Source: a virus. Taken from it: a stretch of 64,000 nt of DNA. The stretch covers positions 62,001 through 126,000 of the IMG/VR virus record IMGVR_UViG_3300018933_000001. One strand, given 5' to 3'. The translations under genes and the position numbers were made by a program. This document shows positions 1 through 64,000 of the stretch, one piece after another. The first letter of the stretch is position 1, and every line of letters begins with the position of its first letter. The notes below the pieces were generated by a model. The model made no database searches and was not told the origin of the DNA. It saw nothing but the letters and a program-made list of their open reading frames with translations.

Positions 1-2
1 AT

Positions 3-146
3 GGTAAGCTCTTTGATTTAGAAAGTCAAGTTCCAAACATAAAAGGAACTATGAGCGAAGAACAACCTGACTTTATTGAAGCTTTCATGGGTACTTGGAA
101 AATACCTGAAGGTTATGTAAGCCCTGTTCTCTATCAAGATAACTAA
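3..146 (+). CDS. hypothetical protein, C-terminal fragment
   Basis: The frame is open from the left edge of the window and ends with TAA, giving the last 47 residues of a protein whose start lies outside. The piece is acidic and ends in YQDN. A strong terminator hairpin follows 10 bp after the stop, which supports this being the real end of a transcribed gene. No family recognised. Confidence 0.6.
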   Translation, partial: GKLFDLESQVPNIKGTMSEEQPDFIEAFMGTWKIPEGYVSPVLYQDN

Positions 147-155
147 AAAGATAAG

Positions 156-187
156 AAGGCTTAGTAGATGTCTGCTAGGTCTTTTTG
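156..187 (+). terminator. rho-independent terminator
   Basis: Positions 156-167 pair with 172-183 as a 12-bp stem (three G-U pairs) around a four-base ATGT loop. The 3' arm runs into a T tract ending at 186. It sits just after the stop at 146 and before the gene at 228, so it probably ends the upstream transcript. Confidence 0.7.
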
Positions 188-227
188 CTGTCTTGGTGTA
201 TCTACTTTTTAACTCCGGAGGAAAAAC

Positions 228-953
228 ATGGTCAGCTTTGGATTTTACCACAAACCTACAGTTATCAGTCAAGAAGAGTTTAGGATTCTTTCATCTATTG
301 GATTAGAGGAAGATGGGGCTATCTCTAACAACTATGTACCTCAAGATGATTATTTCATGTTCTTAGGAAGAGAAGTAGGTACTAAACAAGGTCTACGTAC
401 TGAAAAGCAAATACTTAATGCTTGTAGATTGCTTCAAGTAGATAAGGTACTGAGAACACCTAAAAACTCAATACTAAGACTCCGACTCCGAGCTAATCTA
501 GTAGTTCAAATAGGAGATAGTGTAGTCTACTTTCAGACTAAAGCAGGGGAAGTAGCAGCTAATGAGTATGTAAATAATTGTGTAGGTAGAAAGGTAGGAA
601 TCTATCATCGCCGAGACAATAAGGAGGATAAACCAGAAGGCATTGAAGACTGTTACTTAGCGCCGGGAGTAATTTACCTCAACACTACTTATGGAGAAGA
701 TACTTTAGCTCTATTTCTTTCAGAGTTATCTACTTGGCTCAAATGTCCTGTAAAAAAAGAATATCGAGAGTTATTAGCTTACTTAAGGACTAAAGCTACT
801 AAGAAACATATCACTTCTCAAGCACTAGAGTCTATCTTTGGTAGAAAAGTGATGGAAAGAGTTTCTACTTTGAATGTTTTTTATCCAATAGAAATGGGAG
901 GTGGTTATGTCAGACTCAACTCAGAAACCCAGATGCAACCAAACTACAGATAA
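228..953 (+). CDS. hypothetical protein, 241 aa
   Basis: No family recognised. The ATG at 228 is preceded by a strong GGAGG at spacing of about 6 bp, so the start is secure. The protein is soluble looking, with basic stretches (RLRLRANL near residue 85) and a C-terminal half rich in K and R that could be a helical nucleic-acid-binding region. The 3' end overlaps the next small gene by 47 bp. It is the first gene of a plus-strand run reaching the replication genes. Confidence 0.75.
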   Translation: MVSFGFYHKPTVISQEEFRILSSIGLEEDGAISNNYVPQDDYFMFLGREVGTKQGLRTEKQILNACRLLQVDKVLRTPKNSILRLRLRANLVVQIGDSVVYFQTKAGEVAANEYVNNCVGRKVGIYHRRDNKEDKPEGIEDCYLAPGVIYLNTTYGEDTLALFLSELSTWLKCPVKKEYRELLAYLRTKATKKHITSQALESIFGRKVMERVSTLNVFYPIEMGGGYVRLNSETQMQPNYR

Positions 954-1071
954 GGATATCGTGATTCTTGTCCTAAATGGCAAAACTCAAAAGCCTTGTA
1001 GTAGAGATGAAGCTTTAACTACTGTGGCTAATTTAGATGACCAAACAACTACTTGGAGCATAATCTCATGA
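907..1071 (+). CDS. small hypothetical protein, 54 aa
   Basis: ATG at 907 lies inside the end of the preceding gene, and the frame runs to a TGA at 1069-1071. That TGA overlaps the ATG of the next gene in an ATGA junction, which suggests translational coupling and supports a real gene. The peptide is polar (start MSDSTQKP) with one short hydrophobic patch, DIVILVL. Function unknown. Confidence 0.55.
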   Translation: MSDSTQKPRCNQTTDKDIVILVLNGKTQKPCSRDEALTTVANLDDQTTTWSIIS

Positions 1072-1601
1072 CTGTTACTACTTTGACCGTTTTACCGTAT
1101 ATTTTCCCAATCGTTGAATTAGCTATTTCTGATAGACAAACAGATGTAGTAGAAAGAAACAATCTACTTGAAGACTTCCTTCTCTCTAAATTTGACGAGA
1201 TGAAAGAGCTACCTGAGTCATTCAACATTAATGATTTAGCTACTTACTGTTTTGGGAATCAGTATCAAGCCAGTTATCTGCAAGTACGAAACTTCATTAT
1301 CCGAACTAAAGAAGATTTGAAGATTTGTAATAAGGATGTTTTATCTACTGGACTTGCATTAGTATTCGATGAAGGTCTTGAGCTAAAAGAAGCTTGTAAG
1401 AAAGTTCATAAACATTACCGTTCAGGAGGAGCTTATCTCTTTAGTAGAAAGTTTCTGTTCATGCTTTTACTAACTAAGTCTGTTGATTTTCGGATGTTCA
1501 TTCGTAATATTCTAGATGATGAGGGAAAACAAGTCTATGATGTTCCTCATAATTTAGAGGAAAAGTACAACCGAATCACTGATGCAATGTTAGCTGCTTA
1601 G
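1068..1601 (+). CDS. hypothetical protein, 177 aa
   Basis: ATG at 1068 overlaps the stop of the preceding small gene (ATGA), so it is preferred over an in-frame TTG at 1053. The protein opens with a hydrophobic stretch (about residues 3-20) and is otherwise mixed alpha-helical. No motif recognised. A terminator-like hairpin follows 15 bp after the stop. Confidence 0.75.
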   Translation: MTVTTLTVLPYIFPIVELAISDRQTDVVERNNLLEDFLLSKFDEMKELPESFNINDLATYCFGNQYQASYLQVRNFIIRTKEDLKICNKDVLSTGLALVFDEGLELKEACKKVHKHYRSGGAYLFSRKFLFMLLLTKSVDFRMFIRNILDDEGKQVYDVPHNLEEKYNRITDAMLAA

Positions 1602-1615
1602 TAGTAATCTAATCT

Positions 1616-1655
1616 TAGGAGGTGGGATAAAACTCATCTCCTACACTTATTTAAC
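1616..1655 (+). terminator. hairpin, probable terminator
   Basis: Positions 1616-1626 pair with 1633-1643 (11 bp, two G-U pairs) around a six-base ATAAAA loop, then a weak T-rich tail. The 5' arm contains AGGAGG, a Shine-Dalgarno-like hexamer buried in the stem. The next ATG (1658) is 15 bp beyond the stem and has no other ribosome binding site, so the hairpin could also affect translation. Confidence 0.55.
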
Positions 1656-1657
1656 TT

Positions 1658-1915
1658 ATGGAAGAAGAAAAGCTTCACGTTTACTTAATGGCTATGGGGT
1701 TATTAAAAGCTAATAGTCATCTAAGTAGAAAACAATTAGAACTTCTACTAAAAACTGATTCTGATAAATATAGTTTAATGTTCTTTCCTACTGAACCAGG
1801 AATAGACAATCAAGTAAATGCTAGAGTTACTCATATCCAAGATATATTTCTAGCTTATCAAATCTGCTATACTCATTTGCTTTCCTTATATGAAAGACCT
1901 ATTACCTCTATCTGA
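1658..1915 (+). CDS. hypothetical protein, 85 aa
   Basis: Helix-rich small protein with a conserved-looking core (SRKQLELLLKTDSDKY). ATG at 1658 follows a hairpin and lacks a nearby Shine-Dalgarno sequence. The 3' end overlaps the next gene by 26 bp. No family recognised. Confidence 0.7.
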   Translation: MEEEKLHVYLMAMGLLKANSHLSRKQLELLLKTDSDKYSLMFFPTEPGIDNQVNARVTHIQDIFLAYQICYTHLLSLYERPITSI

Positions 1916-2174
1916 AGAGTTAAAAGAAAAACTAATAAATGTTCTTAGAGAAACAGTCCAAGAGCTATCTCAGCATAAAGATATTTACTCTACTGCTTTC
2001 CGACTTTACTTTACTGAGTTAGGAAAGATACTAAACAATACTGAGGGATTGGATAGTGAAGAGCTAGTGGATGAGGCAAATATACTTATGGGTGTAATAT
2101 CTGAATACATATTAAATGAAGGAACTATGTACGAGCTAGTAGACTTAGATGAAGATGTTGTAGAATTAGATTAG
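1890..2174 (+). CDS. hypothetical acidic protein, 94 aa
   Basis: ATG at 1890 lies within the end of the preceding gene. The protein is helical and acidic, ending in a run of D and E (DLDEDVVELD), a composition common in phage partner-binding proteins. No family recognised. Confidence 0.7.
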   Translation: MKDLLPLSEELKEKLINVLRETVQELSQHKDIYSTAFRLYFTELGKILNNTEGLDSEELVDEANILMGVISEYILNEGTMYELVDLDEDVVELD

Positions 2175-2193
2175 ATGTCTCAGCTTAACCGTT

Positions 2194-2499
2194 ATGACTC
2201 CTGGTATTACTCTACCAACTAAAGAAATCCGAGATATGTTTGAGGATATCTACCCGAGAGAAGTAGATAGCTGGCTATTTGCGTCTTACAGGTTAGGGCT
2301 TCTAACAGTTCTAGTAGAAGGAACTTTTCACATGGAAATTCCTAACAAAGACCCGGAAACTGTAACTGCTTTTAATTCTGGTTATTTAGATGGAATAGCT
2401 CTTAAAAAAAGAAGAAAAGATTTACAGAAGTCTATACCTGTGTCTACTAAACCTACTTATAGTTATCCTCCTACAAAAGAATATCACTCTCCTTTTTAA
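2194..2499 (+). CDS. hypothetical protein, 101 aa
   Basis: Mostly helical, with a basic KKRRK patch near residue 75 and a proline/tyrosine-rich tail. It starts 19 bp after the preceding stop. It is followed by a terminator hairpin, so it probably ends this transcription unit. Function unknown. Confidence 0.65.
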   Translation: MTPGITLPTKEIRDMFEDIYPREVDSWLFASYRLGLLTVLVEGTFHMEIPNKDPETVTAFNSGYLDGIALKKRRKDLQKSIPVSTKPTYSYPPTKEYHSPF

Positions 2500-2523
2500 T
2501 AGTTTTCCACTCAACAACTCTAT

Positions 2524-2558
2524 AGCTATCTAGTAATTCATCTAGGTAGCTTTTATTT
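2524..2558 (+). terminator. rho-independent terminator
   Basis: Positions 2524-2533 pair with 2542-2551 (10 bp, one G-U pair) around an eight-base loop, followed by TTTTATTTA. It lies between the genes ending at 2499 and starting at 2584. Confidence 0.65.
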
Positions 2559-2583
2559 ACTTAATCCCTTTTAACAATAATCT

Positions 2584-3120
2584 ATGAAGAAAACACGCGC
2601 TCAGACTATTTACGATACTTTTAAACCTAAGAACCGTACTTTTGAAGAACACAGACAGATTTTAATTGATTCGGGAGCTTATGATGAAGAAACTTTAGAT
2701 ACTGTTGTAGAAGTAGAAATAGAAGATAGACGTAGAAAGATGTCTTCTTCTATTACTCCTAGAGTAGCAAATTGGGCGGGTCATGACCAAATAAGAGACA
2801 TGATAAAGAGTGATGCTAGAATATCAGACATTCTCACATTTTTAGCAACTATCTTATATGAAAGAATGCAAAAAGCGGGAGGGCAGTTAAGTGCAGAATT
2901 AGTAGAAAAGTGGAGAAATAAAGTTGACCCTCTTTTAGATGAGTTACATTTAGATGAAGCAGTTAAAGTAAGTCTTGAATGGTTTAAAAAAGCAACAACT
3001 TTAGGAGAACTAAATTCCAAAGCAATGAAAGCTTATCTAAATACTAAAACGAGAGGTTCTAAGTCTGAAGAAGTAGATTCTGATAATTTCTTCAAAGAAG
3101 ATGACGATAAACCTAACTAA
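2584..3120 (+). CDS. hypothetical protein with SSB-like acidic tail, 178 aa
   Basis: Helical protein with no recognised domain. Residues 160-178 form an acidic tail containing DNFFKEDDD. The SSB-like protein encoded 320 bp downstream carries the near-identical DAFFTEDD. A shared acidic-aromatic tail suggests both bind the same replication partner, as bacterial SSB tails do; that is inference. The tail coding region overlaps an in-frame upstream start option of the next gene. Confidence 0.75.
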   Translation: MKKTRAQTIYDTFKPKNRTFEEHRQILIDSGAYDEETLDTVVEVEIEDRRRKMSSSITPRVANWAGHDQIRDMIKSDARISDILTFLATILYERMQKAGGQLSAELVEKWRNKVDPLLDELHLDEAVKVSLEWFKKATTLGELNSKAMKAYLNTKTRGSKSEEVDSDNFFKEDDDKPN

Positions 3121-3127
3121 TAAAACT

Positions 3128-3379
3128 ATGAAACTTTACTTAGTATCTAGAACAGATAGATGGTCTTGGGATGATTACGACTCTTTTGTAGTAGCTGCTG
3201 AGAATGAAGAGAGTGTTCTAGATTTTCATCCTAAAGGACAGTATTATCTAACTGAAAGGGATGTAAGAAACGGAATCTACCATGGTTGGACATCTAAACA
3301 AAACATAAATATAGAATGTATAGGAGAATCTAATAGCTTAGTCGAAAAAGTTATTATTTCCTCATTTAACGCTGGGTAA
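3128..3379 (+). CDS. conserved phage hypothetical protein, 83 aa
   Basis: Begins MKLYLVSRTDRWSWDDYDSF and ends ISSFNAG, a pattern I associate with a widespread small phage family of unknown function. ATG 3128 is chosen; an in-frame ATG at 3101 would overlap the preceding gene by 20 bp and add nine residues not expected for this family. It lies just before the SSB gene. Confidence 0.75.
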   Translation: MKLYLVSRTDRWSWDDYDSFVVAAENEESVLDFHPKGQYYLTERDVRNGIYHGWTSKQNINIECIGESNSLVEKVIISSFNAG

Positions 3380-3436
3380 TTCAAGACCAAGACAAAGTTA
3401 CAATATAACAACTACTTAGAAAACGAGAAAACAAAT

Positions 3437-3961
3437 ATGTCTAATTCTACTTCTTACGTTACAACTGTCACAGGTGCTTTAATCGGTAATCCTAAAAAGA
3501 CTGTAGTTGAGGGAAAGAAAGGTAAAATCACTATCTGGAATTTAGCAATGGCAAAAGATGCTAAAGATGGTGGGAGAAAAGGCGAAGAAAAAGGAGATGC
3601 TAAAGCTACTTACTGGTTTAATATTACTTATCGTGGGGATAATGAGATATTAGAGAATGCTAAGAAAGGTACAGTTCTAACCCTAACGTGTACTAAACCT
3701 TATCTAATGGATGAGTATACTTACTCTCCTTACAGTTTTAACTCTGAAAAAGGCTATGCTAGTGCGAGTGAAAAGTTAGATGCTTTTGGTATTACTTATG
3801 GTTCTTATGTAACTAAGAAAGAAGGGGATAGCAAGCCAGTTGAAGAAAAAGAAGAAGATGCAGATGCTTTCTTTACTGAAGATGATGGTTTAGTTCCTAC
3901 TACACCTAAATCCGCTAAAATGGCAGAAATAGAAAGTGAATTTCTTGGTGAAGATGAGTAA
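3437..3961 (+). CDS. ssb: single-stranded DNA-binding protein (SSB-like, OB fold)
   Basis: Expected to coat ssDNA during phage replication and recombination. Residues 8-95 follow the SSB OB-fold pattern: a first strand VTGALIGNPKK, then TIWNLAMA, then YWFNITYRGDNEILENAKKG and a strand ending in TCTKPY. The remainder is a low-complexity acidic linker with DAFFTEDD and a final ESEFLGEDE tip, matching the acidic protein-interaction tail of SSBs, although the classical final PF is absent. It sits upstream of the exonuclease, primase, helicase and annealing genes. A terminator hairpin follows the stop. Confidence 0.8.
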   Translation: MSNSTSYVTTVTGALIGNPKKTVVEGKKGKITIWNLAMAKDAKDGGRKGEEKGDAKATYWFNITYRGDNEILENAKKGTVLTLTCTKPYLMDEYTYSPYSFNSEKGYASASEKLDAFGITYGSYVTKKEGDSKPVEEKEEDADAFFTEDDGLVPTTPKSAKMAEIESEFLGEDE

Positions 3962-4006
3962 ATAGATAATAGATTCTAGTACAGTAGGGTTAGGATTAAA
4001 GGGTTT

Positions 4007-4042
4007 AGGGCTGGTTGCTTAGGTAGCTAGCTCTATTTTATT
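4007..4042 (+). terminator. rho-independent terminator
   Basis: Positions 4007-4018 pair with 4023-4034 (12 bp including four G-U pairs) around a TTAG loop, then ATTTTATT. It probably ends the SSB transcript. Confidence 0.6.
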
Positions 4043-4064
4043 GTTCACAAGTATAGTTGTAAAA

Positions 4065-4409
4065 ATGAAAGAGATTAGCGAATATAGAAAATCTGCAACT
4101 ATTTACTTTGTCCCAAATCTAAGGAATGGCAACAGTCTTAAGATAGAGTTTGGTAACTTTGATGTAGATATTTTCAACAACGTACTTAAGAAGTTGAGAA
4201 ATTTAGGTTTTAGCTGTAGTGAAGCCGTAAGTCACAGTAATTGTATTGGACGACCTAACATAATAGATATCTCTCTTGATTTATGTGTAGATGAGAAAGA
4301 AGTAGCACACGACCTGTTCAATTATTTAGAAACTAAACTAGGTAAAGACCAAGTAATTGACCGTATCAGAAGTACAATAAGGAAGGAGAATAATAATATG
4401 AAAAAATGA
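4065..4409 (+). CDS. hypothetical protein, 114 aa
   Basis: Mixed alpha/beta small protein with no recognised motif. ATG 4065 is preferred, but neither it nor the in-frame TTG at 4041 has a clear ribosome binding site. The stop overlaps the next start in an ATGA junction, suggesting coupling with the exonuclease gene. Confidence 0.65.
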   Translation: MKEISEYRKSATIYFVPNLRNGNSLKIEFGNFDVDIFNNVLKKLRNLGFSCSEAVSHSNCIGRPNIIDISLDLCVDEKEVAHDLFNYLETKLGKDQVIDRIRSTIRKENNNMKK

Positions 4410-5257
4410 AGATAGAGCTAGTAAAGACTGCTAACGAAAGATATTATAAAGTAGATGGTGAGAAATGTCCTAGTGTCACGCAAGTTATCTCTTACCACGA
4501 AGATAAGAAGTTTCTTGAGGATTGGAAAGCTAGAAATCCTTTAAAAGCTGATACAACTTCTTCTTCTGCTCGGATGAGAGGGACTAAAATACATCAAGCT
4601 CTGTTCTATTATCATACTAATAGACCTAAATATCTCTCTTTTGCTGAGAAGCTTTGTACTGAGGATAAAAAGTATTTAGCTCAATATGCAGACCTAATGA
4701 GGATAACTCTTAGAGCAGAATTTAAAGAGCAGAAAGTAGGTTATTTAGAACCTAAGTCATCTCAAGGTTTTGGTGGAAAGCTAGATAACATTTCTCTATT
4801 AGATACTAAAGAGTTCGTTTATTATAAATCTACTAAACCAGTCTTTACTAACCCACAAGAATATTTCGTAATAGATTATAAGAATCCAAATAAAGCTAAG
4901 AAACCTGAGCATCTTATAAGCTATTGTCTTCAGTTAGCTGCTTATTGTGCTGCTTTTAACTTTGGAAGTCTCTTAACTTATAGATTGAACAAAGCCCTTT
5001 TAGTAATAGTAAGTCCGAAGATGACTACTTATTACTATCTATCTCCTGAGAAGTTGAGTAAATATTGGGGATTATACAAACAGTTATTAGACGGATATTA
5101 CTCAAAGAAGAAAGTTAACTGGACAAAGCTAAAAGAAGAGTTGGGAATCTTTGAAGATGAAAGAGGTTATCCGAGTATAGCTAAATTTAACTTTCTACCA
5201 GAACGTATTGAGTTGAGAAAGAGTCAAGTAGAAGTAGAGGAAGAGGTACTATTCTAA
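4406..5257 (+). CDS. PD-(D/E)XK exonuclease, RecB/Cas4/MGME1-like
   Basis: Predicted Mg-dependent DNA exonuclease making ssDNA for recombination or degrading host DNA. Visible motifs: RGTKIHQALF near residue 58 (the histidine-containing helix typical of RecB-type nucleases), FGGKLDN near 120 (metal-binding Asp), VIDYKNPNKAK near 155 (the D-x-K core) and LQLAAYCAAF near 178 (the conserved Q-x3-Y helix). The start overlaps the preceding stop by 4 bp. Together with SSB and the Sak3-like annealing gene at 8884 it makes a two-component phage recombination set. Cas4 or MGME1-like are alternative labels. Confidence 0.82.
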   Translation: MKIELVKTANERYYKVDGEKCPSVTQVISYHEDKKFLEDWKARNPLKADTTSSSARMRGTKIHQALFYYHTNRPKYLSFAEKLCTEDKKYLAQYADLMRITLRAEFKEQKVGYLEPKSSQGFGGKLDNISLLDTKEFVYYKSTKPVFTNPQEYFVIDYKNPNKAKKPEHLISYCLQLAAYCAAFNFGSLLTYRLNKALLVIVSPKMTTYYYLSPEKLSKYWGLYKQLLDGYYSKKKVNWTKLKEELGIFEDERGYPSIAKFNFLPERIELRKSQVEVEEEVLF

Positions 5258-5258
5258 A

Positions 5259-5870
5259 ATGGAAGATACAGTTACTCTAGAAGTTAAGTTACGTGGTGGG
5301 GAAGCTCTTTTTGTAACACCTATAAGTCGTAATTGGTGTGATAAGAATAATAAGTTTCACATTTACGATACTTTAGAATTTTCACCTACTATACCTTGGC
5401 AGTTAAAAATAGGTAACTATGGAGAACGGACTCCTTACTTAAGATTCTGGTTTACTAAAATTACAAGAGCTATCAAAGCTTTTTTAGAGACGTTTCCTGA
5501 CAATATTAAAGAATTTACTGGTTCAAATGTTTTTAATTCTTGGTTTTCAAATAGAACTTGGTATTGGGGAAAATATCACATTGAAAAAGAACTAAGCAAT
5601 GACTGGTTTTATGCAGTAGATATTTTTAAACCCGAACCATTACATATCAACGGAAATATAGAAGTAGGTTCATCAGAGTATATTGATTGGAGTAGCAGCT
5701 ATCCACCTCCTAGTTCTTTATGGATAGAAGAGAGATTGAGAGAAAGATTTCATGTTTGGACATTTGACAAAGAAGAAGATAAGATAGCAGAAGAGAAGTT
5801 CTGGAAGTGGAGACAAGAGCAAATAGATAAAGGTTACAAAGTCTACTATATTACATCACTGGAGACATAA
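5259..5870 (+). CDS. hypothetical protein, tandem paralogue A, 203 aa
   Basis: Related to the next gene along its length: both begin MED-T-x-VKL, have LEFxP near residue 45, a WY-containing centre, SxDWFY near 120, xxIxGNIE near 135, and end YITSLET. Rich in W, Y and F, giving a likely beta-rich globular fold. No known family recognised. It starts one base after the exonuclease stop. Confidence 0.75.
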   Translation: MEDTVTLEVKLRGGEALFVTPISRNWCDKNNKFHIYDTLEFSPTIPWQLKIGNYGERTPYLRFWFTKITRAIKAFLETFPDNIKEFTGSNVFNSWFSNRTWYWGKYHIEKELSNDWFYAVDIFKPEPLHINGNIEVGSSEYIDWSSSYPPPSSLWIEERLRERFHVWTFDKEEDKIAEEKFWKWRQEQIDKGYKVYYITSLET

Positions 5871-5871
5871 A

Positions 5872-6507
5872 ATGGAAGATATTATAACTACTCAAGTTAA
5901 GCTAAAAAGTTTTAATGGTGAAGGTTTATGGGTAACTCCTGTAAGTTATATGTCTTGTGATTATTGGGGAGAAAACAAACTGAGGCTATACCATACTTTA
6001 GAATTTCCTCCAGATATCGACAGAGGAAGTGTACTAAAAGATTCTGCACATAATAATTTTTCTCATTTTCCTAAGTTATTTTGGTTATACTCTTGTGATG
6101 TAATTAAGTCCGTTACTCAGCAGTTATTTTCTAATTGTGAAAACTTCTTTGGAGTTGCTGTGTTTGACAGAGTGTTTTCTAGAAGAAGTTGGTGGAATAA
6201 TGTCTACTATTCTATTCAAAGTTCTTTAGAGAAAGATTGGTTTTATTGTAAAGAAGTATACCCTGTAAACTTTCATATAGAAGGAAACATAGAATTAGTT
6301 AGAGAGTTGGGTGAGGGTTATTGGGATGAGATATACTTAACACCTACAGATAGGTGGGTTGAAGAGAGGTTAGCTGAAAAACATTTATATACCTTAAATG
6401 ATAACAAAGACCAAGTAATAGAATCGTTAGAAAACTTCTATCAGTGGAAGAAAGAACAGGAAGATAAAGGTTTAAGTATTTCTTACATTACTTCCTTAGA
6501 AACTTAA
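5872..6507 (+). CDS. hypothetical protein, tandem paralogue B, 211 aa
   Basis: Second copy of a tandem duplication with the gene at 5259; both end in YITSLET and share KDWFY/NDWFY and EGNIE/NGNIE segments. One base separates it from the first copy. Aromatic-rich; function unknown. A large inverted repeat follows before the primase gene. Confidence 0.75.
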   Translation: MEDIITTQVKLKSFNGEGLWVTPVSYMSCDYWGENKLRLYHTLEFPPDIDRGSVLKDSAHNNFSHFPKLFWLYSCDVIKSVTQQLFSNCENFFGVAVFDRVFSRRSWWNNVYYSIQSSLEKDWFYCKEVYPVNFHIEGNIELVRELGEGYWDEIYLTPTDRWVEERLAEKHLYTLNDNKDQVIESLENFYQWKKEQEDKGLSISYITSLET

Positions 6508-6525
6508 GTAACTTAGATAAGTAGT

Positions 6526-6561
6526 TTAGTTCCGTATGTTGTGTTTGATATATGGAACTAA
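6526..6561 (+). repeat. 12-bp inverted repeat before primase gene
   Basis: Positions 6526-6537 and 6550-6561 are complementary over 12 bp (one G-U) with a 12-base loop. The following T run is short, so it may be a weak terminator, an RNA-stability hairpin or an operator in front of the replication operon. Confidence 0.5.
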
Positions 6562-6603
6562 TTTAGCATCTACTAATATATTAATTACTTTTGGAGGTTA
6601 TAT

Positions 6604-7497
6604 GTGGATATATTAGATTTATTTAAGCAACGATTCGACTATATAAGAGAAGTTCCTTCTGAATTAGAGTATAGATGTCCCTTTTGTAATAATGAAGGAC
6701 TTAAGATAAATAAATTTACAGGTAAATATGACCTTTATAACTGTAGATGTGATGTCAAGAGAATATATCCTTACTTAACTAAGGATTCTGATACTCCTTA
6801 TGTACCTAAACTGAGACAAGTACCTAAGATAATAGAACCAGTACCTAATCTACTAGACGTTAAGCTAGCTACTATTACTAATTCATCTTCAGTAACAGAC
6901 CTCAATGACAAGTATAGGAACTTAGATGGTGAAGTAGTGTACAAGCATTCTAACTACCAAAGAGCTAAGAGGATTAATAGAGTTAGGTCTACTGGTAAGA
7001 AAATAGTCATACCCCAAGTCCTTATTAAAGGTAGTTGGGTTAATGGTATAGGAGAAGGTACATTTCCACTATTTACTAATCAAAGAACATTATTAGGAGA
7101 ACTAATAATAGTAGTGGAGGGGCAGAAGTGTGTTGAGTACCTTAACTATAAGCAGATAGAAGCAATTAGTTTATTGGGTAGTTACACAACATCTATTACT
7201 AAGATACAAGAAGTAATAGATATAAGTAGGAGTTTAGTACCTAATGTTAAACAGTTTCTTTATCTACCTGACCTAGATGCAGTTGGATTAAACAAAGCGC
7301 TTATATTTCAAAAAGCAGTATGGGAGATGAAATTACCTTGCAAGATATTTGATTTAAGAACTAAGTTGTTAGAACCTAAAGGGTGTGGACTAGATTTTAA
7401 AAGAGGTTATGACGTGGCAGATTATATATTAGAGTTTCCTGATAGTAACCTAGTGAGTGTATTGGAAGATGAGTTCAGAGATACAAGTAGATATTAA
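6604..7497 (+). CDS. DNA primase, zinc ribbon plus TOPRIM domain
   Basis: Predicted to make RNA primers for phage replication. The N-terminus has a zinc ribbon (C25, C28, C47, C49). The TOPRIM catalytic residues are visible as VVEGQK (E172) and LPDLDAVG (D223, D225). The start is GTG at 6604 with GGAGG at 6593-6597; the nearby ATG at 6602 is out of frame and stops after four codons. It overlaps the helicase gene by about 29 bp. Primase and helicase are thus separate but coupled proteins rather than one T7-gp4-like fusion. Confidence 0.85.
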   Translation: MDILDLFKQRFDYIREVPSELEYRCPFCNNEGLKINKFTGKYDLYNCRCDVKRIYPYLTKDSDTPYVPKLRQVPKIIEPVPNLLDVKLATITNSSSVTDLNDKYRNLDGEVVYKHSNYQRAKRINRVRSTGKKIVIPQVLIKGSWVNGIGEGTFPLFTNQRTLLGELIIVVEGQKCVEYLNYKQIEAISLLGSYTTSITKIQEVIDISRSLVPNVKQFLYLPDLDAVGLNKALIFQKAVWEMKLPCKIFDLRTKLLEPKGCGLDFKRGYDVADYILEFPDSNLVSVLEDEFRDTSRY

Positions 7498-8872
7498 GAT
7501 AAGTGAGATAAAAGAACAGTATCTTCAAGCATTAGATAACTTACATCTAAAAGCGGAAGAAGAAATTCTTGATGAAGTAGATTTAGAATACGCATTAGAT
7601 AAGATACACAAGGTATATGGAGTTAATCTAGGAGTCAAAGATACTCAGACGGTCACAAGACATTATCTTAGTAGAAGGAACACTACTCTAGATGTTAAGA
7701 AATACTACACTATTAAGGAAGTAATCAACTTTAAGAACAATGAGCTTACTGGTTCTATTGTTCCTAGATTAGTTCCTACTGGAGTAACTATTATAAGAGC
7801 GCCTGCTAAGCAAGGTAAAAGTAGATTAATATATGCTCTACTTAAGTCTATCTATATTACTAAGGAGTTTCTAGGTCTTCCTACTAGGAGATGTGGGATT
7901 ACTATTGTCTATCAAGCTGAAGAACCTATGACTATAGTAAGAAATAGATTCCTTAGTAATAGATTTGATGATGATGATAATCCAGATGTACGTGACTTAA
8001 TAGAAAACGATAAGATAATTATTGTTAGACAAATTAACATTGCTAAAGGTATTGACCAGATAAAGAGAGATGTCAGGAAGTTCTCTAAGAAACACAAAGT
8101 AGATTTAATAGTAGTAGATACGCTAAGAGCTGCTATGAGGTCTGCTAGTGTATCTGAGAACAGTGCAGATTGGGCTAATCCTTCTGGACTTCTGCAAGAT
8201 TATGCTAATGGACAAAATATAGCTATTATATTACTACATCACCATAACAAGAACGGTAAATCCTCAGGTACATCTGCTCTTGACGGTAATGCTAATATGC
8301 TTTGGGATGTTACTTACTATGAAGGTGAGAAATATTCTAAGAAGTCTCTAGTAATAAAGACTACTCCTAGAGATGGTACAGGAGCTAGCTTTGTAGTTGA
8401 TTTTAAGAAAGACCTTAAGTTGTTAGAAGAGGAAGGAGTAACACCTGACCTTACCACATTAGAAGTTAAGATAATCAACTTATTAAAGCAAGAGGAGAAC
8501 AGAGAAGGAGTAGTGGACTTAGGTTTATCAGTGGAGGAATTAGCAGAACAACTAGGAGTAGAAAGTATTGAGAAGCTAGAGTTAGCCTTAGATAGACTAC
8601 TTGAGAGTTCTTTCTTAGAGAGTAATAGAAGTAAAGGTAGGAACTTCTACTATATTCCTAACTACATCCTAGAGTTATATGGTGACTTAGGTATATTAGG
8701 TAAAGCAGAAGAACTAGACTTAAGACTTCAGGATATCTCAGTTCAAGTACAGTCAGCTACTACTAAGCAAGAGTTTTTAGATGCTTTTAAAGGAATGACT
8801 GTTAGAGATAAAGAAGTTGTGTTCAGACTTCTACCAGTTGAAGAACAAGAACGTTTAAAATCACTAACATAA
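7469..8872 (+). CDS. replicative DNA helicase, RecA-fold RepA/AAA_25 type
   Basis: Predicted hexameric helicase working with the adjacent primase. Walker A is APAKQGKS (residues 111-118), Walker B LIVVDT (D217), and the sensor-like segment IILLHHHNK (253-261) is typical of RepA/DnaB-like ATPases. The last 130 residues resemble a winged-helix region. ATG 7469 is chosen; an in-frame GTG at 7457 is an alternative. The front overlaps the end of the primase gene. Confidence 0.83.
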   Translation: MSSEIQVDIKISEIKEQYLQALDNLHLKAEEEILDEVDLEYALDKIHKVYGVNLGVKDTQTVTRHYLSRRNTTLDVKKYYTIKEVINFKNNELTGSIVPRLVPTGVTIIRAPAKQGKSRLIYALLKSIYITKEFLGLPTRRCGITIVYQAEEPMTIVRNRFLSNRFDDDDNPDVRDLIENDKIIIVRQINIAKGIDQIKRDVRKFSKKHKVDLIVVDTLRAAMRSASVSENSADWANPSGLLQDYANGQNIAIILLHHHNKNGKSSGTSALDGNANMLWDVTYYEGEKYSKKSLVIKTTPRDGTGASFVVDFKKDLKLLEEEGVTPDLTTLEVKIINLLKQEENREGVVDLGLSVEELAEQLGVESIEKLELALDRLLESSFLESNRSKGRNFYYIPNYILELYGDLGILGKAEELDLRLQDISVQVQSATTKQEFLDAFKGMTVRDKEVVFRLLPVEEQERLKSLT

Positions 8873-8883
8873 AATATAAAAAC

Positions 8884-9726
8884 ATGGAAAAGATAAATGA
8901 AATGAGTCAAACCAAATATTTAAGCATTTCTTCAGAACAATTTGTTGCTTGTTATTATGACTATGACTTTGCATATGAAATTGAGTGGAAAGGCCCAAAA
9001 GATAAACCGGAGAAACAATTAGAATACCTCAAATGGGGAGCTGCTAAATATCTATTAACTAAGCATTTTCCTACTTTTCATGTTGAATTACTAGAAGATA
9101 ATCAAGGTCTACCAGCTTTTAGAACACCTAATAACTTACTTAAAGAGGATGCTAGAGAGGCTTTCTTTGAACGTATAGCTAAGATTAAAACTTCCCTTGA
9201 AGAAGATAGAGTTACTTATGAAAAAACTCCACAAAGAGACCAGTGGAAAGTACAAAAAGAAATAGATAAAAAAGAGAAAGAGATAGTTAGTATCCAGAAC
9301 CAGTTATTCTACGACAATAGCGGTTATTATCTTAAACCTTATTTAGTAGACTCAGAAACAGGATTGAGAACTCCTTATCTCTTCTTTCCTTTGATGGATT
9401 ACAATAATGATCCAATCTATCAAGCTGATTCTAGAGATATATCTGATAACATTCAAAGAGCTTTGGTTAAATGTATTGCTTATTACACTGGGATTGGACT
9501 TCTACTTTATACTCGTGGAGTCGGAATTGGTAAAGATAAAGTTTGCGACAGTGAGAAATTTAAGAAGATAGACGAGATTGTTAGAAAGTCAGCAAGATTG
9601 GGAAGACAAGTAGATAGGAGTATAGTTAATTTCGGTACTTCTACTATAATGCTTGATAAAGTGATTAAGGATTTAGATAAAGAAGTAGCGGAAAAACTAG
9701 CAGCTAGACAAGCTAAAGTTCAGTAG
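8884..9726 (+). CDS. Sak3/DUF1071-like ssDNA annealing protein
   Basis: Predicted recombinase that anneals complementary single strands. The diagnostic part is near residues 170-215: LFFPLMDYNND, then a run reading NIQRALVKCIAYYTGIGLLLY. This matches the DUF1071 pattern of a conserved MD-N followed by the R-x-LVK-I-GLGLY helix. The N-terminal KWGAAKYLLTKHFP also fits the family. A charged helix lies near residues 115-140. With the exonuclease at 4406 and SSB it would form the strand-annealing recombination system. A hairpin terminator follows. Confidence 0.75.
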   Translation: MEKINEMSQTKYLSISSEQFVACYYDYDFAYEIEWKGPKDKPEKQLEYLKWGAAKYLLTKHFPTFHVELLEDNQGLPAFRTPNNLLKEDAREAFFERIAKIKTSLEEDRVTYEKTPQRDQWKVQKEIDKKEKEIVSIQNQLFYDNSGYYLKPYLVDSETGLRTPYLFFPLMDYNNDPIYQADSRDISDNIQRALVKCIAYYTGIGLLLYTRGVGIGKDKVCDSEKFKKIDEIVRKSARLGRQVDRSIVNFGTSTIMLDKVIKDLDKEVAEKLAARQAKVQ

Positions 9727-9734
9727 TTCTTATG

Positions 9735-9775
9735 AGTGGATGTAGTTATTCTATGTCCACTTCTACTTATTAATT
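9735..9775 (+). terminator. probable rho-independent terminator
   Basis: Positions 9735-9745 pair with 9751-9761 (11 bp, two G-U) around a five-base loop, followed by TCTACTTATT. It lies directly after the annealing-protein gene. Confidence 0.6.
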
Positions 9776-9788
9776 AAAGGAGTCTCTT

Positions 9789-10034
9789 ATGTTTGCAAGA
9801 TGTTTAGATGAGTTTATTAGTAAAGTAGTTAAGTTCACTCACGGAGCTAAAGAGGAAAGAGATTTTGAATTAATTCAGTATGATAAGTATGAAATCTATT
9901 TAGTACCAAGACAAGAAGGTGTTTGGGATTGTTCTATTTATAACTACGGAAAACAAGTTAAGATAGTTCAAGACATTCATTTATCTAAAGATGAAATAGC
10001 TAAATTAGCTAAAGAGTGGATTGATGAGTTATGA
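9789..10034 (+). CDS. hypothetical protein, 81 aa
   Basis: Small mixed protein, preceded by AAAGGAG about 6 bp before ATG. The stop overlaps the next ATG (ATGA). No motif recognised. Confidence 0.7.
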   Translation: MFARCLDEFISKVVKFTHGAKEERDFELIQYDKYEIYLVPRQEGVWDCSIYNYGKQVKIVQDIHLSKDEIAKLAKEWIDEL

Positions 10035-10231
10035 ATCTATTAGAAAAATGTTCCCGAAGTTTCAGTCTTTGGTTGATGAAGATGGCTTATCGTGGGATGA
10101 ATGAAGCAGAAAAACTACAAGCACAAAACGATGCAACTCTTAGAATTCGTCACTTGAGAATGGATTTTGATTTTGAGTTAGCTGATATGTGGGTTGATTT
10201 CTACATTTGGACAACTACTTATAAGGACTAG
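10031..10231 (+). CDS. hypothetical protein, 66 aa
   Basis: Helical small protein, coupled to the preceding gene by an ATGA overlap and followed after 2 bp by a gene of similar size. Its final FELADMWVDFYIW resembles the SEVQELYIWLLEH ending of the next product, so the two may be diverged duplicates. Function unknown. Confidence 0.65.
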   Translation: MNLLEKCSRSFSLWLMKMAYRGMNEAEKLQAQNDATLRIRHLRMDFDFELADMWVDFYIWTTTYKD

Positions 10232-10233
10232 AT

Positions 10234-10431
10234 ATGACTGTTTTACAATTTTTAGCTTTACATATTGTAGGTTCTGCTCTAAAAGTATCTTGGTTCTTTT
10301 TTAATGAGATACAAAAAGACAGAACACTTAAAGTAATAGAACAAGAGTTACATGATTTATTAGTTATAGGTACTTATAGTGAACTAGCCTCAGAGGTACA
10401 AGAACTCTATATCTGGTTGTTAGAGCATTAG
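10234..10431 (+). CDS. hypothetical protein, 65 aa, hydrophobic N-terminus
   Basis: Residues 3-24 are hydrophobic (FLALHIVGSALKVSWFFF) and could be a membrane-associating helix; the rest is amphipathic. It lies 2 bp after the preceding gene in the same operon. Function unknown. Confidence 0.65.
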   Translation: MTVLQFLALHIVGSALKVSWFFFNEIQKDRTLKVIEQELHDLLVIGTYSELASEVQELYIWLLEH

Positions 10432-10468
10432 TTAAGGAGGTTATTTATTACTTACCTTAATTAGAACT

Positions 10469-10861
10469 ATGAATAAAGAATTAGTTAGACAATGGGTAGA
10501 AGCTTTAAGAAGCGGTAAATACAAGCAAGGAAGACTGTCACTAAGAGATATTAATGATAAATTTTGTTGTTTAGGGGTTCTTTGTGATATTGCTAAAGGT
10601 AATTTAAATCTAGATTGGAGGTTAGGTACTTCTGAAGATATCTGTTACGAGATAGAAGACACTACAACAGTAGTTCCCGAATCAATATTAGAATTCTTAG
10701 GAGTAAACATTCATAAAGCTTTCATAAATGCAGGAGACTTGCGTTATGACCTAGGAATACCTTCAAATGAATCAAAGATGTCTTTAATAGACTTAAATGA
10801 CTACTATAAAGTATCTTTTAACGAAATAGCAGACATTATAGAAGAAGAGTTCCTTAAGTAG
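10469..10861 (+). CDS. conserved phage hypothetical protein, 130 aa
   Basis: Opens with W-x2-ALRSGKYKQG near residues 10-20 and has FCCLGVLCDIA near residue 32. I recognise this pair of motifs from many phage and prophage hypothetical proteins of unknown function. ATG 10469 follows a region with AAGGAGG about 30 bp upstream, which is too far for direct use. It is convergent with the Acb2-like gene. Confidence 0.75.
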   Translation: MNKELVRQWVEALRSGKYKQGRLSLRDINDKFCCLGVLCDIAKGNLNLDWRLGTSEDICYEIEDTTTVVPESILEFLGVNIHKAFINAGDLRYDLGIPSNESKMSLIDLNDYYKVSFNEIADIIEEEFLK

Positions 10862-10874
10862 ATAGCAAGAAGAA

Positions 10875-10901
10875 TCCTCTAAAGTTATTAGCTCTAGAGG
10901 A
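10875..10901. terminator. inverted repeat between convergent genes
   Basis: TCCTCTA (10875-10881) and TAGAGGA (10895-10901) form a 7-bp stem. T-rich sequence follows it on both strands, so it may serve as a two-way terminator between the convergent genes ending at 10861 and 10925. Confidence 0.45.
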
Positions 10902-10924
10902 CTTCTACTACTTATCAACTAACT

Positions 10925-11179
10925 CTAATAAGAAAACAAATCTCGGTAACTAAGACCTACTCGCTCATAACAAACAGCAGCATTTGCTAACATTCTTATT
11001 TTCTGAATCTCACGCAAAATAGTAGTCAATTCAGCAGGATTTTTAACTACTTCTGCTAATTGTTTTGCATATTCAATAGAAGCTTGGTTTACTTTGTTAT
11101 GTAGTTCCTTATCTTCTTCAGTATTAGGAGGATGGTAGCTAAATAAATCTTCTAACTTGGTCAGGAATTCTTGAGTCAT
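10925..11179 (-). CDS. acb2: Acb2-like cyclic-nucleotide sponge (anti-CBASS)
   Basis: Acb2 proteins are small helical phage proteins that bind cyclic di- and trinucleotides and so block CBASS (and some Thoeris) immunity. This 84-residue protein has the family features I know: FSYHPP at residues 13-18 (Acb2 relatives read F-T-YHPP, with the Tyr in the nucleotide pocket), a polar helix, and IRMLANAAVC at 61-70, matching the conserved C-terminal ANAAIA helix. Length and all-helical character fit. It is the only minus-strand gene in the first 28 kb, with its own 44-bp divergent upstream region, so it is probably expressed separately. Identification is by motif, without a search. Confidence 0.72.
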   Translation of the reverse strand: MTQEFLTKLEDLFSYHPPNTEEDKELHNKVNQASIEYAKQLAEVVKNPAELTTILREIQKIRMLANAAVCYERVGLSYRDLFSY

Positions 11180-11223
11180 GTCTGTTAATTAAGTACATCT
11201 ATTAGAGTTTAACACAAAGTAAT

Positions 11224-11508
11224 ATGGATATAATTACGGATGTTCGTTGTCAAAATAGCAGAGTATTTATCACTGTTTCAGATGGTTCTTTAATACAGTT
11301 TGGACTTGATGACAACTTTATTTCTCAAATAGAACAAGAGAAAGTTTTTCTAATTGGTGCAGAGATTACAAGTTTTACAAATGATACTGAGAAAGGTTTT
11401 TTTCAGTTAAAGTTTAAGTCTTTAGAAGGTAGAAGCAGATTTTTAGAGTTTTCTTATGATACCTTGGCTCAGAAAGAGTTTGAACAACGTTTAAGGGAAA
11501 TGAATTAG
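11224..11508 (+). CDS. hypothetical protein, 94 aa
   Basis: Beta-rich start resembling a small DUF2442-like domain (ITDV..., then VFITVSDGSLIQFGLDD), followed by an acidic helical end. The resemblance is weak. It is divergent from the Acb2-like gene and 18 bp upstream of the DNA polymerase gene. Confidence 0.6.
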   Translation: MDIITDVRCQNSRVFITVSDGSLIQFGLDDNFISQIEQEKVFLIGAEITSFTNDTEKGFFQLKFKSLEGRSRFLEFSYDTLAQKEFEQRLREMN

Positions 11509-11526
11509 CTCTCTTTATAAGTAGAT

Positions 11527-13695
11527 ATGAAAACACTACAGCTCAAGTGGAGTGATATATTAGCTCCTGAAGTAGAACTTAATCCTAACATCATAGTAGA
11601 AGGTAAAGTAGGAAAGGAAATATGGGATAACTGGGTAGAAGTATTCTCTAAAGCTAAGATGTTCTCTCTTGACCTTGAGACTCATGGGGATGAAGAATAT
11701 TCTGCTCTATATTTCAGATTTGGGTTGATAAGACTAATATCAGTTGGGATAAAGGTAGATGGTAACTATTATGCTCTTATTTATGACTTAGGAGGAAATT
11801 TAGATGATATAGATGAGAGAAAGAAAGAGTTCCTTAATAGTAGGTTTTATCAGGTACTTAAAGAGAGATGTGAGAACCTAAAAGTACCAGTAGTAGGAGT
11901 TAACCTAAAGTTTGATGGTAACTTTCTACTTTATCATTTAGGTATTAAGATTCTTACTTGCCGAGATTTAATGCTATGTTCTCAAGTTATCTGGGCAGGT
12001 ATCGAAGTAATATCTACTAAAGAGAAAACTGATAGTGGAAGTAGTAGAGTTAAAGATAGAAAAGATAGGTGTCTCCTAGGTCATTCACTTAAAGGGATAA
12101 CAGAAAGAATCAATATACTTTACAACACTTCTTTTACTATTGATAAGACAGAGCAGAAAGAAGATTGGGGTTGGAGAATATCAAATGCTAAACTTAACTA
12201 CTCAGGAAATGACAGTATCTTACCTCTTCAACTATTTCCTTATATCCAGCAGTTAGTAGTAGAAAATGGACTTTACTATTCGGTAATGGCGGAGTGTCTC
12301 GCTTTACCTGCATTTATAGAGATGGAAGTATTTGGTTTTCCTATTGATAAAGAGTTGTTAGAGAAGAATCTTAGTATTTATAGAGCTAAATTTGATGAAT
12401 ATAACACTCTAGTATCTACTACATTTCCTGGGGTTAACTGGTCGCAAACAGAACAACTAAGACAAGCTTTTAATACGAAATGGGAAGACTTAAAGTTATT
12501 GTCGATGAATGATGAAGCTTTAAAGTCAGTAGAACATCCAGAAGCACAAGCATTACTCAAAATGCGTACTTTAAACGTACTCATTAATTACATGGAAGGT
12601 ATTAACAACACAGCTTGGAAAAATGAAGGAGAAGATTTCTACTCTGTTAGAACTATCTACAATCAGATATCTGCTAGTGGAAGTGGTAGAAGTTCCTGTA
12701 CTGGTGCATTAAGTTATAAAAGCAGTAAAGGTAGTAGAAAGAAGATTGATGTAGGAACTCAGTTACAAAATCCAGCTAAGACTCCTGCTTGGTTTACTGA
12801 TGAAGGTTTACCCGAGTTTAGGACGTTCTTTGCAGCTCCAGAAAGTTACTCATTAGGAATTATTGACTTATCTGCCAGTCACTACCGAATATGTACTGAA
12901 CTAAGTCAAGACCCTGTTCTATTAGATATTTACTTAAATGATAGAGATGCTCATTTAATTATGGCTCATACCATTGTCAAATTAGATGGTGCAGATGTAA
13001 CTTTTGATGAGTTTCAGAAATTATATAAAAAAGAGAAAGAAGCTAAAACAGAAGGTTGGGTTTCTGATAATAGAAAGAAAGGTAAAATAACCAATTATAG
13101 TGGACTCAATCAGGCAGGTGCATTTAAGTTACAGCAGACATTTAAAGGTTGGGGAGTAATAATATCTCTGGAAGAAGCTAAGAAACTTAAGAAGGCTTAT
13201 AAAGAAACATATAAGAGATTAGACCAGTTTATCCAGAATTATATAAAAGAATCTAATAGTTATAATATCGAGTTTCCTTTTTATAACCTTTACGGACAAC
13301 CAACTACTGGACATTACGGTAAATGCAAAACTTTTACTAACCGAACTGTTCATTTAAAGAAACAAGAGAAGCACAGTGAATGGGGAACTAAATATGAGAT
13401 TCCTTATACTGAATCTATTTCTTTAATTTGGCTTTGTGGAGAAGCTGATATTATCAAGTTCTCGCAGGGAATAGCCGTTATCCAATTCTTTTTACATCCG
13501 GAATGGAAAGCAAGATTTATCAATAATTGTCATGATGAGTTGGATTGGATGAATAAATGTGAGTTTTCTTTTGAAGCTAATAGTGTGGTGATGAGTAGCG
13601 TCCACGAACAAATGGGTACTTGGATTAAGTCTATTCCCGTAGATACTGATTTTGATCCAAATAAACTAACCGTTCAAAACTGGAATGAGAAATAA
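11527..13695 (+). CDS. polA: family A DNA polymerase with 3'-5' exonuclease
   Basis: Replicative polymerase, 722 aa, no 5'-nuclease domain. Proofreading motifs: LDLETHG (D49, E51), VNLKFDGNF near 130, and the YSGND segment near 235. Polymerase motif A is IIDLSASHYR (D447), where the usual QIELR glutamate is replaced by histidine. Motif B reads KITNYSGLN (K520, Y524), with tyrosine at the position of Klenow F762 and asparagine at that of Y766. Motif C is HDE (669-671). The catalytic acids are intact. The stop overlaps the next ATG by one base. Confidence 0.92.
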   Translation: MKTLQLKWSDILAPEVELNPNIIVEGKVGKEIWDNWVEVFSKAKMFSLDLETHGDEEYSALYFRFGLIRLISVGIKVDGNYYALIYDLGGNLDDIDERKKEFLNSRFYQVLKERCENLKVPVVGVNLKFDGNFLLYHLGIKILTCRDLMLCSQVIWAGIEVISTKEKTDSGSSRVKDRKDRCLLGHSLKGITERINILYNTSFTIDKTEQKEDWGWRISNAKLNYSGNDSILPLQLFPYIQQLVVENGLYYSVMAECLALPAFIEMEVFGFPIDKELLEKNLSIYRAKFDEYNTLVSTTFPGVNWSQTEQLRQAFNTKWEDLKLLSMNDEALKSVEHPEAQALLKMRTLNVLINYMEGINNTAWKNEGEDFYSVRTIYNQISASGSGRSSCTGALSYKSSKGSRKKIDVGTQLQNPAKTPAWFTDEGLPEFRTFFAAPESYSLGIIDLSASHYRICTELSQDPVLLDIYLNDRDAHLIMAHTIVKLDGADVTFDEFQKLYKKEKEAKTEGWVSDNRKKGKITNYSGLNQAGAFKLQQTFKGWGVIISLEEAKKLKKAYKETYKRLDQFIQNYIKESNSYNIEFPFYNLYGQPTTGHYGKCKTFTNRTVHLKKQEKHSEWGTKYEIPYTESISLIWLCGEADIIKFSQGIAVIQFFLHPEWKARFINNCHDELDWMNKCEFSFEANSVVMSSVHEQMGTWIKSIPVDTDFDPNKLTVQNWNEK

Positions 13696-14054
13696 TGAAA
13701 AATCTAACTGAGTTTCTACAAAATGAAGGATTTTATAATATGACATTTGAAGAGAAAGAGGAAATAATGAGTAATCCAAGAGTTTGGGTAGATTTTCATA
13801 ATGCCGACCAGTACGGAAATGTGAGACTTAATTGTGCAGGAACACAAAAAGATTTACAAGAACAAGAGATAGAATTAAGCGAGGGACTTCAACTAATTCT
13901 TTATGATGAGGAATTAGAAGTTGAAGGAATAGTAGTCTACTCAGAAATTGAAAATGATTGGGTTGCTCAAATAGATTGGTCGCTCTTAATATATAAGAGT
14001 CTTGGAAAAGAAAAGAGTTTGTTTGAAAGAATTAAGGATAGGTTAAAAGGATGA
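13695..14054 (+). CDS. hypothetical acidic protein, 119 aa
   Basis: Start overlaps the polymerase stop by one base (TAATG) and its own stop overlaps the next start (ATGA), so it is coupled on both sides. Acidic, beta-rich centre; no motif recognised. Confidence 0.7.
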   Translation: MKNLTEFLQNEGFYNMTFEEKEEIMSNPRVWVDFHNADQYGNVRLNCAGTQKDLQEQEIELSEGLQLILYDEELEVEGIVVYSEIENDWVAQIDWSLLIYKSLGKEKSLFERIKDRLKG

Positions 14055-14332
14055 TTTATAAGAATTATTCAATCTGGATTCAAAGAAACACATATAAAAA
14101 AGACCCAGATGAAGGAGATTGGGAAGGATTTATTAATCAAAACTTTTATCACTTAAACGACGATAATTTGTTTAATAGCTGGGCTTTGTGTATTAGTGAT
14201 AATTCTCCTAACAGTGTTTATGAGTTAGCAAAGATGGAAATTGAATTGCAGGAGATGAAAGTGTTAAAGAAAAGAATGACTAGAAGTGTTGCTAAAATTC
14301 TAAAGTTAGATTATCTCACAAGCTCGATTTAG
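14051..14332 (+). CDS. hypothetical protein, 93 aa
   Basis: Polar N-terminal half rich in N, W and Y; basic helical C-terminal half (VLKKRMTRSVAKILKL). Coupled to the preceding gene. Function unknown. Confidence 0.65.
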   Translation: MIYKNYSIWIQRNTYKKDPDEGDWEGFINQNFYHLNDDNLFNSWALCISDNSPNSVYELAKMEIELQEMKVLKKRMTRSVAKILKLDYLTSSI

Positions 14333-14384
14333 GGAGAAATAATCGTCATAAACAAATCTAATAGAAGAACTTGGAGAATAATGA

Positions 14385-14453
14385 ATGACTTATCAGTCTG
14401 TATTTACTAATTTATCAGCGTTAGAATATCAAAATCACTTAAGAGATGAATGA
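14385..14453 (+). CDS. micro-protein, 22 aa
   Basis: ATG at 14385 follows GGAG at 14373-14376 with good spacing. The stop overlaps the next ATG in an ATGA junction. The peptide is polar (MTYQSVFTNLSALEY and seven more residues). It could be a translated leader that couples expression of the next gene; short length limits confidence. Confidence 0.4.
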   Translation: MTYQSVFTNLSALEYQNHLRDE

Positions 14454-14683
14454 TGGGTAGTGCGACAACTGCTTTCTTTTCTGGTCAGTATGAGGGAATT
14501 TGGTTAGTTCTAGAAGCTTTATACGAGTGGGAGAACAATCAATTTGAAGCACCTTATGAACCAAAGATGAGTAGAGAATACGCAAAAGAAAAATTAATAC
14601 AGCTAGGTTTGACTGATTTTACAGACGGAATTTTAGTCGAGGCACGAGACCTCGCCATCGAGAAACACTTACTTACCAATTAA
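14450..14683 (+). CDS. hypothetical protein, 77 aa
   Basis: Helical acidic protein with W/Y/F-rich centre, starting with a double Met. It sits 17 bp before the ribonucleotide reductase gene. No family recognised. Confidence 0.65.
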   Translation: MMGSATTAFFSGQYEGIWLVLEALYEWENNQFEAPYEPKMSREYAKEKLIQLGLTDFTDGILVEARDLAIEKHLLTN

Positions 14684-14700
14684 AGAAGAGAAATAGAAAT

Positions 14701-15999
14701 ATGATTAAATTGACTCAACATATTGGTTTTGATGCTGCTACTGCCCTTTCCGTAATGTTTAGGACTTATTGCCGGACAAACGTTGTAGATGATGAAACAG
14801 GTGAGTTAGAACGAGAGTCCCCTCAACAAGCACTAGATAGGTCTATAAATGGATTAGATGTTTTTAATCTCTTAACTAAAGAACAATTAGAATTAATAAG
14901 GCAATACTGTTATAGAAATATAGTGTTTCCATCAGGTAGATGGTTATGGATTGGGGGAACTGATTGGATTGAGAAACAGAAGAATTACATTGGTGCTTAT
15001 AACTGTGCATCTGTACCAGTAGTAGATTGGGAGGCTTTTAGGTTTAATTTCCGCGCTCTATTAATGGGATGTGGAGTAGGAACGGTAGTTGAGTTAGATA
15101 AGATTTCTCAATTACCTAGTATTAAATATCCAATTAATTTAGTAGAAGTTACAGAGTTAGGTAGTAATTGGGTAGAAGGAAACCCAGAAAATGATAATAG
15201 CTGTTTTACTGCTTATAGGATAGACAAAGATACTTTAGGAATTATTTATACAGTAGGAGATAGTAAAGAAGGTTGGGTAGATGTAGCCACAGATATATTA
15301 GTATTTAGTTCTACTAATTTAAGTAATAGCGGGATTTGGGGAAATTTTCATTTACCTGAAAATTTTGATTATAAACAGATTAATTTAAGTATTGACCTCT
15401 CTTATGTAAGACCTAAAGGCAAGCAACTAAAAGGATTTGGTGGACTTTCTAATCCAGAAAAATTAGAAGAAGGTTTAAGAGCTGTAATAACTATTCTCAA
15501 TAAAGCAGTCGGGAAGCAGTTAAATAGTTTAGAAGTATGCAAGATACTAGGAATTGCTGGTGTTATAACAGTTAGTGGAAATGTGCGTAGAAGTGCAAGA
15601 ATAAATCAAGGCAGTCCAGAAGATGACCTTTTTACCACTTCTAAAGATAATCTTTGGGTGGAAATTGATGGGGATTGGGTAATAGACCCTGAACGAGATA
15701 TGCTTCGTATGAGCAACCACTCGAACGTTTATCACACTAAACCTACACTTGAAACTTTAGTAGCAGCAATTAGAAAGCAGTTTTATTCTGGTGAAGGTGC
15801 TATTCAATATGCTCCTGAAGCAGTTAGTAGAGCTAATGTAGACTTACTAGATACAGAAAATAAGAGGAAAAAATTCTTAAATCTTTATTGTGAAGATAGA
15901 AATTTAGCTAAAGATTACCTTCAGGAACTATCTAAGAATACCTTAGATGAGCGTGAATTAGAACATAGAATGAACCGACTAGGATTAAATCCTTGTGGT
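14701..15999 (+). CDS. nrdJ: class II ribonucleotide reductase, exon 1
   Basis: First 433 codons of an adenosylcobalamin-dependent ribonucleoside-triphosphate reductase, which makes dNTPs. YNCASVP (C102) carries the first redox cysteine of this group. The exon ends exactly in the catalytic finger loop at NPCG (C432), where a group I intron interrupts the NPCGE motif. Without splicing, translation stops two codons into the intron. Joining to the exon starting at 17155 restores NPCGEIIG in frame, giving a 791-residue enzyme of normal size. The cofactor is probably supplied by the adenosyltransferase at 20503. Confidence 0.92.
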
Positions 16000-17154
16000 A
16001 GATAATTTTGCCTCAAGTAAAAAACCTTGCAAAAACGGGGAAAGCTGAGATGTTAATCCCGTGGTAATCAAAAGGGGTAATATGCTTTTGACACCGTACA
16101 GCGTAGGAAGTGAAACTAGGTTACAATAAAAAGAGTAATCGAGAATATAATCTTCCCAAGAGTGCAAGGGTACATAAATGACAAGTGCTTATTACGGATA
16201 CTCCGGTTTTTATAAAGAATCTTATCTAAGGTCGTGTCTTGAATATATTTACGCTAGATATCTAGACTACATGGAAATTAGTTGGGGTGTACGAACCTAA
16301 AACATTTACTCTTACTAATGGTGAACGATATAAACCTGACTTTTTATTAGAGACAGGGGAGTATACAGAAATTAAAGGCTCTTTCAACTATAAAAAGTGT
16401 CTGCCTAAAGTTAAGTGTTTTGAATCTGATTTTCAAGTAAAGGTAAATATAATTCAGGAACCAGACTTAAGAGTTCTTATTAGAAACACTCCATTAGTAT
16501 TTGAGCATCTAAAGAATGAGTGGAAAAAGGTAGCTAAAGTTAGAGGTATGAATATCTCTGGTACTAAAAATCCAATGTACGGAATCGTACAAACAGATAG
16601 TACCAAAGCTAAAATCTCAGCTAGAGCGAAAGAAAGGTTTAACGACCCGGTTTACAGAGAAAAGTGGAAAAATAGTCCTAAGCGAAAAGCATACCACGTT
16701 AATCGCACAGGTATTAAAACGGGAGAAGTAGTCCCTAGATATACCTTACAATGTGAGTTTTGTAGTTCTGGTTTCCTAGTTATCCAAGGTGCAGCTAAGA
16801 TAAGACGTTTCTGTTCAAAGAGATGTGCTATTCAAACTAATCGTGGTAAAACTATAACTACAGACTTAAAAATACGTGAATTAGCCCACAACTTCGCTTT
16901 AAATAATTCGGATAAACTTTTCACTACTAAATTAAACAAGTTAAAACCACTCTTTCAACCACTTTATGATGAAGTGTTAGCAGCTCACAATATTATGGAT
17001 ACTAGAACTATTGCTCTGATAACAATGGGAAAATCAGCTAGTAGAAAAGAGTTTCTGTACTATTTACGAGATTATGTACAAAAGGTACGCGGAACTATAG
17101 AGAATTCAGAATCTATAGAACTAGAGGATAAAAAGCCTTTAGGATAACAAAATG
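16000..17154 (+). mobile_element. group I intron in nrdJ
   Basis: Splice sites can be read from pairings. The 5' exon 15992-15999 pairs with a guide at 16010-16017 (P1, one T-T mismatch), ending in the T-G pair expected at the 5' site. The first six bases of the 3' exon pair with 16004-16009 (P10). The intron ends in G, as expected. ACGGGGAA (16035-16042) and AATCCCGTGGTAA (16055-16067) match the P4-P6 core of phage T4 td-type group IA introns. GGAAG (16106-16110) with CTTCC (16152-16156) may be P7. It carries a homing endonuclease gene. Confidence 0.88.
16178..17147 (+). pseudogene. intron homing endonuclease, PD-(D/E)XK/EDxHD-like, frameshifted
   Basis: The long frame starts at a GTG (16287), but a better N-terminus lies upstream in another frame. 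ATG 16178, after AAGGG, encodes a segment containing SCLEYIYARYLDYMEISWG, which joins to VYEPKTFTL if one G of the G4 run at 16284-16287 is skipped. The joined protein (about 322 aa) has the expected nuclease parts: E in SCLE, then YKPDF and EIKG, then a NUMOD3-like NPMYG...TKAKIS region and a C-x2-C...C-x3-C zinc finger. So the gene is broken, recoded or misread by one base. It ends 7 bp before the 3' splice site. Confidence 0.7.
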
Positions 17155-18231
17155 GAAATTATAGGCACTAACTTTCAATGTAACTTGGCAGATGTCCATG
17201 CTAATCTACTAGACCCCCTTGATTTTAAGCAGCAAGAAGAAGCATTTACAGCATCTACTTTAGCAGCTCTGCCTCTTTTAAAACATGAATTTGATATAGA
17301 ACAGTTTAAATATTCTAGGGATACTGACCCTATTATAGGTATTTGCATTACTGGACTCTTTGACTTTTTTGTACATCTGTTTGGTGAAGATTGGTTACTT
17401 TGGTGGAAAGAAGGTAGGAGTAAAACATACAAAAATGCTGACTATTTTCTATCTATTGAAAAAGCTTATTTAGAGCGATGGAGAAATATAGTTAAAGAAA
17501 CTGTTACTGAATTCTGCCAAAAACACAATATCAAAGTTCCTAACAGATATACAGCTATTGCTCCTTCAGGTACAAAGTCTCTTCTTACTGGCGCATCCCC
17601 GGGCTGGCATCCTCCGAAAGATACTCGATTCATCAGACGTGTTACATTCGCTAAAGATAATCCAGTAGCTCTAGCTTGTGTTGATTATGGTTATACTGTA
17701 GTTCCTTCTCAGTCATGTAAAGACGAATTTGGCAGCCTACTAAAGGATATTAATGACCCGAGAGTTACAGAGGTTTTAGTAGCAATTCCTGTTGAAGTTT
17801 CTTGGGTTAGTTTGGCGGATAAGGTAAACTTCCGTACTAAAGATATTTCTGCTTTAGCTCAACTAGATTTCTATATGCAGGTTCAAACCCACTGGACTGG
17901 ACATAACACTTCAGGTACTTTCGAGCTTTTTGAAAGAGAGATTGAGCCATTAGCAGAAGCTCTTCATAAAATTATTCAAAATGATGAAGGCTATGTAAGT
18001 GTAGCTATGATGCCTAAAGAAGAGGAAGGTGTAAATACTCATCCTCTTCTACCCTTTGAACCTATCAGTAAAGAACGCTATATCCAAGAATGTCAAGATG
18101 TCTTATCTCGAAGAACTAATGACAACTTCTTAGAGTTAGTAAATTTTCATACTACTATGATGGAGTTTACTTCTGAAGCTGGTTCTGCTGGATGTGACTC
18201 AGATAAATGTTTAATGCCGGAGAAAGGATGA
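17155..18231 (+). CDS. nrdJ: class II ribonucleotide reductase, exon 2
   Basis: Continues NPCG with EIIGTNFQCNLADVHANLLD, supplying the catalytic Glu (434) and the second redox Cys (442). Later segments include APSGTKS, the barrel region ending in PSQS, and a C-terminal C-x4-C (CDSDKC), which re-reduces the active site in this class. A stand-alone start at ATG 17152 is not needed: that ATG straddles the splice site. The stop (TGATG) overlaps the start of a tiny membrane-protein gene. Confidence 0.92.
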   Translation, partial: EIIGTNFQCNLADVHANLLDPLDFKQQEEAFTASTLAALPLLKHEFDIEQFKYSRDTDPIIGICITGLFDFFVHLFGEDWLLWWKEGRSKTYKNADYFLSIEKAYLERWRNIVKETVTEFCQKHNIKVPNRYTAIAPSGTKSLLTGASPGWHPPKDTRFIRRVTFAKDNPVALACVDYGYTVVPSQSCKDEFGSLLKDINDPRVTEVLVAIPVEVSWVSLADKVNFRTKDISALAQLDFYMQVQTHWTGHNTSGTFELFEREIEPLAEALHKIIQNDEGYVSVAMMPKEEEGVNTHPLLPFEPISKERYIQECQDVLSRRTNDNFLELVNFHTTMMEFTSEAGSAGCDSDKCLMPEKG

Positions 18232-18380
18232 TGGAAATACTATTTTGGACAACTATTATTATCTCTACTGTCTGTGATTATATAATCTGGGGCTATTTAC
18301 ATCCTTGGATTTTTGTAATTATAACTTGTGTAATCTGGACAGCTTGGTACTTTATCTACTATATGGATATTGATGACTAA
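18231..18380 (+). CDS. tiny membrane protein, 49 aa
   Basis: ATG overlaps the reductase stop by one base, so it is translationally coupled. Two hydrophobic helices (about residues 3-21 and 27-44) separated by a short GYLHPW turn, ending YMDIDD. It is the first of a chain of very small membrane-protein genes. Function unknown. Confidence 0.65.
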   Translation: MEILFWTTIIISTVCDYIIWGYLHPWIFVIITCVIWTAWYFIYYMDIDD

Positions 18381-18407
18381 GCTTCATTTAGATTAGGAAA
18401 ACTTATC

Positions 18408-18463
18408 AAGAGGGGTTATTAGATTGCTCTCAGCAAAAGCTTCCGAGCTTATTAGCTCCTCTT
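18408..18463 (+). terminator. large hairpin, possible terminator
   Basis: Positions 18408-18418 pair with 18453-18463 (11 bp, two G-U) around a 34-base loop, then ATATTTAATT. It lies 10 bp before the ATG at 18474, which has no Shine-Dalgarno sequence, so a role in translation is also possible. Confidence 0.4.
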
Positions 18464-18473
18464 ATATTTAATT

Positions 18474-18689
18474 ATGATTAGTAATGAATATGCGTTTTGG
18501 AAATGGTTTAAGAAAAATAAAAGTAGTTCTTTTAAACTGGAGCAGTTCGAGGAAGGCTATATTTGGTCTTCTTTAAATAGTAAAGGTGAATGGGAGGGGT
18601 CTGATATGTGGTTTGATACTCCTTACGATGCAATGATAGACTTCTTTTCTAACTTAATTTGTTGTGAAGTAGTTGAGAAGAACTCATGA
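18474..18689 (+). CDS. hypothetical protein, 71 aa
   Basis: Soluble, aromatic-rich small protein (FWKWFKKNK at the start, then EGYIWSSLNSKGEWEG). The stop overlaps the next start (ATGA), coupling it to the membrane-protein run. No family recognised. Confidence 0.65.
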   Translation: MISNEYAFWKWFKKNKSSSFKLEQFEEGYIWSSLNSKGEWEGSDMWFDTPYDAMIDFFSNLICCEVVEKNS

Positions 18690-18841
18690 AAAATAATTGG
18701 TACATTTCTATCCCAGGATTGTTAACAGGTTCCGTAATGTCTGTTTTACTAATAATACTTCCTTTTGAAATTGCAATATCTATTATCTTCTCATTTTTTG
18801 TTGGATTAGTTGTGGGTCATTATTTATTAAATCAGAACTAA
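18686..18841 (+). CDS. tiny two-helix membrane protein, 51 aa
   Basis: Two hydrophobic helices (about 7-26 and 29-46), ending VGLVVGHYLLNQN. The next product ends VIGFSVGFILDKN, with the same VG-x-x-VG-x-x-L-x-x-N spacing, suggesting duplication. ATGA overlap with the preceding gene. Confidence 0.65.
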   Translation: MKNNWYISIPGLLTGSVMSVLLIILPFEIAISIIFSFFVGLVVGHYLLNQN

Positions 18842-18845
18842 ATAT

Positions 18846-18995
18846 ATGTCATTACTAAAAGTTACGATTCATTTATTTTTAGTTGCGTTAATATTAACGG
18901 TTGTTATAGGAACATTCTCACCTATTCTTGCGGTAGCTTTTATAGTCTCTTACGTTATCGGTTTCAGTGTTGGGTTTATACTTGATAAGAACTAA
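18846..18995 (+). CDS. tiny two-helix membrane protein, 49 aa
   Basis: Hydrophobic helices at about 6-23 and 27-45, separated by SP, ending GFSVGFILDKN. Probable paralogue of the 51-aa product immediately upstream, 4 bp away. Confidence 0.65.
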   Translation: MSLLKVTIHLFLVALILTVVIGTFSPILAVAFIVSYVIGFSVGFILDKN

Positions 18996-18999
18996 AATT

Positions 19000-19083
19000 A
19001 TGGATTTCTTTGTTTGGGTTGGATTTTTCTTCTTTTTAGTATTTGGAATCTTGATGCTGATAGAGTTTATAGAAGGTAGCTGA
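19000..19083 (+). CDS. micro membrane protein, 27 aa
   Basis: A single hydrophobic helix (residues 2-22, with four consecutive Phe) and a short acidic end IEGS. It starts 4 bp after the previous stop. Its context in a chain of similar genes is the main support. Confidence 0.5.
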   Translation: MDFFVWVGFFFFLVFGILMLIEFIEGS

Positions 19084-19111
19084 TTCCATATCAGCTATTG
19101 TAGTCCCTTTC

Positions 19112-19168
19112 ATGCTTTGTCTAATTTATGCTGTTCTAGTGACAATTTTACTTAGATTCTATGATTAA
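19112..19168 (+). CDS. possible micro membrane protein, 18 aa
   Basis: ATG 19112 encodes one short hydrophobic helix (LCLIYAVLVTILL) ending RFYD. The frame is open back to about 19075 without a standard start, so it may be the end of a frameshifted gene together with the preceding 27-codon gene. It overlaps the next start by 8 bp. Confidence 0.3.
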   Translation: MLCLIYAVLVTILLRFYD

Positions 19169-19247
19169 AGTTTACTTATTACTAGGACTTATCTGTTTTG
19201 TGTATATCATAAGTTTTGCTTATTTGTTGTTTTTATTAATTGTATGA
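19161..19247 (+). CDS. micro membrane protein, 28 aa
   Basis: Almost entirely one hydrophobic helix (MIKVYLLLGLICFVYIIS and ten more residues). The stop overlaps the next ATG (ATGA). Supported by position within the coupled chain. Confidence 0.5.
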   Translation: MIKVYLLLGLICFVYIISFAYLLFLLIV

Positions 19248-19348
19248 ATGCAATAGATTTACTTACCTTAGGATTTACAGCTACTATCTATGCTGTGGCT
19301 TTAGGATTCCTGATTTCTTTATTGGTGAGTAAAGATGACTTATTTTGA
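19244..19348 (+). CDS. micro membrane protein, 34 aa
   Basis: One hydrophobic helix (about 5-28) and a charged end SKDDLF. ATGA overlap with the previous gene and 14-bp overlap with the next. Function unknown. Confidence 0.55.
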   Translation: MNAIDLLTLGFTATIYAVALGFLISLLVSKDDLF

Positions 19349-19523
19349 ATTAATAATCGTAGGAATTTTAGCAACAGCCATCTACTCCCTTCTTTTTGCT
19401 TTTACTTTAGATTGGATAGCTAAAACAGACTATAATATTTCACCTTTCCTAATAGCTGGATTTTTTGGAATAGTTATCTCTGTGATTTTAGTTTCTCTCA
19501 AAGTTCTCTTAGTGGTAATTTAG
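19335..19523 (+). CDS. small two-helix membrane protein, 62 aa
   Basis: Hydrophobic helices at about 4-26 and 38-62, joined by DWIAKTDYNIS. The last and largest of the consecutive small membrane-protein genes after the reductase. No homologue recognised. Confidence 0.65.
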   Translation: MTYFELIIVGILATAIYSLLFAFTLDWIAKTDYNISPFLIAGFFGIVISVILVSLKVLLVVI

Positions 19524-19580
19524 ATAAAACAACCAATCTATTTCGGTAATATAGTTTTTCAAGCTAGAACTCAGCATTGT

Positions 19581-19772
19581 ATGAGTATTGGTGATTTAAT
19601 TAAAGTATTAAGAGAGACTCATGGGATAACTTTAACTCCTCAAGATGTAATCAAAACGGAAGCAAATAGAGGAAACTACTGTTGGTTAATTCCTACTTTG
19701 GCTCAAGTCTACAACTGTGACCAAGATTGGCTTCATACTTTACATGAACAGACTCCAAGAAACTATGGATAA
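19581..19772 (+). CDS. small HTH-like protein, 63 aa
   Basis: The pattern I-x-D-L-I-K-V-L-R-E at the start and PTLAQVYNCDQDWLHTL near the end resembles the outer helices of an XRE-type helix-turn-helix domain. The central recognition helix is unclear. Could be a degenerate regulator. Confidence 0.55.
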   Translation: MSIGDLIKVLRETHGITLTPQDVIKTEANRGNYCWLIPTLAQVYNCDQDWLHTLHEQTPRNYG

Positions 19773-20079
19773 GATAGTTGTATTTTCTTACAAGCGAGAC
19801 AGTTTACCTCACTCAGAATATCAAGTAAGGAAACAGTTAAAAAAGTTCTTAGTAGATGATAGTAGTTCTTTTATAATTACTACTTCTACTGCTTCTATAT
19901 TAGATATTGTGAGAGTTTTCTGTTTAAAAAATAAGTTTAAATTAGTAGCTCTTTACGAAGAAGAAAAAATACCTTTTGATAGAAAAATGAGATTGAATGA
20001 TTGGAGCAAATATCCAGATTTTACAGCTTCAGAGGATGACCTAGAAGAACTAATAGATATAGGATTATCAGAACCATGA
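19765..20079 (+). CDS. hypothetical protein, 104 aa
   Basis: ATG 19765 overlaps the preceding stop by 8 bp; an in-frame GTG at 19717 is less likely because it would overlap by 56 bp. Residues 1-60 alternate strands and helices (KIVVFSYKRD...SFIITTSTASILDIVRVF). The end is acidic. Its stop overlaps a micro membrane-protein start (ATGA). Confidence 0.65.
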   Translation: MDKIVVFSYKRDSLPHSEYQVRKQLKKFLVDDSSSFIITTSTASILDIVRVFCLKNKFKLVALYEEEKIPFDRKMRLNDWSKYPDFTASEDDLEELIDIGLSEP

Positions 20080-20159
20080 CAGAAACACTAATAACAGTTG
20101 TAGCTTCTGTAGTTCTATTACTTTTGTTCATTATCTTTGTATTGGAGTTGAGTAGATGA
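20076..20159 (+). CDS. micro membrane protein, 27 aa
   Basis: One hydrophobic helix (about residues 5-23) ending LELSR. It is linked by ATGA overlaps to the genes on both sides, strong contextual support for translation of so short a gene. Resembles the cluster at 18.2-19.5 kb. Confidence 0.55.
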   Translation: MTETLITVVASVVLLLLFIIFVLELSR

Positions 20160-20506
20160 ACAATTATATTTTCAACGAAAAAAAGTTGTACTGGGAAATA
20201 AAAGCAACTAAAGAAAAGTACAAAGAAATTTACTGGGTATTACATAAGGTAGAATATAATCCAGCAACTACACAGCTAGAAATAACCTTAGTAAATCAAA
20301 ATAATAGTAAAGGTGAAGTAGAAATATACTATTTGGATGTGGCAAGTATTAAGTGCTTGAGAGGTAAAACAGAAGAAGAAATAGTAAAAGTTAGTTTATT
20401 AGGAGAGAGAGATATCCAGTGGAAAGAATTAGATATTAAGCTAGGACTTGAAAAACTATTAATGTCTGTTCAACTTTTAGAAGAGTGGGTAAAAAGTCTA
20501 AAATGA
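20156..20506 (+). CDS. hypothetical protein, 116 aa
   Basis: Beta-rich first half (EIKATKEKYKEIYWVLHKV, then LEITLVNQNN) and helical second half. ATGA overlaps on both ends place it in one unit with the adenosyltransferase that follows. No family recognised. Confidence 0.7.
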   Translation: MNNYIFNEKKLYWEIKATKEKYKEIYWVLHKVEYNPATTQLEITLVNQNNSKGEVEIYYLDVASIKCLRGKTEEEIVKVSLLGERDIQWKELDIKLGLEKLLMSVQLLEEWVKSLK

Positions 20507-21255
20507 TTAATTTAGCTCAATATTTCTATAAACTACCTTTTTTAAGAGGTAAAAGCGTTCACAATCCAACTACTCTAACATTATCTACTAAGATACCTAG
20601 GATTAAATCTGGTACTCGACATTACAGTAGAGGAGATGATGGAACTAGCGAGTTTATCAAAGGTATTCGATTACCTAAACATTCTCCTGCTCACTTAGTT
20701 TACTCAGCTTTAGAGTTTAGTAAATGGTGTTGTAGTAAGATTTTACTGAATAATACTAAATTCCCGTTCCTAGAAGAATTTGAGGTTTATCAATTACAGT
20801 GGTTTATTGAGAATCTACATTCATTAGGAGCATTTTGTTTTAACTGGGGAAGTGACGACTCTATTCACCACATCTTTCCTATTGAGGTGTTAGATACTAT
20901 TGAAAAACGAATTGAATATCTGCAAACTACAGAAGTCAATGGGAAAACTTTAGGAGATTGTCAAGATTTTCTTTCTTTTACAGATGGAAAGTTACTGAGT
21001 TTAGATTTAGCCAGACTAGCTTTTCGGATTCTAGAAACTACTTATACTCTTTGGCATTTCACTCTTTATGGGTTAAAGAAGATGGAAGGAGCAAGATTAG
21101 ATACATCTGCTCTTATTAACAGAACTAGCACTTATCTATTTTGGGTTAGTAGATATTCTACCCTTAAGCTCAATTTAGATGAGAACATTTGGGAGTCTAA
21201 AGTAGGTAATTATAATCCGCCTGAGTTTAAACTTAAGGAGAAAGATAATGAGTAA
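20503..21255 (+). CDS. pduO: PduO-type ATP:cob(I)alamin adenosyltransferase
   Basis: Makes adenosylcobalamin, the cofactor of the class II reductase encoded 2.3 kb upstream. YSRGDDGTS (41-49) followed by GIRLPK matches the PduO ATP-binding signature Y-T-R-x-GDDGTT...G-R-VPK. Q98 to G109 fits the Q-x-LF-x-LGA helix. LARLAFRILET (169-179) matches the L-x-LARTV-RRAE helix, and NRTSTYLFWVSRY (206-218) the NRLSDYLFVLAR helix. The length of 250 aa is slightly above the usual 180-200. ATG 20503 makes an ATGA overlap and is preferred to an in-frame GTG at 20485. Confidence 0.87.
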   Translation: MINLAQYFYKLPFLRGKSVHNPTTLTLSTKIPRIKSGTRHYSRGDDGTSEFIKGIRLPKHSPAHLVYSALEFSKWCCSKILLNNTKFPFLEEFEVYQLQWFIENLHSLGAFCFNWGSDDSIHHIFPIEVLDTIEKRIEYLQTTEVNGKTLGDCQDFLSFTDGKLLSLDLARLAFRILETTYTLWHFTLYGLKKMEGARLDTSALINRTSTYLFWVSRYSTLKLNLDENIWESKVGNYNPPEFKLKEKDNE

Positions 21256-21460
21256 AGCTACGGAATATAGATTGCAGTATCATCAAGTATTTCAAGTAAT
21301 GAATGCTACACAAGATGACATTATAAATTCTTTAGGAAATTTAATAGAAGATATGTTATCTGAAATGGAAAGTTTAGAAGAATATGCCTCAAAAGAGCAT
21401 CAAGCAAAAAGACTAAGACAAGAAGCTTCTGCTAGAACAGGTATTAAACTTGAAAAATAA
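21248..21460 (+). CDS. hypothetical helical protein, 70 aa
   Basis: Charged alpha-helical protein, probably coiled coil in the centre (LGNLIEDMLSEMESLEEY). It overlaps the adenosyltransferase gene by 8 bp and sits 1 bp before the dUTPase start. Function unknown. Confidence 0.65.
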   Translation: MSKATEYRLQYHQVFQVMNATQDDIINSLGNLIEDMLSEMESLEEYASKEHQAKRLRQEASARTGIKLEK

Positions 21461-21461
21461 T

Positions 21462-21926
21462 ATGACACAACAAATACACAATATCGGCATCAAACTTCTT
21501 CATCCAAATGCTCAAGTACCTAAGAAAGCTAATCCTACAGATTCTTGTTACGATGTTGTAGCTGTTAGAAGAGAAGAGTTATGGACAGATGATGTTTATT
21601 ATGGGGGTAGAATTTACGGGTATGAGTACCATTTAGGTTTTGCTTTAGATTTACCTTCAAATACTGAATTACAAGTAAGAGCAAGAAGTTCTATATTCAA
21701 AACTGGTCTTATCTTAAGTAATGGGATAGGGACAGGGGATGAAGGTTATACAGGAGAATATAGTGTAGTGTTCTACCATGTTGTACCTGAATTACCTCCT
21801 TATGAAGTTGGAGATAGAGTAGCTCAGATTATGTGTAGCAATAGAGCAGATATAGATTTCAATTTAGTAGAAGAGTTGCCAGATAAAGATAGAGGCTCAA
21901 AAGGCTGGGGAAGCACAGGTAATTAG
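21462..21926 (+). CDS. dut: dUTP diphosphatase (dUTPase)
   Basis: Hydrolyses dUTP to dUMP, keeping uracil out of DNA and feeding ThyX. All five trimeric-dUTPase motifs can be traced: ANPTDSCYDV (1), RARSSIF (2), GTGDEGYTGEY (3), VGDRVAQIM (4) and RGSKGWGSTG (5). Motif 1 and motif 3 deviate from the common AGYDL and G-x-IDxxYRG forms. The start is ATG 21462, one base after the previous stop; an upstream TTG is less likely. Confidence 0.88.
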   Translation: MTQQIHNIGIKLLHPNAQVPKKANPTDSCYDVVAVRREELWTDDVYYGGRIYGYEYHLGFALDLPSNTELQVRARSSIFKTGLILSNGIGTGDEGYTGEYSVVFYHVVPELPPYEVGDRVAQIMCSNRADIDFNLVEELPDKDRGSKGWGSTGN

Positions 21927-21948
21927 TAATCAAAACAGGAGAATAATT

Positions 21949-22146
21949 ATGGGAGTTAGACAAGCTATTGTTCGTGGATTTCTTAAACTAAACATTTTTG
22001 CTAGAACACCTCATGTAAAAGAAGAATCAGGGTTTATCTCAGAAGAAGAAGCTCTAGAAGAAATAATTGAGAAAGCTAAAAATACTGAAGAATACAAGGA
22101 ACATCAAAGAAAGAAAGATAAGAAGTATAATCCTTTTAACTTCTAA
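21949..22146 (+). CDS. small charged protein, 65 aa
   Basis: Hydrophobic-basic N-terminus (VRQAIVRGFLKLNIFAR), then acidic helix, then basic tail KDKKYNPFNF. AGGAG precedes the ATG. No family recognised. Confidence 0.65.
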   Translation: MGVRQAIVRGFLKLNIFARTPHVKEESGFISEEEALEEIIEKAKNTEEYKEHQRKKDKKYNPFNF

Positions 22147-22167
22147 CTGAGTTACTAGCAAACCTAT

Positions 22168-22196
22168 AGGCTCTCTACTAATACTGGGGAGCTTTT
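22168..22196 (+). terminator. hairpin, possible terminator
   Basis: Positions 22168-22177 pair with 22185-22194 (10 bp including G-U pairs) around a seven-base loop, followed by TTCTT. It ends only 5 bp before the ATG at 22200. Confidence 0.45.
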
Positions 22197-22199
22197 CTT

Positions 22200-22775
22200 A
22201 TGAACTCCACAACCTACAATTTACCCAACGCAGACATTATCTACTTCCCAGAATTCTTTGATAAAGATGACAGTTTCTATTTCTATACTAAACTCTTCAA
22301 CAGCATTAAATGGGAAACTAAAATTCTTAACTTTTCAGGTAGAGAAGTACCAATTCCTCGACTAACAGCTTGGTACGGAGAGAAACCTTATACTTATTCT
22401 GGGATGAAACTAGAACCTAATCCTTGGACATCTACTTTACTCGCTCTCAAATCTGCTCTTGAAAAAGAAGCAAATCATTCATTTAACAGTGTTCTACTAA
22501 ATCTCTATAGGGATGGTAAAGATTCTGTTGCTTGGCATTCTGACGATGAAAAAGAATTAGGTATAAATCCAGTAATTGCGTCTATTAGTTTCGGTGGTAC
22601 AAGGGACTTTAAGTTAAAACACAAATATGAAAATATCAAAGAAACAATAGAACTTACAAATGGTAGTCTTCTAATAATGAAAGGAGAAACACAACATTAT
22701 TGGCAACATTCAATCCCTAAGACTACGAAGAAAGTAGAACCAAGAATTAATCTTACTTTTAGGACTATTTACTAA
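22200..22775 (+). CDS. alkB: AlkB-like 2-oxoglutarate/Fe(II) dioxygenase
   Basis: Predicted to reverse alkylation damage in nucleic acid by oxidative demethylation. The iron ligands are WHSDDE (H113, D115) and H170 in the QHYWQH segment; the 2-oxoglutarate-binding arginines are R182 and R188 in RINLTFR. N-L-Y-x-DG-D near 101 and ISFGGTRDF near 129 also match the ALKBH2-like group. At 191 aa it is a complete single domain. One-base overlap with the next gene. Confidence 0.88.
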   Translation: MNSTTYNLPNADIIYFPEFFDKDDSFYFYTKLFNSIKWETKILNFSGREVPIPRLTAWYGEKPYTYSGMKLEPNPWTSTLLALKSALEKEANHSFNSVLLNLYRDGKDSVAWHSDDEKELGINPVIASISFGGTRDFKLKHKYENIKETIELTNGSLLIMKGETQHYWQHSIPKTTKKVEPRINLTFRTIY

Positions 22776-23263
22776 TGAAAACTTATAAACAGCACGAAAG
22801 TAGACTTGAATCAATAAGGTTATATATCAAAAGAGAAAGAGAAGATTATAGTCTTTATTCACCAGAAATGATAGATGAATACGACCAATTTGCTCAAGAG
22901 ATGTTAGAAACTATTCAAGAATTAGAGAAACAAACTAAGAGAACTAATAAGTTAATCTACAAGAAAAGAAAAAAAGATAGGTCAGATATTCCAATTATCC
23001 AAGAAGATTTTGTTAATGTTGGCTATTTAGATATTGATGAAGAGATAGTTTTTAATGAAGTTAGCTCCGAGTTTTTCTATTTAAATGATAGATTTAGCTT
23101 GACTTTTTATGTTAAGGAAAACAGAGAATTTGTTCCTTTCTATCCAAAGAGTTTAGTGTTAGAAGTGATTCAATCTCCTTCACAATTCAGTGATAAAGAC
23201 TTCTGTGCAGTGGGATTTATTGCAGATAATAACTACATTCCTTACGACCGAATTATTGAGTAG
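22775..23263 (+). CDS. modular accessory protein, C-terminal Y-D motif family, 162 aa
   Basis: An N-terminal helical module (KTYKQHESRLESI...LETIQELEKQ) is joined to a beta-rich module beginning VGYLDIDEEIVFNE and ending FIADNNYIPYDRIIE. The second module recurs in genes at 23272, 24709, 27602 and 33247; the first resembles the N-termini of 24709 and 33247. Function unknown. Confidence 0.72.
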   Translation: MKTYKQHESRLESIRLYIKREREDYSLYSPEMIDEYDQFAQEMLETIQELEKQTKRTNKLIYKKRKKDRSDIPIIQEDFVNVGYLDIDEEIVFNEVSSEFFYLNDRFSLTFYVKENREFVPFYPKSLVLEVIQSPSQFSDKDFCAVGFIADNNYIPYDRIIE

Positions 23264-23271
23264 GAGGTTTT

Positions 23272-24687
23272 ATGCCAGATATATCCCAACAACTACTACA
23301 GTTAAGAAAAGAATTAGGATTTACACAAAAAGAATTAGCTAATTTAGTTGGTATTGACCAAACAATGATTTCTGATTACGAGCGAGGAAAGTTTATTCCT
23401 ACTCAGAAGACTATTAATAAATTTGCTAAGCAAGGAATAGTTATAGATTTAGACTCAAATCAAGTAGCACAAGTGAAAAATTATCAAACCAGAGAAAGTA
23501 ATAAGGAGCAAGAAATGATAAACATCCCAAAACAAATCATAAACCTAAGAGAAAACTTATGTCTTAATCAAAGTTCTTTTGCTCGAAAGATTGGAGTTAG
23601 CCCAACAACTTTATGCGAGATTGAGTCTGGTAAAAGAGATATATCTGCTACAACTTTGAAAAAGATAAAAGATAAGGTAGGGGTAGATTTAGAGGTAAAC
23701 GTCCCAACTAACATCCAAATACAAACTGCTGCAAAAGAAATATCTGATAAGTTTGGGATTACTTGGTTTGACAATAAGGAAGAAGAAACAATGAGTCAAG
23801 AAATAGGTCACGTAAGATTTACTTTCAATATTGAGAATGAAATCTTTGAACTAATCTACTCTTCTTATAAAGAGACAAGGGAAACTACTCACATTTATAA
23901 TCTTATTCTCAATCAAGAATACTTTGACTTTACTAAGTTTCTATCTAAGAAATATCCAAATCAAATTAGAAATCTAGAAATACAAAACATCCAAAAGGTT
24001 TTGTTATTAGTCTCTAGTAATAAAACTAACTATTTCTACACTCTAAAAATTGTAGGAGCTGGTATGACAGGAATTGTTACTTTTAAACCTTCTAAATTTG
24101 AAGACGTGATAGAGAAACCAGATATGAGAGAAGAACCTATTATAAGAGCAGTAGTAGAGAAGAAAAAAGAAGAATCAAATCCTGAACGAAACATCCTTAT
24201 TCTCTGTCAAAAAATTATTCAAATCCGCGACGTATTCAACGAGTTGCTAGAACAAGCAGAAGCAGTAGTTCAGCCAATTGCAGATAAACAAATCGAAGAT
24301 AAAGTTAAAAAAGAACAAGAGAAGAAAGAACCTAAAATAGTAGAAGTAGTTCACAAAGCTTTTAAACAAGAAGTAGGGACTATTAATTATATCCAAGTAG
24401 GAACAGTTAATGATAAGAATCAAGTAATATTTAACACTCCTCCATTATCAGAAGCTAAATGTAAAGAGAAACAAAAATATCAATGGAAAACTTATCACTT
24501 AGCTTTTATTTATCAAACTGTCTGGACTTATAATAGTGGGGAAACTAAAGCAGGACAATTTAAAGAGTTTGTCCCTACTAATAAGATTCAAGAAATTGAG
24601 TCTACGGATGGCAGAGGAGTTATTGGTTATGTAGAATACAAAGCCGGAATAGTAGAAGTTATCTATTACGATAGATTTGTTGATTAA
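23272..24687 (+). CDS. double-XRE regulator fused to phage-specific C-terminal module, 471 aa
   Basis: Two helix-turn-helix domains of the Cro/CI type: residues 6-55 (QLRKELGFTQKELANLVGID...YERGK) and about 86-142 (LRENLCLNQSSFARKIGVSP...IESGKRDIS). A middle beta-rich region has no known match. The last 95 residues (VGTVNDKNQVIFN ... IYYDRFVD) belong to the same module as in 22775, 24709, 27602 and 33247. The fusion suggests that the module senses or binds something linked to transcription control. GGAGG precedes the start. Confidence 0.8.
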   Translation: MPDISQQLLQLRKELGFTQKELANLVGIDQTMISDYERGKFIPTQKTINKFAKQGIVIDLDSNQVAQVKNYQTRESNKEQEMINIPKQIINLRENLCLNQSSFARKIGVSPTTLCEIESGKRDISATTLKKIKDKVGVDLEVNVPTNIQIQTAAKEISDKFGITWFDNKEEETMSQEIGHVRFTFNIENEIFELIYSSYKETRETTHIYNLILNQEYFDFTKFLSKKYPNQIRNLEIQNIQKVLLLVSSNKTNYFYTLKIVGAGMTGIVTFKPSKFEDVIEKPDMREEPIIRAVVEKKKEESNPERNILILCQKIIQIRDVFNELLEQAEAVVQPIADKQIEDKVKKEQEKKEPKIVEVVHKAFKQEVGTINYIQVGTVNDKNQVIFNTPPLSEAKCKEKQKYQWKTYHLAFIYQTVWTYNSGETKAGQFKEFVPTNKIQEIESTDGRGVIGYVEYKAGIVEVIYYDRFVD

Positions 24688-24708
24688 TTACTAGAAGGGG
24701 AGAAGTAA

Positions 24709-25290
24709 ATGACATATAAACACTTTGAGTATGAAAAGCAACAGATAGCGAATAGTTGGAGTGCTGATGCTAATAATCAAGAACTCTGGAAATTAGTTCA
24801 AGATATGTTGACTTATATCAAAGAAAAGGAATCTGGGACTATTATAACTGAGAAAGAAGTACAGAAGAAAATGGAACAAGAAATCCTAATGAAAACAAGA
24901 GGGGTATACAAATATGTAACTTCTTGCTATTACAAAGATAATACATCTACTAAGAATGCTTTGGTTCAAGTAGGTTACTTAGATTTAGATGACAACATTG
25001 TTTTCAATGAGCCAGATAAAGAATTTGTAGGTAAGCCAGACACATTAGTTAGATATCTCCCGGGTTTCATGGTTAGAGGATATCGTAGTTGTGAGGAATG
25101 CGTACCGATTACCAACTCTCATAACGGTAAAGATACTAGAGAAATTAATGAAGTGATTAGTAATAGTAGCGTTATTCATTACTCTCCTTCTACTTATGGT
25201 AGCTCTCCTAAAGTAACTTATGCCATTATTGGTTACTTGAACGAAGACGGGGAACTTGTCTACTACAACCAAATAGCTAACAAAGAGTAA
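24709..25290 (+). CDS. modular accessory protein, C-terminal Y-D motif family, 193 aa
   Basis: Helical N-terminal module (residues 1-60), then VQVGYLDLDDNIVFNEPDKEF and a final GYLNEDGELVYYNQIANKE. Same family as the end of the XRE protein upstream. Function unknown. Confidence 0.72.
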   Translation: MTYKHFEYEKQQIANSWSADANNQELWKLVQDMLTYIKEKESGTIITEKEVQKKMEQEILMKTRGVYKYVTSCYYKDNTSTKNALVQVGYLDLDDNIVFNEPDKEFVGKPDTLVRYLPGFMVRGYRSCEECVPITNSHNGKDTREINEVISNSSVIHYSPSTYGSSPKVTYAIIGYLNEDGELVYYNQIANKE

Positions 25291-25344
25291 TTAGTAGTTT
25301 AAGAGAGGAGGTTACTAACTCTCTATTAGAAAAAGGAAGGAATA

Positions 25345-25410
25345 GTGACTAATCCAAACAATCCACTTAACTTAATAGAGTTCGATTTAGGGAGTGAAGA
25401 AGATGAATAA
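25345..25410 (+). CDS. possible acidic micro-protein, 21 aa
   Basis: GTG 25345 after GGAAGGA, frame ends at 25410, overlapping the next gene by 8 bp. The peptide is acidic (ends GSEEDE). The preceding 50 bp hold a hairpin of AGAGAG/CTCTCT containing AGGAGG. Translation is uncertain. Confidence 0.3.
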   Translation: MTNPNNPLNLIEFDLGSEEDE

Positions 25411-25861
25411 TAAAGAAAGACTAAGAATCCACAAACTGCATTATGCTAGTTTAGCCGAAAAAATTAAAGATGATAAAGACTTAACTAATCTCATAGAATG
25501 GTTAATTTCTGACCTTGAATCTTATGTTAAAAGAGAAGAAGAGTTATTCGACATTGAGAATCACATTCTTCGGATTGATTATAGAGATTACAAGTTCAAG
25601 ATTTATTTAGACGCTGAAAGAAATACTTTAGTTGGAGATGTTCTACTAAATGATGAAATAGATGTAATTGGGTTGGAATCTGATTCTCTTACTAATTTAC
25701 TAAACGAACTGGAAAGCGAAGTAGACGAACAAATTAATTACAGATACCAAAGTCAACTAGCAAAAGAGATTATTCAATATCAAGACAGAATAAAAGAGTT
25801 AGAACAAGAGATAAAAAAGAAACAGTATTCTGAACCAATGTGGATTTATTGTGGAGGTTAA
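25403..25861 (+). CDS. HicB-like domain protein, 152 aa
   Basis: ATG 25403 has GGAG at spacing 8, preferred to an in-frame GTG at 25394. A helical N-terminal module is followed by a HicB-like beta-alpha unit at about residues 55-115 (IDYRDYKFKIYLDAE, GDVLLNDEID, then SLTNLLNELESEVDEQI), then a coiled-coil end. One of many copies of this unit in the window. Confidence 0.68.
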   Translation: MNNKERLRIHKLHYASLAEKIKDDKDLTNLIEWLISDLESYVKREEELFDIENHILRIDYRDYKFKIYLDAERNTLVGDVLLNDEIDVIGLESDSLTNLLNELESEVDEQINYRYQSQLAKEIIQYQDRIKELEQEIKKKQYSEPMWIYCGG

Positions 25862-25864
25862 ATA

Positions 25865-26089
25865 ATGATTACTAAGATAATGAAATTCAAATGTGAATGT
25901 AACGGTTACGTCTTAGTTCTTGAAGAAATAGAGAAAAACTGTTATAAAACTTTCTGCTATGAAATACCTTATTTCTGTGAAGAACTCTGGAAAGCAGATT
26001 TAAACACTATCATTGGTAGCTTTGTTCTAAAAGTATCAGGAATTAAAAGAAACGAAGAAAAAACAATCCGCATAGTTACTAGAGATTAG
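25865..26089 (+). CDS. short HicB-like protein, 74 aa
   Basis: Pattern CNGYVLVLEEIEKNCYKTFCYEI resembles the first two strands of the HicB-like unit found nearby; the helix that should follow is weak. Three bp after the preceding gene. Family assignment tentative. Confidence 0.6.
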   Translation: MITKIMKFKCECNGYVLVLEEIEKNCYKTFCYEIPYFCEELWKADLNTIIGSFVLKVSGIKRNEEKTIRIVTRD

Positions 26090-26117
26090 TCTTGTACCTT
26101 TCTTTTTAAGAAACACT

Positions 26118-26351
26118 ATGAGAAAACCTACTTTGCCTGAAGCTGCATTTTTAGCTGTTACTTCTACTACAGCGGTAGTATCTAGTGCAATTTTAGTACC
26201 AGAAATAGCTGAAGAAGTTGGACAAGCTATGCAACAAGCTGCTCAATCTTCAACTCCTGAAAATGATTTTAATAACGGGTATTTAGCTGGAGGTATTACA
26301 GTTGCTTCTGGTGTTGGAGCTGTAATGTATAAAAAAGCTAACGAACCTTAA
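26118..26351 (+). CDS. small membrane-like protein, 77 aa
   Basis: Two hydrophobic, Ala/Gly/Val-rich segments (about 8-31 and 52-72) around a polar AQSSTPENDFNN linker, ending MYKKANEP. Could insert in membrane or be a secreted/structural helix. No family recognised. Confidence 0.62.
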   Translation: MRKPTLPEAAFLAVTSTTAVVSSAILVPEIAEEVGQAMQQAAQSSTPENDFNNGYLAGGITVASGVGAVMYKKANEP

Positions 26352-26462
26352 GTAAATAGTCAAGGGTGCATATATTAATCAATTAACTTAAGAGGATAAA
26401 TGGATTTCTGTAAAAAATAGTCGCTACAGAAGCTAGAAAAGGAATACTGAGGAGAAAACAGA

Positions 26463-26855
26463 ATGACTAAATATCAAGAGTTTCAAGAAAAAATGAAAAA
26501 TGTCCCTACTGTCTGTGGTTATGATTCCAAAGATGTAGTAGCACTAAAATATAAACAGTTATTAGAAAAAGTCTTAGAAGAATTCAAACTATTAGAAGAC
26601 AATTTAGAGTGGAGAAGAAAAGTTGAAGCTAAAGAATGGGGAGATGATGATATTGATTACTTTGAGTCAGGTGAAGAAAGAAAAGTATGGGATGAACTGA
26701 TGAAACAGAAAATAGAAGAAACTAAGACTAATCCACCTTGCCACAATCTAGTATCAAAAATACTCAAGAACAATCCTCAAGTAGTTGATGAGCTTTTTCA
26801 ACTGTTATCTGATTTCAAATTCAAAGTAGAAGAAGGTATTGGTGAGGAAGAATAG
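26463..26855 (+). CDS. hypothetical helical protein, 130 aa
   Basis: Begins TKYQEFQEKMKN, resembling the helical N-terminal module of the neighbouring modular proteins (for example SKYQHYKKELED at 33247), but lacks their C-terminal modules. Acidic and helical throughout. The 110 bp before it show no gene that I can support. Confidence 0.65.
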   Translation: MTKYQEFQEKMKNVPTVCGYDSKDVVALKYKQLLEKVLEEFKLLEDNLEWRRKVEAKEWGDDDIDYFESGEERKVWDELMKQKIEETKTNPPCHNLVSKILKNNPQVVDELFQLLSDFKFKVEEGIGEEE

Positions 26856-26909
26856 AAAGAGTTATTAGGGTGCTTTTACTAAACTAACCAAAACAAGAGA
26901 TAGAAAATT

Positions 26910-27539
26910 ATGAAACCTCAAGAGCGACTAGAAAAACTTACAGAATCTATTGAAAAGACAAAAGAAATTATTAGACTAAATAAAAATATAGATGATTCTA
27001 CACCAATAGATTACTGGGAACTATGGTTAGACCAACAAGAATATGCAAGAAAAGATTTAGTACAAGAGATAGCAAAAGAGAGTAAAGAAATGAAAGAAGG
27101 ACTCAGAACCCTAAATACCTTAATTACTTACAAAGGCTACGAACTATTAGTAGAAGTAGTACATTTTATTCCTGAGAAATCTTATAACTTAGAGAAAAGA
27201 CATATTCCTAGTGGTTATACTACTTATGGTGGAAAATGCAAAGAGATTAATTTTGTTAAAGGTCTTTGTTTAGAACTTCATGAATTAGCAGATGAATTTA
27301 AGAAAGCTGTCAACGAGAAGCTGAAGCTAGACAAAGAAAAGATAGAAGAACCTAAAAATAAAACTGTTAACCATCTTAGAACACAATTAGATAGATTAGC
27401 TCAAAGAGATAAAGAAGTTAACTTTACACCGTTTGAGTTAAGAGGACAGTTAATAGAGATATATCATTTGTTTGGTAAGATTCTAGGTATAACTTTAGAT
27501 GATATTTATAGATACTACTTTGAGAGAGCTGAGAAATAA
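26910..27539 (+). CDS. HicB-like domain protein, 209 aa
   Basis: N-terminal coiled-coil (1-65), central HicB-like unit (LITYKGYELLVEVVHF ... YGGKCKEINF ... LCLELHELADEFKKAV, about 69-140) and a C-terminal helical part reminiscent of small phage nucleotide-pyrophosphatase-like helices. Function unknown. Confidence 0.68.
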   Translation: MKPQERLEKLTESIEKTKEIIRLNKNIDDSTPIDYWELWLDQQEYARKDLVQEIAKESKEMKEGLRTLNTLITYKGYELLVEVVHFIPEKSYNLEKRHIPSGYTTYGGKCKEINFVKGLCLELHELADEFKKAVNEKLKLDKEKIEEPKNKTVNHLRTQLDRLAQRDKEVNFTPFELRGQLIEIYHLFGKILGITLDDIYRYYFERAEK

Positions 27540-27550
27540 ATAAGTAAAAG

Positions 27551-27575
27551 AGGGAGCTATTAAACTCCCTTAAAC
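27551..27575 (+). terminator. hairpin, possible terminator
   Basis: AGGGAG (27551-27556) pairs with CTCCCT (27565-27570) around an eight-base loop, followed by TAAAC. The T run is poor, so terminator strength is doubtful. Confidence 0.4.
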
Positions 27576-27601
27576 ATCTTAAAAACTAAGAGGAATAAAT
27601 A

Positions 27602-27895
27602 ATGGCTAAGAAAGTATTTAAATATAGTGATGATAACGGCAAGTTTGTAGAAGTAGGAGTATTAACAGATAGCGAAGAAGTAATATTCCACGAACCAATT
27701 AGAGGAAGAATGACTTGTATTGCTCTGTATTATCCAGATTTCTACATTCAAAAAGAAGACGGAGAATATGATGAAGTATTACCTACTAAAATTAGAAGAG
27801 AGATTATTACTAATATAGAGGGGCTGAATTATACCCTTGGTTATATTGACCATAACGATAAAGTTGTATTTTATGACCAATATCTAGCTAACTAA
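27602..27895 (+). CDS. stand-alone Y-D motif module protein, 97 aa
   Basis: Consists almost only of the module found at the ends of 22775, 23272, 24709 and 33247: VEVGVLTDSEEVIFHEP near residue 17 and LGYIDHNDKVVFYDQYLAN at the end. It defines the module boundaries as about 90 residues. Function unknown. Confidence 0.72.
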   Translation: MAKKVFKYSDDNGKFVEVGVLTDSEEVIFHEPIRGRMTCIALYYPDFYIQKEDGEYDEVLPTKIRREIITNIEGLNYTLGYIDHNDKVVFYDQYLAN

Positions 27896-27908
27896 TAGGA
27901 CAAAACTT

Positions 27909-28298
27909 ATGACTCTGGAATCTCTCACTGCTAAGTTACTTACAGACCCTGAAGTTAAGAGACATTACGAGGAGATGAAGATGGAATTTAACATTGCTAA
28001 AGAAATCATTAAACTTAGAACCAAGTTCGGATTAACCCAAAGACAATTAGCAGAGAAAGTAGGTATTAAACAACCTCAATTGGCTAGGATTGAAACAGGT
28101 AAACAGTTAGCTAGATTGGATACTTTGAAATTGATAGCTGAAAGTATGGGTTATTCAGTAGAAATCAGATTGGTTCCTCAAGAAACAGAACAAACAGCAG
28201 AAGAATTTGAAGAAGAGTATCATCGCAGAATAACTAGAGTAGAAAATGGAGAGGATGATGAGAATTGTTGGATTGAATATCCTACTAGAGAAGAATAA
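27909..28298 (+). CDS. XRE-family regulator, HigA-like, 129 aa
   Basis: Residues 30-85 form a Cro/CI helix-turn-helix (LRTKFGLTQRQLAEKVGIKQ...IETGK...LDTLKLIAESMGY). The N-terminal LLTDPEVKRHYEEM and following strand VEIRLVP resemble HigA antitoxins. No HigB-like toxin gene is adjacent. Likely DNA-binding regulator of this accessory block. Confidence 0.8.
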   Translation: MTLESLTAKLLTDPEVKRHYEEMKMEFNIAKEIIKLRTKFGLTQRQLAEKVGIKQPQLARIETGKQLARLDTLKLIAESMGYSVEIRLVPQETEQTAEEFEEEYHRRITRVENGEDDENCWIEYPTREE

Positions 28299-28316
28299 CT
28301 TATTAGGAGAAAATAA

Positions 28317-28574
28317 ATGGTTGCTAGTTATATCAACGGTCAGAATGAGAGATTTTTTGTTATAGAAGACTACACTATTAATGGATTTAATATCCAAATA
28401 GATAAGAAAGAAGCTACTGAAGAGTTCTATGGTAAAATATATAACTCTTATGAGCCTTATGATTTAATCAAGACTATGAAAGATTTAGATTTAGAGAATC
28501 TAAAAAATAGTATTAAGGATTATACTTATAAGCTAATTTTATTAGGGAACTCTTTAATAATGAGTAATTACTAA
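28317..28574 (+). CDS. HicB-like domain protein, 85 aa
   Basis: Residues 18-75 match the local HicB-like unit (YTINGFNIQIDKKEATEEFYGKI is split by the usual turn, then DLDLENLKNSIKDYTYKL). AGGAG precedes the ATG. It is convergent with the helicase gene; the 156 bp between them hold one copy of a 23-bp direct repeat and no gene. Confidence 0.65.
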   Translation: MVASYINGQNERFFVIEDYTINGFNIQIDKKEATEEFYGKIYNSYEPYDLIKTMKDLDLENLKNSIKDYTYKLILLGNSLIMSNY

Positions 28575-28674
28575 TTTTTAAATAACTAATAGGAAGAGGT
28601 AGATTATTATTCAAGATATTTTTAGATTCTTTTCTAAATTTAACTGAAATAATAACTTACCATCCTCACTGCTA

Positions 28675-28698
28675 CTTTTTTATTAATCTCTGGGTATA
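28675..28698 (+). repeat. direct repeat flanking helicase gene, copy 1
   Basis: TTTTTATTAATCTCTGGGTA and its flanks recur at 30598-30620 with about two mismatches in 22. The two copies are in the same orientation and lie on either side of the minus-strand helicase gene, about 1.9 kb apart. They could mark an insertion of that gene or be paired regulatory sites. Confidence 0.55.
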
Positions 28699-28730
28699 CC
28701 GACTTTAGAGATTCTAAAAAATTACCGCAA

Positions 28731-30518
28731 TTATTCTTCTAAGATTTCCATAACTTTAACTGTCTTTCCATCTATCCGGATACTCTTAGTTCTAGTAGAG
28801 CAATACTGAGTAACATCGCTAGCCTTACCTTTCTTGCTTAGATGTAATCGAGTATAAACGTCATTAACTACAGTTTTGAGATGAGGTAGAGTATAAACCT
28901 CTCCTACTACTAACAATCTGTTTAACTCAGATTTGATACACTGTTGAATATCTACGTTTTTAAACTTGAGTTCGTTCTTAAGTCTATCAGGTAGATAGTT
29001 AACAGCTTTCATTCTCTCAGCACCTAGCTGCTCATAACTTTCTTTGATGAGGGGGAATCTATCTCCTAAATAGACCCTCTCATTTTCATTTTCTATATAA
29101 CTAATGCAATTAGACTTAAAAGACTTACTGCTCAATCTATGAATAAAGCTATTCTCATTCTGAACGTTAACAAAGTCTTGGTCGTTAGCTAGTTCAAATC
29201 CAGCTTCAACATAAGCTTCTCTAACACTCAGACCATCATGATAAACGTTACTAGAGACTTCCCATCTTCTCTTATCATTGAGCATCATATACTTATTGAA
29301 GTAGAGTTCTCCATCTGTTCCTTTACTAATATAATTGTCATCAGAATAGCCGTATCTAGTATTGCTTTCCCAGTCTATTAAAAAAGCTTTCTGTTCAGAC
29401 TCATTACCTTTATGATAGAGAGATAGTAGATTAGTAGTTTGCTCTACTTTGGTTTTAATTAATTCATCAAACTCTTCTTGAGATAGCAAGCTAGCATCAG
29501 TATTATAAAGATGATAAATTTCCTTTCTGAACGGATTAGTAAGAGTTCTGATTCTACCAGCTATCTGTCTAATATCTGTATCAATACTAATTAAAGTGTT
29601 CTTATTTTGAGTGTTACTAACGACGTAGATAACTCCAGTTTCAGAATAGAAGTCGCATCCTTTAAATGCAGTAGATGTAATAAAGTTGAATTTCTTCTCT
29701 GGGTCAAGTGCTTTCTCTATCTGAAATATATCCATCTTGCTTTGGTTGACTTTGTTGTTAGCACAAATAACTCTAACTTCACTAGGACGTAAATCAGCAG
29801 CTTCAATGATGTTTAGAATAGAGTTAACTGAATTAACAAAGAAATAAGCAGATTTTGAATAATGACCGTTAGGCATTTTAATACCTTCATCACCAGCAGC
29901 TTTATAAGCTTCAATAATATTACAAGCTAACTGGTAAGGTTTATTAGTTTTCTTGCGTTCTACTTTGACTTTGGTGTATTCTCCCCAGTTAATCTGATAC
30001 TCATCTAATCCTTTCAAACATTCAGGATAATACTCAGACTTAATAGGAGTAGCAGAAATATAAGTAACATAATCAAATTCTTGAACTGAATTTAACAATC
30101 TATCTATTGCAGCATCTCTATATGAGTAAGCGTCTAGCAAATCAGAAAACTCATCTACTAAAACTCTGTATTTATCTTTGTTATTAGAAGATAACAGTCT
30201 CGAAACTCTATCAAAACTATCATAAGTAACCATTATCTTTGGGACTTTAGTAGTGTTGATATAGCTAACTAAATCTCTCTCTTTAATACCACCATAAAAA
30301 CCAAATATCTTCTCAGCTCTCCTTTTATTTGGATACTGGTCTACTTTGTTTCTAATTATCTCAATAGTGGGAACTGCTAAGATATAGGGGTTTTGGTCTT
30401 CAAGAGCTAATACTGATGCTCCTACACCAGTTTCGTGTTTATCAATTATACCTTTTGGTAGTTCAGTCATAAACTCTGAACAGTAACGGGAATTAGGAGG
30501 TGCGTCGATGATTATCAT
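28731..30518 (-). CDS. SF2 helicase-like ATPase with lysine-less P-loop, 595 aa
   Basis: Predicted nucleic-acid-dependent ATPase. KHETGVGAS (residues 27-35) stands where motif I should have GK(T/S), so the lysine is missing but the earlier K27-x-x-TG-x-GA pattern is kept. I associate this with a phage helicase group also present in crAss-like phages. Then come MVTYDS, a Walker B-like LVDEF, motif III YISATP, and motif VI QIAGRIR. Only the helicase core plus a C-terminal region without recognised domains is seen. It reads against all neighbouring genes. Confidence 0.8.
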   Translation of the reverse strand: MIIIDAPPNSRYCSEFMTELPKGIIDKHETGVGASVLALEDQNPYILAVPTIEIIRNKVDQYPNKRRAEKIFGFYGGIKERDLVSYINTTKVPKIMVTYDSFDRVSRLLSSNNKDKYRVLVDEFSDLLDAYSYRDAAIDRLLNSVQEFDYVTYISATPIKSEYYPECLKGLDEYQINWGEYTKVKVERKKTNKPYQLACNIIEAYKAAGDEGIKMPNGHYSKSAYFFVNSVNSILNIIEAADLRPSEVRVICANNKVNQSKMDIFQIEKALDPEKKFNFITSTAFKGCDFYSETGVIYVVSNTQNKNTLISIDTDIRQIAGRIRTLTNPFRKEIYHLYNTDASLLSQEEFDELIKTKVEQTTNLLSLYHKGNESEQKAFLIDWESNTRYGYSDDNYISKGTDGELYFNKYMMLNDKRRWEVSSNVYHDGLSVREAYVEAGFELANDQDFVNVQNENSFIHRLSSKSFKSNCISYIENENERVYLGDRFPLIKESYEQLGAERMKAVNYLPDRLKNELKFKNVDIQQCIKSELNRLLVVGEVYTLPHLKTVVNDVYTRLHLSKKGKASDVTQYCSTRTKSIRIDGKTVKVMEILEE

Positions 30519-30522
30519 TGAG

Positions 30523-30530
30523 TTGCGGAA
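30523..30530 (+). promoter_or_regulatory. TTGCGGAA motif, copy 1 (possible operator)
   Basis: TTGCGGAA followed by GTTTT; an identical octamer followed by CTTTTT is at 30590-30597, 67 bp away. They flank the predicted promoter of the minus-strand helicase gene, one within its leader and one upstream. Confidence 0.45.
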
Positions 30531-30547
30531 GTTTTGTTTACAACTCT

Positions 30548-30556
30548 ATTGTATCA
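30548..30556 (-). promoter_or_regulatory. extended -10 promoter of helicase gene
   Basis: On the minus strand the sequence reads TGATACAAT, an extended -10 element (TG-n-TAcAAT), about 30 bp upstream of the start codon at 30518. No good -35 box is visible. Confidence 0.5.
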
Positions 30557-30589
30557 GAGATTATTTAAAAAGTAGCATCTTAAGAGAAT

Positions 30590-30597
30590 TTGCGGAA
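30590..30597 (+). promoter_or_regulatory. TTGCGGAA motif, copy 2 (possible operator)
   Basis: Second copy of the octamer at 30523. It immediately precedes the second copy of the 23-bp direct repeat. Confidence 0.45.
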
Positions 30598-30620
30598 CTT
30601 TTTATTAATCTGTGGGTTTA
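30598..30620 (+). repeat. direct repeat flanking helicase gene, copy 2
   Basis: Matches 28675-28698 over about 22 bases (TTTTTATTAATCTGTGGGTT in its core) in the same orientation. See copy 1. Confidence 0.55.
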
Positions 30621-30682
30621 GTGGATTTAGCCAGTAATAAAAAAGTAACAGTAAAAAGGAAACAGAATCTATTAATAATGAA

Positions 30683-30985
30683 ATGGAATACAGAGACTTT
30701 ACCTTACAAATTACAGTAGACTCAGATGATGAGTGTGTAATTGGAGAAATAAAACAGTTAGTAGGTTTAAATGAAAGTAAGTATAAGTTCTCAGCTAAAA
30801 CGATATCTGAATTAAAGAAAAAATTTTATCAGCTAATAGATGAAAGAATTGAGGAATTAGGGCAAGATGTCTTTGGAGATATTTACAGTGGAGGAGACGA
30901 TAAAGTTCCCCAGAAGTTATTAGATATTTTAAAGACTGACTACGACGAGTATATGATGATGAATCCTAAATTCTATTTATTTTAA
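30683..30985 (+). CDS. HicB-like domain protein, 100 aa
   Basis: Single HicB-like unit at residues 1-62 (MEYRDFTLQITVDSD, VIGEIKQLVG, then ISELKKKFYQLIDERIEELG). The rest is acidic. It is divergent from the helicase gene. Function unknown. Confidence 0.65.
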   Translation: MEYRDFTLQITVDSDDECVIGEIKQLVGLNESKYKFSAKTISELKKKFYQLIDERIEELGQDVFGDIYSGGDDKVPQKLLDILKTDYDEYMMMNPKFYLF

Positions 30986-30994
30986 ACAATAGTG

Positions 30995-31061
30995 GAGTGT
31001 AGACTTTTTCTAAAATTTGTACTTACATATAGTCCGCAGATTTCAAGAAATGTCTACATTC
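30995..31061 (+). terminator. long-range inverted repeat, possible terminator
   Basis: GAGTGTAGAC (30995-31004) and GTCTACATTC (31052-31061) are complementary over 10 bp (one G-U) with a 47-base loop, followed by TATTTTTG. The region from here to the tRNA promoter (about 31070-31215) shows no gene that I can support. Confidence 0.4.
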
Positions 31062-31218
31062 TATTTTTGACCCGAAAGTTAAAATAAATAGCTTATAAGT
31101 GAGGTACGAGCTAAATACAGAGTAGAGGATTAATAAATTGTGTCAGTCCTTAGAAATTTATTCTAAAGTGGTAGAAATAAAATGAATTATTATAGCCAAT
31201 AGTCAAGTAGAAAACAGT

Positions 31219-31241
31219 CTCGAAACGAGTTCTTACGAGTT
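31219..31241 (+). promoter_or_regulatory. hairpin and ACGAGTT direct repeats upstream of tRNA-Lys
   Basis: CTCG-AAA-CGAG forms a tight hairpin at 31219-31229. ACGAGTT occurs at 31225-31231 and again at 31235-31241, one helical turn apart, overlapping the -35 region of the tRNA promoter. It looks like a dimeric protein-binding site. Confidence 0.4.
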
Positions 31242-31256
31242 AAAAAACTTCTACCA

Positions 31257-31265
31257 TGCTATAAT
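31257..31265 (+). promoter_or_regulatory. extended -10 promoter for tRNA-Lys
   Basis: TGCTATAAT at 31257-31265 is a consensus extended -10 box. The tRNA starts 12 bp downstream. No consensus -35 box is present, which is usual for extended -10 promoters. Confidence 0.7.
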
Positions 31266-31276
31266 TTAAATAACTA

Positions 31277-31348
31277 GGAACCTTGACATAGTGGTTGTGT
31301 AGCTGGCTTTTAACCAGTGTTAGGAAGGTTCGATTCCTTCAGGTTCCA
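31277..31348 (+). tRNA. tRNA-Lys (anticodon TTT)
   Basis: Acceptor stem GGAACCT/AGGTTCC pairs fully. Anticodon stem GCTGG/CCAGT holds a seven-base loop CTTTTAA with anticodon TTT. The T arm GAAGG-TTCGATT-CCTTC is standard, and the discriminator base is A. CCA is not encoded. AAA/AAG codons are very common in these AT-rich genes, so an extra lysine tRNA is plausible. Confidence 0.93.
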
Positions 31349-31376
31349 TTTTTTAATTGAATAAGAGGAAAAGTTC

Positions 31377-31784
31377 ATGCACAAAGGTAAACATAGATTT
31401 TCTTACCGAAATTCAGCTATCCAAATAGTAGAGTTTATCGATTTTGATAGTGAAGAGATTAGATATGTTACAGATGTCCTTCCTCATAGCTACGATAGTT
31501 TAGACTCTTTAATTTCTGATTACAAGAGGTTGATAGATAAGAGATTAGAACCTAAAAGAAGAAAGGAAGAAGATGATTTTGATGAAAGGTCAATCTACTA
31601 TAAAGACCAAGAATTAGAACTAGAAAGAGATATTGTTACAGGAAAGGTAGTAGGAGGTAAAACTTATGATTTGTATTCTGAGAGAATGTTTAGACCTTTA
31701 GTTAGATTTAAAGGTAAATTAAAAGATTTACGCAGACAGTTTGAGAAATACGTAGATGATTATGAGAAGTATTTAATCAAGTAG
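31377..31784 (+). CDS. two-unit HicB-like protein, 135 aa
   Basis: Two HicB-like units in tandem: residues 6-55 (FSYRNSAIQIVEF...LISDYKRLIDKRL) and about 72-134 (IYYKDQELELERDIVTGKVV ... LRRQFEKYVDDYEKYL). The second is among the clearest matches to the HicB pattern in the window. RBS AGAGGAAAAG precedes the ATG. Confidence 0.7.
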   Translation: MHKGKHRFSYRNSAIQIVEFIDFDSEEIRYVTDVLPHSYDSLDSLISDYKRLIDKRLEPKRRKEEDDFDERSIYYKDQELELERDIVTGKVVGGKTYDLYSERMFRPLVRFKGKLKDLRRQFEKYVDDYEKYLIK

Positions 31785-31823
31785 AGACAAACAAAAAAGT
31801 CACATCTATTGAGGGAGAGATAA

Positions 31824-32207
31824 ATGATTACAGAAACTTTAGTTATCTTACACGAAAGTAAAGAATGTCCTTGGTCAGATGCTAGAGAATATAGTTGGTA
31901 CACTAAACATCCAGTAATTAAACGAGTAGGATTTACTTATAAATCAGATTCTATATTTGGAGGTTCTTATGTTAGAAGTTACTCAAAAACTCATGGAAAA
32001 GAAAGTGGTTATATCCCTACTCCAGTATTAGAGAAACTTAATTGTGTTTATGAGGAAGAAAAAGAAAAATCTGTTGAAGAACAAGTTAGATACGGACAAA
32101 AAATATTAGCTCAAGATTTATTTAACGCTATGCTTCGTTATTATCCAGAAGCTTTACCAGAAGTAATTAAGTTGTTAGCAAATTTGAAAGCCCGGCTTGA
32201 AAAATAG
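31824..32207 (+). CDS. hypothetical protein, 127 aa
   Basis: Beta-like N-terminal half containing a cluster of W, Y and S residues; helical C-terminal half (QDLFNAMLRYYPEALPEVIKLL) resembling the end of the 62-aa product at 63413. Function unknown. Confidence 0.65.
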   Translation: MITETLVILHESKECPWSDAREYSWYTKHPVIKRVGFTYKSDSIFGGSYVRSYSKTHGKESGYIPTPVLEKLNCVYEEEKEKSVEEQVRYGQKILAQDLFNAMLRYYPEALPEVIKLLANLKARLEK

Positions 32208-32237
32208 ATTACACAATCAATACCGAGGAAGAATAAG

Positions 32238-32555
32238 ATGACTAACTTAGATATAACTTTACCACAGTTCCATTTACTACTAGATCATTACTTAATATCT
32301 AAAGACTTAAAGAATAGATTTACTGTTGAAGGGAAAAATGTAATATTCAAAGCATTAGTAGAAAAACATTCACACATGATTTGGACAATAGAAGAGATAT
32401 GTAATGAATATACTGAATTATCTTTAGTTGATTTTTCTAATAAGTATGCTATAGAAGCAGATGAAGAAGTTATTGACAATTATTTATGTCAAGAAAGTAG
32501 TTATGCTTTAGGTTTTACTAAAGATACAGTAGTATTTCAAGATGTTATTGAGTAA
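32238..32555 (+). CDS. hypothetical protein, 105 aa
   Basis: Helical acidic protein with strands near the end (SSYALGFTKDTVVFQDVIE). A pattern DFSNKYAIEADEEVIDNYL is notable but not recognised. AGGAAG precedes the start. Confidence 0.65.
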   Translation: MTNLDITLPQFHLLLDHYLISKDLKNRFTVEGKNVIFKALVEKHSHMIWTIEEICNEYTELSLVDFSNKYAIEADEEVIDNYLCQESSYALGFTKDTVVFQDVIE

Positions 32556-32610
32556 AATAAATGATTGTCCGGGATTTTTAGAAGAAGTGAGTTAGGAGAG
32601 GAAAGTAGAG

Positions 32611-33237
32611 ATGCTAAAAAAATACTGTGATATTAACTATCGCGGACATTTATTAGAGATTGAAGAAAATGAGTATGTACCAGGAAAATTTAATTATAAA
32701 GGTAGTTCCAGAGATAAAATTTTATTTCTAGTTTATCCATATACATTAGAACAAGTTATCAATAGGTTTAGAAGCGCAGTAGATGATATCTTAGGAGAAA
32801 GAATTAGAGAAGGAGATAGTCAATTAGTTCTTACTCTTATCTATAAAAAGTATGAATTGGAGATTTATCAAAGTAATGCACAAAGAACTTATTCAGCTTT
32901 TTTACAAAGTTTAGATTTTGCTACTTGGAGTAATTTAGGTTATGTTTCTATAATTAAAGCTTTTATACAAAGAGTTGAGGATAGATTAAATGGTTTAGAT
33001 GATGCTCCTATTCAGACTATTTATAATTATAAACAGCATCAATTAGTAATTAGAAAACAAGGACTACTATATACTGGTATCTCTTGTGTTCATGGAGAAT
33101 CTTGGAGACATCAAAGTCATGATTGGGATTTTTTAATCAGATGGTTTAAGTCAGATATTGGTGAATTCTCAGATGAGGAGGAAGAGCCACAATTAGTTGA
33201 AATGGCTGAGAATTTAGGACTTTACGAATATTTTTAG
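32611..33237 (+). CDS. three-unit HicB-like protein, 208 aa
   Basis: Three repeats of the HicB-like unit: residues 5-70 (INYRGHLLEIEENEY ... VINRFRSAVDDILGERI), 75-130 (LIYKKYELEIYQSNAQR ... IKAFIQRVEDRLN) and 137-195 (YNYKQHQLVIRKQG ... LIRWFKSDIGEF). Each has the Y-K-x-x-x-L-x-I strand and a terminal amphipathic helix. Function unknown. Confidence 0.72.
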   Translation: MLKKYCDINYRGHLLEIEENEYVPGKFNYKGSSRDKILFLVYPYTLEQVINRFRSAVDDILGERIREGDSQLVLTLIYKKYELEIYQSNAQRTYSAFLQSLDFATWSNLGYVSIIKAFIQRVEDRLNGLDDAPIQTIYNYKQHQLVIRKQGLLYTGISCVHGESWRHQSHDWDFLIRWFKSDIGEFSDEEEEPQLVEMAENLGLYEYF

Positions 33238-33246
33238 GAGAAGTTA

Positions 33247-33780
33247 ATGAGTAAGTATCAGCACTATAAAAAAGAATTAGAAGATGCCGTTGAATTTATA
33301 AATGATATAGGATGTTATGGCTGGTTAGGTGATGGAGCAAAAAGTTTAGAGAAAATAGCTAAAGAAATGCTATCTACTATTCGAGAGCTAGAACCAGTAG
33401 AGATTGACCCAGAGTTCTTTGATTGGCAAAGTAGAAAGTTTACTCTATATCCTTTAAGCACTAGCATTAGAGAAGTGTATAAAGAGAAATCTGACGGTAC
33501 AAGAGTTCAAGTAGGGTTATTTTATAATAATGAAAATTTAGCTCTTTACAAACCTAGTAAGTTAAGAAGTCCTACAGGTAATCCTAGTTACATTGAAGGA
33601 TTAAATTGGTCTACTTATTGGTTTTATTTAGATGAGACTAATAAGAAAGTAAAATTTACACCTTCTAATAGAATCCATGAGATATTTGAAGACCCTTGGA
33701 GTACCTATGAGTTTAATGCTTTAGGTTATAAGACTCCTAACGGTACTATTGTTCACTATGATTCTTATATTGAGGAATGA
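33247..33780 (+). CDS. modular accessory protein, C-terminal Y-D motif family, 177 aa
   Basis: Helical N-terminal module (SKYQHYKKELEDAVEF ... LSTIRELEP) joined to the module starting VQVGLFYNNENLALYKP and ending LGYKTPNGTIVHYDSYIEE. Closest in layout to 22775 and 24709. GGAG precedes the ATG. Confidence 0.72.
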   Translation: MSKYQHYKKELEDAVEFINDIGCYGWLGDGAKSLEKIAKEMLSTIRELEPVEIDPEFFDWQSRKFTLYPLSTSIREVYKEKSDGTRVQVGLFYNNENLALYKPSKLRSPTGNPSYIEGLNWSTYWFYLDETNKKVKFTPSNRIHEIFEDPWSTYEFNALGYKTPNGTIVHYDSYIEE

Positions 33781-33783
33781 GAA

Positions 33784-34116
33784 ATGAAAATAAGTGCTGA
33801 GTATGAAGGCTTCACTCTAAATATCGAGGAATATTCTGATAAAGAAGGTGGAATTTACTGGAAAGCTACTTGTAACGAATTAAATAGTTATACCTTTTGT
33901 TTTTATCCTAGGCTTTATAGGAGTTTAGATGGTGGCATTTCTACATTCAAACGAGAAGTAGTTTTAGCTAAGAAACAGTTAGAGGAACAACACCAAATAT
34001 TAGATGAGAGATTTGCTCTCGATGCTGCTGCGTTTTTTAGTAATGATGAAGATAGTGAGATGAAGGAAGAAGATATTCTCCAATTTCCCATTAAAGGTAC
34101 TAATCCTAGATTTTAA
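33784..34116 (+). CDS. HicB-like domain protein, 110 aa
   Basis: Unit at residues 3-75 (AEYEGFTLNIEEYSDKEGG ... YWKATCNEL ... ISTFKREVVLAKKQL). After the TAA the same frame stays open for 73 more codons (see next entry), so the gene might once have been longer. Confidence 0.68.
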   Translation: MKISAEYEGFTLNIEEYSDKEGGIYWKATCNELNSYTFCFYPRLYRSLDGGISTFKREVVLAKKQLEEQHQILDERFALDAAAFFSNDEDSEMKEEDILQFPIKGTNPRF

Positions 34117-34338
34117 GGTAAGATTGTACATTATCTCATTTGGTGGGAAAAAGGTGAAGATAGAGACTTTGTAGGTGAAAAGAAATTAGTTAACACATCA
34201 ATTCCTAACAAAGAAATAGAAATTGAAACTTTTGAATTTATTAAAGGTTGGAGTTTTAAAGAGGGGACAGATTACTATAAAATAATTATCAATAATAAAG
34301 AAGTTAAGTTTAGTCCAAAAGAAGTATTTTTCTCTTGA
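34117..34338 (+). pseudogene. open in-frame extension without standard start, about 73 codons
   Basis: Directly after the TAA at 34114-34116 the same frame reads on to TGA at 34336-34338. It looks coding (HYLIWWEKGEDRDFVGEKK, then KGWSFKEGTDYYKIIIN) and ends 2 bp before the next ATG. There is no ATG, GTG or TTG near its beginning; ATT 34123 after AAGGT is the only candidate. So it is a rare ATT-start gene, a readthrough extension, or a gene broken by a stop. Confidence 0.45.
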
Positions 34339-34340
34339 TT

Positions 34341-34664
34341 ATGGGATATTGGATAGATAGAAGAAAAGAAGAAGACGCAGAAATTGCGGGAGTATTGGTG
34401 AGTATATTTCCTAGAGGAGGAGAGTGTATGGGAAAAGTAGTACCAAAATCAGCTAACCCAAGTTCTGATGAAAATATTATACCTAACTCTTTCCCAACTC
34501 AAGGGAAAGAAGAACCTCCAGATGATGTTAAATACAATGAAGAATGGTGGAAATGGTATTGTAAAGAAAATAACTTAGATGTGAGTTCAGGTAAAAGTTT
34601 AAGAGGTGGTAGTTCTAGAGATATTATTAGTTACGAAGATGTTCAAGATTATTTATCTTTCTAA
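34341..34664 (+). CDS. hypothetical protein, 107 aa
   Basis: Basic-acidic N-terminus, then a proline-rich, polar centre and FSYEDVQDYL-like acidic end. An internal ATG at 34428 has a much better ribosome binding site (GAGGAGG), so the true product may be 78 aa. Function unknown. Confidence 0.55.
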   Translation: MGYWIDRRKEEDAEIAGVLVSIFPRGGECMGKVVPKSANPSSDENIIPNSFPTQGKEEPPDDVKYNEEWWKWYCKENNLDVSSGKSLRGGSSRDIISYEDVQDYLSF

Positions 34665-34667
34665 GTC

Positions 34668-34826
34668 ATGAATAGTAGTTTCTTCCATCAGGGTTATGAG
34701 TTACTAATAGTCAAAGATAATTGTATTTATTACGGTCTTTGCAGAGGGTTAGGTTATTCTAGTAACTCAGATAATGAGCAAGAGTTGAAGAATGATTTTG
34801 TTAAATATGTTGGTGGAGTAGTTTAA
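34668..34826 (+). CDS. single HicB-like unit protein, 52 aa
   Basis: Nearly the whole peptide is one unit: FHQGYELLIVKDNCIYYGL, CRGLGY, then EQELKNDFVKYVGG. It starts 3 bp after the previous gene, and its stop overlaps the next ATG (TAATG). Confidence 0.6.
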   Translation: MNSSFFHQGYELLIVKDNCIYYGLCRGLGYSSNSDNEQELKNDFVKYVGGVV

Positions 34827-35021
34827 TGAAAAATAGTATGTATTGATAATTACAATCGAGAGTCTAGAGCAGATGTTCTAATTGCAGAAAATGTTCACAA
34901 GTATTTTGGTGAAATAATAGTTGAGTTACTGAATAAAAGAGAAGGAGATAGCACTGATGACTTCTTTGTTCTTAAAGAAGATGATTATAAGTTGTGGAAA
35001 GGAATGGAAGAGTTGATTTAG
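34826..35021 (+). pseudogene. frameshifted conserved small phage protein
   Basis: ATG 34826 is followed by five A residues and stops after six codons. If one A is skipped the frame reads M-K-I-V-C-I-D-N-Y-N-R-E-S-R-A-D-V-L-I-A and continues for 64 codons to TAG at 35019-35021, with FFVLKEDDYKLWKGMEEL near the end. I recognise this pattern as an intact family in other phages. So one extra base in the A run breaks or recodes the gene. Confidence 0.6.
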
Positions 35022-35045
35022 TTATTATTTAGTGGTAGAAAAACT

Positions 35046-35207
35046 ATGATATATAATCACAAAGGTTACGAATTAGTTATTACTTATAACTCAGAATCCG
35101 GATTGTGGGAAGGTAATTGTAAGTCTTTAGGTATTTATGTAATAGCTAGAACTCAAGGATTGTTAGAAAGTAGTTTTCGTGAAAGAGTTGATGATATGGG
35201 AAAGTGA
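35046..35207 (+). CDS. single HicB-like unit protein, 53 aa
   Basis: One unit only: MIYNHKGYELVITYNSESG, LWEGNCKSLGIYV, then LLESSFRERVDDMGK. The stop overlaps a GTG of the following frame (GTGA). It is the shortest clear form of the repeated unit. Confidence 0.62.
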   Translation: MIYNHKGYELVITYNSESGLWEGNCKSLGIYVIARTQGLLESSFRERVDDMGK

Positions 35208-35212
35208 ATAAA

Positions 35213-36145
35213 ATGATATATAGATTTAGAACTAATTACAAAGGACACGATTTAGATATCCAAAAGAAAAAAGATAGTGATAAATATATAGGAACCTCTA
35301 CTTTCTTAAATAACAGATGGAACCATGAAGATTATAGTGTAGATTTCATTATAAAAAGACATCAGATTGAGATAGATAGAATAGTGGAGCAGCAGAAGAA
35401 AATGATAGGAAAGACTTATGAGGAAGTTTATCGTGAGTGGAGAGGTAATACAAAGGTAATTACTTATAAAAATTGTAAGATGCTTATTACTGCCAGAAAA
35501 AGAGCTAAGGATAATCGAATAGTGTATTTAGGAGAGTTTAGTAAGGACAGATATAAAACTTGGATTAGAACTAGCATTGAAAGCATTCATTACGATAAAG
35601 TAATTGCTAAGTTTGAGAGATTTGTGGATGAGTATTGTACTGATTGGGGAGTTAAGGCTGTATTACAGTATAAAGGTTATGAGATAAAGATTTGCAGAGA
35701 AGTGGGTTGTAAGGAGTTCTATTTTGGAAGTGTTCAGTTTCATAAGAATTCTACTTTTAAACATATTGCAGATACTAGAGAAGAAGTAGAAAGATGTTGT
35801 AAAAATAGAATAGATAAAGTGATTTATGAGAAGGAAAAAGTAAAAATAATTAGTCCTAGGAACGAAAAGATTAAAGAATTAGAAGAGTTGCTAACTAGAA
35901 TATCTACTCAACTAGAAGAACTGAAAAAAGAGAAAGATACTTTAACTTATAAGGGAGTAGTTTTAGAGATAGATACTATACCTGATAGATACGGAAGGGT
36001 TAAAGGTCTTCTTAGAAATATTTCTAATCCCGCACCTTTTGTAGAAGATAATTTAGAGAACTTAAAGAAGTCATTCGAGAGTTATGTAGATAAGCTAGAG
36101 AACCAGTACCTTTTATTTTGTAAGTTAACTGGTAGAGACTCTTAA
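35213..36145 (+). CDS. four-unit HicB-like repeat protein, 310 aa
   Basis: Four repeats of the unit at about residues 6-65, 85-145, 149-205 and 242-300. Each begins with Y-K-G/N-x-x-L/M-x-I (NYKGHDLDI, TYKNCKMLI, QYKGYEIKI, TYKGVVLEI) and ends with a helix containing V-D-x-Y/L or R-I-D. A coiled coil separates units three and four. ATG 35213 is chosen; GTG 35204 overlaps the previous stop and is possible. A strong terminator follows. Confidence 0.72.
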   Translation: MIYRFRTNYKGHDLDIQKKKDSDKYIGTSTFLNNRWNHEDYSVDFIIKRHQIEIDRIVEQQKKMIGKTYEEVYREWRGNTKVITYKNCKMLITARKRAKDNRIVYLGEFSKDRYKTWIRTSIESIHYDKVIAKFERFVDEYCTDWGVKAVLQYKGYEIKICREVGCKEFYFGSVQFHKNSTFKHIADTREEVERCCKNRIDKVIYEKEKVKIISPRNEKIKELEELLTRISTQLEELKKEKDTLTYKGVVLEIDTIPDRYGRVKGLLRNISNPAPFVEDNLENLKKSFESYVDKLENQYLLFCKLTGRDS

Positions 36146-36166
36146 AATCTAGTTAAATAGTTAAGT

Positions 36167-36200
36167 AAGAGAGTTAGGAAGTCTTAGCTCTCTTTTATTT
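36167..36200 (+). terminator. rho-independent terminator
   Basis: Positions 36167-36176 pair with 36185-36194 (10 bp, one T-G pair) with an eight-base loop, then TTATTTT. It ends the transcript of the four-unit repeat gene. Confidence 0.7.
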
Positions 36201-36212
36201 TGAGGAGTAGAA

Positions 36213-36543
36213 ATGGGCAATATTATTTATTACTTTCAGAGGTTATAACTTAGAGTATTATCCTCAACCTAACAATACTTATTGGGGTATTTGCAGAAAG
36301 TTAGGTACTAGAGTAAGAGAAGATACTTTAAAGTTACTAGAATGGAAATTTCATCAGAGAGTAGATTCTATTAACTATCTTGTTTACTTATTGTGGAGTT
36401 GTGACCAAGAAGAATATTACTGTACTAATAGTGACCAATACGGAATTGAAGATTTAGTAGAACATTTACCGAAATTAGAAGAAAGGATAAAAGAAATTGA
36501 GCGTAGAAATACTATTTTAAATATTGAAATTAAGAAGCTATGA
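36213..36543 (+). pseudogene. frameshifted HicB-like domain gene
   Basis: ATG 36213 has a good GAGG site but stops after 11 codons. Skipping one T in ATTATTTATT (36222-36231) gives M-G-N-I-I-I-T-F-R-G-Y-N-L-E-Y-Y, an obvious HicB-like unit (YWGICRKLG, then LEWKFHQRVD). The frame then runs to TGA at 36541-36543, which forms an ATGA junction with the next gene. So a complete gene of about 109 codons is broken or recoded by one base. Confidence 0.6.
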
Positions 36544-36842
36544 CTATTAATACAAGTGCAACATTAATTATTGAGATAAAAGAAGATAGATTTTCTATTC
36601 CCTTAACTAATGTAGGTGGCTTTGGGCCGAATAATAACTACTACTTAGTTAGAAATAGTGATGAAGTAAAGAGGTTTACTAAGTTTCTAGGATATCTAGA
36701 TTCAGAAGAGAATGATTGTCCAAAAGTAATGGAAGTTTATGATGAATCTACTAGAGAGTATAAACATAAATTTAATATATCCAACAAGCTACATAAATTA
36801 GAAATTGAGTTTAGATTTAATGAACTTTATGTGGATTGGTAG
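36540..36842 (+). CDS. hypothetical protein, 100 aa
   Basis: Beta-rich protein (TLIIEIKEDRFSIPL, NNYYLVRN, ending ELYVDW). Coupled by ATGA to the frameshifted gene upstream. No family recognised. Confidence 0.68.
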   Translation: MTINTSATLIIEIKEDRFSIPLTNVGGFGPNNNYYLVRNSDEVKRFTKFLGYLDSEENDCPKVMEVYDESTREYKHKFNISNKLHKLEIEFRFNELYVDW

Positions 36843-36844
36843 AA

Positions 36845-37237
36845 ATGAAAATAACTATTTGGGGCAATCAATATCCATTACGTCTAGATACTAGAAATTT
36901 ATATTTAAGTTTTCCTGGTATTGAGACAATGGAAAGAAATAAAGAAAAAGAAACAGATTTAGATTACATAACTTTTTATGTTGAGGGACGTTTCTTCAGT
37001 ATTAGGTTTGATTATACTGAGTTTGGTCTTAAGATATTTCCTGAAGTTTATGATTCAGAGCTACAGTTTCTATTTGATAATTTTGATAAAGCTGAGAAGT
37101 TTGGTTTGTTTTTTAGAAATGGAGAAATAGTAGAAGCTGATTCTTACTGGAAAGATGGAGAAATGGTGATTTATAAAAGTAAGTTAGATAAATTGATTGA
37201 ACTAACAGAAGAAGCTGGTCTTTACGATTATTACTAG
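36845..37237 (+). CDS. hypothetical beta-rich protein, 130 aa
   Basis: Alternating strands (MKITIWGNQYPLRL, LDYITFYVEGRFFSIRFDY) and a helical acidic end LIELTEEAGLYDYY, similar to the EMAENLGLYEYF end of the three-unit protein at 32611. ATG 36845 lies 2 bp after the previous stop; a TTG at 36836 is less likely. Confidence 0.68.
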   Translation: MKITIWGNQYPLRLDTRNLYLSFPGIETMERNKEKETDLDYITFYVEGRFFSIRFDYTEFGLKIFPEVYDSELQFLFDNFDKAEKFGLFFRNGEIVEADSYWKDGEMVIYKSKLDKLIELTEEAGLYDYY

Positions 37238-37245
37238 GAAGATTT

Positions 37246-37662
37246 ATGGAAGTTAGACTTATAATTGCTGGTTCTAGAGATTTTAATAATTACGAACTTC
37301 TAAAGAAAGAAGTGGATGAGTATTTCTTAAGTATTGTTAATGACCTTTTTAGTGATTTACCCGTAGGTACTACAAAAGCTATTTATACAAAAATCGTATC
37401 TGGTGGAGCTAGAGGTGCGGATAGATTAGGTGAGAGATATGCTAGGGAAAGAAGTTTAGCAATTAAACAGTTTATTCCTAACTGGGGGAGTGAAGGTAAG
37501 AAAGCTGGTCGCTTAAGAAATGAAGAAATGGCAGAGTATTCTAACTACTGCATTTGTTTCTGGAATGGTAGCCCCGGAACTGCCAGCCTGATTAGATTAG
37601 CTAAGAAGTATAAATTAGGTTTAAAAGTAGTTAATGTAGATTCTACTAATGAAAAAGAATAA
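37246..37662 (+). CDS. SLOG-family nucleotide-binding protein (DUF2493/YspA-like)
   Basis: Rossmann-like domain related to DprA and YspA. Visible signature: LIIAGSRDFNNY (residues 5-16), VSGGARGADRLGERYA (about 52-67) and a GTASLI helix near 110. Members bind nucleotides or their derivatives; the substrate here is unknown. The gene overlaps the methyltransferase gene by 14 bp. Confidence 0.83.
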   Translation: MEVRLIIAGSRDFNNYELLKKEVDEYFLSIVNDLFSDLPVGTTKAIYTKIVSGGARGADRLGERYARERSLAIKQFIPNWGSEGKKAGRLRNEEMAEYSNYCICFWNGSPGTASLIRLAKKYKLGLKVVNVDSTNEKE

Positions 37663-38218
37663 TTCTCTCAAAACTCTAACTTCTCATAAATCAGATGAAC
37701 ACAATACTCCAAGTTACATAATAGAAGCTGCTAGAGAAGTCCTAGGTACTATTGATTTAGATTCAATGTCTAATACTTTGGCTAATGAAACAGTTAAAGC
37801 CACGACATTTTACACGAAAGAAGATAATGGGTTGGATAAAGATTGGTATGGAAGAGTCTGGTTAAATCCTCCATTCTCTTTAGCAAAGTTAGCTATTCCT
37901 AAACTAATAGAATCTTATGAGTCGGGACAAGTAGAAGAAGCTATATTACTAATCAAATCTGATGTCTCTACTCAAAAATACAAATTGCTTTATCCTTATC
38001 CATTTTGTGAATTGAATAAAAGAGTTAAGTTTGAGAATGTAGATAATAAAGATTCAGCTCCTTTCCCAGTAGTATTATTCTATTTAGGAAGAAATTATTA
38101 TAGATGGAATAAAGTAATGAGTAAGCTAGGTAATGTTCATCCAGGTAATAGATTATTTAATAAATTAGCTATGAATTGTAATATTGATGATTTACGTTAT
38201 TTAGGAGTAATAGAATGA
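37649..38218 (+). CDS. dam: phage DNA N6-adenine methyltransferase (Dam-like)
   Basis: Predicted to methylate adenine in DNA using S-adenosylmethionine. The N-terminus matches the phage DNA_N6-adenine methyltransferase pattern: HNTPSYIIEAA, then IDLDSMSNTLAN, ATTFYTKEDNGL and the catalytic VWLNPPFS (NPPF, near residue 70). No restriction enzyme gene is adjacent, so it probably protects phage DNA or alters its regulation. ATGA overlap with the next gene. Confidence 0.83.
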   Translation: MKKNNSLKTLTSHKSDEHNTPSYIIEAAREVLGTIDLDSMSNTLANETVKATTFYTKEDNGLDKDWYGRVWLNPPFSLAKLAIPKLIESYESGQVEEAILLIKSDVSTQKYKLLYPYPFCELNKRVKFENVDNKDSAPFPVVLFYLGRNYYRWNKVMSKLGNVHPGNRLFNKLAMNCNIDDLRYLGVIE

Positions 38219-38439
38219 GTCTTGATAGAGAAGAGTTAAAGAGATTAGGTATAAGGTTCCCTTTAATAAAAGAGAGGAAATTACCTAAAGACAACGGGTT
38301 TTCGAGTAGAGATTACGTGGAGGATAATCTTGGGGCTGCTGAATGGTTATTAGATAACTCAGAAATGTTATTAGAAGTGTTAATTAAATATCGTAGAATT
38401 ACTGGAATTACTTTTAAAGAAGAAAAACCAAGTGAATAG
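38215..38439 (+). CDS. hypothetical protein, 74 aa
   Basis: Small charged protein between methyltransferase and DUF4326 genes, overlapping both. Contains GAAEWLLDNSEMLLEVLI, an amphipathic helix. Function unknown. Confidence 0.65.
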   Translation: MSLDREELKRLGIRFPLIKERKLPKDNGFSSRDYVEDNLGAAEWLLDNSEMLLEVLIKYRRITGITFKEEKPSE

Positions 38440-38812
38440 TCTAAATGTAAAAAGAATATCTATTAAAGGAAGTCCTAGTCAACCAGACGCAATTTATATA
38501 GGTAGAGAGAATAGAACTTATTGTTTGAGGCAAAGTCCTTTAGCTAATCATTATAAGATAGGTAAAGACGGGACTAGAGATGAAGTAGTAAAGAAATACC
38601 GCCAATGGTTGTGGGAAGAAGTGCAGAGAGGAAGAGCGGTAGAGAATGAGGTTTGGAAAGAGCTAAAGAGTATCTTAAAGGACATTAAGCAGTTAGACTC
38701 TGAAGACGATTATATTAGACTAATGTGTTGGTGTAAAGAAGATGAGAAATGTCATGGGGATATAATTATTAACTGTCTTAATTGGATGAATAAGAGTAAC
38801 TTAGGAGATTGA
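38432..38812 (+). CDS. DUF4326 protein, 126 aa
   Basis: Matches DUF4326: YIGR (residues 22-25), SPLANHYKIGKDGTRDEVVKKYRQWL and CWCKEDEKCHGDIII with the conserved C-W-C and C-H-GD. The Cys/His set suggests metal binding. Common in phages, function unknown. The start is GTG, overlapping the preceding stop region. Confidence 0.82.
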   Translation: MNSLNVKRISIKGSPSQPDAIYIGRENRTYCLRQSPLANHYKIGKDGTRDEVVKKYRQWLWEEVQRGRAVENEVWKELKSILKDIKQLDSEDDYIRLMCWCKEDEKCHGDIIINCLNWMNKSNLGD

Positions 38813-38813
38813 T

Positions 38814-39110
38814 ATGAAAGTAGCTTTTTTAAGTCCAGATTCTACTGAGATATGTCTTACTAGATATGATTATTATGATGCAGAAGAGTATGAGCCAAAT
38901 ATAGGACTACGAGATGCTCTGCTAGATTTTTCTAAAATGCAAAAGATTAATAGATCTATTTCAGAAGTTCTTGAGAAATTTGGAAATTGGAAAGTATTAG
39001 TATCTTGCGAAGAAGTTATAGGTACTAATTGGTATTACTCTAATAAGTTTAAAGAACCTAAAACTATTAAAGAGTTGTGCTTAACTAATATCTGGATGTT
39101 AGGAGATTAA
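38814..39110 (+). CDS. hypothetical protein, 98 aa
   Basis: Opens MKVAFLSPDSTEICLTR and contains GLRDALLDF. The product at 41373 opens MKVIFINSDFFWCNR and contains GFYQALLDF, so the two are likely distant paralogues. Function unknown. Confidence 0.66.
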   Translation: MKVAFLSPDSTEICLTRYDYYDAEEYEPNIGLRDALLDFSKMQKINRSISEVLEKFGNWKVLVSCEEVIGTNWYYSNKFKEPKTIKELCLTNIWMLGD

Positions 39111-39112
39111 TC

Positions 39113-39418
39113 ATGATAAAAGAGAAGAAAGCTATTCAATATAGAGGATTTTATTTAACAGCTTGTTACACAGAAAAAGATAACCCTGGGTATATTGGTA
39201 CTATCTACTCTAAGGAATTAGACAAGTATAGATGGAAAACTAATCATTACGGCTACCCAAAAATTATCTATCAGTATCAAATAGATGAAACAATAGACAA
39301 AATGAAAGAGGAAGTTGATAAATTTTTAGAAAAATATAAAAAGTATCTTGAGTGGAGAATAGAAGAAACAAAACTAGAACTTGATAGGCTGTTATTTCAC
39401 TTAAATTTTTTATTTTAA
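39113..39418 (+). CDS. HicB-like domain protein, 101 aa
   Basis: Unit at residues 6-80 (IQYRGFYLTACYTEKDN, GYIGTIYSKEL, then IDKMKEEVDKFLEKY), followed by a short helix. Last copy of the expanded family in the plus-strand accessory block. Confidence 0.65.
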   Translation: MIKEKKAIQYRGFYLTACYTEKDNPGYIGTIYSKELDKYRWKTNHYGYPKIIYQYQIDETIDKMKEEVDKFLEKYKKYLEWRIEETKLELDRLLFHLNFLF

Positions 39419-39430
39419 AAAAAGTAAATT

Positions 39431-40300
39431 ATGTTAGTACAAAGAGCTGAGGAATTTGCACGTTTAGTTCACAAAAATCAATTCTATGGAGAATTGCCTT
39501 ACACTGACCACTTAAAAGAAGTTTATTTAACTCTATTAGATTTTGCAGTTAAAGATGAGATAATTTTAGCTGCTAGTTGGTTGCATCACTCAATAGAAGA
39601 TACCTATACTACTTATGAGACATTAGAGATTCAGTTTGGTAAAGAAGTAGCAGATTTGGTTCAATTAGTTACTAATGAAAAAGGAACTAATCGGAAAGAA
39701 ATACTAGAGAAGACAGCTCCTAAAATCAAAAGTAACGAGAAAGCTTTAATCTTGAAGTTAGCTGACAGAATAGTAAATACTGAGTGTAGTCTTTTTTATA
39801 ATGAAAAGCTTTATAAAATGTATGAGAAAGAGTTTCCTAGATTTAAGACTCTTTTATTTAGAGAAGATGAGAAGAACGATGCTATTTTAAAGCTGTGGAA
39901 TTATTTAAGTAATCTGTGTGAAAAAAAGAGTTTGAATATTATGATTCAACTAAATACTGAAAAATGGTGGGATGAAGAGAAAGATAAAGAGTTGATAGAT
40001 AGCTACTCTCTACTATCTTTACTAATTACACCTACCTCTCATTTAAACGAGCAAGGATACCTAAAGCTAGAAGAACTACTTAAAAACTCTTCTAAAGGTA
40101 CTAAATTCAAAATAACGATTGAGAGAAATGAACCAGAAGATGATCCTTGGGTGAGGTTAGCTGGTAAGTATGAAAACGACCCGCAATACGATGAGGTATT
40201 GGCACACATAGAAGAATATCGAAAAGAATTAGACGAAAGAGAAGCTGAGTATTACGATGATTGTTACGAAATAATAGAGGAGAAAGTGTATGACCTGTAA
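39431..40300 (+). CDS. HD-domain (p)ppGpp hydrolase-like protein, 289 aa
   Basis: Residues 1-120 follow the SpoT/MESH1 hydrolase pattern: FARLVHKNQ (H14), PYTDHLKEV, SWLHHSIEDT (51-58) and LKLADRIVN (D112). The usual HD pair of the second motif is HH here (H52, H53), while the ED pair (E56, D57) and D112 are kept, so metal binding may be altered. The remaining 170 residues are acidic and unrecognised. It could degrade alarmones or bind another nucleotide. It overlaps thyX by 11 bp. Confidence 0.75.
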   Translation: MLVQRAEEFARLVHKNQFYGELPYTDHLKEVYLTLLDFAVKDEIILAASWLHHSIEDTYTTYETLEIQFGKEVADLVQLVTNEKGTNRKEILEKTAPKIKSNEKALILKLADRIVNTECSLFYNEKLYKMYEKEFPRFKTLLFREDEKNDAILKLWNYLSNLCEKKSLNIMIQLNTEKWWDEEKDKELIDSYSLLSLLITPTSHLNEQGYLKLEELLKNSSKGTKFKITIERNEPEDDPWVRLAGKYENDPQYDEVLAHIEEYRKELDEREAEYYDDCYEIIEEKVYDL

Positions 40301-41024
40301 AGTTAAGCTTGTGTCTATTACCCAATCTTTAATAGATGTTGAACCTGAAGTAGCTGAAAAGATGGGGATTGATGTTAGGAAATTAACTCCAGAAGAACAC
40401 TTAATTTTTACAGCCAGAGTTTCGTCACCTAAGAATCAGAAGAATATTGATACTACTGAAAGACTACTAAACTACTGCTTTACTAGAGGTCACGTATCTG
40501 TATTTGAACAAGTTGATTTTGCTGTGGAAATTACCACCAGTCAAGCTATATCTGCTCAACTTTTAAGACATAGAAGTGGGGTTTTTCAACAATTTTCAGG
40601 AAGATACGCTGAAGTTACTTCTATTGAACCGATTGAGTTTAGGTTACAAGATACTAAAAACAGACAAAATAGTTTAGACACTATAGCTTTGATAGATGTT
40701 GAAAATAGAGAAAATTTTAAAGTTCTAGTAGAAGACGAGTCTGTAGAAAATCTAATGATACTTGTTGAACGTCATCTCTTAGAAGCTAAAGAACTATATA
40801 AAACTCTGCTAGCAAAAGGAGTAGCTCTCGAATGTGCAAGATTTATATTACCTACTTCTCATACTACTACTCTTTATATGAAGAACAATCTTCGTAATTG
40901 GATTCATTACATATTGGCTAGAACTAAAGATGGAGTACAGAAAGAACATAAAGAAGTAGCTCTCCAAATTAGAAAGATAGTTCAAGAACATTTTCCAATT
41001 ACAGCTAAAGCTTTGGTATTTTAA
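40290..41024 (+). CDS. thyX: flavin-dependent thymidylate synthase ThyX
   Basis: Converts dUMP to dTMP using FAD, NADPH and methylene-tetrahydrofolate. The ThyX signature RHR-x7-S-x-R is present as RHRSGVFQQFSGR (about residues 93-105). Also seen are FTARVSSPKNQ near 45, GHVSVFEQVDF near 73 and ARFILPTSHTTTLYMKNNLRNW, as expected. Full length at 244 aa. It receives dUMP from the phage dUTPase. Confidence 0.93.
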   Translation: MTCKVKLVSITQSLIDVEPEVAEKMGIDVRKLTPEEHLIFTARVSSPKNQKNIDTTERLLNYCFTRGHVSVFEQVDFAVEITTSQAISAQLLRHRSGVFQQFSGRYAEVTSIEPIEFRLQDTKNRQNSLDTIALIDVENRENFKVLVEDESVENLMILVERHLLEAKELYKTLLAKGVALECARFILPTSHTTTLYMKNNLRNWIHYILARTKDGVQKEHKEVALQIRKIVQEHFPITAKALVF

Positions 41025-41037
41025 AAAGGAATAAATT

Positions 41038-41376
41038 ATGTATCTTAAAATTAATCTACTAGAAGACGAAGAGTTAAGAAAAACTATTAAACAGTTAGTA
41101 GAATCTCAACTTAAGTCATTAGTTCGAGAAGAAGTTACTAAGACTATTAACTCTGAAGTTGACAGAATACTCAAAGCTGAGAACGGTTTTATGTCTAATC
41201 TACTAGATACTAAAATTAGAGATTATTTGTCACAACATTACTCTAATCCTAAATATAGTAGGTACTGTTCAAGACTAGAGCATTTAGTAAGAGACATCTT
41301 AGGTGAAAAGATTAAGTTAGCCATGGAAGATAGATTAATGAAAAGTTTCTTAGATTTGTGCAAGGAAGAAGAATGA
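41038..41376 (+). CDS. hypothetical helical protein, 112 aa
   Basis: Mostly charged alpha helix, probable coiled coil (residues 9-45 and 82-110). GGAATAA precedes the ATG. The stop overlaps the next start (ATGA). Function unknown. Confidence 0.68.
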   Translation: MYLKINLLEDEELRKTIKQLVESQLKSLVREEVTKTINSEVDRILKAENGFMSNLLDTKIRDYLSQHYSNPKYSRYCSRLEHLVRDILGEKIKLAMEDRLMKSFLDLCKEEE

Positions 41377-41630
41377 AAGTAATATTTATTAACTCAGATT
41401 TCTTTTGGTGTAATAGAAAACCTAGAGACTATGTAGGTACTAAAGGATTTTATCAAGCTTTACTAGATTTTAAAGAAGATAGATGTTCAAATTGTACAGA
41501 TGAGTTTTTTCTAAAACATCATGACAATTACTTAGTATATTCCACTGCGAAAGAATTACCTAGTGATTTAAAATATGAAGGCTTAGTAAAAGACCTATAT
41601 CCTAGAGCTTTAGATTGGTTTGATAAGTAA
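41373..41630 (+). CDS. hypothetical protein, 85 aa
   Basis: Starts MKVIFINSDFFWCNRKPRDY and includes ALLDF; a likely distant paralogue of the gene at 38814. ATG 41373 makes an ATGA overlap and is preferred to an upstream TTG. It ends 2 bp from the convergent portal gene. Confidence 0.66.
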   Translation: MKVIFINSDFFWCNRKPRDYVGTKGFYQALLDFKEDRCSNCTDEFFLKHHDNYLVYSTAKELPSDLKYEGLVKDLYPRALDWFDK

Positions 41631-41632
41631 GG

Positions 41633-42952
41633 TTACATGGAGGGAGAGATTTGGCTTTGTTGCTCTATCTGCTTCAAAGCCTTTGCTTCTTCTATTTCTT
41701 GTTCAGTTTGAAGAGGTAACCCTAATAAACCTCTAATCCTATTATTAATTACAGGGTCATCTCCACTAAGAATCCCCATTGAAACAGCAGTAAAGATATT
41801 TTGTAATTGCTGCATTTCTACTCCAGGGTCTGAAGAAGAATCAATGGTAAATTTACCGTAATCTTTCTGTTTGCCAAAGTTGTTAATAATTATTGGTTTA
41901 CAGACTTTCTCAATAATTTGGTCTTGAATCTGATTTACTACTACTTCTATATTTGCGTCTAAAAGAGTAGACTGCTTTACGGATAGTGTTGCTACCCCGA
42001 TTGAACCACTACCTTCTTCAAATATTAATACTGGAACCCCAAATGCTCTGTGGATGTTCTTATTCAGTTCTGTTAATGCAAAGTTCCAAGAAGGGCTTCC
42101 GTCAGATACATTAAGAGCAGTGACATTATTAGCTTTATCTGTGACGATGATTGCGTTGTTTTCTACATTAGCTAGTTTTTCATACATTACTTGAGCTGCA
42201 TTTTTCCTCAAAGGTTGATTGTCTCTTCCCATTAAAGGCTTACCATAAGCATCAGTAACAGTAGCATTGATAGTAGCAGCACTATCTACTTGAGCAAATA
42301 GAATACCAGTAGATAAGTTCTTAATAGATACAATCATGTCAGCTAGAACTGCTATTTTAGCTTTCCAGAATGGATATGCAATTGCAGCTTCGGCTTTTCC
42401 AAACGGGTCATTGAATATAGTAGCAGCAGAATTAGTTACATGGATGATTTTTTTATATGGAATAGGAATGTTAGATTTAGCTCTATCGTTGTAAATTACA
42501 TATTCAATATATCCTTTTGAACCTTTAAACTTTACTCTTTCTAAGCTTAGTGGATAAATGCTTTCTAGTTTTAGATAACCTTGTTTATCTAATCTGAAGT
42601 TAATTTCTGCTACTGAAAATCCTAATGCTGGGGCAATAGCTAATTCTGATACTGCTTTCTTTAGAGTATCCCGCATATTACCAAACATTTCTTGAAGAAA
42701 ATCAGTTATTTCCGGCTTAGTATGTTGGTATACACCAAATATATTAGCAGCTCTCAAACACTTAATATCTACGCAAGCTTTTGCTATTGGGTCTTTATGG
42801 AGAAAATGTAGAAGTTCAGTAATAGAATGTGTTCCATCCCAACTAATCTCTTGAATAGTAGAATCAGATAATTTAGATATTTTAGAAGAATGATTCGTAG
42901 TATAAAGCTGTTCTTCAAATTGTCTTGTAGGTTGAGGATTACGTGATTTCAT
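41633..42952 (-). CDS. phage portal protein
   Basis: Forms the dodecameric DNA gate at the capsid vertex. It matches the DUF935/Gp29-like portal pattern: ISWDGTHSITELLHFLHKDP near residue 38, a central FNDPFGKAEAAIAYPFWKAK, then WNFALTELNKNIHRAFGVP, LSVKQSTLLDANIEVV and a C-terminal SMGILSGDDPVINNRIRGLL followed by LPLQ. At 439 aa the size fits. It is on the minus strand, separated from the other late genes by 4.8 kb of plus-strand genes; no terminase is adjacent. Confidence 0.82.
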   Translation of the reverse strand: MKSRNPQPTRQFEEQLYTTNHSSKISKLSDSTIQEISWDGTHSITELLHFLHKDPIAKACVDIKCLRAANIFGVYQHTKPEITDFLQEMFGNMRDTLKKAVSELAIAPALGFSVAEINFRLDKQGYLKLESIYPLSLERVKFKGSKGYIEYVIYNDRAKSNIPIPYKKIIHVTNSAATIFNDPFGKAEAAIAYPFWKAKIAVLADMIVSIKNLSTGILFAQVDSAATINATVTDAYGKPLMGRDNQPLRKNAAQVMYEKLANVENNAIIVTDKANNVTALNVSDGSPSWNFALTELNKNIHRAFGVPVLIFEEGSGSIGVATLSVKQSTLLDANIEVVVNQIQDQIIEKVCKPIIINNFGKQKDYGKFTIDSSSDPGVEMQQLQNIFTAVSMGILSGDDPVINNRIRGLLGLPLQTEQEIEEAKALKQIEQQSQISPSM

Positions 42953-43010
42953 TTGTCATTTTATTTTATTTCCTTTGTAAACTTTAACATGAAATGAGTA
43001 GAGGTAAATT

Positions 43011-43394
43011 ATGGGATGTTACGTTCGGTTTTCATTAGATATTAAGTTAAAACTAGATACTCCTAGAGAAGTTGTAGACGTTTTAAAATACGCTCTACCA
43101 AGAAAAGCTAGTAGGTCTAAAAAGATAGAATTACCTGACCACAGATTTTTTAAAAATCCTGATTGGTATTTTACTTTAGGATGTAGCAATGATTTAGAAA
43201 TACCAAGATTGAGAAAACTTAGAGGAAAAGACAAAGGTTATAGTTTGAATATCTATTCAGAATTTAAAGAGAATTGGGGAAGTGAATATAGATTTATTAA
43301 TTGGATAGAACCTTATTTAGACCATTTACCGGGAGAGGTTTTAGGTTGGAGAGAAGATGATTATAATGAACGGACTGTTATTAAAAAGAAATAA
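43011..43394 (+). CDS. conserved phage hypothetical protein, 127 aa
   Basis: Starts MGCYVRFSLDIKLKLDTP and has LPDHRFFKNPDW near residue 42, a pattern I have seen in several phage proteins of unknown function. Divergent from the portal gene; GAGG precedes the ATG. Confidence 0.7.
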   Translation: MGCYVRFSLDIKLKLDTPREVVDVLKYALPRKASRSKKIELPDHRFFKNPDWYFTLGCSNDLEIPRLRKLRGKDKGYSLNIYSEFKENWGSEYRFINWIEPYLDHLPGEVLGWREDDYNERTVIKKK

Positions 43395-43406
43395 GGTGAT
43401 TAAATT

Positions 43407-43799
43407 ATGACTTTTAACCAAGAAGAATATATCAAATTACTTTCTGAAATTGTTATCAAACCTATTGAATCTGATGAAGAATTAGATAGATACGTGAAAT
43501 TAGTAGAGCCTTACTTCTTTGATAAGGAGAAAAGTCCTGAAGAAGTATCTATTTATAATCTACTAACTATCTTGATTGTTGAATACGAAGAAAAACATTA
43601 TCCCGTACCTGAACTAGAACCATTAGAATTCTTAAAAGGTTGTATGGAACTTCATGACTTAAAACAAGAAGATTTAGTTGGTGTTATTGGTAGCCAAGGA
43701 GTAGTATCTGAAGTTATTAATGGTAAAAGAGAAATATCAAAAGCACAAGCAAGAGCATTAGGTGAATTCTTTAAAGTAGATTACAAAAGTTTTTTATAA
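43407..43799 (+). CDS. higA: HigA-like XRE antitoxin homologue, 130 aa
   Basis: Has the long helical N-terminus of cyanobacterial-type HigA (IVIKPIESDEELDRYVKLVE, then LLTILIVEYEEKHYP) and a C-terminal helix-turn-helix (FLKGCMELHDLKQEDLVGVIGSQ..SEVINGKREISKAQARALGEFF is present across residues 76-125). No HigB toxin gene is nearby. It could neutralise a host toxin or act as a regulator. Confidence 0.8.
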   Translation: MTFNQEEYIKLLSEIVIKPIESDEELDRYVKLVEPYFFDKEKSPEEVSIYNLLTILIVEYEEKHYPVPELEPLEFLKGCMELHDLKQEDLVGVIGSQGVVSEVINGKREISKAQARALGEFFKVDYKSFL

Positions 43800-43810
43800 G
43801 GAGTATATGC

Positions 43811-44101
43811 ATGGACTTTTATAGAATAGAGACAAAAGCTGATGTTACTTGGAATAGAGAAGTTTTAGGTATTTACGCAGACGGATTTGTAAATAAGCAA
43901 CTACTAATAGATACTTATAACGAGCAAGCTTTAAAAACTGTACTTGGAGGTGTTTCTTCTAATGAGTTTATAAAGTTGACTGTTGAAGATGTTAAATATC
44001 AGTGGTGTAAATTAGAAGAAGATAGCAATGGGGAAGTTTACTCAATACTTAGTGATAAAGGAGAAGTAGATAGTTTTGGTGTTACAGCTATTTATTGGTA
44101 A
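43811..44101 (+). CDS. hypothetical protein, 96 aa
   Basis: Mixed alpha/beta small protein following the HigA-like gene by 11 bp. It does not resemble HigB. Ends SFGVTAIYW. Function unknown. Confidence 0.66.
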   Translation: MDFYRIETKADVTWNREVLGIYADGFVNKQLLIDTYNEQALKTVLGGVSSNEFIKLTVEDVKYQWCKLEEDSNGEVYSILSDKGEVDSFGVTAIYW

Positions 44102-44106
44102 CTAAG

Positions 44107-44187
44107 ATGATTGAAATTAAATTAATGTATGAAGTAGATAGTTTTCCCATTATAGGTTACTACTCAGAAGACCACGTTATAAGTTAA
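44107..44187 (+). CDS. possible micro-protein, 26 aa
   Basis: ATG 44107, 5 bp after the preceding stop, gives MIEIKLMYEVDSFPIIGYYS and six more residues. Its TAA overlaps the ATG of the next reading frame (TAATG). Plausible but unproven. Confidence 0.4.
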   Translation: MIEIKLMYEVDSFPIIGYYSEDHVIS

Positions 44188-44366
44188 TGTTTGTTAAAGA
44201 GACTCTGTTATCGGAAATAGAAGAATTAGAAGAATGACTAGCATTACTTAAGAACAGAGTTACTAATTCAGAAGATATAGGTGTGGGAGATGGAGTAGTT
44301 ATAGGAACAGGTAAGATAATCAGATTGGTAGGTCAATATCAGGTACTAATGGAAGAGTATGACTAA
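44187..44366 (+). pseudogene. small gene with in-frame TGA, about 59 codons
   Basis: From ATG 44187 the frame reads MFVKETLLSEIEELEE, meets TGA (44235-44237), and continues LALLKNRVTNSEDIGVGDGV ... QVLMEEYD to TAA at 44364-44366. That TAA lies within the next gene's start. A helix interrupted where a Trp codon (TGG) would fit suggests a single nonsense change. TGA is a normal stop for other genes here, so general recoding is unlikely. Confidence 0.5.
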
Positions 44367-46128
44367 TAAAAAGCTTATATTTATAGTTGGGTGTTCTAGA
44401 ACCGGAAGTACCTTACTACTTTCTTACTTATGTGGATTAAAGAATACTAAGATACTTTATGAGACTAGATGCCTTACTAATTCACTTAATCTATCATCTA
44501 GTGATTTTATAGATTACTTAGCTACTATGTTTAATTCTATTACAGAAGATATAGTAATAGAGAAGACTCCAGAACATTGTTTCTATTTAAATATAATAGA
44601 ACAACTGAGGAAGGTATGTAAGAGAGATATTCATGTTATCTATGTTACTAGACCACCAGTTCCTACTATCTTATCTATATTGAGAGCTAAAGAAGTATGG
44701 ACAGATATAGACGTATTAGGAGCTTGTGAGAAGTATGAAGAGTCAATGATTAGTATCTATCATAATCTTATTACTAAGGTACATCATCCTAACAACACAG
44801 AAGGAAGAAAGAGTTTATACGTATATAATTGGCAAGATAAGTTAATAGAAGGTGTTAGTTACAGAAGTCATGTTATTAGTGCTTATAGTTTTTCTATTAG
44901 TTATAAAAGTCTATTAGAAGATGTTTACTTTACCTTATATAATCTCTTAGTTACAAAACTACATCTTGGCCTTAGTGACTCAGATATAAGAAGCATAGTA
45001 GTTAATAGAGTAAGTAACTTAAGAAAAGTATTACCTCAAGTGGAAAAACAATTACATCATAATAACTTGTTTAAAGAAGTAGATGTAGTTAATAAAGAGA
45101 GACTTAGTAATGTAAGTAAACTAGCTGATGAAGATAAGAGAAATATTAAGTACATTAATAACTACTTTACTGATAAAGGTAATAAGTTTAATATATATGA
45201 CTTAGTAACTAAGAAAGAAGTAATAAGTATAGATAATGTTCCATTGGTTACTATAGTAGTTCCTCTATATAACAAAGAAAAGTATATAGTAGACACTTTA
45301 AACTCTTTATTAAACCAGACTTATGACAATATAAGAGTAGTAGTAGTAGATGATGCTTCTACTGATAAAAGTTTAGAGGTAGTAGAAGATTATTATAGAA
45401 ATTTACCTTATACCTTCTTACAACAAAAGATGTGTATAGTGAAAAAAAAGAGTAATCAAGGGGTTTCTTCTACTCGTAATATAGGTATTAGCAACCTTAG
45501 TAGTGAAAGTGATATATGCTCGTTCTGTGATGCTGATGATATATGGGACTCAACCTTAGTAGAAAAGTCAGTAGATACATTCAAGAGATATCCTTATGTA
45601 GATTGTGTTTACTCTAGAGTTCTATTACTCAAAGATGGAGAACTAATAAAGACTCACAGTAAGATTTGCAACGGAGATGTTTATGAAGATAGTTTAGAAT
45701 ATAACTTCCTTAACTGTGGTAGTAATATCTTTGTTAAAGCTTCAGTATTAGAACAACATAATATTAGATTTAATGTAGAGTATGACGGATGTGAGGATTG
45801 GGATTTTCTTATCCAACTAGCTAAAGTAGCAACGTTTAAATGTACCAAAGAGTATCTAGTAAAATACCGTCAACTATCTAACTCTTTATCTACTAACAAA
45901 GAACTTCAAGTAGTTAAGGGGAAGAAGATACTGGAGAAGTATTTAGGTGTAGGAGCAAGTCAAACTTATAGAGGGGAGAAGTATAGTAGAATATTTACTC
46001 GTCTATTTCTTTATTACTTTACTATTAAAAACCTTAAGTGGTCTTACATAAAAGATTTAGACATTAGTTATATACTTAGAGTTGTAATGTCTAAGTCAAA
46101 AGCTTGTGTTAAGTCACATATATTATAA
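44359..46128 (+). CDS. sulfotransferase-glycosyltransferase (GT2) fusion, 589 aa
   Basis: Residues 1-270 resemble PAPS-dependent sulfotransferases: the 5'-phosphosulfate loop FIVGCSRTGSTLLLSYL (about 8-24) and VIYVTRPPVPTILS near 94, matching the 3'-phosphate-binding region. Residues about 295-510 are a family 2 glycosyltransferase: VTIVVPLYNKEKYI, VVVVDDASTDKS, a DADD metal site near 390 and a EDWDF acceptor motif. The fusion suggests making and sulfating a sugar on a surface or virion glycan. It begins a four-gene unit ending at the tRNAs. Confidence 0.8.
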   Translation: MTNKKLIFIVGCSRTGSTLLLSYLCGLKNTKILYETRCLTNSLNLSSSDFIDYLATMFNSITEDIVIEKTPEHCFYLNIIEQLRKVCKRDIHVIYVTRPPVPTILSILRAKEVWTDIDVLGACEKYEESMISIYHNLITKVHHPNNTEGRKSLYVYNWQDKLIEGVSYRSHVISAYSFSISYKSLLEDVYFTLYNLLVTKLHLGLSDSDIRSIVVNRVSNLRKVLPQVEKQLHHNNLFKEVDVVNKERLSNVSKLADEDKRNIKYINNYFTDKGNKFNIYDLVTKKEVISIDNVPLVTIVVPLYNKEKYIVDTLNSLLNQTYDNIRVVVVDDASTDKSLEVVEDYYRNLPYTFLQQKMCIVKKKSNQGVSSTRNIGISNLSSESDICSFCDADDIWDSTLVEKSVDTFKRYPYVDCVYSRVLLLKDGELIKTHSKICNGDVYEDSLEYNFLNCGSNIFVKASVLEQHNIRFNVEYDGCEDWDFLIQLAKVATFKCTKEYLVKYRQLSNSLSTNKELQVVKGKKILEKYLGVGASQTYRGEKYSRIFTRLFLYYFTIKNLKWSYIKDLDISYILRVVMSKSKACVKSHIL

Positions 46129-46609
46129 GTTAGCTATCTATGAATACTCCTTATCTAACTTCTATAGAAAGGTAAGTAAACGAGGTGATGAGTATTCTTC
46201 TTACTTCTACCAGTTATCAGTAGATGAGAAGAAGCATAGCAAGATGTTATTTAGTTTGTTAAGTAAGAGAGGTTATGATGTACCTAATAAGTATTTAGTA
46301 GAGGAAGTAATAATACAAGGTCAGAAAGTAGAGACTAATATAGAGATAAGTAAGAGAAATGTACTATTTTACTTAATCTTTAAAGGTAAGTCTGCGTCTA
46401 GTTACTCTACTAATGAGTTACTTAGTTATGTAATTAAAGGGGAAAGAATAGCTTATGTGTATTACTCAGTTTTATTATGGATAGTTAAGTGTCTGAGATA
46501 CATTACTCAAAACAAGTTATACGACTTAGACATAAATATTCTGTCAACTATTAGAAGTGAAGAAAAGGAGCATAGTAGTAATGAAAGAAATTATAATCAA
46601 CACAAGTAA
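46106..46609 (+). CDS. ferritin-like helical protein, 167 aa
   Basis: Four-helix pattern with paired acidic/His motifs. Helix 2 has YQLSVDEKKHSKML (E-x-x-H, about residues 35-48), helix 3 contains KGERIAYVYYSVLLW (about 110-124) and helix 4 ends RSEEKEHSSNE (another E-x-x-H). This resembles diiron rubrerythrin or MiaE-type proteins, though not every ligand is certain. The start is GTG 46106, overlapping the fusion gene by 23 bp; no in-frame ATG fits. Confidence 0.6.
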   Translation: MLSHIYYKLAIYEYSLSNFYRKVSKRGDEYSSYFYQLSVDEKKHSKMLFSLLSKRGYDVPNKYLVEEVIIQGQKVETNIEISKRNVLFYLIFKGKSASSYSTNELLSYVIKGERIAYVYYSVLLWIVKCLRYITQNKLYDLDINILSTIRSEEKEHSSNERNYNQHK

Positions 46610-46802
46610 TGTATATATTATTGGCTTAGTAGAAGGTATTAGGATACTACTTAAGTATGACCCTGATTCATATATCTCTGCTTCTCATGACGTTATTTAT
46701 TTCTGCGGATGTGAAGAAGTCTCTGAAGAAGATGGAAAATTACTAGATAAACTAGGTTGGCGGTTTGATAGCGGTGTAGATAGTTGGAGATGTAGTGTAT
46801 GA
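46581..46802 (+). CDS. conserved phage hypothetical protein, 73 aa
   Basis: ATG 46581 has GGAG at spacing 9; an in-frame GTG at 46557 is less likely. Contains GIRILLKYDPDSYISASHDVIYF and a C-terminal LGWRFDSGVDSWRC stretch that I recognise as a frequent small phage protein of unknown function. ATGA overlap with the ATP-grasp gene. Confidence 0.7.
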   Translation: MKEIIINTSNVYIIGLVEGIRILLKYDPDSYISASHDVIYFCGCEEVSEEDGKLLDKLGWRFDSGVDSWRCSV

Positions 46803-47599
46803 AAGACTTAGAAGTTAGGTGGATTATTGAGAGAGATGTTCTGAGCTACACTGATAATCTAGTTAAGTACCTACAAGAGAAAGACATTTACTATAAAGAG
46901 ACTACGTATCAGGAAGTAGTGTCTCATAAATATAGTAATAAGTATGGTTATTTATCAGATGATGAGATAGTAACTATCTTTGTTGGTAGTCTTAGGTTAG
47001 CTAAAGAGATTAACAAGTACCCAATATATCCAGGTGTTATTTGTACATTAAAGAACTTTGAGTGTATTAACTACTATCCTAGCTGGGGTGACTATTTACT
47101 AAATAAAGATTGGACTATTACTGTACCACCTCTCTTAAAGAGACATTGCAGAGAAGGAGATACTACTAAGAAGTTCTTTTTCCGACCTAATGAGGGTGAT
47201 AAAACCTTTACTGGTGGGTTATTTACTAAATCTGAGCTAGTGAAGTTGGGATTAGAAGACAATAAAGTAATAATTCAAGCTTGTAAGAAAGATATAAAAG
47301 ATGAATATAGATTTCTAGTAGTAGATAAAGAAATAGTTGATTATACTAGATACTTAGATACTCCTAAAAGTGGAATGTATCGAGGAGCTAAATTTCTACT
47401 AGAGAATGCTTTACGTAATCCTAGAACTTTTCTACCTGATAGAGCTTTTACTGTAGATATTGGTGAAAGTAATAACAGAATAGGAGTAGTAGAACTTAAC
47501 TCTTTTTCTTGTGCCAATCTTTACTCTATGAATATGGACAAAGTAGTTCCTGCTATTAACGAGTTAGCTAAGAAGATGTATCTTGAAGAAAATGATTGA
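46799..47599 (+). CDS. ATP-grasp domain protein, 266 aa
   Basis: Predicted ATP-dependent carboxylate-amine (or similar) ligase. Visible: FFFRPNEGDKTFTGGLF (about 126-142), an I-x-D-E-Y-R-F-LVVD strand pair near 170 and FTVDIGES...IGVVELNSFSCANLY (about 215-240), where D, E and N are the Mg-ATP ligands of ATP-grasp enzymes. Last gene of the unit with the sulfotransferase-glycosyltransferase and ferritin-like genes. Its stop codon overlaps the -35 box of the tRNA promoter. Substrate unknown. Confidence 0.75.
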   Translation: MKDLEVRWIIERDVLSYTDNLVKYLQEKDIYYKETTYQEVVSHKYSNKYGYLSDDEIVTIFVGSLRLAKEINKYPIYPGVICTLKNFECINYYPSWGDYLLNKDWTITVPPLLKRHCREGDTTKKFFFRPNEGDKTFTGGLFTKSELVKLGLEDNKVIIQACKKDIKDEYRFLVVDKEIVDYTRYLDTPKSGMYRGAKFLLENALRNPRTFLPDRAFTVDIGESNNRIGVVELNSFSCANLYSMNMDKVVPAINELAKKMYLEEND

Positions 47600-47624
47600 C
47601 AAATTAAAATGGATAAGTTAAACT
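47596..47624 (+). promoter_or_regulatory. sigma-70-type promoter for tRNA-Met/tRNA-Pro
   Basis: Perfect -35 TTGACA (47596-47601), 17-bp spacer and -10 TAAACT (47619-47624, four of six consensus bases). The tRNA begins 11 bp after the -10 box. Confidence 0.65.
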
Positions 47625-47634
47625 TAATTTATTC

Positions 47635-47706
47635 GTCGGAGGAGTGACACGGTTTCACACAGGTCTCATAAGCCTGAAATAGTAGGTTCGATTCCTACCT
47701 CCGACT
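47635..47706 (+). tRNA. tRNA-Met (anticodon CAT)
   Basis: Acceptor GTCGGAG/CTCCGAC fully paired; anticodon stem CAGGT/GCCTG with loop CTCATAA, anticodon CAT; T arm GTAGG-TTCGATT-CCTAC; discriminator T. CCA not encoded. A CAT anticodon could also be an Ile2 tRNA after lysidine modification; identity elements were not tested. Confidence 0.88.
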
Positions 47707-47709
47707 TTA

Positions 47710-47783
47710 CGGAATGTGGTGTAATTTGGTAGCACTCTTGATTTGGGGTCAAGAAGCTGTAGGTTCAAATCCTACCATTCCGA
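47710..47783 (+). tRNA. tRNA-Pro (anticodon TGG)
   Basis: Acceptor CGGAATG/CATTCCG fully paired; anticodon stem CTTGA/TCAAG with loop TTTGGGG, anticodon TGG; T loop TTCAAAT; discriminator A. It follows tRNA-Met by 3 bp and is probably cotranscribed. The convergent 979-aa structural gene ends 7 bp beyond. Confidence 0.93.
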
Positions 47784-47790
47784 TTTAATA

Positions 47791-50730
47791 CTATATCTCT
47801 TTCGTCTTCTTCGTCACTTTAACAAAAGGATAAGCATAAACTAGGAAACTATAATTCGGGTCTAAGTCTACATTAGTAGGTTTAGTTATTTTTACTTGTT
47901 TAGATATTTCTAATTTACCAGGAGACAAGACAGTTTCTATTAAAATATCTTCTTCAGGTTGTTCAGAGAAGTTATATTCAGAGTTGTTGTTGGTGTAACT
48001 GTTTGTGTATTTAATATAAGTGCTAGGGTCAGCAGGAAGAGTGAATTCTACTTCTTTATACGATTCTATATCTACATTTATAAAACCATCGTAGATAAAT
48101 TGACTCCACAATACGTTTGTCCATCTGCGAGTGTTTAATCTTTTATTTCCATAAGAGTAGGAAAGGCTATTAATACTTAAATCAAATCGTAAGGATTTTA
48201 ATTCATTACTAATGTTAGTTTCTGTAAGATAGTAATTACTTGGAGTGTTTAAGAAAGGTAAGATTGTACCTTTAGAACTCCACCCAGTAGACCAATCTGA
48301 AAAATAAAAATTTAAACCATGTGAATTTAAAATAGCTTCTCTACTAGATAAATCATAGTTACTAGAACTACTTATTTTATCTCTAATAGCTTTTATTGTA
48401 GAGGGGTTGTACTGTATTGGTCTATTAGGTAAATATTCAAAATAAGATTCTTTAACAATTGCATTAGTATATGGATAAACACTATTCTCTGAATATATTA
48501 ACCCTTCACTCAATTTACTACTTCTAAGTATTTGATATTCATTAAGATCAAAGCCTACAATAGAACTTAGTCTTTTTTCTTTTTTATCATAGTGAGTTTT
48601 ATCCCACATCTCCCACCAACTTACTGTAGATAGAGCAGTATATCTAAAACTTTCCGCAGGGTTACTAGCTTTAAAAGTTCTAGTGTTAGAAGCGTATAAA
48701 AGAGTGGGATATACATTATATTGACTAAGTAATTTTTTCTTTGAGTAATTATATTGTTCAAAGTGATTACCTGTTACGATTTCAGAAAAATCTACATTAC
48801 TGTTATTTCTAGAAAGTAGCTGAGCAAAGCTATCTCTTTCTAACGTACTTTTAAACGTACCAAAAGAGGTTAAAAATTTTCTTTCAATATTTTCTTTATT
48901 CCACACAATAGAAGAATCTAAATCAGAAGTATTTAAATCGTCATTAGTAGAAGTAACTTTCCAATCTTTAATTTTTATAGTTACGTATTTTTGATATTCC
49001 CAGCTTTGACTGCTAAATTTATCAGAATCTCCTTTACAGTCAGTATTAGAAAGAGTATTAGCTGGTTTTAAATTTAGTTTTAAATGTACGACTTGAGTTT
49101 TATTATCTATTACAGATAAATTAAGAGTTCTGTGATACAGGTTATCTACTAATAATTGTAAGCTAAAATTTTGTGGGTTTTTAGTGTCATGAAAGTTTCC
49201 TTGAAAGACTGCTTTTGGATAGTTATTCAGTACATATATCCAAACTCTAGGGTCAATATTTAAATCTATGATGTTTTTATTCCAGTTTTCGTAGAATTTA
49301 TCATGTTGTAGTTGTTCTTCTGTTGTGTTAGTAAAGCCCCTTTGTAGTCTATTTTCTATATCTACTTGAGTTTCATTAGCTTTAATAATAAAAGCGTTGT
49401 ACATTCCAGAGAATAAATCACTTGCTCCTAACTCATAAAGTTTAATAGCTTCTTCTTTCTTACTACTTCCAAGCCAAATTTCGGCTTTATGAGTAGAAAG
49501 CTTCATATCTCTTTTTTTTATTTTAGGAGGGCTACCTGACAATCTACCTTCTCCTGTACCGTTATAGGGGCCACCACTACCTCCTCCTCCAGGACAACCA
49601 GGTTCCCAAGGTGAAAAACCAGGTGGAAGTCTACCAGGTACTTTATCTTCACTTACCTCTAGTATATAGAAACCTCCTGGAGCAGTTTGACCGTTTAAAT
49701 ATAATTGGTGAAAATGTCGCATATACATAAAGTCGTAAGGTAAATCAACCCAACCGTAAGTATGTCCCCAATCATTTTGTACATTACCTACACTTGGTTT
49801 ATCTGGTTCTTCTTCTCCTAATAAAGGACATTTACTATTAATAAAGCCTCTACTATCACAGTAACCTGCTGCTTGTTGTTCTGGACTACAATCTAATGTA
49901 TATCCCGGGAGATAACTAAAGTCACATCTAAAAAAGGATCTTTCTACCTTTGTTACTGGGTCTACTATCCTAATAACTTCCCACCCTTGTAAATTCATTT
50001 CTCCGCCACAACTTAATATAGTGGCATACCCAAACAATTTCTTATAATTAGTATCATATTCTGAATCATGTGAGGTTAAAGCAGCTAACATTGCTTCTTC
50101 TCCATCACTACTTACTTGAGAAGAATAAAATCTCCAACCTCCACCTCCACCTCCAGCATTTTTACCACTTCCATGAGGAGAATTTGCGTCTCTACTTAAA
50201 TCATCTTTAAGACAATCATTAAGATTAGAATAAGGTTTATAAGGTAGTCCAGTATAAGAAACACCGTTAATAGTATCTTTAGCTGCATAATTACATCTTT
50301 CATAAGCACCTACAAATTGAGTACAAGAGTTTCCTTTTCTAATCCAAGTAGAAGTTAAATTAGTGGGAACTGGACTACCCGTATCTACTAACTTTACAAA
50401 TAAATAAAAGACTTCAATATCTGCTTCTGTATATTCAATAATCTTCTTATCATCTATCGGTTTAGTTTTTCTTATCTGTATAATTCTTTCAGTTACTTGT
50501 TCTGCTGATTTAAAGGTGACTGCTTTATATTTACCGTCATCCGAATCTTTAACTACTAGAACTTCTCCACTAGAATCGACATTGATACTAAGAGCTTGAA
50601 TAGTTTTTCCAGTTTCAGTATTTCTTACATTTATCTTTGTCCCAATTCCACCATTGAGAGCATAACCAATAAAAGCAGTATTATTTTCTAGTAACTTTAA
50701 AATCTTAGAAACTACTTGGTCATCATTCAT
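47791..50730 (-). CDS. large virion or tail protein, 979 aa
   Basis: Largest gene in the window, last in the minus-strand tail block. No known domain recognised. A Cys-containing N-terminal half includes GGGGGGW near 200 and a PGGGGSGG linker near 390; the rest is Tyr/Asn/Ser-rich and strand-forming, typical of phage tail or receptor-binding proteins. Role inferred from position and composition. Start codon ATG at 50730 lacks a clear Shine-Dalgarno sequence. Confidence 0.8.
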   Translation of the reverse strand: MNDDQVVSKILKLLENNTAFIGYALNGGIGTKINVRNTETGKTIQALSINVDSSGEVLVVKDSDDGKYKAVTFKSAEQVTERIIQIRKTKPIDDKKIIEYTEADIEVFYLFVKLVDTGSPVPTNLTSTWIRKGNSCTQFVGAYERCNYAAKDTINGVSYTGLPYKPYSNLNDCLKDDLSRDANSPHGSGKNAGGGGGGWRFYSSQVSSDGEEAMLAALTSHDSEYDTNYKKLFGYATILSCGGEMNLQGWEVIRIVDPVTKVERSFFRCDFSYLPGYTLDCSPEQQAAGYCDSRGFINSKCPLLGEEEPDKPSVGNVQNDWGHTYGWVDLPYDFMYMRHFHQLYLNGQTAPGGFYILEVSEDKVPGRLPPGFSPWEPGCPGGGGSGGPYNGTGEGRLSGSPPKIKKRDMKLSTHKAEIWLGSSKKEEAIKLYELGASDLFSGMYNAFIIKANETQVDIENRLQRGFTNTTEEQLQHDKFYENWNKNIIDLNIDPRVWIYVLNNYPKAVFQGNFHDTKNPQNFSLQLLVDNLYHRTLNLSVIDNKTQVVHLKLNLKPANTLSNTDCKGDSDKFSSQSWEYQKYVTIKIKDWKVTSTNDDLNTSDLDSSIVWNKENIERKFLTSFGTFKSTLERDSFAQLLSRNNSNVDFSEIVTGNHFEQYNYSKKKLLSQYNVYPTLLYASNTRTFKASNPAESFRYTALSTVSWWEMWDKTHYDKKEKRLSSIVGFDLNEYQILRSSKLSEGLIYSENSVYPYTNAIVKESYFEYLPNRPIQYNPSTIKAIRDKISSSSNYDLSSREAILNSHGLNFYFSDWSTGWSSKGTILPFLNTPSNYYLTETNISNELKSLRFDLSINSLSYSYGNKRLNTRRWTNVLWSQFIYDGFINVDIESYKEVEFTLPADPSTYIKYTNSYTNNNSEYNFSEQPEEDILIETVLSPGKLEISKQVKITKPTNVDLDPNYSFLVYAYPFVKVTKKTKEI

Positions 50731-50744
50731 AGGAAATATTTAGT

Positions 50745-51011
50745 ATGTATTTAAGTTTTGTATTTGACGTAATGCAGAGAAAAGTAAAACCTCTACATCC
50801 TGGTTCTATTGTAGTAGATATCCTAGAAGATAGAGGAGTTAGTCAAGAAGAATTTTGTAACAGTGATTTTAAACTATTAGAAATTTTACTAGGAGAAAAA
50901 GTTATTAGTTTTCATTATGCCTGGTATATTGAGCAAAAACTAAGTATTTCTCATAAACTTTTATTAAATCTACAAAGAAAAGCAGATATTTGGGATAGTT
51001 TATTAGAATGA
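50745..51011 (+). CDS. higA: HigA-like XRE regulator, 88 aa
   Basis: KPLHPGSIVVDILEDRGVSQEEF (about residues 14-36) and the following helices resemble HigA antitoxins (HPGE-I-x-EEL...GLSQ-x-E). The end LLLNLQRKADIWDSL matches the C-terminal NLQ-x-x-YDL segment. It lies on the plus strand among minus-strand late genes, 14 bp from the divergent 979-codon gene. No toxin partner. An internal ATG at 50772 is an alternative start. Confidence 0.72.
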   Translation: MYLSFVFDVMQRKVKPLHPGSIVVDILEDRGVSQEEFCNSDFKLLEILLGEKVISFHYAWYIEQKLSISHKLLLNLQRKADIWDSLLE

Positions 51012-51512
51012 ACGAAAAGTAATTAATCGTTTCTCATGACTATACTCAAAGCATAAAGCGTCATGAACATTTCCAAGAGCAGGATTAGGTTGTTTGAAGA
51101 ATATCCATCCTCCAGTAGATTGAACGGTAAAGCTATAGATTTGAAAAGAAGTTCCTCTCATTAAACTAGGAGATAGCGCCGGGAAAGTTTCTTGTGCGTT
51201 ATTAGCCGTTGACCAAGCTTTATTAGGAGGGTTGCTATAAGAGAAAGTGGTAGAAGTTAAAGTATTAAATTCAGTAGCCATATTATATTTAATAGGGGAC
51301 GTACTTTCAGCACTTCTATCAAAAAAGTTATATTGAAAGTTGAGAGTAATAGACCCTGTAGTTCCATCCCAGTTAACTATACTACCAGGAACCCATAGCA
51401 TTTTCCCAGTATTGTTAGGGCAACTTCCACATTCTCCTGTTTTACATTGAAGTAATGTTGGAGTAAGAATTTCTGTTATAGGGTTAGTTTTTACTAAGCT
51501 AGTTGGCTTCAT
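51003..51512 (-). CDS. predicted tail-region structural protein, 169 aa
   Basis: Beta-rich, Ser/Thr/Asn-rich protein; a CKTGECGSC cluster near residue 23 could bind metal. In the minus-strand tail operon; its 3' end overlaps the HigA-like gene by 9 bp. No family recognised. Confidence 0.7.
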   Translation of the reverse strand: MKPTSLVKTNPITEILTPTLLQCKTGECGSCPNNTGKMLWVPGSIVNWDGTTGSITLNFQYNFFDRSAESTSPIKYNMATEFNTLTSTTFSYSNPPNKAWSTANNAQETFPALSPSLMRGTSFQIYSFTVQSTGGWIFFKQPNPALGNVHDALCFEYSHEKRLITFRSF

Positions 51513-51528
51513 AACGGATAATTTTTAA

Positions 51529-52101
51529 TTATAGTAAAATTTCTAAATTAATCCGAATCCCTTGTCCAGTAACAGCAGGTAAACTATGAGCATTTCTAGC
51601 TAGTAGAAGTCCGTAAATGTGAGGAGAACCAGCAGGGTCAGTAGTAAAAGCCATTGATACCCCATTAACCGAATAAAGTGTATTAAGAGAGCTAGCTAAG
51701 GGGAAAGAAAACTCTATGTCTCCAATAAAATTTTGAGCTTCTGCATCAGTAAGAGCAAAAGACCCATAGGCTAGTCTATCAGTAAAAACAGTGGTTATTG
51801 GTCTATCAAATAATCTTAGAAGATATTGACCGGTGGATACGACCTCACAATATAAAGAAGCGTTTTGAATTACACCTCCCATTCCGGCTTTTAATGCAAC
51901 GTTAGGAAAAGTAAATTGAGATGTTCCCATTAACTGGTTAGCTGCATAAGCTGTAGTTCCAATTCCTCCAGTATTAGTACCAGCTACAGAAACAGTTTGA
52001 TTAGTAATAATAGGGATATGAGTAGTTTGTCCTGTTACTGGGTCTACAAAAGTAAAGCTAGCAATCCACAGACCTGAACCTTGAGTAACTTGATAAGGCA
52101 T
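51529..52101 (-). CDS. predicted tail-region structural protein, 190 aa
   Basis: Strand-rich protein with Gly/Thr-rich stretches (VSVAGTNTGGIGTTAYAANQ) resembling small phage virion proteins. Ends RINLEILL. Context in the tail operon supports a structural role; not identified further. Confidence 0.72.
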   Translation of the reverse strand: MPYQVTQGSGLWIASFTFVDPVTGQTTHIPIITNQTVSVAGTNTGGIGTTAYAANQLMGTSQFTFPNVALKAGMGGVIQNASLYCEVVSTGQYLLRLFDRPITTVFTDRLAYGSFALTDAEAQNFIGDIEFSFPLASSLNTLYSVNGVSMAFTTDPAGSPHIYGLLLARNAHSLPAVTGQGIRINLEILL

Positions 52102-52113
52102 AATTTTTATTTA

Positions 52114-52497
52114 TTAGTTTGTTTGTTTAACATAAGTCATAATTATTGTAGCTGCATTTGGTTCTACGTTTGTATACCAAGGGAAACCTCCTACTAAGCC
52201 AAAAGCACTACCTCCAGCGAAACTATTCGGAATAACTGTAATTTCTAATTTATCAGTTCCTTCTAGTTTTAGCTTAGAAATAGAATTAAGTTCTAAAGGT
52301 TCTTGGTTAAAAATTGGTAGGTTGAGGTCTTTAATTATTTCTAAATTGTTGAGTTTAACAGTAACTTTAGCTACCTCATTTTTCTCATTTTTTAGTAAAA
52401 CTTTAGCAATAATAAAGCTAATAGCAGTTGTTGCTTGAAATATAGTGGTTGGTGCTACATTGAGTGTTTGGTATTCAGTTTTTAGAGTAGTTGGCAT
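52114..52497 (-). CDS. predicted virion protein, 127 aa
   Basis: Beta-rich protein with a domain like small virion-surface proteins (KVTVKLNNLEIIKDLNLP, then KLEITVIPNSF). Strictly inference from context. 12 bp from the next gene in the operon. Confidence 0.68.
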   Translation of the reverse strand: MPTTLKTEYQTLNVAPTTIFQATTAISFIIAKVLLKNEKNEVAKVTVKLNNLEIIKDLNLPIFNQEPLELNSISKLKLEGTDKLEITVIPNSFAGGSAFGLVGGFPWYTNVEPNAATIIMTYVKQTN

Positions 52498-52499
52498 AT

Positions 52500-52826
52500 T
52501 TATTCTTTAGACCCTTCTTGTTGTAGAGGTAAGTCAGGAATTGGAGAATCTGTTATTTGTAAGTATCTACCCATCCCTACAGCTTCTTGTATAGTTACCA
52601 TAGCTTCTGTAAGTTTAGGATTTCCTTTACAGTTAATAATTAAAGCTTGATTGTCCCAATACGGATAGCCTACTACTCTTCCGTTAGGTAACTTGGTAGT
52701 AATAGTAAAATAAACCTCAATAAACATTTTTTCTACGTCTTCTTGAGCTTCTGATAAATTAATCTGTAATCGTTCTGCGGTATGAACTTCTGAAATGTTA
52801 TCTGAATCTGTAATTATAATTGGCAT
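52500..52826 (-). CDS. tail-operon hypothetical protein, 108 aa
   Basis: Short alpha/beta protein (MPIIITDSDNISEVHTAERL at the start, YFTITTKLPNGRVVGYPYWD in the middle). Two bp before the next gene. Function unknown. Confidence 0.68.
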   Translation of the reverse strand: MPIIITDSDNISEVHTAERLQINLSEAQEDVEKMFIEVYFTITTKLPNGRVVGYPYWDNQALIINCKGNPKLTEAMVTIQEAVGMGRYLQITDSPIPDLPLQQEGSKE

Positions 52827-52838
52827 ATATTTTTTCTT

Positions 52839-53996
52839 TTATACAATATTAACGATATTTCCGTTTCTCCACAAAGACCCGGATGCTAGACCTGATGAAG
52901 AAGTTGGCAAAGTAGAGAAATTTATTACACTTCCACCAGCATAGAAGTTACCTACACAACTTAAACCTCCTCCAAATCTTCCAGAACCAGTATTAGTAGA
53001 AGTAGCAGCAGTATTATTAGTAACAATCATAGCTCCTGAAAGAGTGAAGTTGTAGTTAGTAGCATTAATTCTAAAACCTAATCCACCGCCAGCATAGCCA
53101 GAAGAGATATAAAAATCTCTATTTAAACTACTTGGCCCAACTCCAATATCCCAATATGAAGTAGAAGTGTTAATACTAGCAGTAAACCTAAAAGTGTTAT
53201 AAGCATCATTGTTACCTAAAAGGTTCATGATACCTACATCACCTCTAATAGTTAAAGCGCTAGTAAGAGTTTTAGCACCAGCAATTGTTTGATTATTGGA
53301 TAAATCTACAAAATTTTGAGTAGAACTTCCTGTACCACCATTAGCAATAGGTAAGGAGTTAGTAACATCTGCAAGTAAATTTATTTGGGATAAGGTAAGA
53401 TTGGTTCCGTCACTTCTTAGAACTCTATTAGCAGTTTGTACACCTACTAAGTTATTTAAAGCAATTTGTCTATTAGCTAGATTGCTTAAGTTTCCCGCGC
53501 TACTAAGTAGTATCCTAATATTATTGCTACTATCTCTGTATTGTAAATCATCTGTACTTCTCCAAATAGTTCCTACAATACTTCCAGAACTGTTAGGTAT
53601 GACTAAACTACCTAAAAACGTTTTAACCCCATTAACAGTTTGATTAGTAGTTAAGTCTACTCTACTAGCTAGAGAATTAGTAACAGTAGTAGAGAAATTA
53701 GCATCATTACCTAAAGCAGCAGCTAACTCATTTAAAGTATCTAATGCAGCCGGAGAAGAAGCTACTAAGTTAGATATAGCAGTATTAACAAATATACAGT
53801 TAGCAATTTGAGTAGTGTTAGTACCAGCAATAGGAGTAGGAGTTGTAGGAGTTCCACTTAGATTAGGGGATATTGAGTTAGCTTTAAGTGCTAAAGCAGC
53901 AGTAATACCTAAAGAAGTGTTAACATCTGCTATATCAGTAGAACTTCTAGGAAAAGTAATAACTCCATTTTTAAGTATCAGAGGTTGTGTTGACAT
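52839..53996 (-). CDS. tail fibre protein with repeat motifs, 385 aa
   Basis: Contains the tail-fibre hallmarks IANGGTGSSTQ near residue 218 and two copies of the V-D-L-S/T-x-NQT-x-x-G-x-KT repeat (near 111 and 230), as found in trimeric phage fibres. The C-terminal part is Gly/Asn-rich and probably the receptor-binding tip. Its start overlaps the coiled-coil gene by 26 bp. Confidence 0.85.
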   Translation of the reverse strand: MSTQPLILKNGVITFPRSSTDIADVNTSLGITAALALKANSISPNLSGTPTTPTPIAGTNTTQIANCIFVNTAISNLVASSPAALDTLNELAAALGNDANFSTTVTNSLASRVDLTTNQTVNGVKTFLGSLVIPNSSGSIVGTIWRSTDDLQYRDSSNNIRILLSSAGNLSNLANRQIALNNLVGVQTANRVLRSDGTNLTLSQINLLADVTNSLPIANGGTGSSTQNFVDLSNNQTIAGAKTLTSALTIRGDVGIMNLLGNNDAYNTFRFTASINTSTSYWDIGVGPSSLNRDFYISSGYAGGGLGFRINATNYNFTLSGAMIVTNNTAATSTNTGSGRFGGGLSCVGNFYAGGSVINFSTLPTSSSGLASGSLWRNGNIVNIV

Positions 53997-54186
53997 TTAC
54001 TATCTTTTGTTCTGGTTCTATTAGTTCAGCTTCATTTTCTCTTAGTTGAAGTTCCAACTCTTTTATTTGCTTATCTTTTATCTCTATTTGTACTTGTAAG
54101 TTTAATATCTCTTGAAAAAACTGCAAACATTGTAATTGATACTTTTCGGATAATTTCTGTGCATATTCTTGTGAATTAATGTCCAT
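53971..54186 (-). CDS. small coiled-coil protein, 71 aa
   Basis: Continuous heptad-like helix (about residues 10-58, Q/L/E/K-rich). Encoded between two fibre-type genes, it could be a fibre chaperone or connector; this is inference from position. Confidence 0.68.
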   Translation of the reverse strand: MDINSQEYAQKLSEKYQLQCLQFFQEILNLQVQIEIKDKQIKELELQLRENEAELIEPEQKIVNVNTTSDT

Positions 54187-54200
54187 TTTTTATTTCATCT

Positions 54201-56696
54201 CTACATCAAACTAAATATCATTATATCTACAACTGTACCACGGTCAATAGCTTTTATGTCAGCTCTACCTTCTAAGAACACGCTCGTATAGTTCTCAGAT
54301 AACCTATACTGATTGCCAAAGCTATAAACTCCTGTATTATTAGTTTGTATATTAAAACTCTCACCATCTAGGATGTTTATTGGATTATTTATATTACTAA
54401 TTGTTCCAGTAGTATTAAAGACATAGTTATTTGCTACTGTTAAATCGGGAGTAAGGGAACTACCACTAACTACTAAAGGAGATTGTTTACTACTTACTGC
54501 ATTTGTAGATGTTCCACTACTACTGCTTTCACCTCCACCTCCTAAAGCTAGTATTAAAGGAATCATACTATCATCTACTGACCTAATTAAATCATTTAAG
54601 GTACTGAGGTTAGGGTAAATAGATGAGTAGACATACTGGCTTACTTGTTCTAAATTTAATCCTGACTCTTTTTCTTTCCAAATACCAGGAGAAGTAGAGG
54701 GTAAAGTTCCTGGTTTAAAGCTAGTTACATTATTAGCTACTCCTGTCTGGTACTTGTAAAATACTAAATCTAAATAACTACTATCTGTTCCTTTTAACGA
54801 CCTTCTCTGTCCATCAGGTATATAGGTAGTGTCTAAAGATATTAGTTGTTCCTTAAATAAAGGTTCTCCTAAATACTTCATGTTATTAAGTGCCTGAGAT
54901 AAAGACATATCTAGCTCTAAGATACATCCTTTAGCAGTATCATGGTTAATAGATGTTACTTGGTTTCCATCATACAGATAAGCAATACTAAATCTATAAC
55001 TACCTATACTAAATCCACTACCTAACCCGTTACTAATAACAAAGTAAGGTAAGTCGTATAGATTAAAGTCACTATTTATGTTAGTTGCAGAGGGTACGTT
55101 ACTTACTACTATTCCACTATTCCAATCAAGTAAGTTAATAGAGAAAGTGTTATTAGTTATATTACTGTTGTAACTAATTTCAAATCTACGTATTTCAGAG
55201 TTAGATTGTCTCTGCACATATACTATATATCTACCAATAACAAAATTAGTAGATGAACTAGCTATCACATCTGGATAAGTGCTTCTGATAGAGGTAGGTA
55301 AAGTCAGTTGTAAGGTGAAGTTACTATTTTGAGTAACAGATACATAACTACTCCAGCTAGTAACCGATGTCTGACCAGGAGTAGTAGATACAATAGCTCT
55401 AATAGCAGATGAGTTAGGTAAGTCAGTAGGAGCTAAGAAGCAGTTACCTAGATTATTAATAAAAACTCTTTGATTAACTGTATTAGGTATCAATCCTAAG
55501 ATAGTAGTCTTTGGTAGTAAAGGAAAAGTATAGTTTTTAATTAGTCCACTGCCTGATGAAACTTCAAGACCTGTATTAGTAGTAGAAGGCAATACTCTAC
55601 GTCTACCTCCTTCAGTAAATATACAGTCCCCTATTATCTCCCCTCCTGCTACATAGCTACCTACATTAGAAACAAAAGAAGGATAGATAGAAATAATAGA
55701 GCCTTCTGGAATAAAGTCATTGAGTTCTGCTCCTAAAAAATTTAAATAGAAGCTAAAAGATAAAGCTTCCCCAATTAATAAGTCTTCTTCTAAGGCAAAG
55801 TTTGGGTTATTAGCGTTAAAAACTAAAGGAATTCCTAGCTTCTCAAAAGGTGTAGCTCCATCTCTAAAAGTAGTTCTGAGAACACAAGTATTTAAATCTA
55901 CTATTCCTTCAAACACATAACGAATCTTTCTATCAAATAAATTAGTCTTTATATTTTCATTTAGTTTAACTGTAAGAGTAATTCTAGTTCCAACTGCTAC
56001 TGAACCACTAGAGTTATCTACCCACAATCTAGTAGAGGCTGAATCACTTCCGTTGTTGCTATAGCTTACTAAAAGAGGACTAATATCATTTTCTTCTCTT
56101 AAATCGAGTCTACAACCATCTACATCATAAACTGAGGATATATAAGTTGAGAAACCTCCTCTAGCCTTAAATCGCTTACCAGTGCTAGCTAATAGTGTTT
56201 CTTGATTGTTAACTTCTGAAGTAGAATCAAAAGCATCATACTCGTAAACTAATCCAGTTCCGTTATACCCAATCCTTATCCCGTGAAGTAAATCAGCAGA
56301 AGAAATATTAGTAATATTATCTGACGTTATATAACCAGTTCTTAAGAATATATCTCTACTGATAACTAAAACTAATGGGAAACTGGGAGATGGGGTTACT
56401 GGTATTTTAGCTATCTGACTAAAAGTATTTGGTACTGAAGAAGTAGAAACTCCTATAACATAATTAAATATCTCTTCAGTTGGTAGTTTAGCTTGTGAGT
56501 TAATAGTTATTGTGACCTTACCAGAAGAGGGGATAACTACTAAAGACGAGATAAGTAATAGATTCCTACCTATTCTGTTCTCTGTCTGAAGTGAAAAGTA
56601 TAAGTTAGCAGAAGAAAGTGAACCATCAGTAGAAGAAGTTACTGTCCAACAGCTATTAGGAAGAACTATTCTACTATTTGCATAAGTTACTGCCAT
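54201..56696 (-). CDS. large tail fibre-like protein, 831 aa
   Basis: Ser/Thr/Asn/Val-rich beta-structured protein. Near residue 730 a GGGGESSSSGTS linker precedes a module with SPLVVSGSSLTPDLTVA, typical of cyanophage and other phage fibre or tail-spike ends. Probably a virion host-contact protein. No enzymatic motif seen. Confidence 0.8.
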   Translation of the reverse strand: MAVTYANSRIVLPNSCWTVTSSTDGSLSSANLYFSLQTENRIGRNLLLISSLVVIPSSGKVTITINSQAKLPTEEIFNYVIGVSTSSVPNTFSQIAKIPVTPSPSFPLVLVISRDIFLRTGYITSDNITNISSADLLHGIRIGYNGTGLVYEYDAFDSTSEVNNQETLLASTGKRFKARGGFSTYISSVYDVDGCRLDLREENDISPLLVSYSNNGSDSASTRLWVDNSSGSVAVGTRITLTVKLNENIKTNLFDRKIRYVFEGIVDLNTCVLRTTFRDGATPFEKLGIPLVFNANNPNFALEEDLLIGEALSFSFYLNFLGAELNDFIPEGSIISIYPSFVSNVGSYVAGGEIIGDCIFTEGGRRRVLPSTTNTGLEVSSGSGLIKNYTFPLLPKTTILGLIPNTVNQRVFINNLGNCFLAPTDLPNSSAIRAIVSTTPGQTSVTSWSSYVSVTQNSNFTLQLTLPTSIRSTYPDVIASSSTNFVIGRYIVYVQRQSNSEIRRFEISYNSNITNNTFSINLLDWNSGIVVSNVPSATNINSDFNLYDLPYFVISNGLGSGFSIGSYRFSIAYLYDGNQVTSINHDTAKGCILELDMSLSQALNNMKYLGEPLFKEQLISLDTTYIPDGQRRSLKGTDSSYLDLVFYKYQTGVANNVTSFKPGTLPSTSPGIWKEKESGLNLEQVSQYVYSSIYPNLSTLNDLIRSVDDSMIPLILALGGGGESSSSGTSTNAVSSKQSPLVVSGSSLTPDLTVANNYVFNTTGTISNINNPINILDGESFNIQTNNTGVYSFGNQYRLSENYTSVFLEGRADIKAIDRGTVVDIMIFSLM

Positions 56697-56704
56697 GTCA
56701 TCTC

Positions 56705-56857
56705 CTATCTTATTTGAGTAATTCTAGTAGTAACCTTCTGACCACCTTTACTAGATAGCTTTATCTGTTTACCCGCTATAGTTAAGACATTACCTTTAAT
56801 AGTTATCTTGTCTTTCTGCAATATCTGAAGTAATTTAGTTATTAACTGCTCTTCCAT
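56705..56857 (-). CDS. small hypothetical protein, 50 aa
   Basis: ATG at 56857 on the minus strand, frame ends at 56705, 8 bp before the fibre gene starts. The first half is a helix (EEQLITKLLQILQK), the second basic with GKQIKLSSKGGQK. Probably cotranscribed with the fibre gene. Shares a 44-bp divergent region with the plus-strand gene at 56902. Confidence 0.55.
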   Translation of the reverse strand: MEEQLITKLLQILQKDKITIKGNVLTIAGKQIKLSSKGGQKVTTRITQIR

Positions 56858-56901
56858 TTTTTGTTATATTTATAAGGTATCTATACAATAATAGCCTAAG
56901 T

Positions 56902-57648
56902 ATGTTTGGAAAAGACAAAGTTAAAGGTCATAATAGGGTAGCTAAAGGAAAGAGTGGATTTAAAGTTATAAGAGTAGATGACTTCTTCAGAAAGAAAGAT
57001 GAGAATAGAGGTAAGAAGATTGCTTTAGGAGCAGGTCTAGTAATAGGTGCGGGGATTGGCTCAGCACTTCTGCTTAAGGGTAAGGGAGCCAAATCACTCT
57101 TAACTAAAAAAGTAAGTGTTCCTAGTAAGACTACTCAACAAATAACTAACGTAACTAAAGAGAAAGTTCCGATAGTTACATCTACTACTTCTAAATCTAA
57201 TGTTGTAAGAGAATCGACTAAAAAAGATTTTGGTAAAATAGAAGACCCTTGGGAAACTCCTATACTAACTAAGATACAAAAAGAAAGTCAATTAGTTACT
57301 AAGAACTCAGAAGGAAGTAGATTACTAAGTCCTGCTAAGCCTAAACAAAGAGATTTACTACAAAAACCACAAAGAAAGACTAAAAATGTAGAGGATAAAG
57401 TGATTCAAGTAAGTAACGCACAAAAAGATTATCAATCTCTTCCAGTAGAAATGCAGACGATATTACAGGTAGAAAAAGCTCTATTATCTCCCACTAAAGC
57501 AAGTAAGTTAGGTAGACCCCCAGAGAGAACATCTATTGTCAAATTAGTAGATAGCTCCGAAGGTAAACTAGATAAAGTAACTAGGAAAGTCAAAGATAGA
57601 CTCCAAAGAGAGAAATCTATTTCTGATGAAGTTGTAAAAAAAAACTAG
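56902..57648 (+). CDS. basic protein, 5' part of possible frameshift fusion, 248 aa
   Basis: Basic N-terminus, a Gly/Ala-rich hydrophobic helix (KIALGAGLVIGAGIGSALLL, residues 39-58), then a long K/S/T-rich region. It stops in TAG just after nine consecutive A residues (57636-57644). A -1 shift there continues straight into the downstream frame without a gap. A role as an internal virion or membrane-active protein is possible, but nothing is recognised. Confidence 0.75.
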   Translation: MFGKDKVKGHNRVAKGKSGFKVIRVDDFFRKKDENRGKKIALGAGLVIGAGIGSALLLKGKGAKSLLTKKVSVPSKTTQQITNVTKEKVPIVTSTTSKSNVVRESTKKDFGKIEDPWETPILTKIQKESQLVTKNSEGSRLLSPAKPKQRDLLQKPQRKTKNVEDKVIQVSNAQKDYQSLPVEMQTILQVEKALLSPTKASKLGRPPERTSIVKLVDSSEGKLDKVTRKVKDRLQREKSISDEVVKKN

Positions 57649-57673
57649 ATGACATTGTTCCCAACGCATCTAG
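57636..57673 (+). promoter_or_regulatory. possible -1 frameshift or slippage site (A9 plus hairpin)
   Basis: A9 at 57636-57644 allows ribosomal -1 slippage or transcriptional slippage. It is followed by a perfect 7-bp stem: CTAGATG (57645-57651) with CATCTAG (57667-57673), loop 15 bases. The in-frame TAG sits inside the 5' arm. The spacing to the stem is shorter than in typical ribosomal frameshift sites. Confidence 0.55.
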
Positions 57674-57770
57674 AAGAAATCTCTTATTAGTAGATAAAAC
57701 TAAAGCTGCTATTAAAGACAGAGATAAGATTAAAGAAATAGCTATTTCTTCTGTTACTGAACGTAAAAGT

Positions 57771-58331
57771 ATGATGGGTAGAGCTATTGTACAAATAAAT
57801 AAAGTAGCTAAAGACCCTGAAGCTGAGAAGTTAGGAATTCAAGTAAAAGCTGAAGAATGGGAAAAAGCACTTCAATCTATTTCTGGTAGAAGAGGTGCTA
57901 TTAAAGCTACTGGTAGAGCAACACTTAAAGGAACAGAGTCACTTGTATACGCAAGAGTAGTTAAACCTAAAATCATATCTACTCTCATGAAAGAAGTTAA
58001 ATCCGGTAATCTTAAATCTACTAACCCTAAAGGTTATGCAGAGAGACTGAAAAGAATTCATGACAACTTTGATGAGTTGATGGTAAAAGAGGGGACTAAT
58101 TATAGAGAGCTTAGTAGAAGAGAATTAGGTAGAAGAGTAGGTAAAGTAATGGAACCTGAAATTAAAGACGCTACTCTCAAGGTTAAAGATTTTGCAACTG
58201 ATGGTAAAAATCTAACAGATGTCTTCCTTGAGAATTCTCAAATGCAAGAAGCTTTTCAACAAGCAGGTATTAAAGATAGAAAGGCCCAGTTACTACTGAA
58301 AATGTTGATGAAAGTAGGAGGACTAGGATAG
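57771..58331 (+). CDS. basic helical protein, 3' part of possible frameshift fusion, 186 aa
   Basis: If independent it starts at ATG 57771. However, its frame is open back to 57630 and reads KKKLDDIVPNASRRNLLL immediately after the A9 run, coding-like and continuous with the upstream protein. The fused product would be about 480 aa. It is rich in K/R and helices, with a tail ending KMLMKVGGLG. Function unknown. Confidence 0.7.
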   Translation: MMGRAIVQINKVAKDPEAEKLGIQVKAEEWEKALQSISGRRGAIKATGRATLKGTESLVYARVVKPKIISTLMKEVKSGNLKSTNPKGYAERLKRIHDNFDELMVKEGTNYRELSRRELGRRVGKVMEPEIKDATLKVKDFATDGKNLTDVFLENSQMQEAFQQAGIKDRKAQLLLKMLMKVGGLG

Positions 58332-58335
58332 TTAG

Positions 58336-58872
58336 ATGTTAAGACCTGGAAACCAACATAAATGTAACTTAGTATCTGTATTAGATGGAGATACTTTAGA
58401 ACTAAACTTTGAAGGAGAAACTTTTAAAGCTAGATTGCAATGGATAGATAGTCCCGAAACTAAAAAGAAATCTCAAAATAGTACAGAACCTAGAATTATA
58501 GAACATTGGAGTTATGGAGATTTAGCTAAAACTGCTCTTATCAATCTACTATCTACGAAACCTATAATAATTATTCCTGTACTTCTAGATATTTATAGTA
58601 GATGGATTTGTGATTGTTATGTGGAGAAAGTATCTCTAAAAACTAATGTCCAAGTAGAGTTGTGTAAATTAGGAATGGCTGTTAGCTACTATTTACCTAC
58701 TGAGAGATATGGTTATAGCGACAGAGAACTAGACATTCTACTAAACGTTATTAAACAAACTGCTTTAGCTAATCGTAAAAAACTGGGATTTTGGAAGAGT
58801 AAAGAGATTATATTTCCTCATAATTTTAGACAGTTAATTAAGAAAACAGATAAAACATTAGAGGTTAAATGA
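58336..58872 (+). CDS. thermonuclease (staphylococcal nuclease homologue)
   Basis: Predicted Ca-dependent DNA/RNA nuclease of the SNase family. Active-site residues align: VLDGDTLEL (D17, D19, T20), RLQWIDSPE (R33, D38, E41) and YSRWICD (R89). The conserved VQVELCKLGMA follows. No signal peptide, so it acts inside the cell or in the virion. Plus strand within the tail region, 4 bp after the basic-protein gene, ATGA overlap with the next. Confidence 0.87.
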   Translation: MLRPGNQHKCNLVSVLDGDTLELNFEGETFKARLQWIDSPETKKKSQNSTEPRIIEHWSYGDLAKTALINLLSTKPIIIIPVLLDIYSRWICDCYVEKVSLKTNVQVELCKLGMAVSYYLPTERYGYSDRELDILLNVIKQTALANRKKLGFWKSKEIIFPHNFRQLIKKTDKTLEVK

Positions 58873-59351
58873 AACTTAAAACAGAAGAAGTAAAACTATT
58901 TAGTTCTGTTCAGTTACAAATTAGTTTACTAAATCAGTATTTAAACAGCAGTAAAGCTGAAATAGTTTGTATGCCTAAAGACTTTCACGAAGTAATTACT
59001 AGGAGATGCCCTGACTTTAGATTAGAAAACGAAGAAAAGATAAGACCTTACTGGGAAAAATACAAAGTAGACACTCATTACACATATTTAGATATTAATT
59101 ACATAGAAGAGGATTTAGTTAAGAGACTAGAACATGACCTTGAAATTACTATAAAAAATATATCTAACTATTTTTCAGAAAAGCTCCAAAGTAGTCCCAC
59201 TTATTTCCTCACTATCATTCTTCCCGATGAAGGATTATTTAGCAGTTACATAGATGAAGTAGATACTTTCCATATAGTAGGGAGTATCAGTTACTGTATG
59301 ACTTACCGACATTTTATAACTCAACCAGAATATCTACTCCCAAAACCATAA
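58869..59351 (+). CDS. hypothetical protein, 160 aa
   Basis: Mixed helical protein with acidic centre; coupled by ATGA to the thermonuclease gene. Its last 31 bp overlap, antisense, the end of the 895-codon tail gene. No motif recognised. Confidence 0.7.
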   Translation: MKLKTEEVKLFSSVQLQISLLNQYLNSSKAEIVCMPKDFHEVITRRCPDFRLENEEKIRPYWEKYKVDTHYTYLDINYIEEDLVKRLEHDLEITIKNISNYFSEKLQSSPTYFLTIILPDEGLFSSYIDEVDTFHIVGSISYCMTYRHFITQPEYLLPKP

Positions 59352-62008
59352 GCTATCTCCCCTAACTCTCTTCCTTTGGTGTACATATTAAAGATACTTG
59401 CTTCAGCAGGATTAGTAGAATTAGTAGAAGGTTCAATGTTTTCTTGTGGTAGTTTGACTTTTTCTAATCTAGTTAGGCTACCCAAGCTACTATCTATTCC
59501 TAAACTAAGTGAAGTAGAACCAGTAACCTCAGTAAGTAATCTACCATCTTCTAGTTTTTGATAACCTACTATATTTACACTACTGCTATTGTTTATTACC
59601 CTACACTTCCAAGCATCCCAAGAATAGTTAAACGTAACTTTACTTCCTTCTATCATCTCAGGTCTAAATAAGGTAGTTAAAGAAATAGAACAGTTGCTAT
59701 TCATATCATCTATTTCTAAATCAGTTATTGCCCCTAAAAAAGCTTGAGATTGATGTTTAGTATTGTAAGAAACAGAACCTTGTATCGGGTCATCTAAGCT
59801 ATATCCTTGCGTAATTAGTAGATATTTGTACTTATCTTTTGGTTTTTGTATTGCATCTTTTCTTTTAGTCTCAGTCATCTTATAGTAGACATCTGCATTT
59901 TCTTTTACACTTTCTTCAGTTTTAGGTACAAAAGGTAGTTGTTTTCTAGTTGCTTCAGGAGGTCTACCACTTCCATCTTCTACTCTAATACTGGTAAATG
60001 CGTTTCTAAAATTACTGTCTTGAGCTGAACGTTCTGTAATGTGTGTCTCGTATTTTTCTTCTAAACCTTCTTTGTCATCACCTATAAAATTATCCCTAGC
60101 TATAGTTCCAGTAGAAGTAAAGCCTAATCCTTCCTCTTTAATAGTTGATTTACTTCTATGAATAAACGTTTTCTTATGTATTTCTGTCTCTCTACCAGTA
60201 GTTAGAGGTGGATTGTAGATTGGATTATCAGTAGGTGTTTCAGGAGGTGAATCTCTAAATTCTCTTCTAAGAGCTAGATTTGCAGGGTCTTCAATTCTAG
60301 AATAACAAGAGTAGAAAGTGTATTCTTCTCCTATGTGCATTGGTTCAACCCAAGTAGGGTCTTTCTTATATTTAGTAATTAACTTACCATTTGAGCTACA
60401 TACTTGATAAGGAACATTTGGAGTATTGCCGTTCGCATCTCGGTAGTAATCTCTATTTTGTCTCAATATAAACTGAGTTCCACCTGTAATAGGAACGGCT
60501 CTAAATCTATAGCAATCTATTATCTCGTTTAGTTCAAATAGTTTTTCCCCTCTAACATTTGCATCTGCCTCATAAATTTTACTTGCAGGGTCAGCTATTG
60601 CACTTTTTTCTTGTTCTAACTTAGCTGTTTCAGTAGAAGATTCTTGTTTAAACCTACACATTTTCCATCCAGTAATCTTATTTCCTAAGTAGTAACCAGT
60701 GGAAGGGTCAAATATATGAGTAGTTTCTTGTGACTCTGTTAATCCCCAATAGTTGCTAGGAGAAGCTTCTAAGATACTTTCTCCATCTCTCTCTTTAACA
60801 ATATCTTTGGATAAATACATGAATCCCCAAGTTTCTACTTTTTCCCATAAGATAGTCGTCCCTTCTCTTTTAGTAAATGTTTTAGTTTTTATTTTACCTG
60901 AAGCATCGTAGTTTAAATCCATTGACCTCAACATTCCTGAATCGCTAGGGGGAGAAGTTGCATTGTCCGGGTCAGAAACGGATTCTTTTACACTAATTTT
61001 TAGTTGTAACCATTGAGGTTTAGTATTTTGAAAAGTATCTTCTCCTTGATTGTTTAGAGGTTCTTCTTCAGATTGGTTCCATGAGAGTTCAGTAGGTTTG
61101 TAGCCTAACTCACTCATATTATCTGAGTAACTAATAGGGGAAATTATTCTGTCTTCTCTTACCTTATACTTTTGAGGAGTTGCCCACTTAATAGTTTTGA
61201 CACCTTCATCAGATGAGTACAAGACATAAAGACCTTTAGTTCTTTTTCTACTATCTAACTCACTAGCAAAAGTAGTAGTTAAGTTAGGAGCAACTGGTCT
61301 TTGATAGTTACATAAGAAGTCGTAACCTAAGTAACTAAAACCTAACCTATTAGCATAAGAACTAAGTGGTACTACTAATTCCTCTGGCTTATTAAGAGAA
61401 TTAGCTAAGTTAGAAGATGTACTACTTCTACCTACCTTACATTGAGGAGCTTCAAAAGGTTTACTACTTCTGTTACTCTCACCTCTATCTTTAACAAATA
61501 TAGGTTGACTTATTAGTTTCTCATACCAACCTGTAAAAGATAAATCTATGTCGTAATGTCCTTCTGGATAAATAACTCTTTCTCCAATAACTTCAGAGTA
61601 ATTAGTTAGTCTAAAGGGAATTCCGTAAAATATGTACTTCTCATCAAATCTATCTCTGAACTTATTTCTTATTTCGTCTATCTCATCTCTACTACACATT
61701 AGTTTAAAAGATATAGATGGGTGACTCTCAAAACTTCTACTAATGGTAAAGCCACCAACTAACTTATGTTCTACTATGAAGTCAGGTAGCTCGATTTGAT
61801 TACTAATAAATATCTCTTTATTTTTAAGTATTTTAAGAGGTAAGGGGTCTTGAGTAATCTTAGTATTTACCTTACAACATAGAAGAACTTTCTGAGTGAC
61901 AGGATTAAAGAGAAATGTACCTGGACTTGCAGCTAGTTTAGTTACTTGTTCATTAGGTAATTGATTAGTAGAAGTAATTATATTATTTAAAGGTGACTTA
62001 GGGGACAT
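59321..62008 (-). CDS. large tail/baseplate-type protein, 895 aa
   Basis: No clear catalytic domain. N-terminal part (about 60-250) resembles the globular, strand-rich region of tail-hub or Tal-like proteins (VEHKLVGGFTISRSFESHP...SFKLM). A long charged middle contains several P/T-rich stretches. Identified as a virion tail component by size, strand and neighbours only. Its start codon is 6 bp from the start of the divergent gene at 62015. Confidence 0.78.
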   Translation of the reverse strand: MSPKSPLNNIITSTNQLPNEQVTKLAASPGTFLFNPVTQKVLLCCKVNTKITQDPLPLKILKNKEIFISNQIELPDFIVEHKLVGGFTISRSFESHPSISFKLMCSRDEIDEIRNKFRDRFDEKYIFYGIPFRLTNYSEVIGERVIYPEGHYDIDLSFTGWYEKLISQPIFVKDRGESNRSSKPFEAPQCKVGRSSTSSNLANSLNKPEELVVPLSSYANRLGFSYLGYDFLCNYQRPVAPNLTTTFASELDSRKRTKGLYVLYSSDEGVKTIKWATPQKYKVREDRIISPISYSDNMSELGYKPTELSWNQSEEEPLNNQGEDTFQNTKPQWLQLKISVKESVSDPDNATSPPSDSGMLRSMDLNYDASGKIKTKTFTKREGTTILWEKVETWGFMYLSKDIVKERDGESILEASPSNYWGLTESQETTHIFDPSTGYYLGNKITGWKMCRFKQESSTETAKLEQEKSAIADPASKIYEADANVRGEKLFELNEIIDCYRFRAVPITGGTQFILRQNRDYYRDANGNTPNVPYQVCSSNGKLITKYKKDPTWVEPMHIGEEYTFYSCYSRIEDPANLALRREFRDSPPETPTDNPIYNPPLTTGRETEIHKKTFIHRSKSTIKEEGLGFTSTGTIARDNFIGDDKEGLEEKYETHITERSAQDSNFRNAFTSIRVEDGSGRPPEATRKQLPFVPKTEESVKENADVYYKMTETKRKDAIQKPKDKYKYLLITQGYSLDDPIQGSVSYNTKHQSQAFLGAITDLEIDDMNSNCSISLTTLFRPEMIEGSKVTFNYSWDAWKCRVINNSSSVNIVGYQKLEDGRLLTEVTGSTSLSLGIDSSLGSLTRLEKVKLPQENIEPSTNSTNPAEASIFNMYTKGRELGEIAYGFGSRYSG

Positions 62009-62014
62009 AATAAT

Positions 62015-62386
62015 ATGAATGACAAATTAACGATGACTGGGCTATATAACAAGTTAGAGAGATTAGGTTTTTCAAAAAAGTTTATAAGAGCTATAGGTTT
62101 ACCAAGTTGGTGGGTAGATGAATTAGACCAATCTACTGACTTAGGAGTAGCTTATGAAGCAGCTAGTCACATATCTCAGAGACTATTTACAGACCTAAAG
62201 AGTTTGATAGATACTACTCAAGAAGCTAAGTTTGTGAATAGTATGATTTATGAAGAAGTAATTACTGCACTTAAGAAAAGAAAAGAATGTCTACTGCAAC
62301 TTAGAAAGTTAGGTACTGATATATTAGCTAATGACGTTACTGACTACTTTGAACAGTTACTAGAGTACAAATTAGAAGAACTCTAG
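62015..62386 (+). CDS. hypothetical protein with LPxWW motif, 123 aa
   Basis: Contains IGLPSWWVDELDQ (residues 27-39), like the LPSWWDDE segment that precedes regulatory domains in some HTH/metallopeptidase proteins, followed by helices (AASHISQRLFTDLKSLI). Only this part is recognisable. Ends overlapping the convergent gene by 4 bp. Confidence 0.65.
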   Translation: MNDKLTMTGLYNKLERLGFSKKFIRAIGLPSWWVDELDQSTDLGVAYEAASHISQRLFTDLKSLIDTTQEAKFVNSMIYEEVITALKKRKECLLQLRKLGTDILANDVTDYFEQLLEYKLEEL

Positions 62387-62766
62387 GTACTCTCCCTTTC
62401 TTCCATAGGTAAGGAGTCTACTACAGGTACTAACGAATCATTTACATTAGTAATGAAACTAAACTCATCTAGTGACAATAAGTTCTGATACTTACCACCA
62501 TTAAAGTACAAGTTATCCAAGTCTTCTATTAGATTAGGAGATAAGATATCTAGTTCTACTATTTGATATTGAGAAGGTACTGTACTAATAGAAAATACAA
62601 AGTCATCTACTGTTTCTGCTACTTCATTTATATGTTCTAGTTGAAACATAGGAGAAAAGTTAGTTAAAGTAGGTAAGCTATTGGTTAATTGGAAACAAGG
62701 TACTGAGATAGTAGAAGGTGTTATGGTAGTAGTTGGTATAGTAGTATTGCGAGTTATTTTGAACAT
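62383..62766 (-). CDS. tail-operon hypothetical protein, 127 aa
   Basis: Thr/Ile/Pro-rich N-terminus (TTIPTTTITPSTISVP), then acidic strands and ends EEREST. Same strand as the tail genes and first of that block in this window. Function unknown. Confidence 0.66.
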   Translation of the reverse strand: MFKITRNTTIPTTTITPSTISVPCFQLTNSLPTLTNFSPMFQLEHINEVAETVDDFVFSISTVPSQYQIVELDILSPNLIEDLDNLYFNGGKYQNLLSLDEFSFITNVNDSLVPVVDSLPMEEREST

Positions 62767-62822
62767 AATTAGGGAAGTAGAAGGTCTTATATGAGATTAA
62801 CATAATATTACGGAGAAGAAAG

Positions 62823-63053
62823 ATGACTGAGGAAAGTAAGATTGAATGGTTGATACATGATTACCTAACTGAATTCTACAAAGGTTCTACTTATACTCAG
62901 TTAATAGCAAATAGTATGAGTAACGGAACTCATAACCCTAAAGAGCTAATAGAAAGAATAAAGATGATGCAAAAACACGTAGGTGCATTGTATGGGATTA
63001 CTAATGCTATTTACTTTAGTGTATTAGAACAGATAGAGGGAACTAATGAGTGA
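62823..63053 (+). CDS. hypothetical protein, 76 aa
   Basis: Helical small protein (YTQLIANSMSNGTHNPKELI in the middle). GGAGAAG precedes the ATG. Its stop overlaps the next gene by 8 bp. First of a tight plus-strand run reaching the end of the window. Confidence 0.68.
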   Translation: MTEESKIEWLIHDYLTEFYKGSTYTQLIANSMSNGTHNPKELIERIKMMQKHVGALYGITNAIYFSVLEQIEGTNE

Positions 63054-63198
63054 TAAAGAAACCTGTCTAGAACTACTAAAGGTTATCGAGCAAAATTATT
63101 ATGACTCCCTACCTTATTTCTATAAAAACCTGTATCAAATATTGTTAGATTTTATATACCAGTTTGAAAATAGTATTCTACAAGAAGATGAATTATGA
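63046..63198 (+). CDS. small hypothetical protein, 50 aa
   Basis: Helical and aromatic (YYDSLPYFYKNLYQILLDFI). Overlaps the preceding gene by 8 bp and the next by an ATGA junction, so translation is likely coupled. Function unknown. Confidence 0.58.
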   Translation: MSDKETCLELLKVIEQNYYDSLPYFYKNLYQILLDFIYQFENSILQEDEL

Positions 63199-63416
63199 CC
63201 TCTAATGAACAACAACTAGAAGAACTAAACAAAGACTGTCTTAGGTATCAGCAAGATTTAGATGACCTACATTTATCAATAGAAGCAAATAAAGCTACTA
63301 ACACAACAATAGATAAAAAATTAACCAAGATACAAAGAAAACTAGATGATTCATATAACAAGATACTGAATCTACAAGAAAAAATTGCATTAGAACTCAA
63401 AGCTAGGAGGTTATGA
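63195..63416 (+). CDS. coiled-coil protein, 73 aa
   Basis: Almost entirely heptad-pattern helix (EQQLEELNKDCLRYQQDLDD and on). ATGA junctions on both sides. Possibly a scaffold or connector; no family recognised. Confidence 0.66.
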   Translation: MTSNEQQLEELNKDCLRYQQDLDDLHLSIEANKATNTTIDKKLTKIQRKLDDSYNKILNLQEKIALELKARRL

Positions 63417-63601
63417 AGAAGCTAGACTTTCTATATTCAAAACTATATAAACAGATAACTCCTCAACAAGCAGAGAAGATAAATGACGTTCATACCTTAT
63501 TATGGGAATTACTCAACTTCCATCCAGAAGCAAGAAATGAAGTAGTTACTTGTATAATATCTTTAAAAGCTAAGTACAACCAGTTAAAGAAATATGACTA
63601 G
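63413..63601 (+). CDS. hypothetical helical protein, 62 aa
   Basis: Helical; central LLWELLNFHPEARNEVVTCI resembles the end of the product at 31824. AGGAGG lies within the overlap with the preceding gene, 3-4 bp before the ATG. Confidence 0.62.
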   Translation: MKKLDFLYSKLYKQITPQQAEKINDVHTLLWELLNFHPEARNEVVTCIISLKAKYNQLKKYD

Positions 63602-63752
63602 AGAAGAACTAGAAGACTTAAAAGATAAATGTGACACACTATTTAACGAGATTATGTTTGATTACGCAGATATAGCACTACCTAAACTCTATGAGATGCT
63701 GACTAAGTTGTTAAAAGCTTGTGAAAGTAAACGATTAAAGGAAGGTAAGTAA
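63594..63752 (+). CDS. small hypothetical protein, 52 aa
   Basis: Charged helix (TREELEDLKDKCDTLFNEIM) with overlap of 8 bp to the previous gene and one base to the next (TAATG). Function unknown. Confidence 0.58.
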   Translation: MTREELEDLKDKCDTLFNEIMFDYADIALPKLYEMLTKLLKACESKRLKEGK

Positions 63753-64000
63753 TGGAAAATAGACTGATAGTAAAGAAAGTTTTAGACATTGTACTAGACT
63801 ATGATATTTGCTGTAATTTGTGTAATGAGATAATGGATAACTATATAGAAGAGTGTCCTATCTGCAATCAAAAAAATATTGAACTGAAAGAATACGGTAG
63901 TTTGGAGACATACTTTACTGGAAAAAGAGATTATTGTACTTGTTCTAACTGCAAAAGTAGATTTAAATTAGTAAGCGATGAGTGGTACTACCCTAGTTTC
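63752..64000 (+). CDS. zinc-ribbon-like protein, N-terminal part
   Basis: Runs off the window after 83 codons. Three cysteine groups are visible: CCNLC (near 20), CPIC (near 35) and CTCSNC (near 62), suggesting two zinc-binding knuckles. Could be a small regulator or nucleic-acid-binding protein. Start overlaps the previous stop by one base. Confidence 0.6.
   Translation, partial: MENRLIVKKVLDIVLDYDICCNLCNEIMDNYIEECPICNQKNIELKEYGSLETYFTGKRDYCTCSNCKSRFKLVSDEWYYPSF

Follow-up and report, generated by a model that had tools for sequence, protein, structure and literature searches.

The window analysed here is a 64-kb stretch of viral DNA corresponding to positions 62001–126000 of a virus record of 146,537 bases. 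Within it, an 84-residue open reading frame (ORF) on the minus strand is a real and conserved coding gene, whose product we refer to as P0001 (Table 1). It is flanked by ORFs of 130 and 94 residues, and the latter is followed by the gene for a family A DNA polymerase (PolA). The preliminary description had attributed YHPP and ANAA motifs to the minus-strand product and both are present, at residues 15–18 and 65–68. Near the PolA gene there is also a 434-residue ORF (14701–16005) with the insertion domain of a class II (B12-dependent) ribonucleotide reductase.

Table 1 Features at and around the P0001 gene (positions in the window)
Feature	Position	Strand	Remarks
Acb2/Tad1-hairpin family gene, P0001	10925..11179	-	ATG to stop, 84 residues; assigned by PF24729, phrog_1454 and AlphaFold2
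YHPP, residues 15–18	11126..11137	-	Tyr15 aligns with T4 Acb2 Tyr8
ANAA, residues 65–68, second long helix	10976..10987	-	Ala65 aligns with T4 Ala77
Asn31 codon	11087..11089	-	aligns with T4 Lys23 and PaMx33 Lys26
Arg62 codon	10994..10996	-	aligns with T4 Ser74
Terminator-like hairpin 3' of the gene	10873..10903	-	12 pairs, T-rich tail; conserved in L143
Divergent intergenic region, 44 bp	11180..11223		upstream TGTTAAACTnTAnTAG common to L143
DNA polymerase A (PolA) gene	11527..13695	+	context marker common to L143, 69% identity

An ortholog of the same length lies in the equivalent opposite-strand slot beside PolA in L143, a 150-kb viral contig from a sibling phage that has an ATPase (95%), PolA (69%), a Sak-type protein (46%) and other neighbours in common with the window. 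The two products are identical at 69 of 84 residues (82%), and the substitutions between their genes fall 14/6/30 by codon position, with dN 0.117, dS 0.94 and dN/dS ~0.12. P0001 is under strong purifying selection. A second ortholog, in a 188-kb phage contig (L109/L112), is identical at 59 of 79 residues (74%), with codon-position substitutions of 16/12/46. The 16 kb around it have nothing else in common with the window, and the window's PolA was matched nowhere in that contig in a search made without a positive control. The occurrence of the gene in this otherwise unrelated context suggests that it has moved between phages.

As had been stated, no other plausible gene lies on the minus strand in the first 28 kb. 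The first to follow is at 28731–30518, and the remaining minus-strand ORFs before position 28731 are short or overlap plus-strand genes; an 84-residue ORF at 18–272 with a TTG start, which overlaps plus-strand ORFs, is probably not a gene. As to the proposal that P0001 has its own divergent transcript, the isolated opposite-strand gene and its conserved terminator speak for it and make a separate transcript plausible, whereas no match to a sigma-70 promoter was found in the 44-bp region upstream. The element TGTTAAACTnTAnTAG was considered as a repeated phage promoter and rejected, since the window has 9 loose matches to it where 9.0 would be expected.

Sequence comparisons place P0001 in the Acb2/Tad1 hairpin family, a known family to which it adds a member, and at this level the initial recognition of an Acb2-like protein was right, with profile, profile–profile and predicted-structure neighbours in agreement. 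On its own, P0001 matches the Pfam family PF24729 (Acb2_Tad1_hairpin) with 25.4 bits (E = 1.6e-5), which is 1.6 bits short of the curated cutoff of 27 bits, so the assignment leans on converging evidence rather than on that match alone. It also matches PHROG 1454 (phrog_1454) with E = 1.9e-8. When P0001 was aligned with ten distant phage relatives, 10 of the 11 sequences matched PF24729 at E ≤ 0.01 (best 2e-22) and all 11 matched phrog_1454. In viral and genome contigs, scans with P0001 only returned no relative, and relatives were found by degenerate motif scans and by using relatives as queries; an H-x-x-V-N pattern scan gave unrelated loci only.

Spurious matches are common with small helical proteins, and with a Pfam score below the cutoff it could be argued that P0001 is an unrelated helical hairpin that resembles the family by chance. 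A profile (HMM) was built from 50 IMG/VR relatives with P0001 and its closest kin left out. P0001 is its sole match among the 701 six-frame ORFs of the window (38 bits, E = 5e-11), and the top score of 2,000 shuffled copies of P0001 was 12.2 bits. Comparison by hhalign of the clade of P0001 with the 50 family relatives gave E = 2e-17. Among the other aligned relatives the hallmark His of YHPP is invariant (53/53) and the hallmark Asn of ANAA nearly so (52/53), while the Tyr of YHPP varies family-wide between Tyr, His and Phe. With these results a chance resemblance becomes extremely improbable. Other searches contributed little: single-sequence phmmer of P0001 against PDB sequences gave helical noise only, NCBIfam had no match for P0001, and PADLOC, whose models describe defence and not counter-defence, had none for P0001 or the small genes beside it. 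A Pfam match to Endotoxin_C2 (E = 0.0016, well under the cutoff of that family) was discounted as an artefact of helical composition.

The connection to the characterised proteins is less direct. A larger alignment of P0001 relatives compared with solved chains matched Acb2 homolog 43 (9ptq; 1.5e-9) and Tad1 (0.002), and T4 Vs.4 weakly (0.075). The same alignment compared by hhalign with an alignment of T4 Vs.4 and PaMx33 Acb2 gave E = 3e-8 with a probability of 95. Set directly against T4/PaMx33 Acb2, the 4-sequence clade of P0001 gave a weak match (E = 0.007); the link passes through the intermediate family.

The AlphaFold2 model of the monomer, calculated with 54 sequences, has a mean pLDDT of 92 and is all-helical without any strand, with helices at residues 3–13, 21–44 and 48–74 and a short one at 78–81. 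An Acb2 protomer consists of a short N-terminal helix and two long helices, to which Tad1 adds an N-terminal antiparallel β-sheet (PMC12043709). Structure prediction, suggested earlier as a check, thus gives a helical-hairpin protomer as in Acb2, without the β domain of Tad1. Among the BFVD viral models, the best named neighbours belong to the Acb2/Tad1-hairpin proteins, with probability 1.0 and rmsd of 0.9–2.6 Å, but none passes E = 0.001. Foldseek against the PDB returned no Acb2 for the model, nor for a control, the canonical relative from Brevibacillus phage Jenst.

Among known proteins, those of PHROG 1454/PF24729 from actinophages, Brevibacillus phage Jenst and Lactococcus phage 1706 resemble P0001 in length, the F-x-YHPP start, the hairpin and ANAA. 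Their identity to P0001 is mostly 20–30% over 60–70 residues, and they have Arg31, a hydrophobic residue 62 and Arg71 where P0001 has Asn31, Arg62 and Tyr71. T4 Vs.4 (Acb2, PDB 7uq2) has in common with P0001 the short helix followed by a long hairpin and the equivalent residues Tyr8/Tyr15, Thr12/Thr20 and Ala77/Ala65; it differs in a longer loop between the long helices and in having Lys23, Ser74, Arg79 and Phe82 in place of Asn31, Arg62, Ala67 and Cys70. PaMx33 Acb2 (ORF24) is alike in its Tyr11 position and in the helical-hairpin family profile, but has Lys26 at the position of Asn31 and, in sequence numbering, Arg67/Thr74 at those of Ala49/Arg56. The solved sequence nearest to the family profile, Acb2 homolog 43, is a 76-residue chain without YHPP. 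Tad1 (7uav, 8kbb–8kbh) resembles P0001 in the hairpin region and in the Asn of the last helix, and it has the N-terminal β-sheet domain that P0001 lacks.

In T4 Acb2, Tyr8 and Phe82 stack on cGAMP, and its polar contacts are with Tyr8, His11, Lys23 and Arg79. Binding of cGAMP is disturbed by S74N, T12I removes a helix cap, and A77 lies at the hexamer interface (PMC10097602). The alignment pairs these T4 residues with P0001 as Tyr8 = Tyr15, Thr12 = Thr20, Lys23 = Asn31, Ser74 = Arg62, Ala77 = Ala65, Arg79 = Ala67 and Phe82 = Cys70. The base-stacking Tyr (Y8 in T4, Y11 in PaMx33) is therefore present, and it is Tyr in all 12 members of the clade defined below. The basic residue of T4 K23 and PaMx33 K26 is missing; it is a ligand contact in the characterised members and may not be needed family-wide. 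The ligand contacts Arg79 and Phe82 are also absent. However, position 67 is Ala throughout the near family and PaMx33 too is without Phe82, so these two residues do not define the family as a whole. The lack of their equivalents makes it possible that binding is weak or altered.

It had been claimed that several residues near the Tyr vary, with a possible effect on ligand range. The binding-site residues of P0001 do differ from those of characterised Acb2 (Asn31, Arg62, Ala67 and Cys70), but the informative variation is at positions 31 and 62 rather than beside the Tyr. The combination Asn31/Arg62 occurs in 4 of 78 distinct relatives, namely P0001 and its nearest kin; none of the other 74 has Arg62, and 73 of them have Arg31. 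With eight sequences added, the clade comprises 12 members, all of which have Gln59, Arg62, Met63 and Asn66, while Asn31 is found in 11 and replaced by Gly in one (L139). The 12 members are still recovered as one split when columns 31 and 62 are masked (FastTree SH 0.84, UFBoot 86), and the exchange to Asn31/Arg62 was therefore probably one event. What is new here is thus a little-studied clade of 12 members with a distinct residue pair at two predicted pocket positions. Judged by its position alone, Arg62 seems to stand in for the lost basic residue at 31. The two-residue exchange offers a compact, testable model of how the pocket of a sponge may be re-wired.

A second possible relocation of charge, over seven residues along one helix, is seen at positions 49 and 56. 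Here 69 of the 78 relatives have the pair Arg49/Thr56, and P0001 and four others (L007, L008, L067 and L109) have Ala49/Arg56; these five sequences fall on more than one branch. With Ala49/Arg56 and the missing T4 contacts taken together, ligand binding could be weak or lost.

This bears on an unlikely reading in which P0001 is a family member that has lost sponge activity, or never had it, and plays some other role, structural or regulatory for example. Apart from the missing equivalents of K23, R79 and F82, all direct contacts of cGAMP in T4, it draws on the family genes in L098, TR020, L096 and PS6 that adjoin terminase, portal or capsid genes, and on L096, where the family hairpin is fused to a longer protein. 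Against it, the P0001 gene is isolated and outside any structural operon, purifying selection is strong, and the new Arg has appeared precisely at a pocket position and is kept clade-wide.

Slightly more probable, though still improbable, is a sponge of the same family that mainly binds, instead of a CBASS signal, a Thoeris signal of the gcADPR type, a cyclic oligoadenylate of type III CRISPR or another cyanobacterial signal. Acb2 and Tad1 are united in one Pfam family, and the ligands of Tad1 include gcADPR besides CBASS signals (PMC12043709); the alignment of P0001 relatives also matches Tad1 chains, and the pocket residues of P0001 are unlike those of T4 Acb2. The gcADPR pocket of Tad1, however, is not confined to the helical hairpin but also involves loops and a tail (PMC12043709), and the Tad1-type β domain is missing from the P0001 model.

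We therefore consider it probable, as the best explanation, that P0001 is an all-helical sponge of the Acb2 family that sequesters a cyclic-nucleotide defence signal, most likely that of CBASS, in a predicted and possibly re-wired pocket. P0001 would assemble into an Acb2-type oligomer, a hexamer, in which Tyr15 would stack on a base of the signal, a cyclic di- or trinucleotide that the host defence (CBASS most likely) produces. The signal would be held and not cleaved, leaving the effector inactive. In exchange for the basic residue on the first long helix (Lys23 in T4), the second long helix would have gained Arg62, by which the positive charge would be kept and the predicted pocket reshaped, and the bound signal could shift. 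A tentative and rather doubtful extension is that the sequences form a clade of cyanophage Acb2 sponges in which the pocket charge has passed from T4 position 23 to position 74 and the specificity has shifted to a cyanobacterial signal that canonical Acb2 binds poorly.

Several observations concern the host. Members of the clade are found in Nostoc punctiforme NIES-2108, in a Nostoc MAG and in Arthronema cyanophage TR020. The octamer HIP1 (GCGATCGC) marks cyanobacterial DNA, and other members lie on HIP1-rich viral contigs, one of which has 9 sites in 7.6 kb against 0.1 expected; the 64-kb window itself contains no HIP1 site. The PolA of the window is closest to that of Nodularia phages (23%) and its ATPase to that of Pseudanabaena phages. 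From these sequence relationships a cyanobacterial host for the virus is likely. The hexamer CGATCG does not occur in the window, where ~5 copies are expected from base composition, possibly because a restriction or methylation site of the host is avoided.

Most Acb2 proteins examined by experiment are from gammaproteobacterial phages, and in the open literature on cyanophage and CBASS together we found no dedicated paper. That a coherent clade occurs in phages of filamentous cyanobacteria, and that one of its members turns up in an unrelated phage setting, suggests that phages attack cyclic-nucleotide signalling defence in these bacteria. Panoptes makes T4 Acb2 a liability (PMC12657218) and, if the sponge reading of P0001 is true, a host bearing Panoptes would make P0001 a liability to its phage in turn.

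Family members were also met under other names or in other forms. In TR020 (L002:2486-2725) the Acb2-family gene is annotated as a 'putative protein disulfide-isomerase', with a start placed too late so that the YHPP region is lost, and the family members of Brevibacillus phage Jenst and Paenibacillus phage Likha are each labelled 'putative phosphomannomutase'. In L096 (2708-3829), downstream of a terminase-like ORF, a protein of 373 residues carries the Acb2/Tad1 hairpin at its C terminus (residues 302–372; phrog_1454, E = 2.8e-20).
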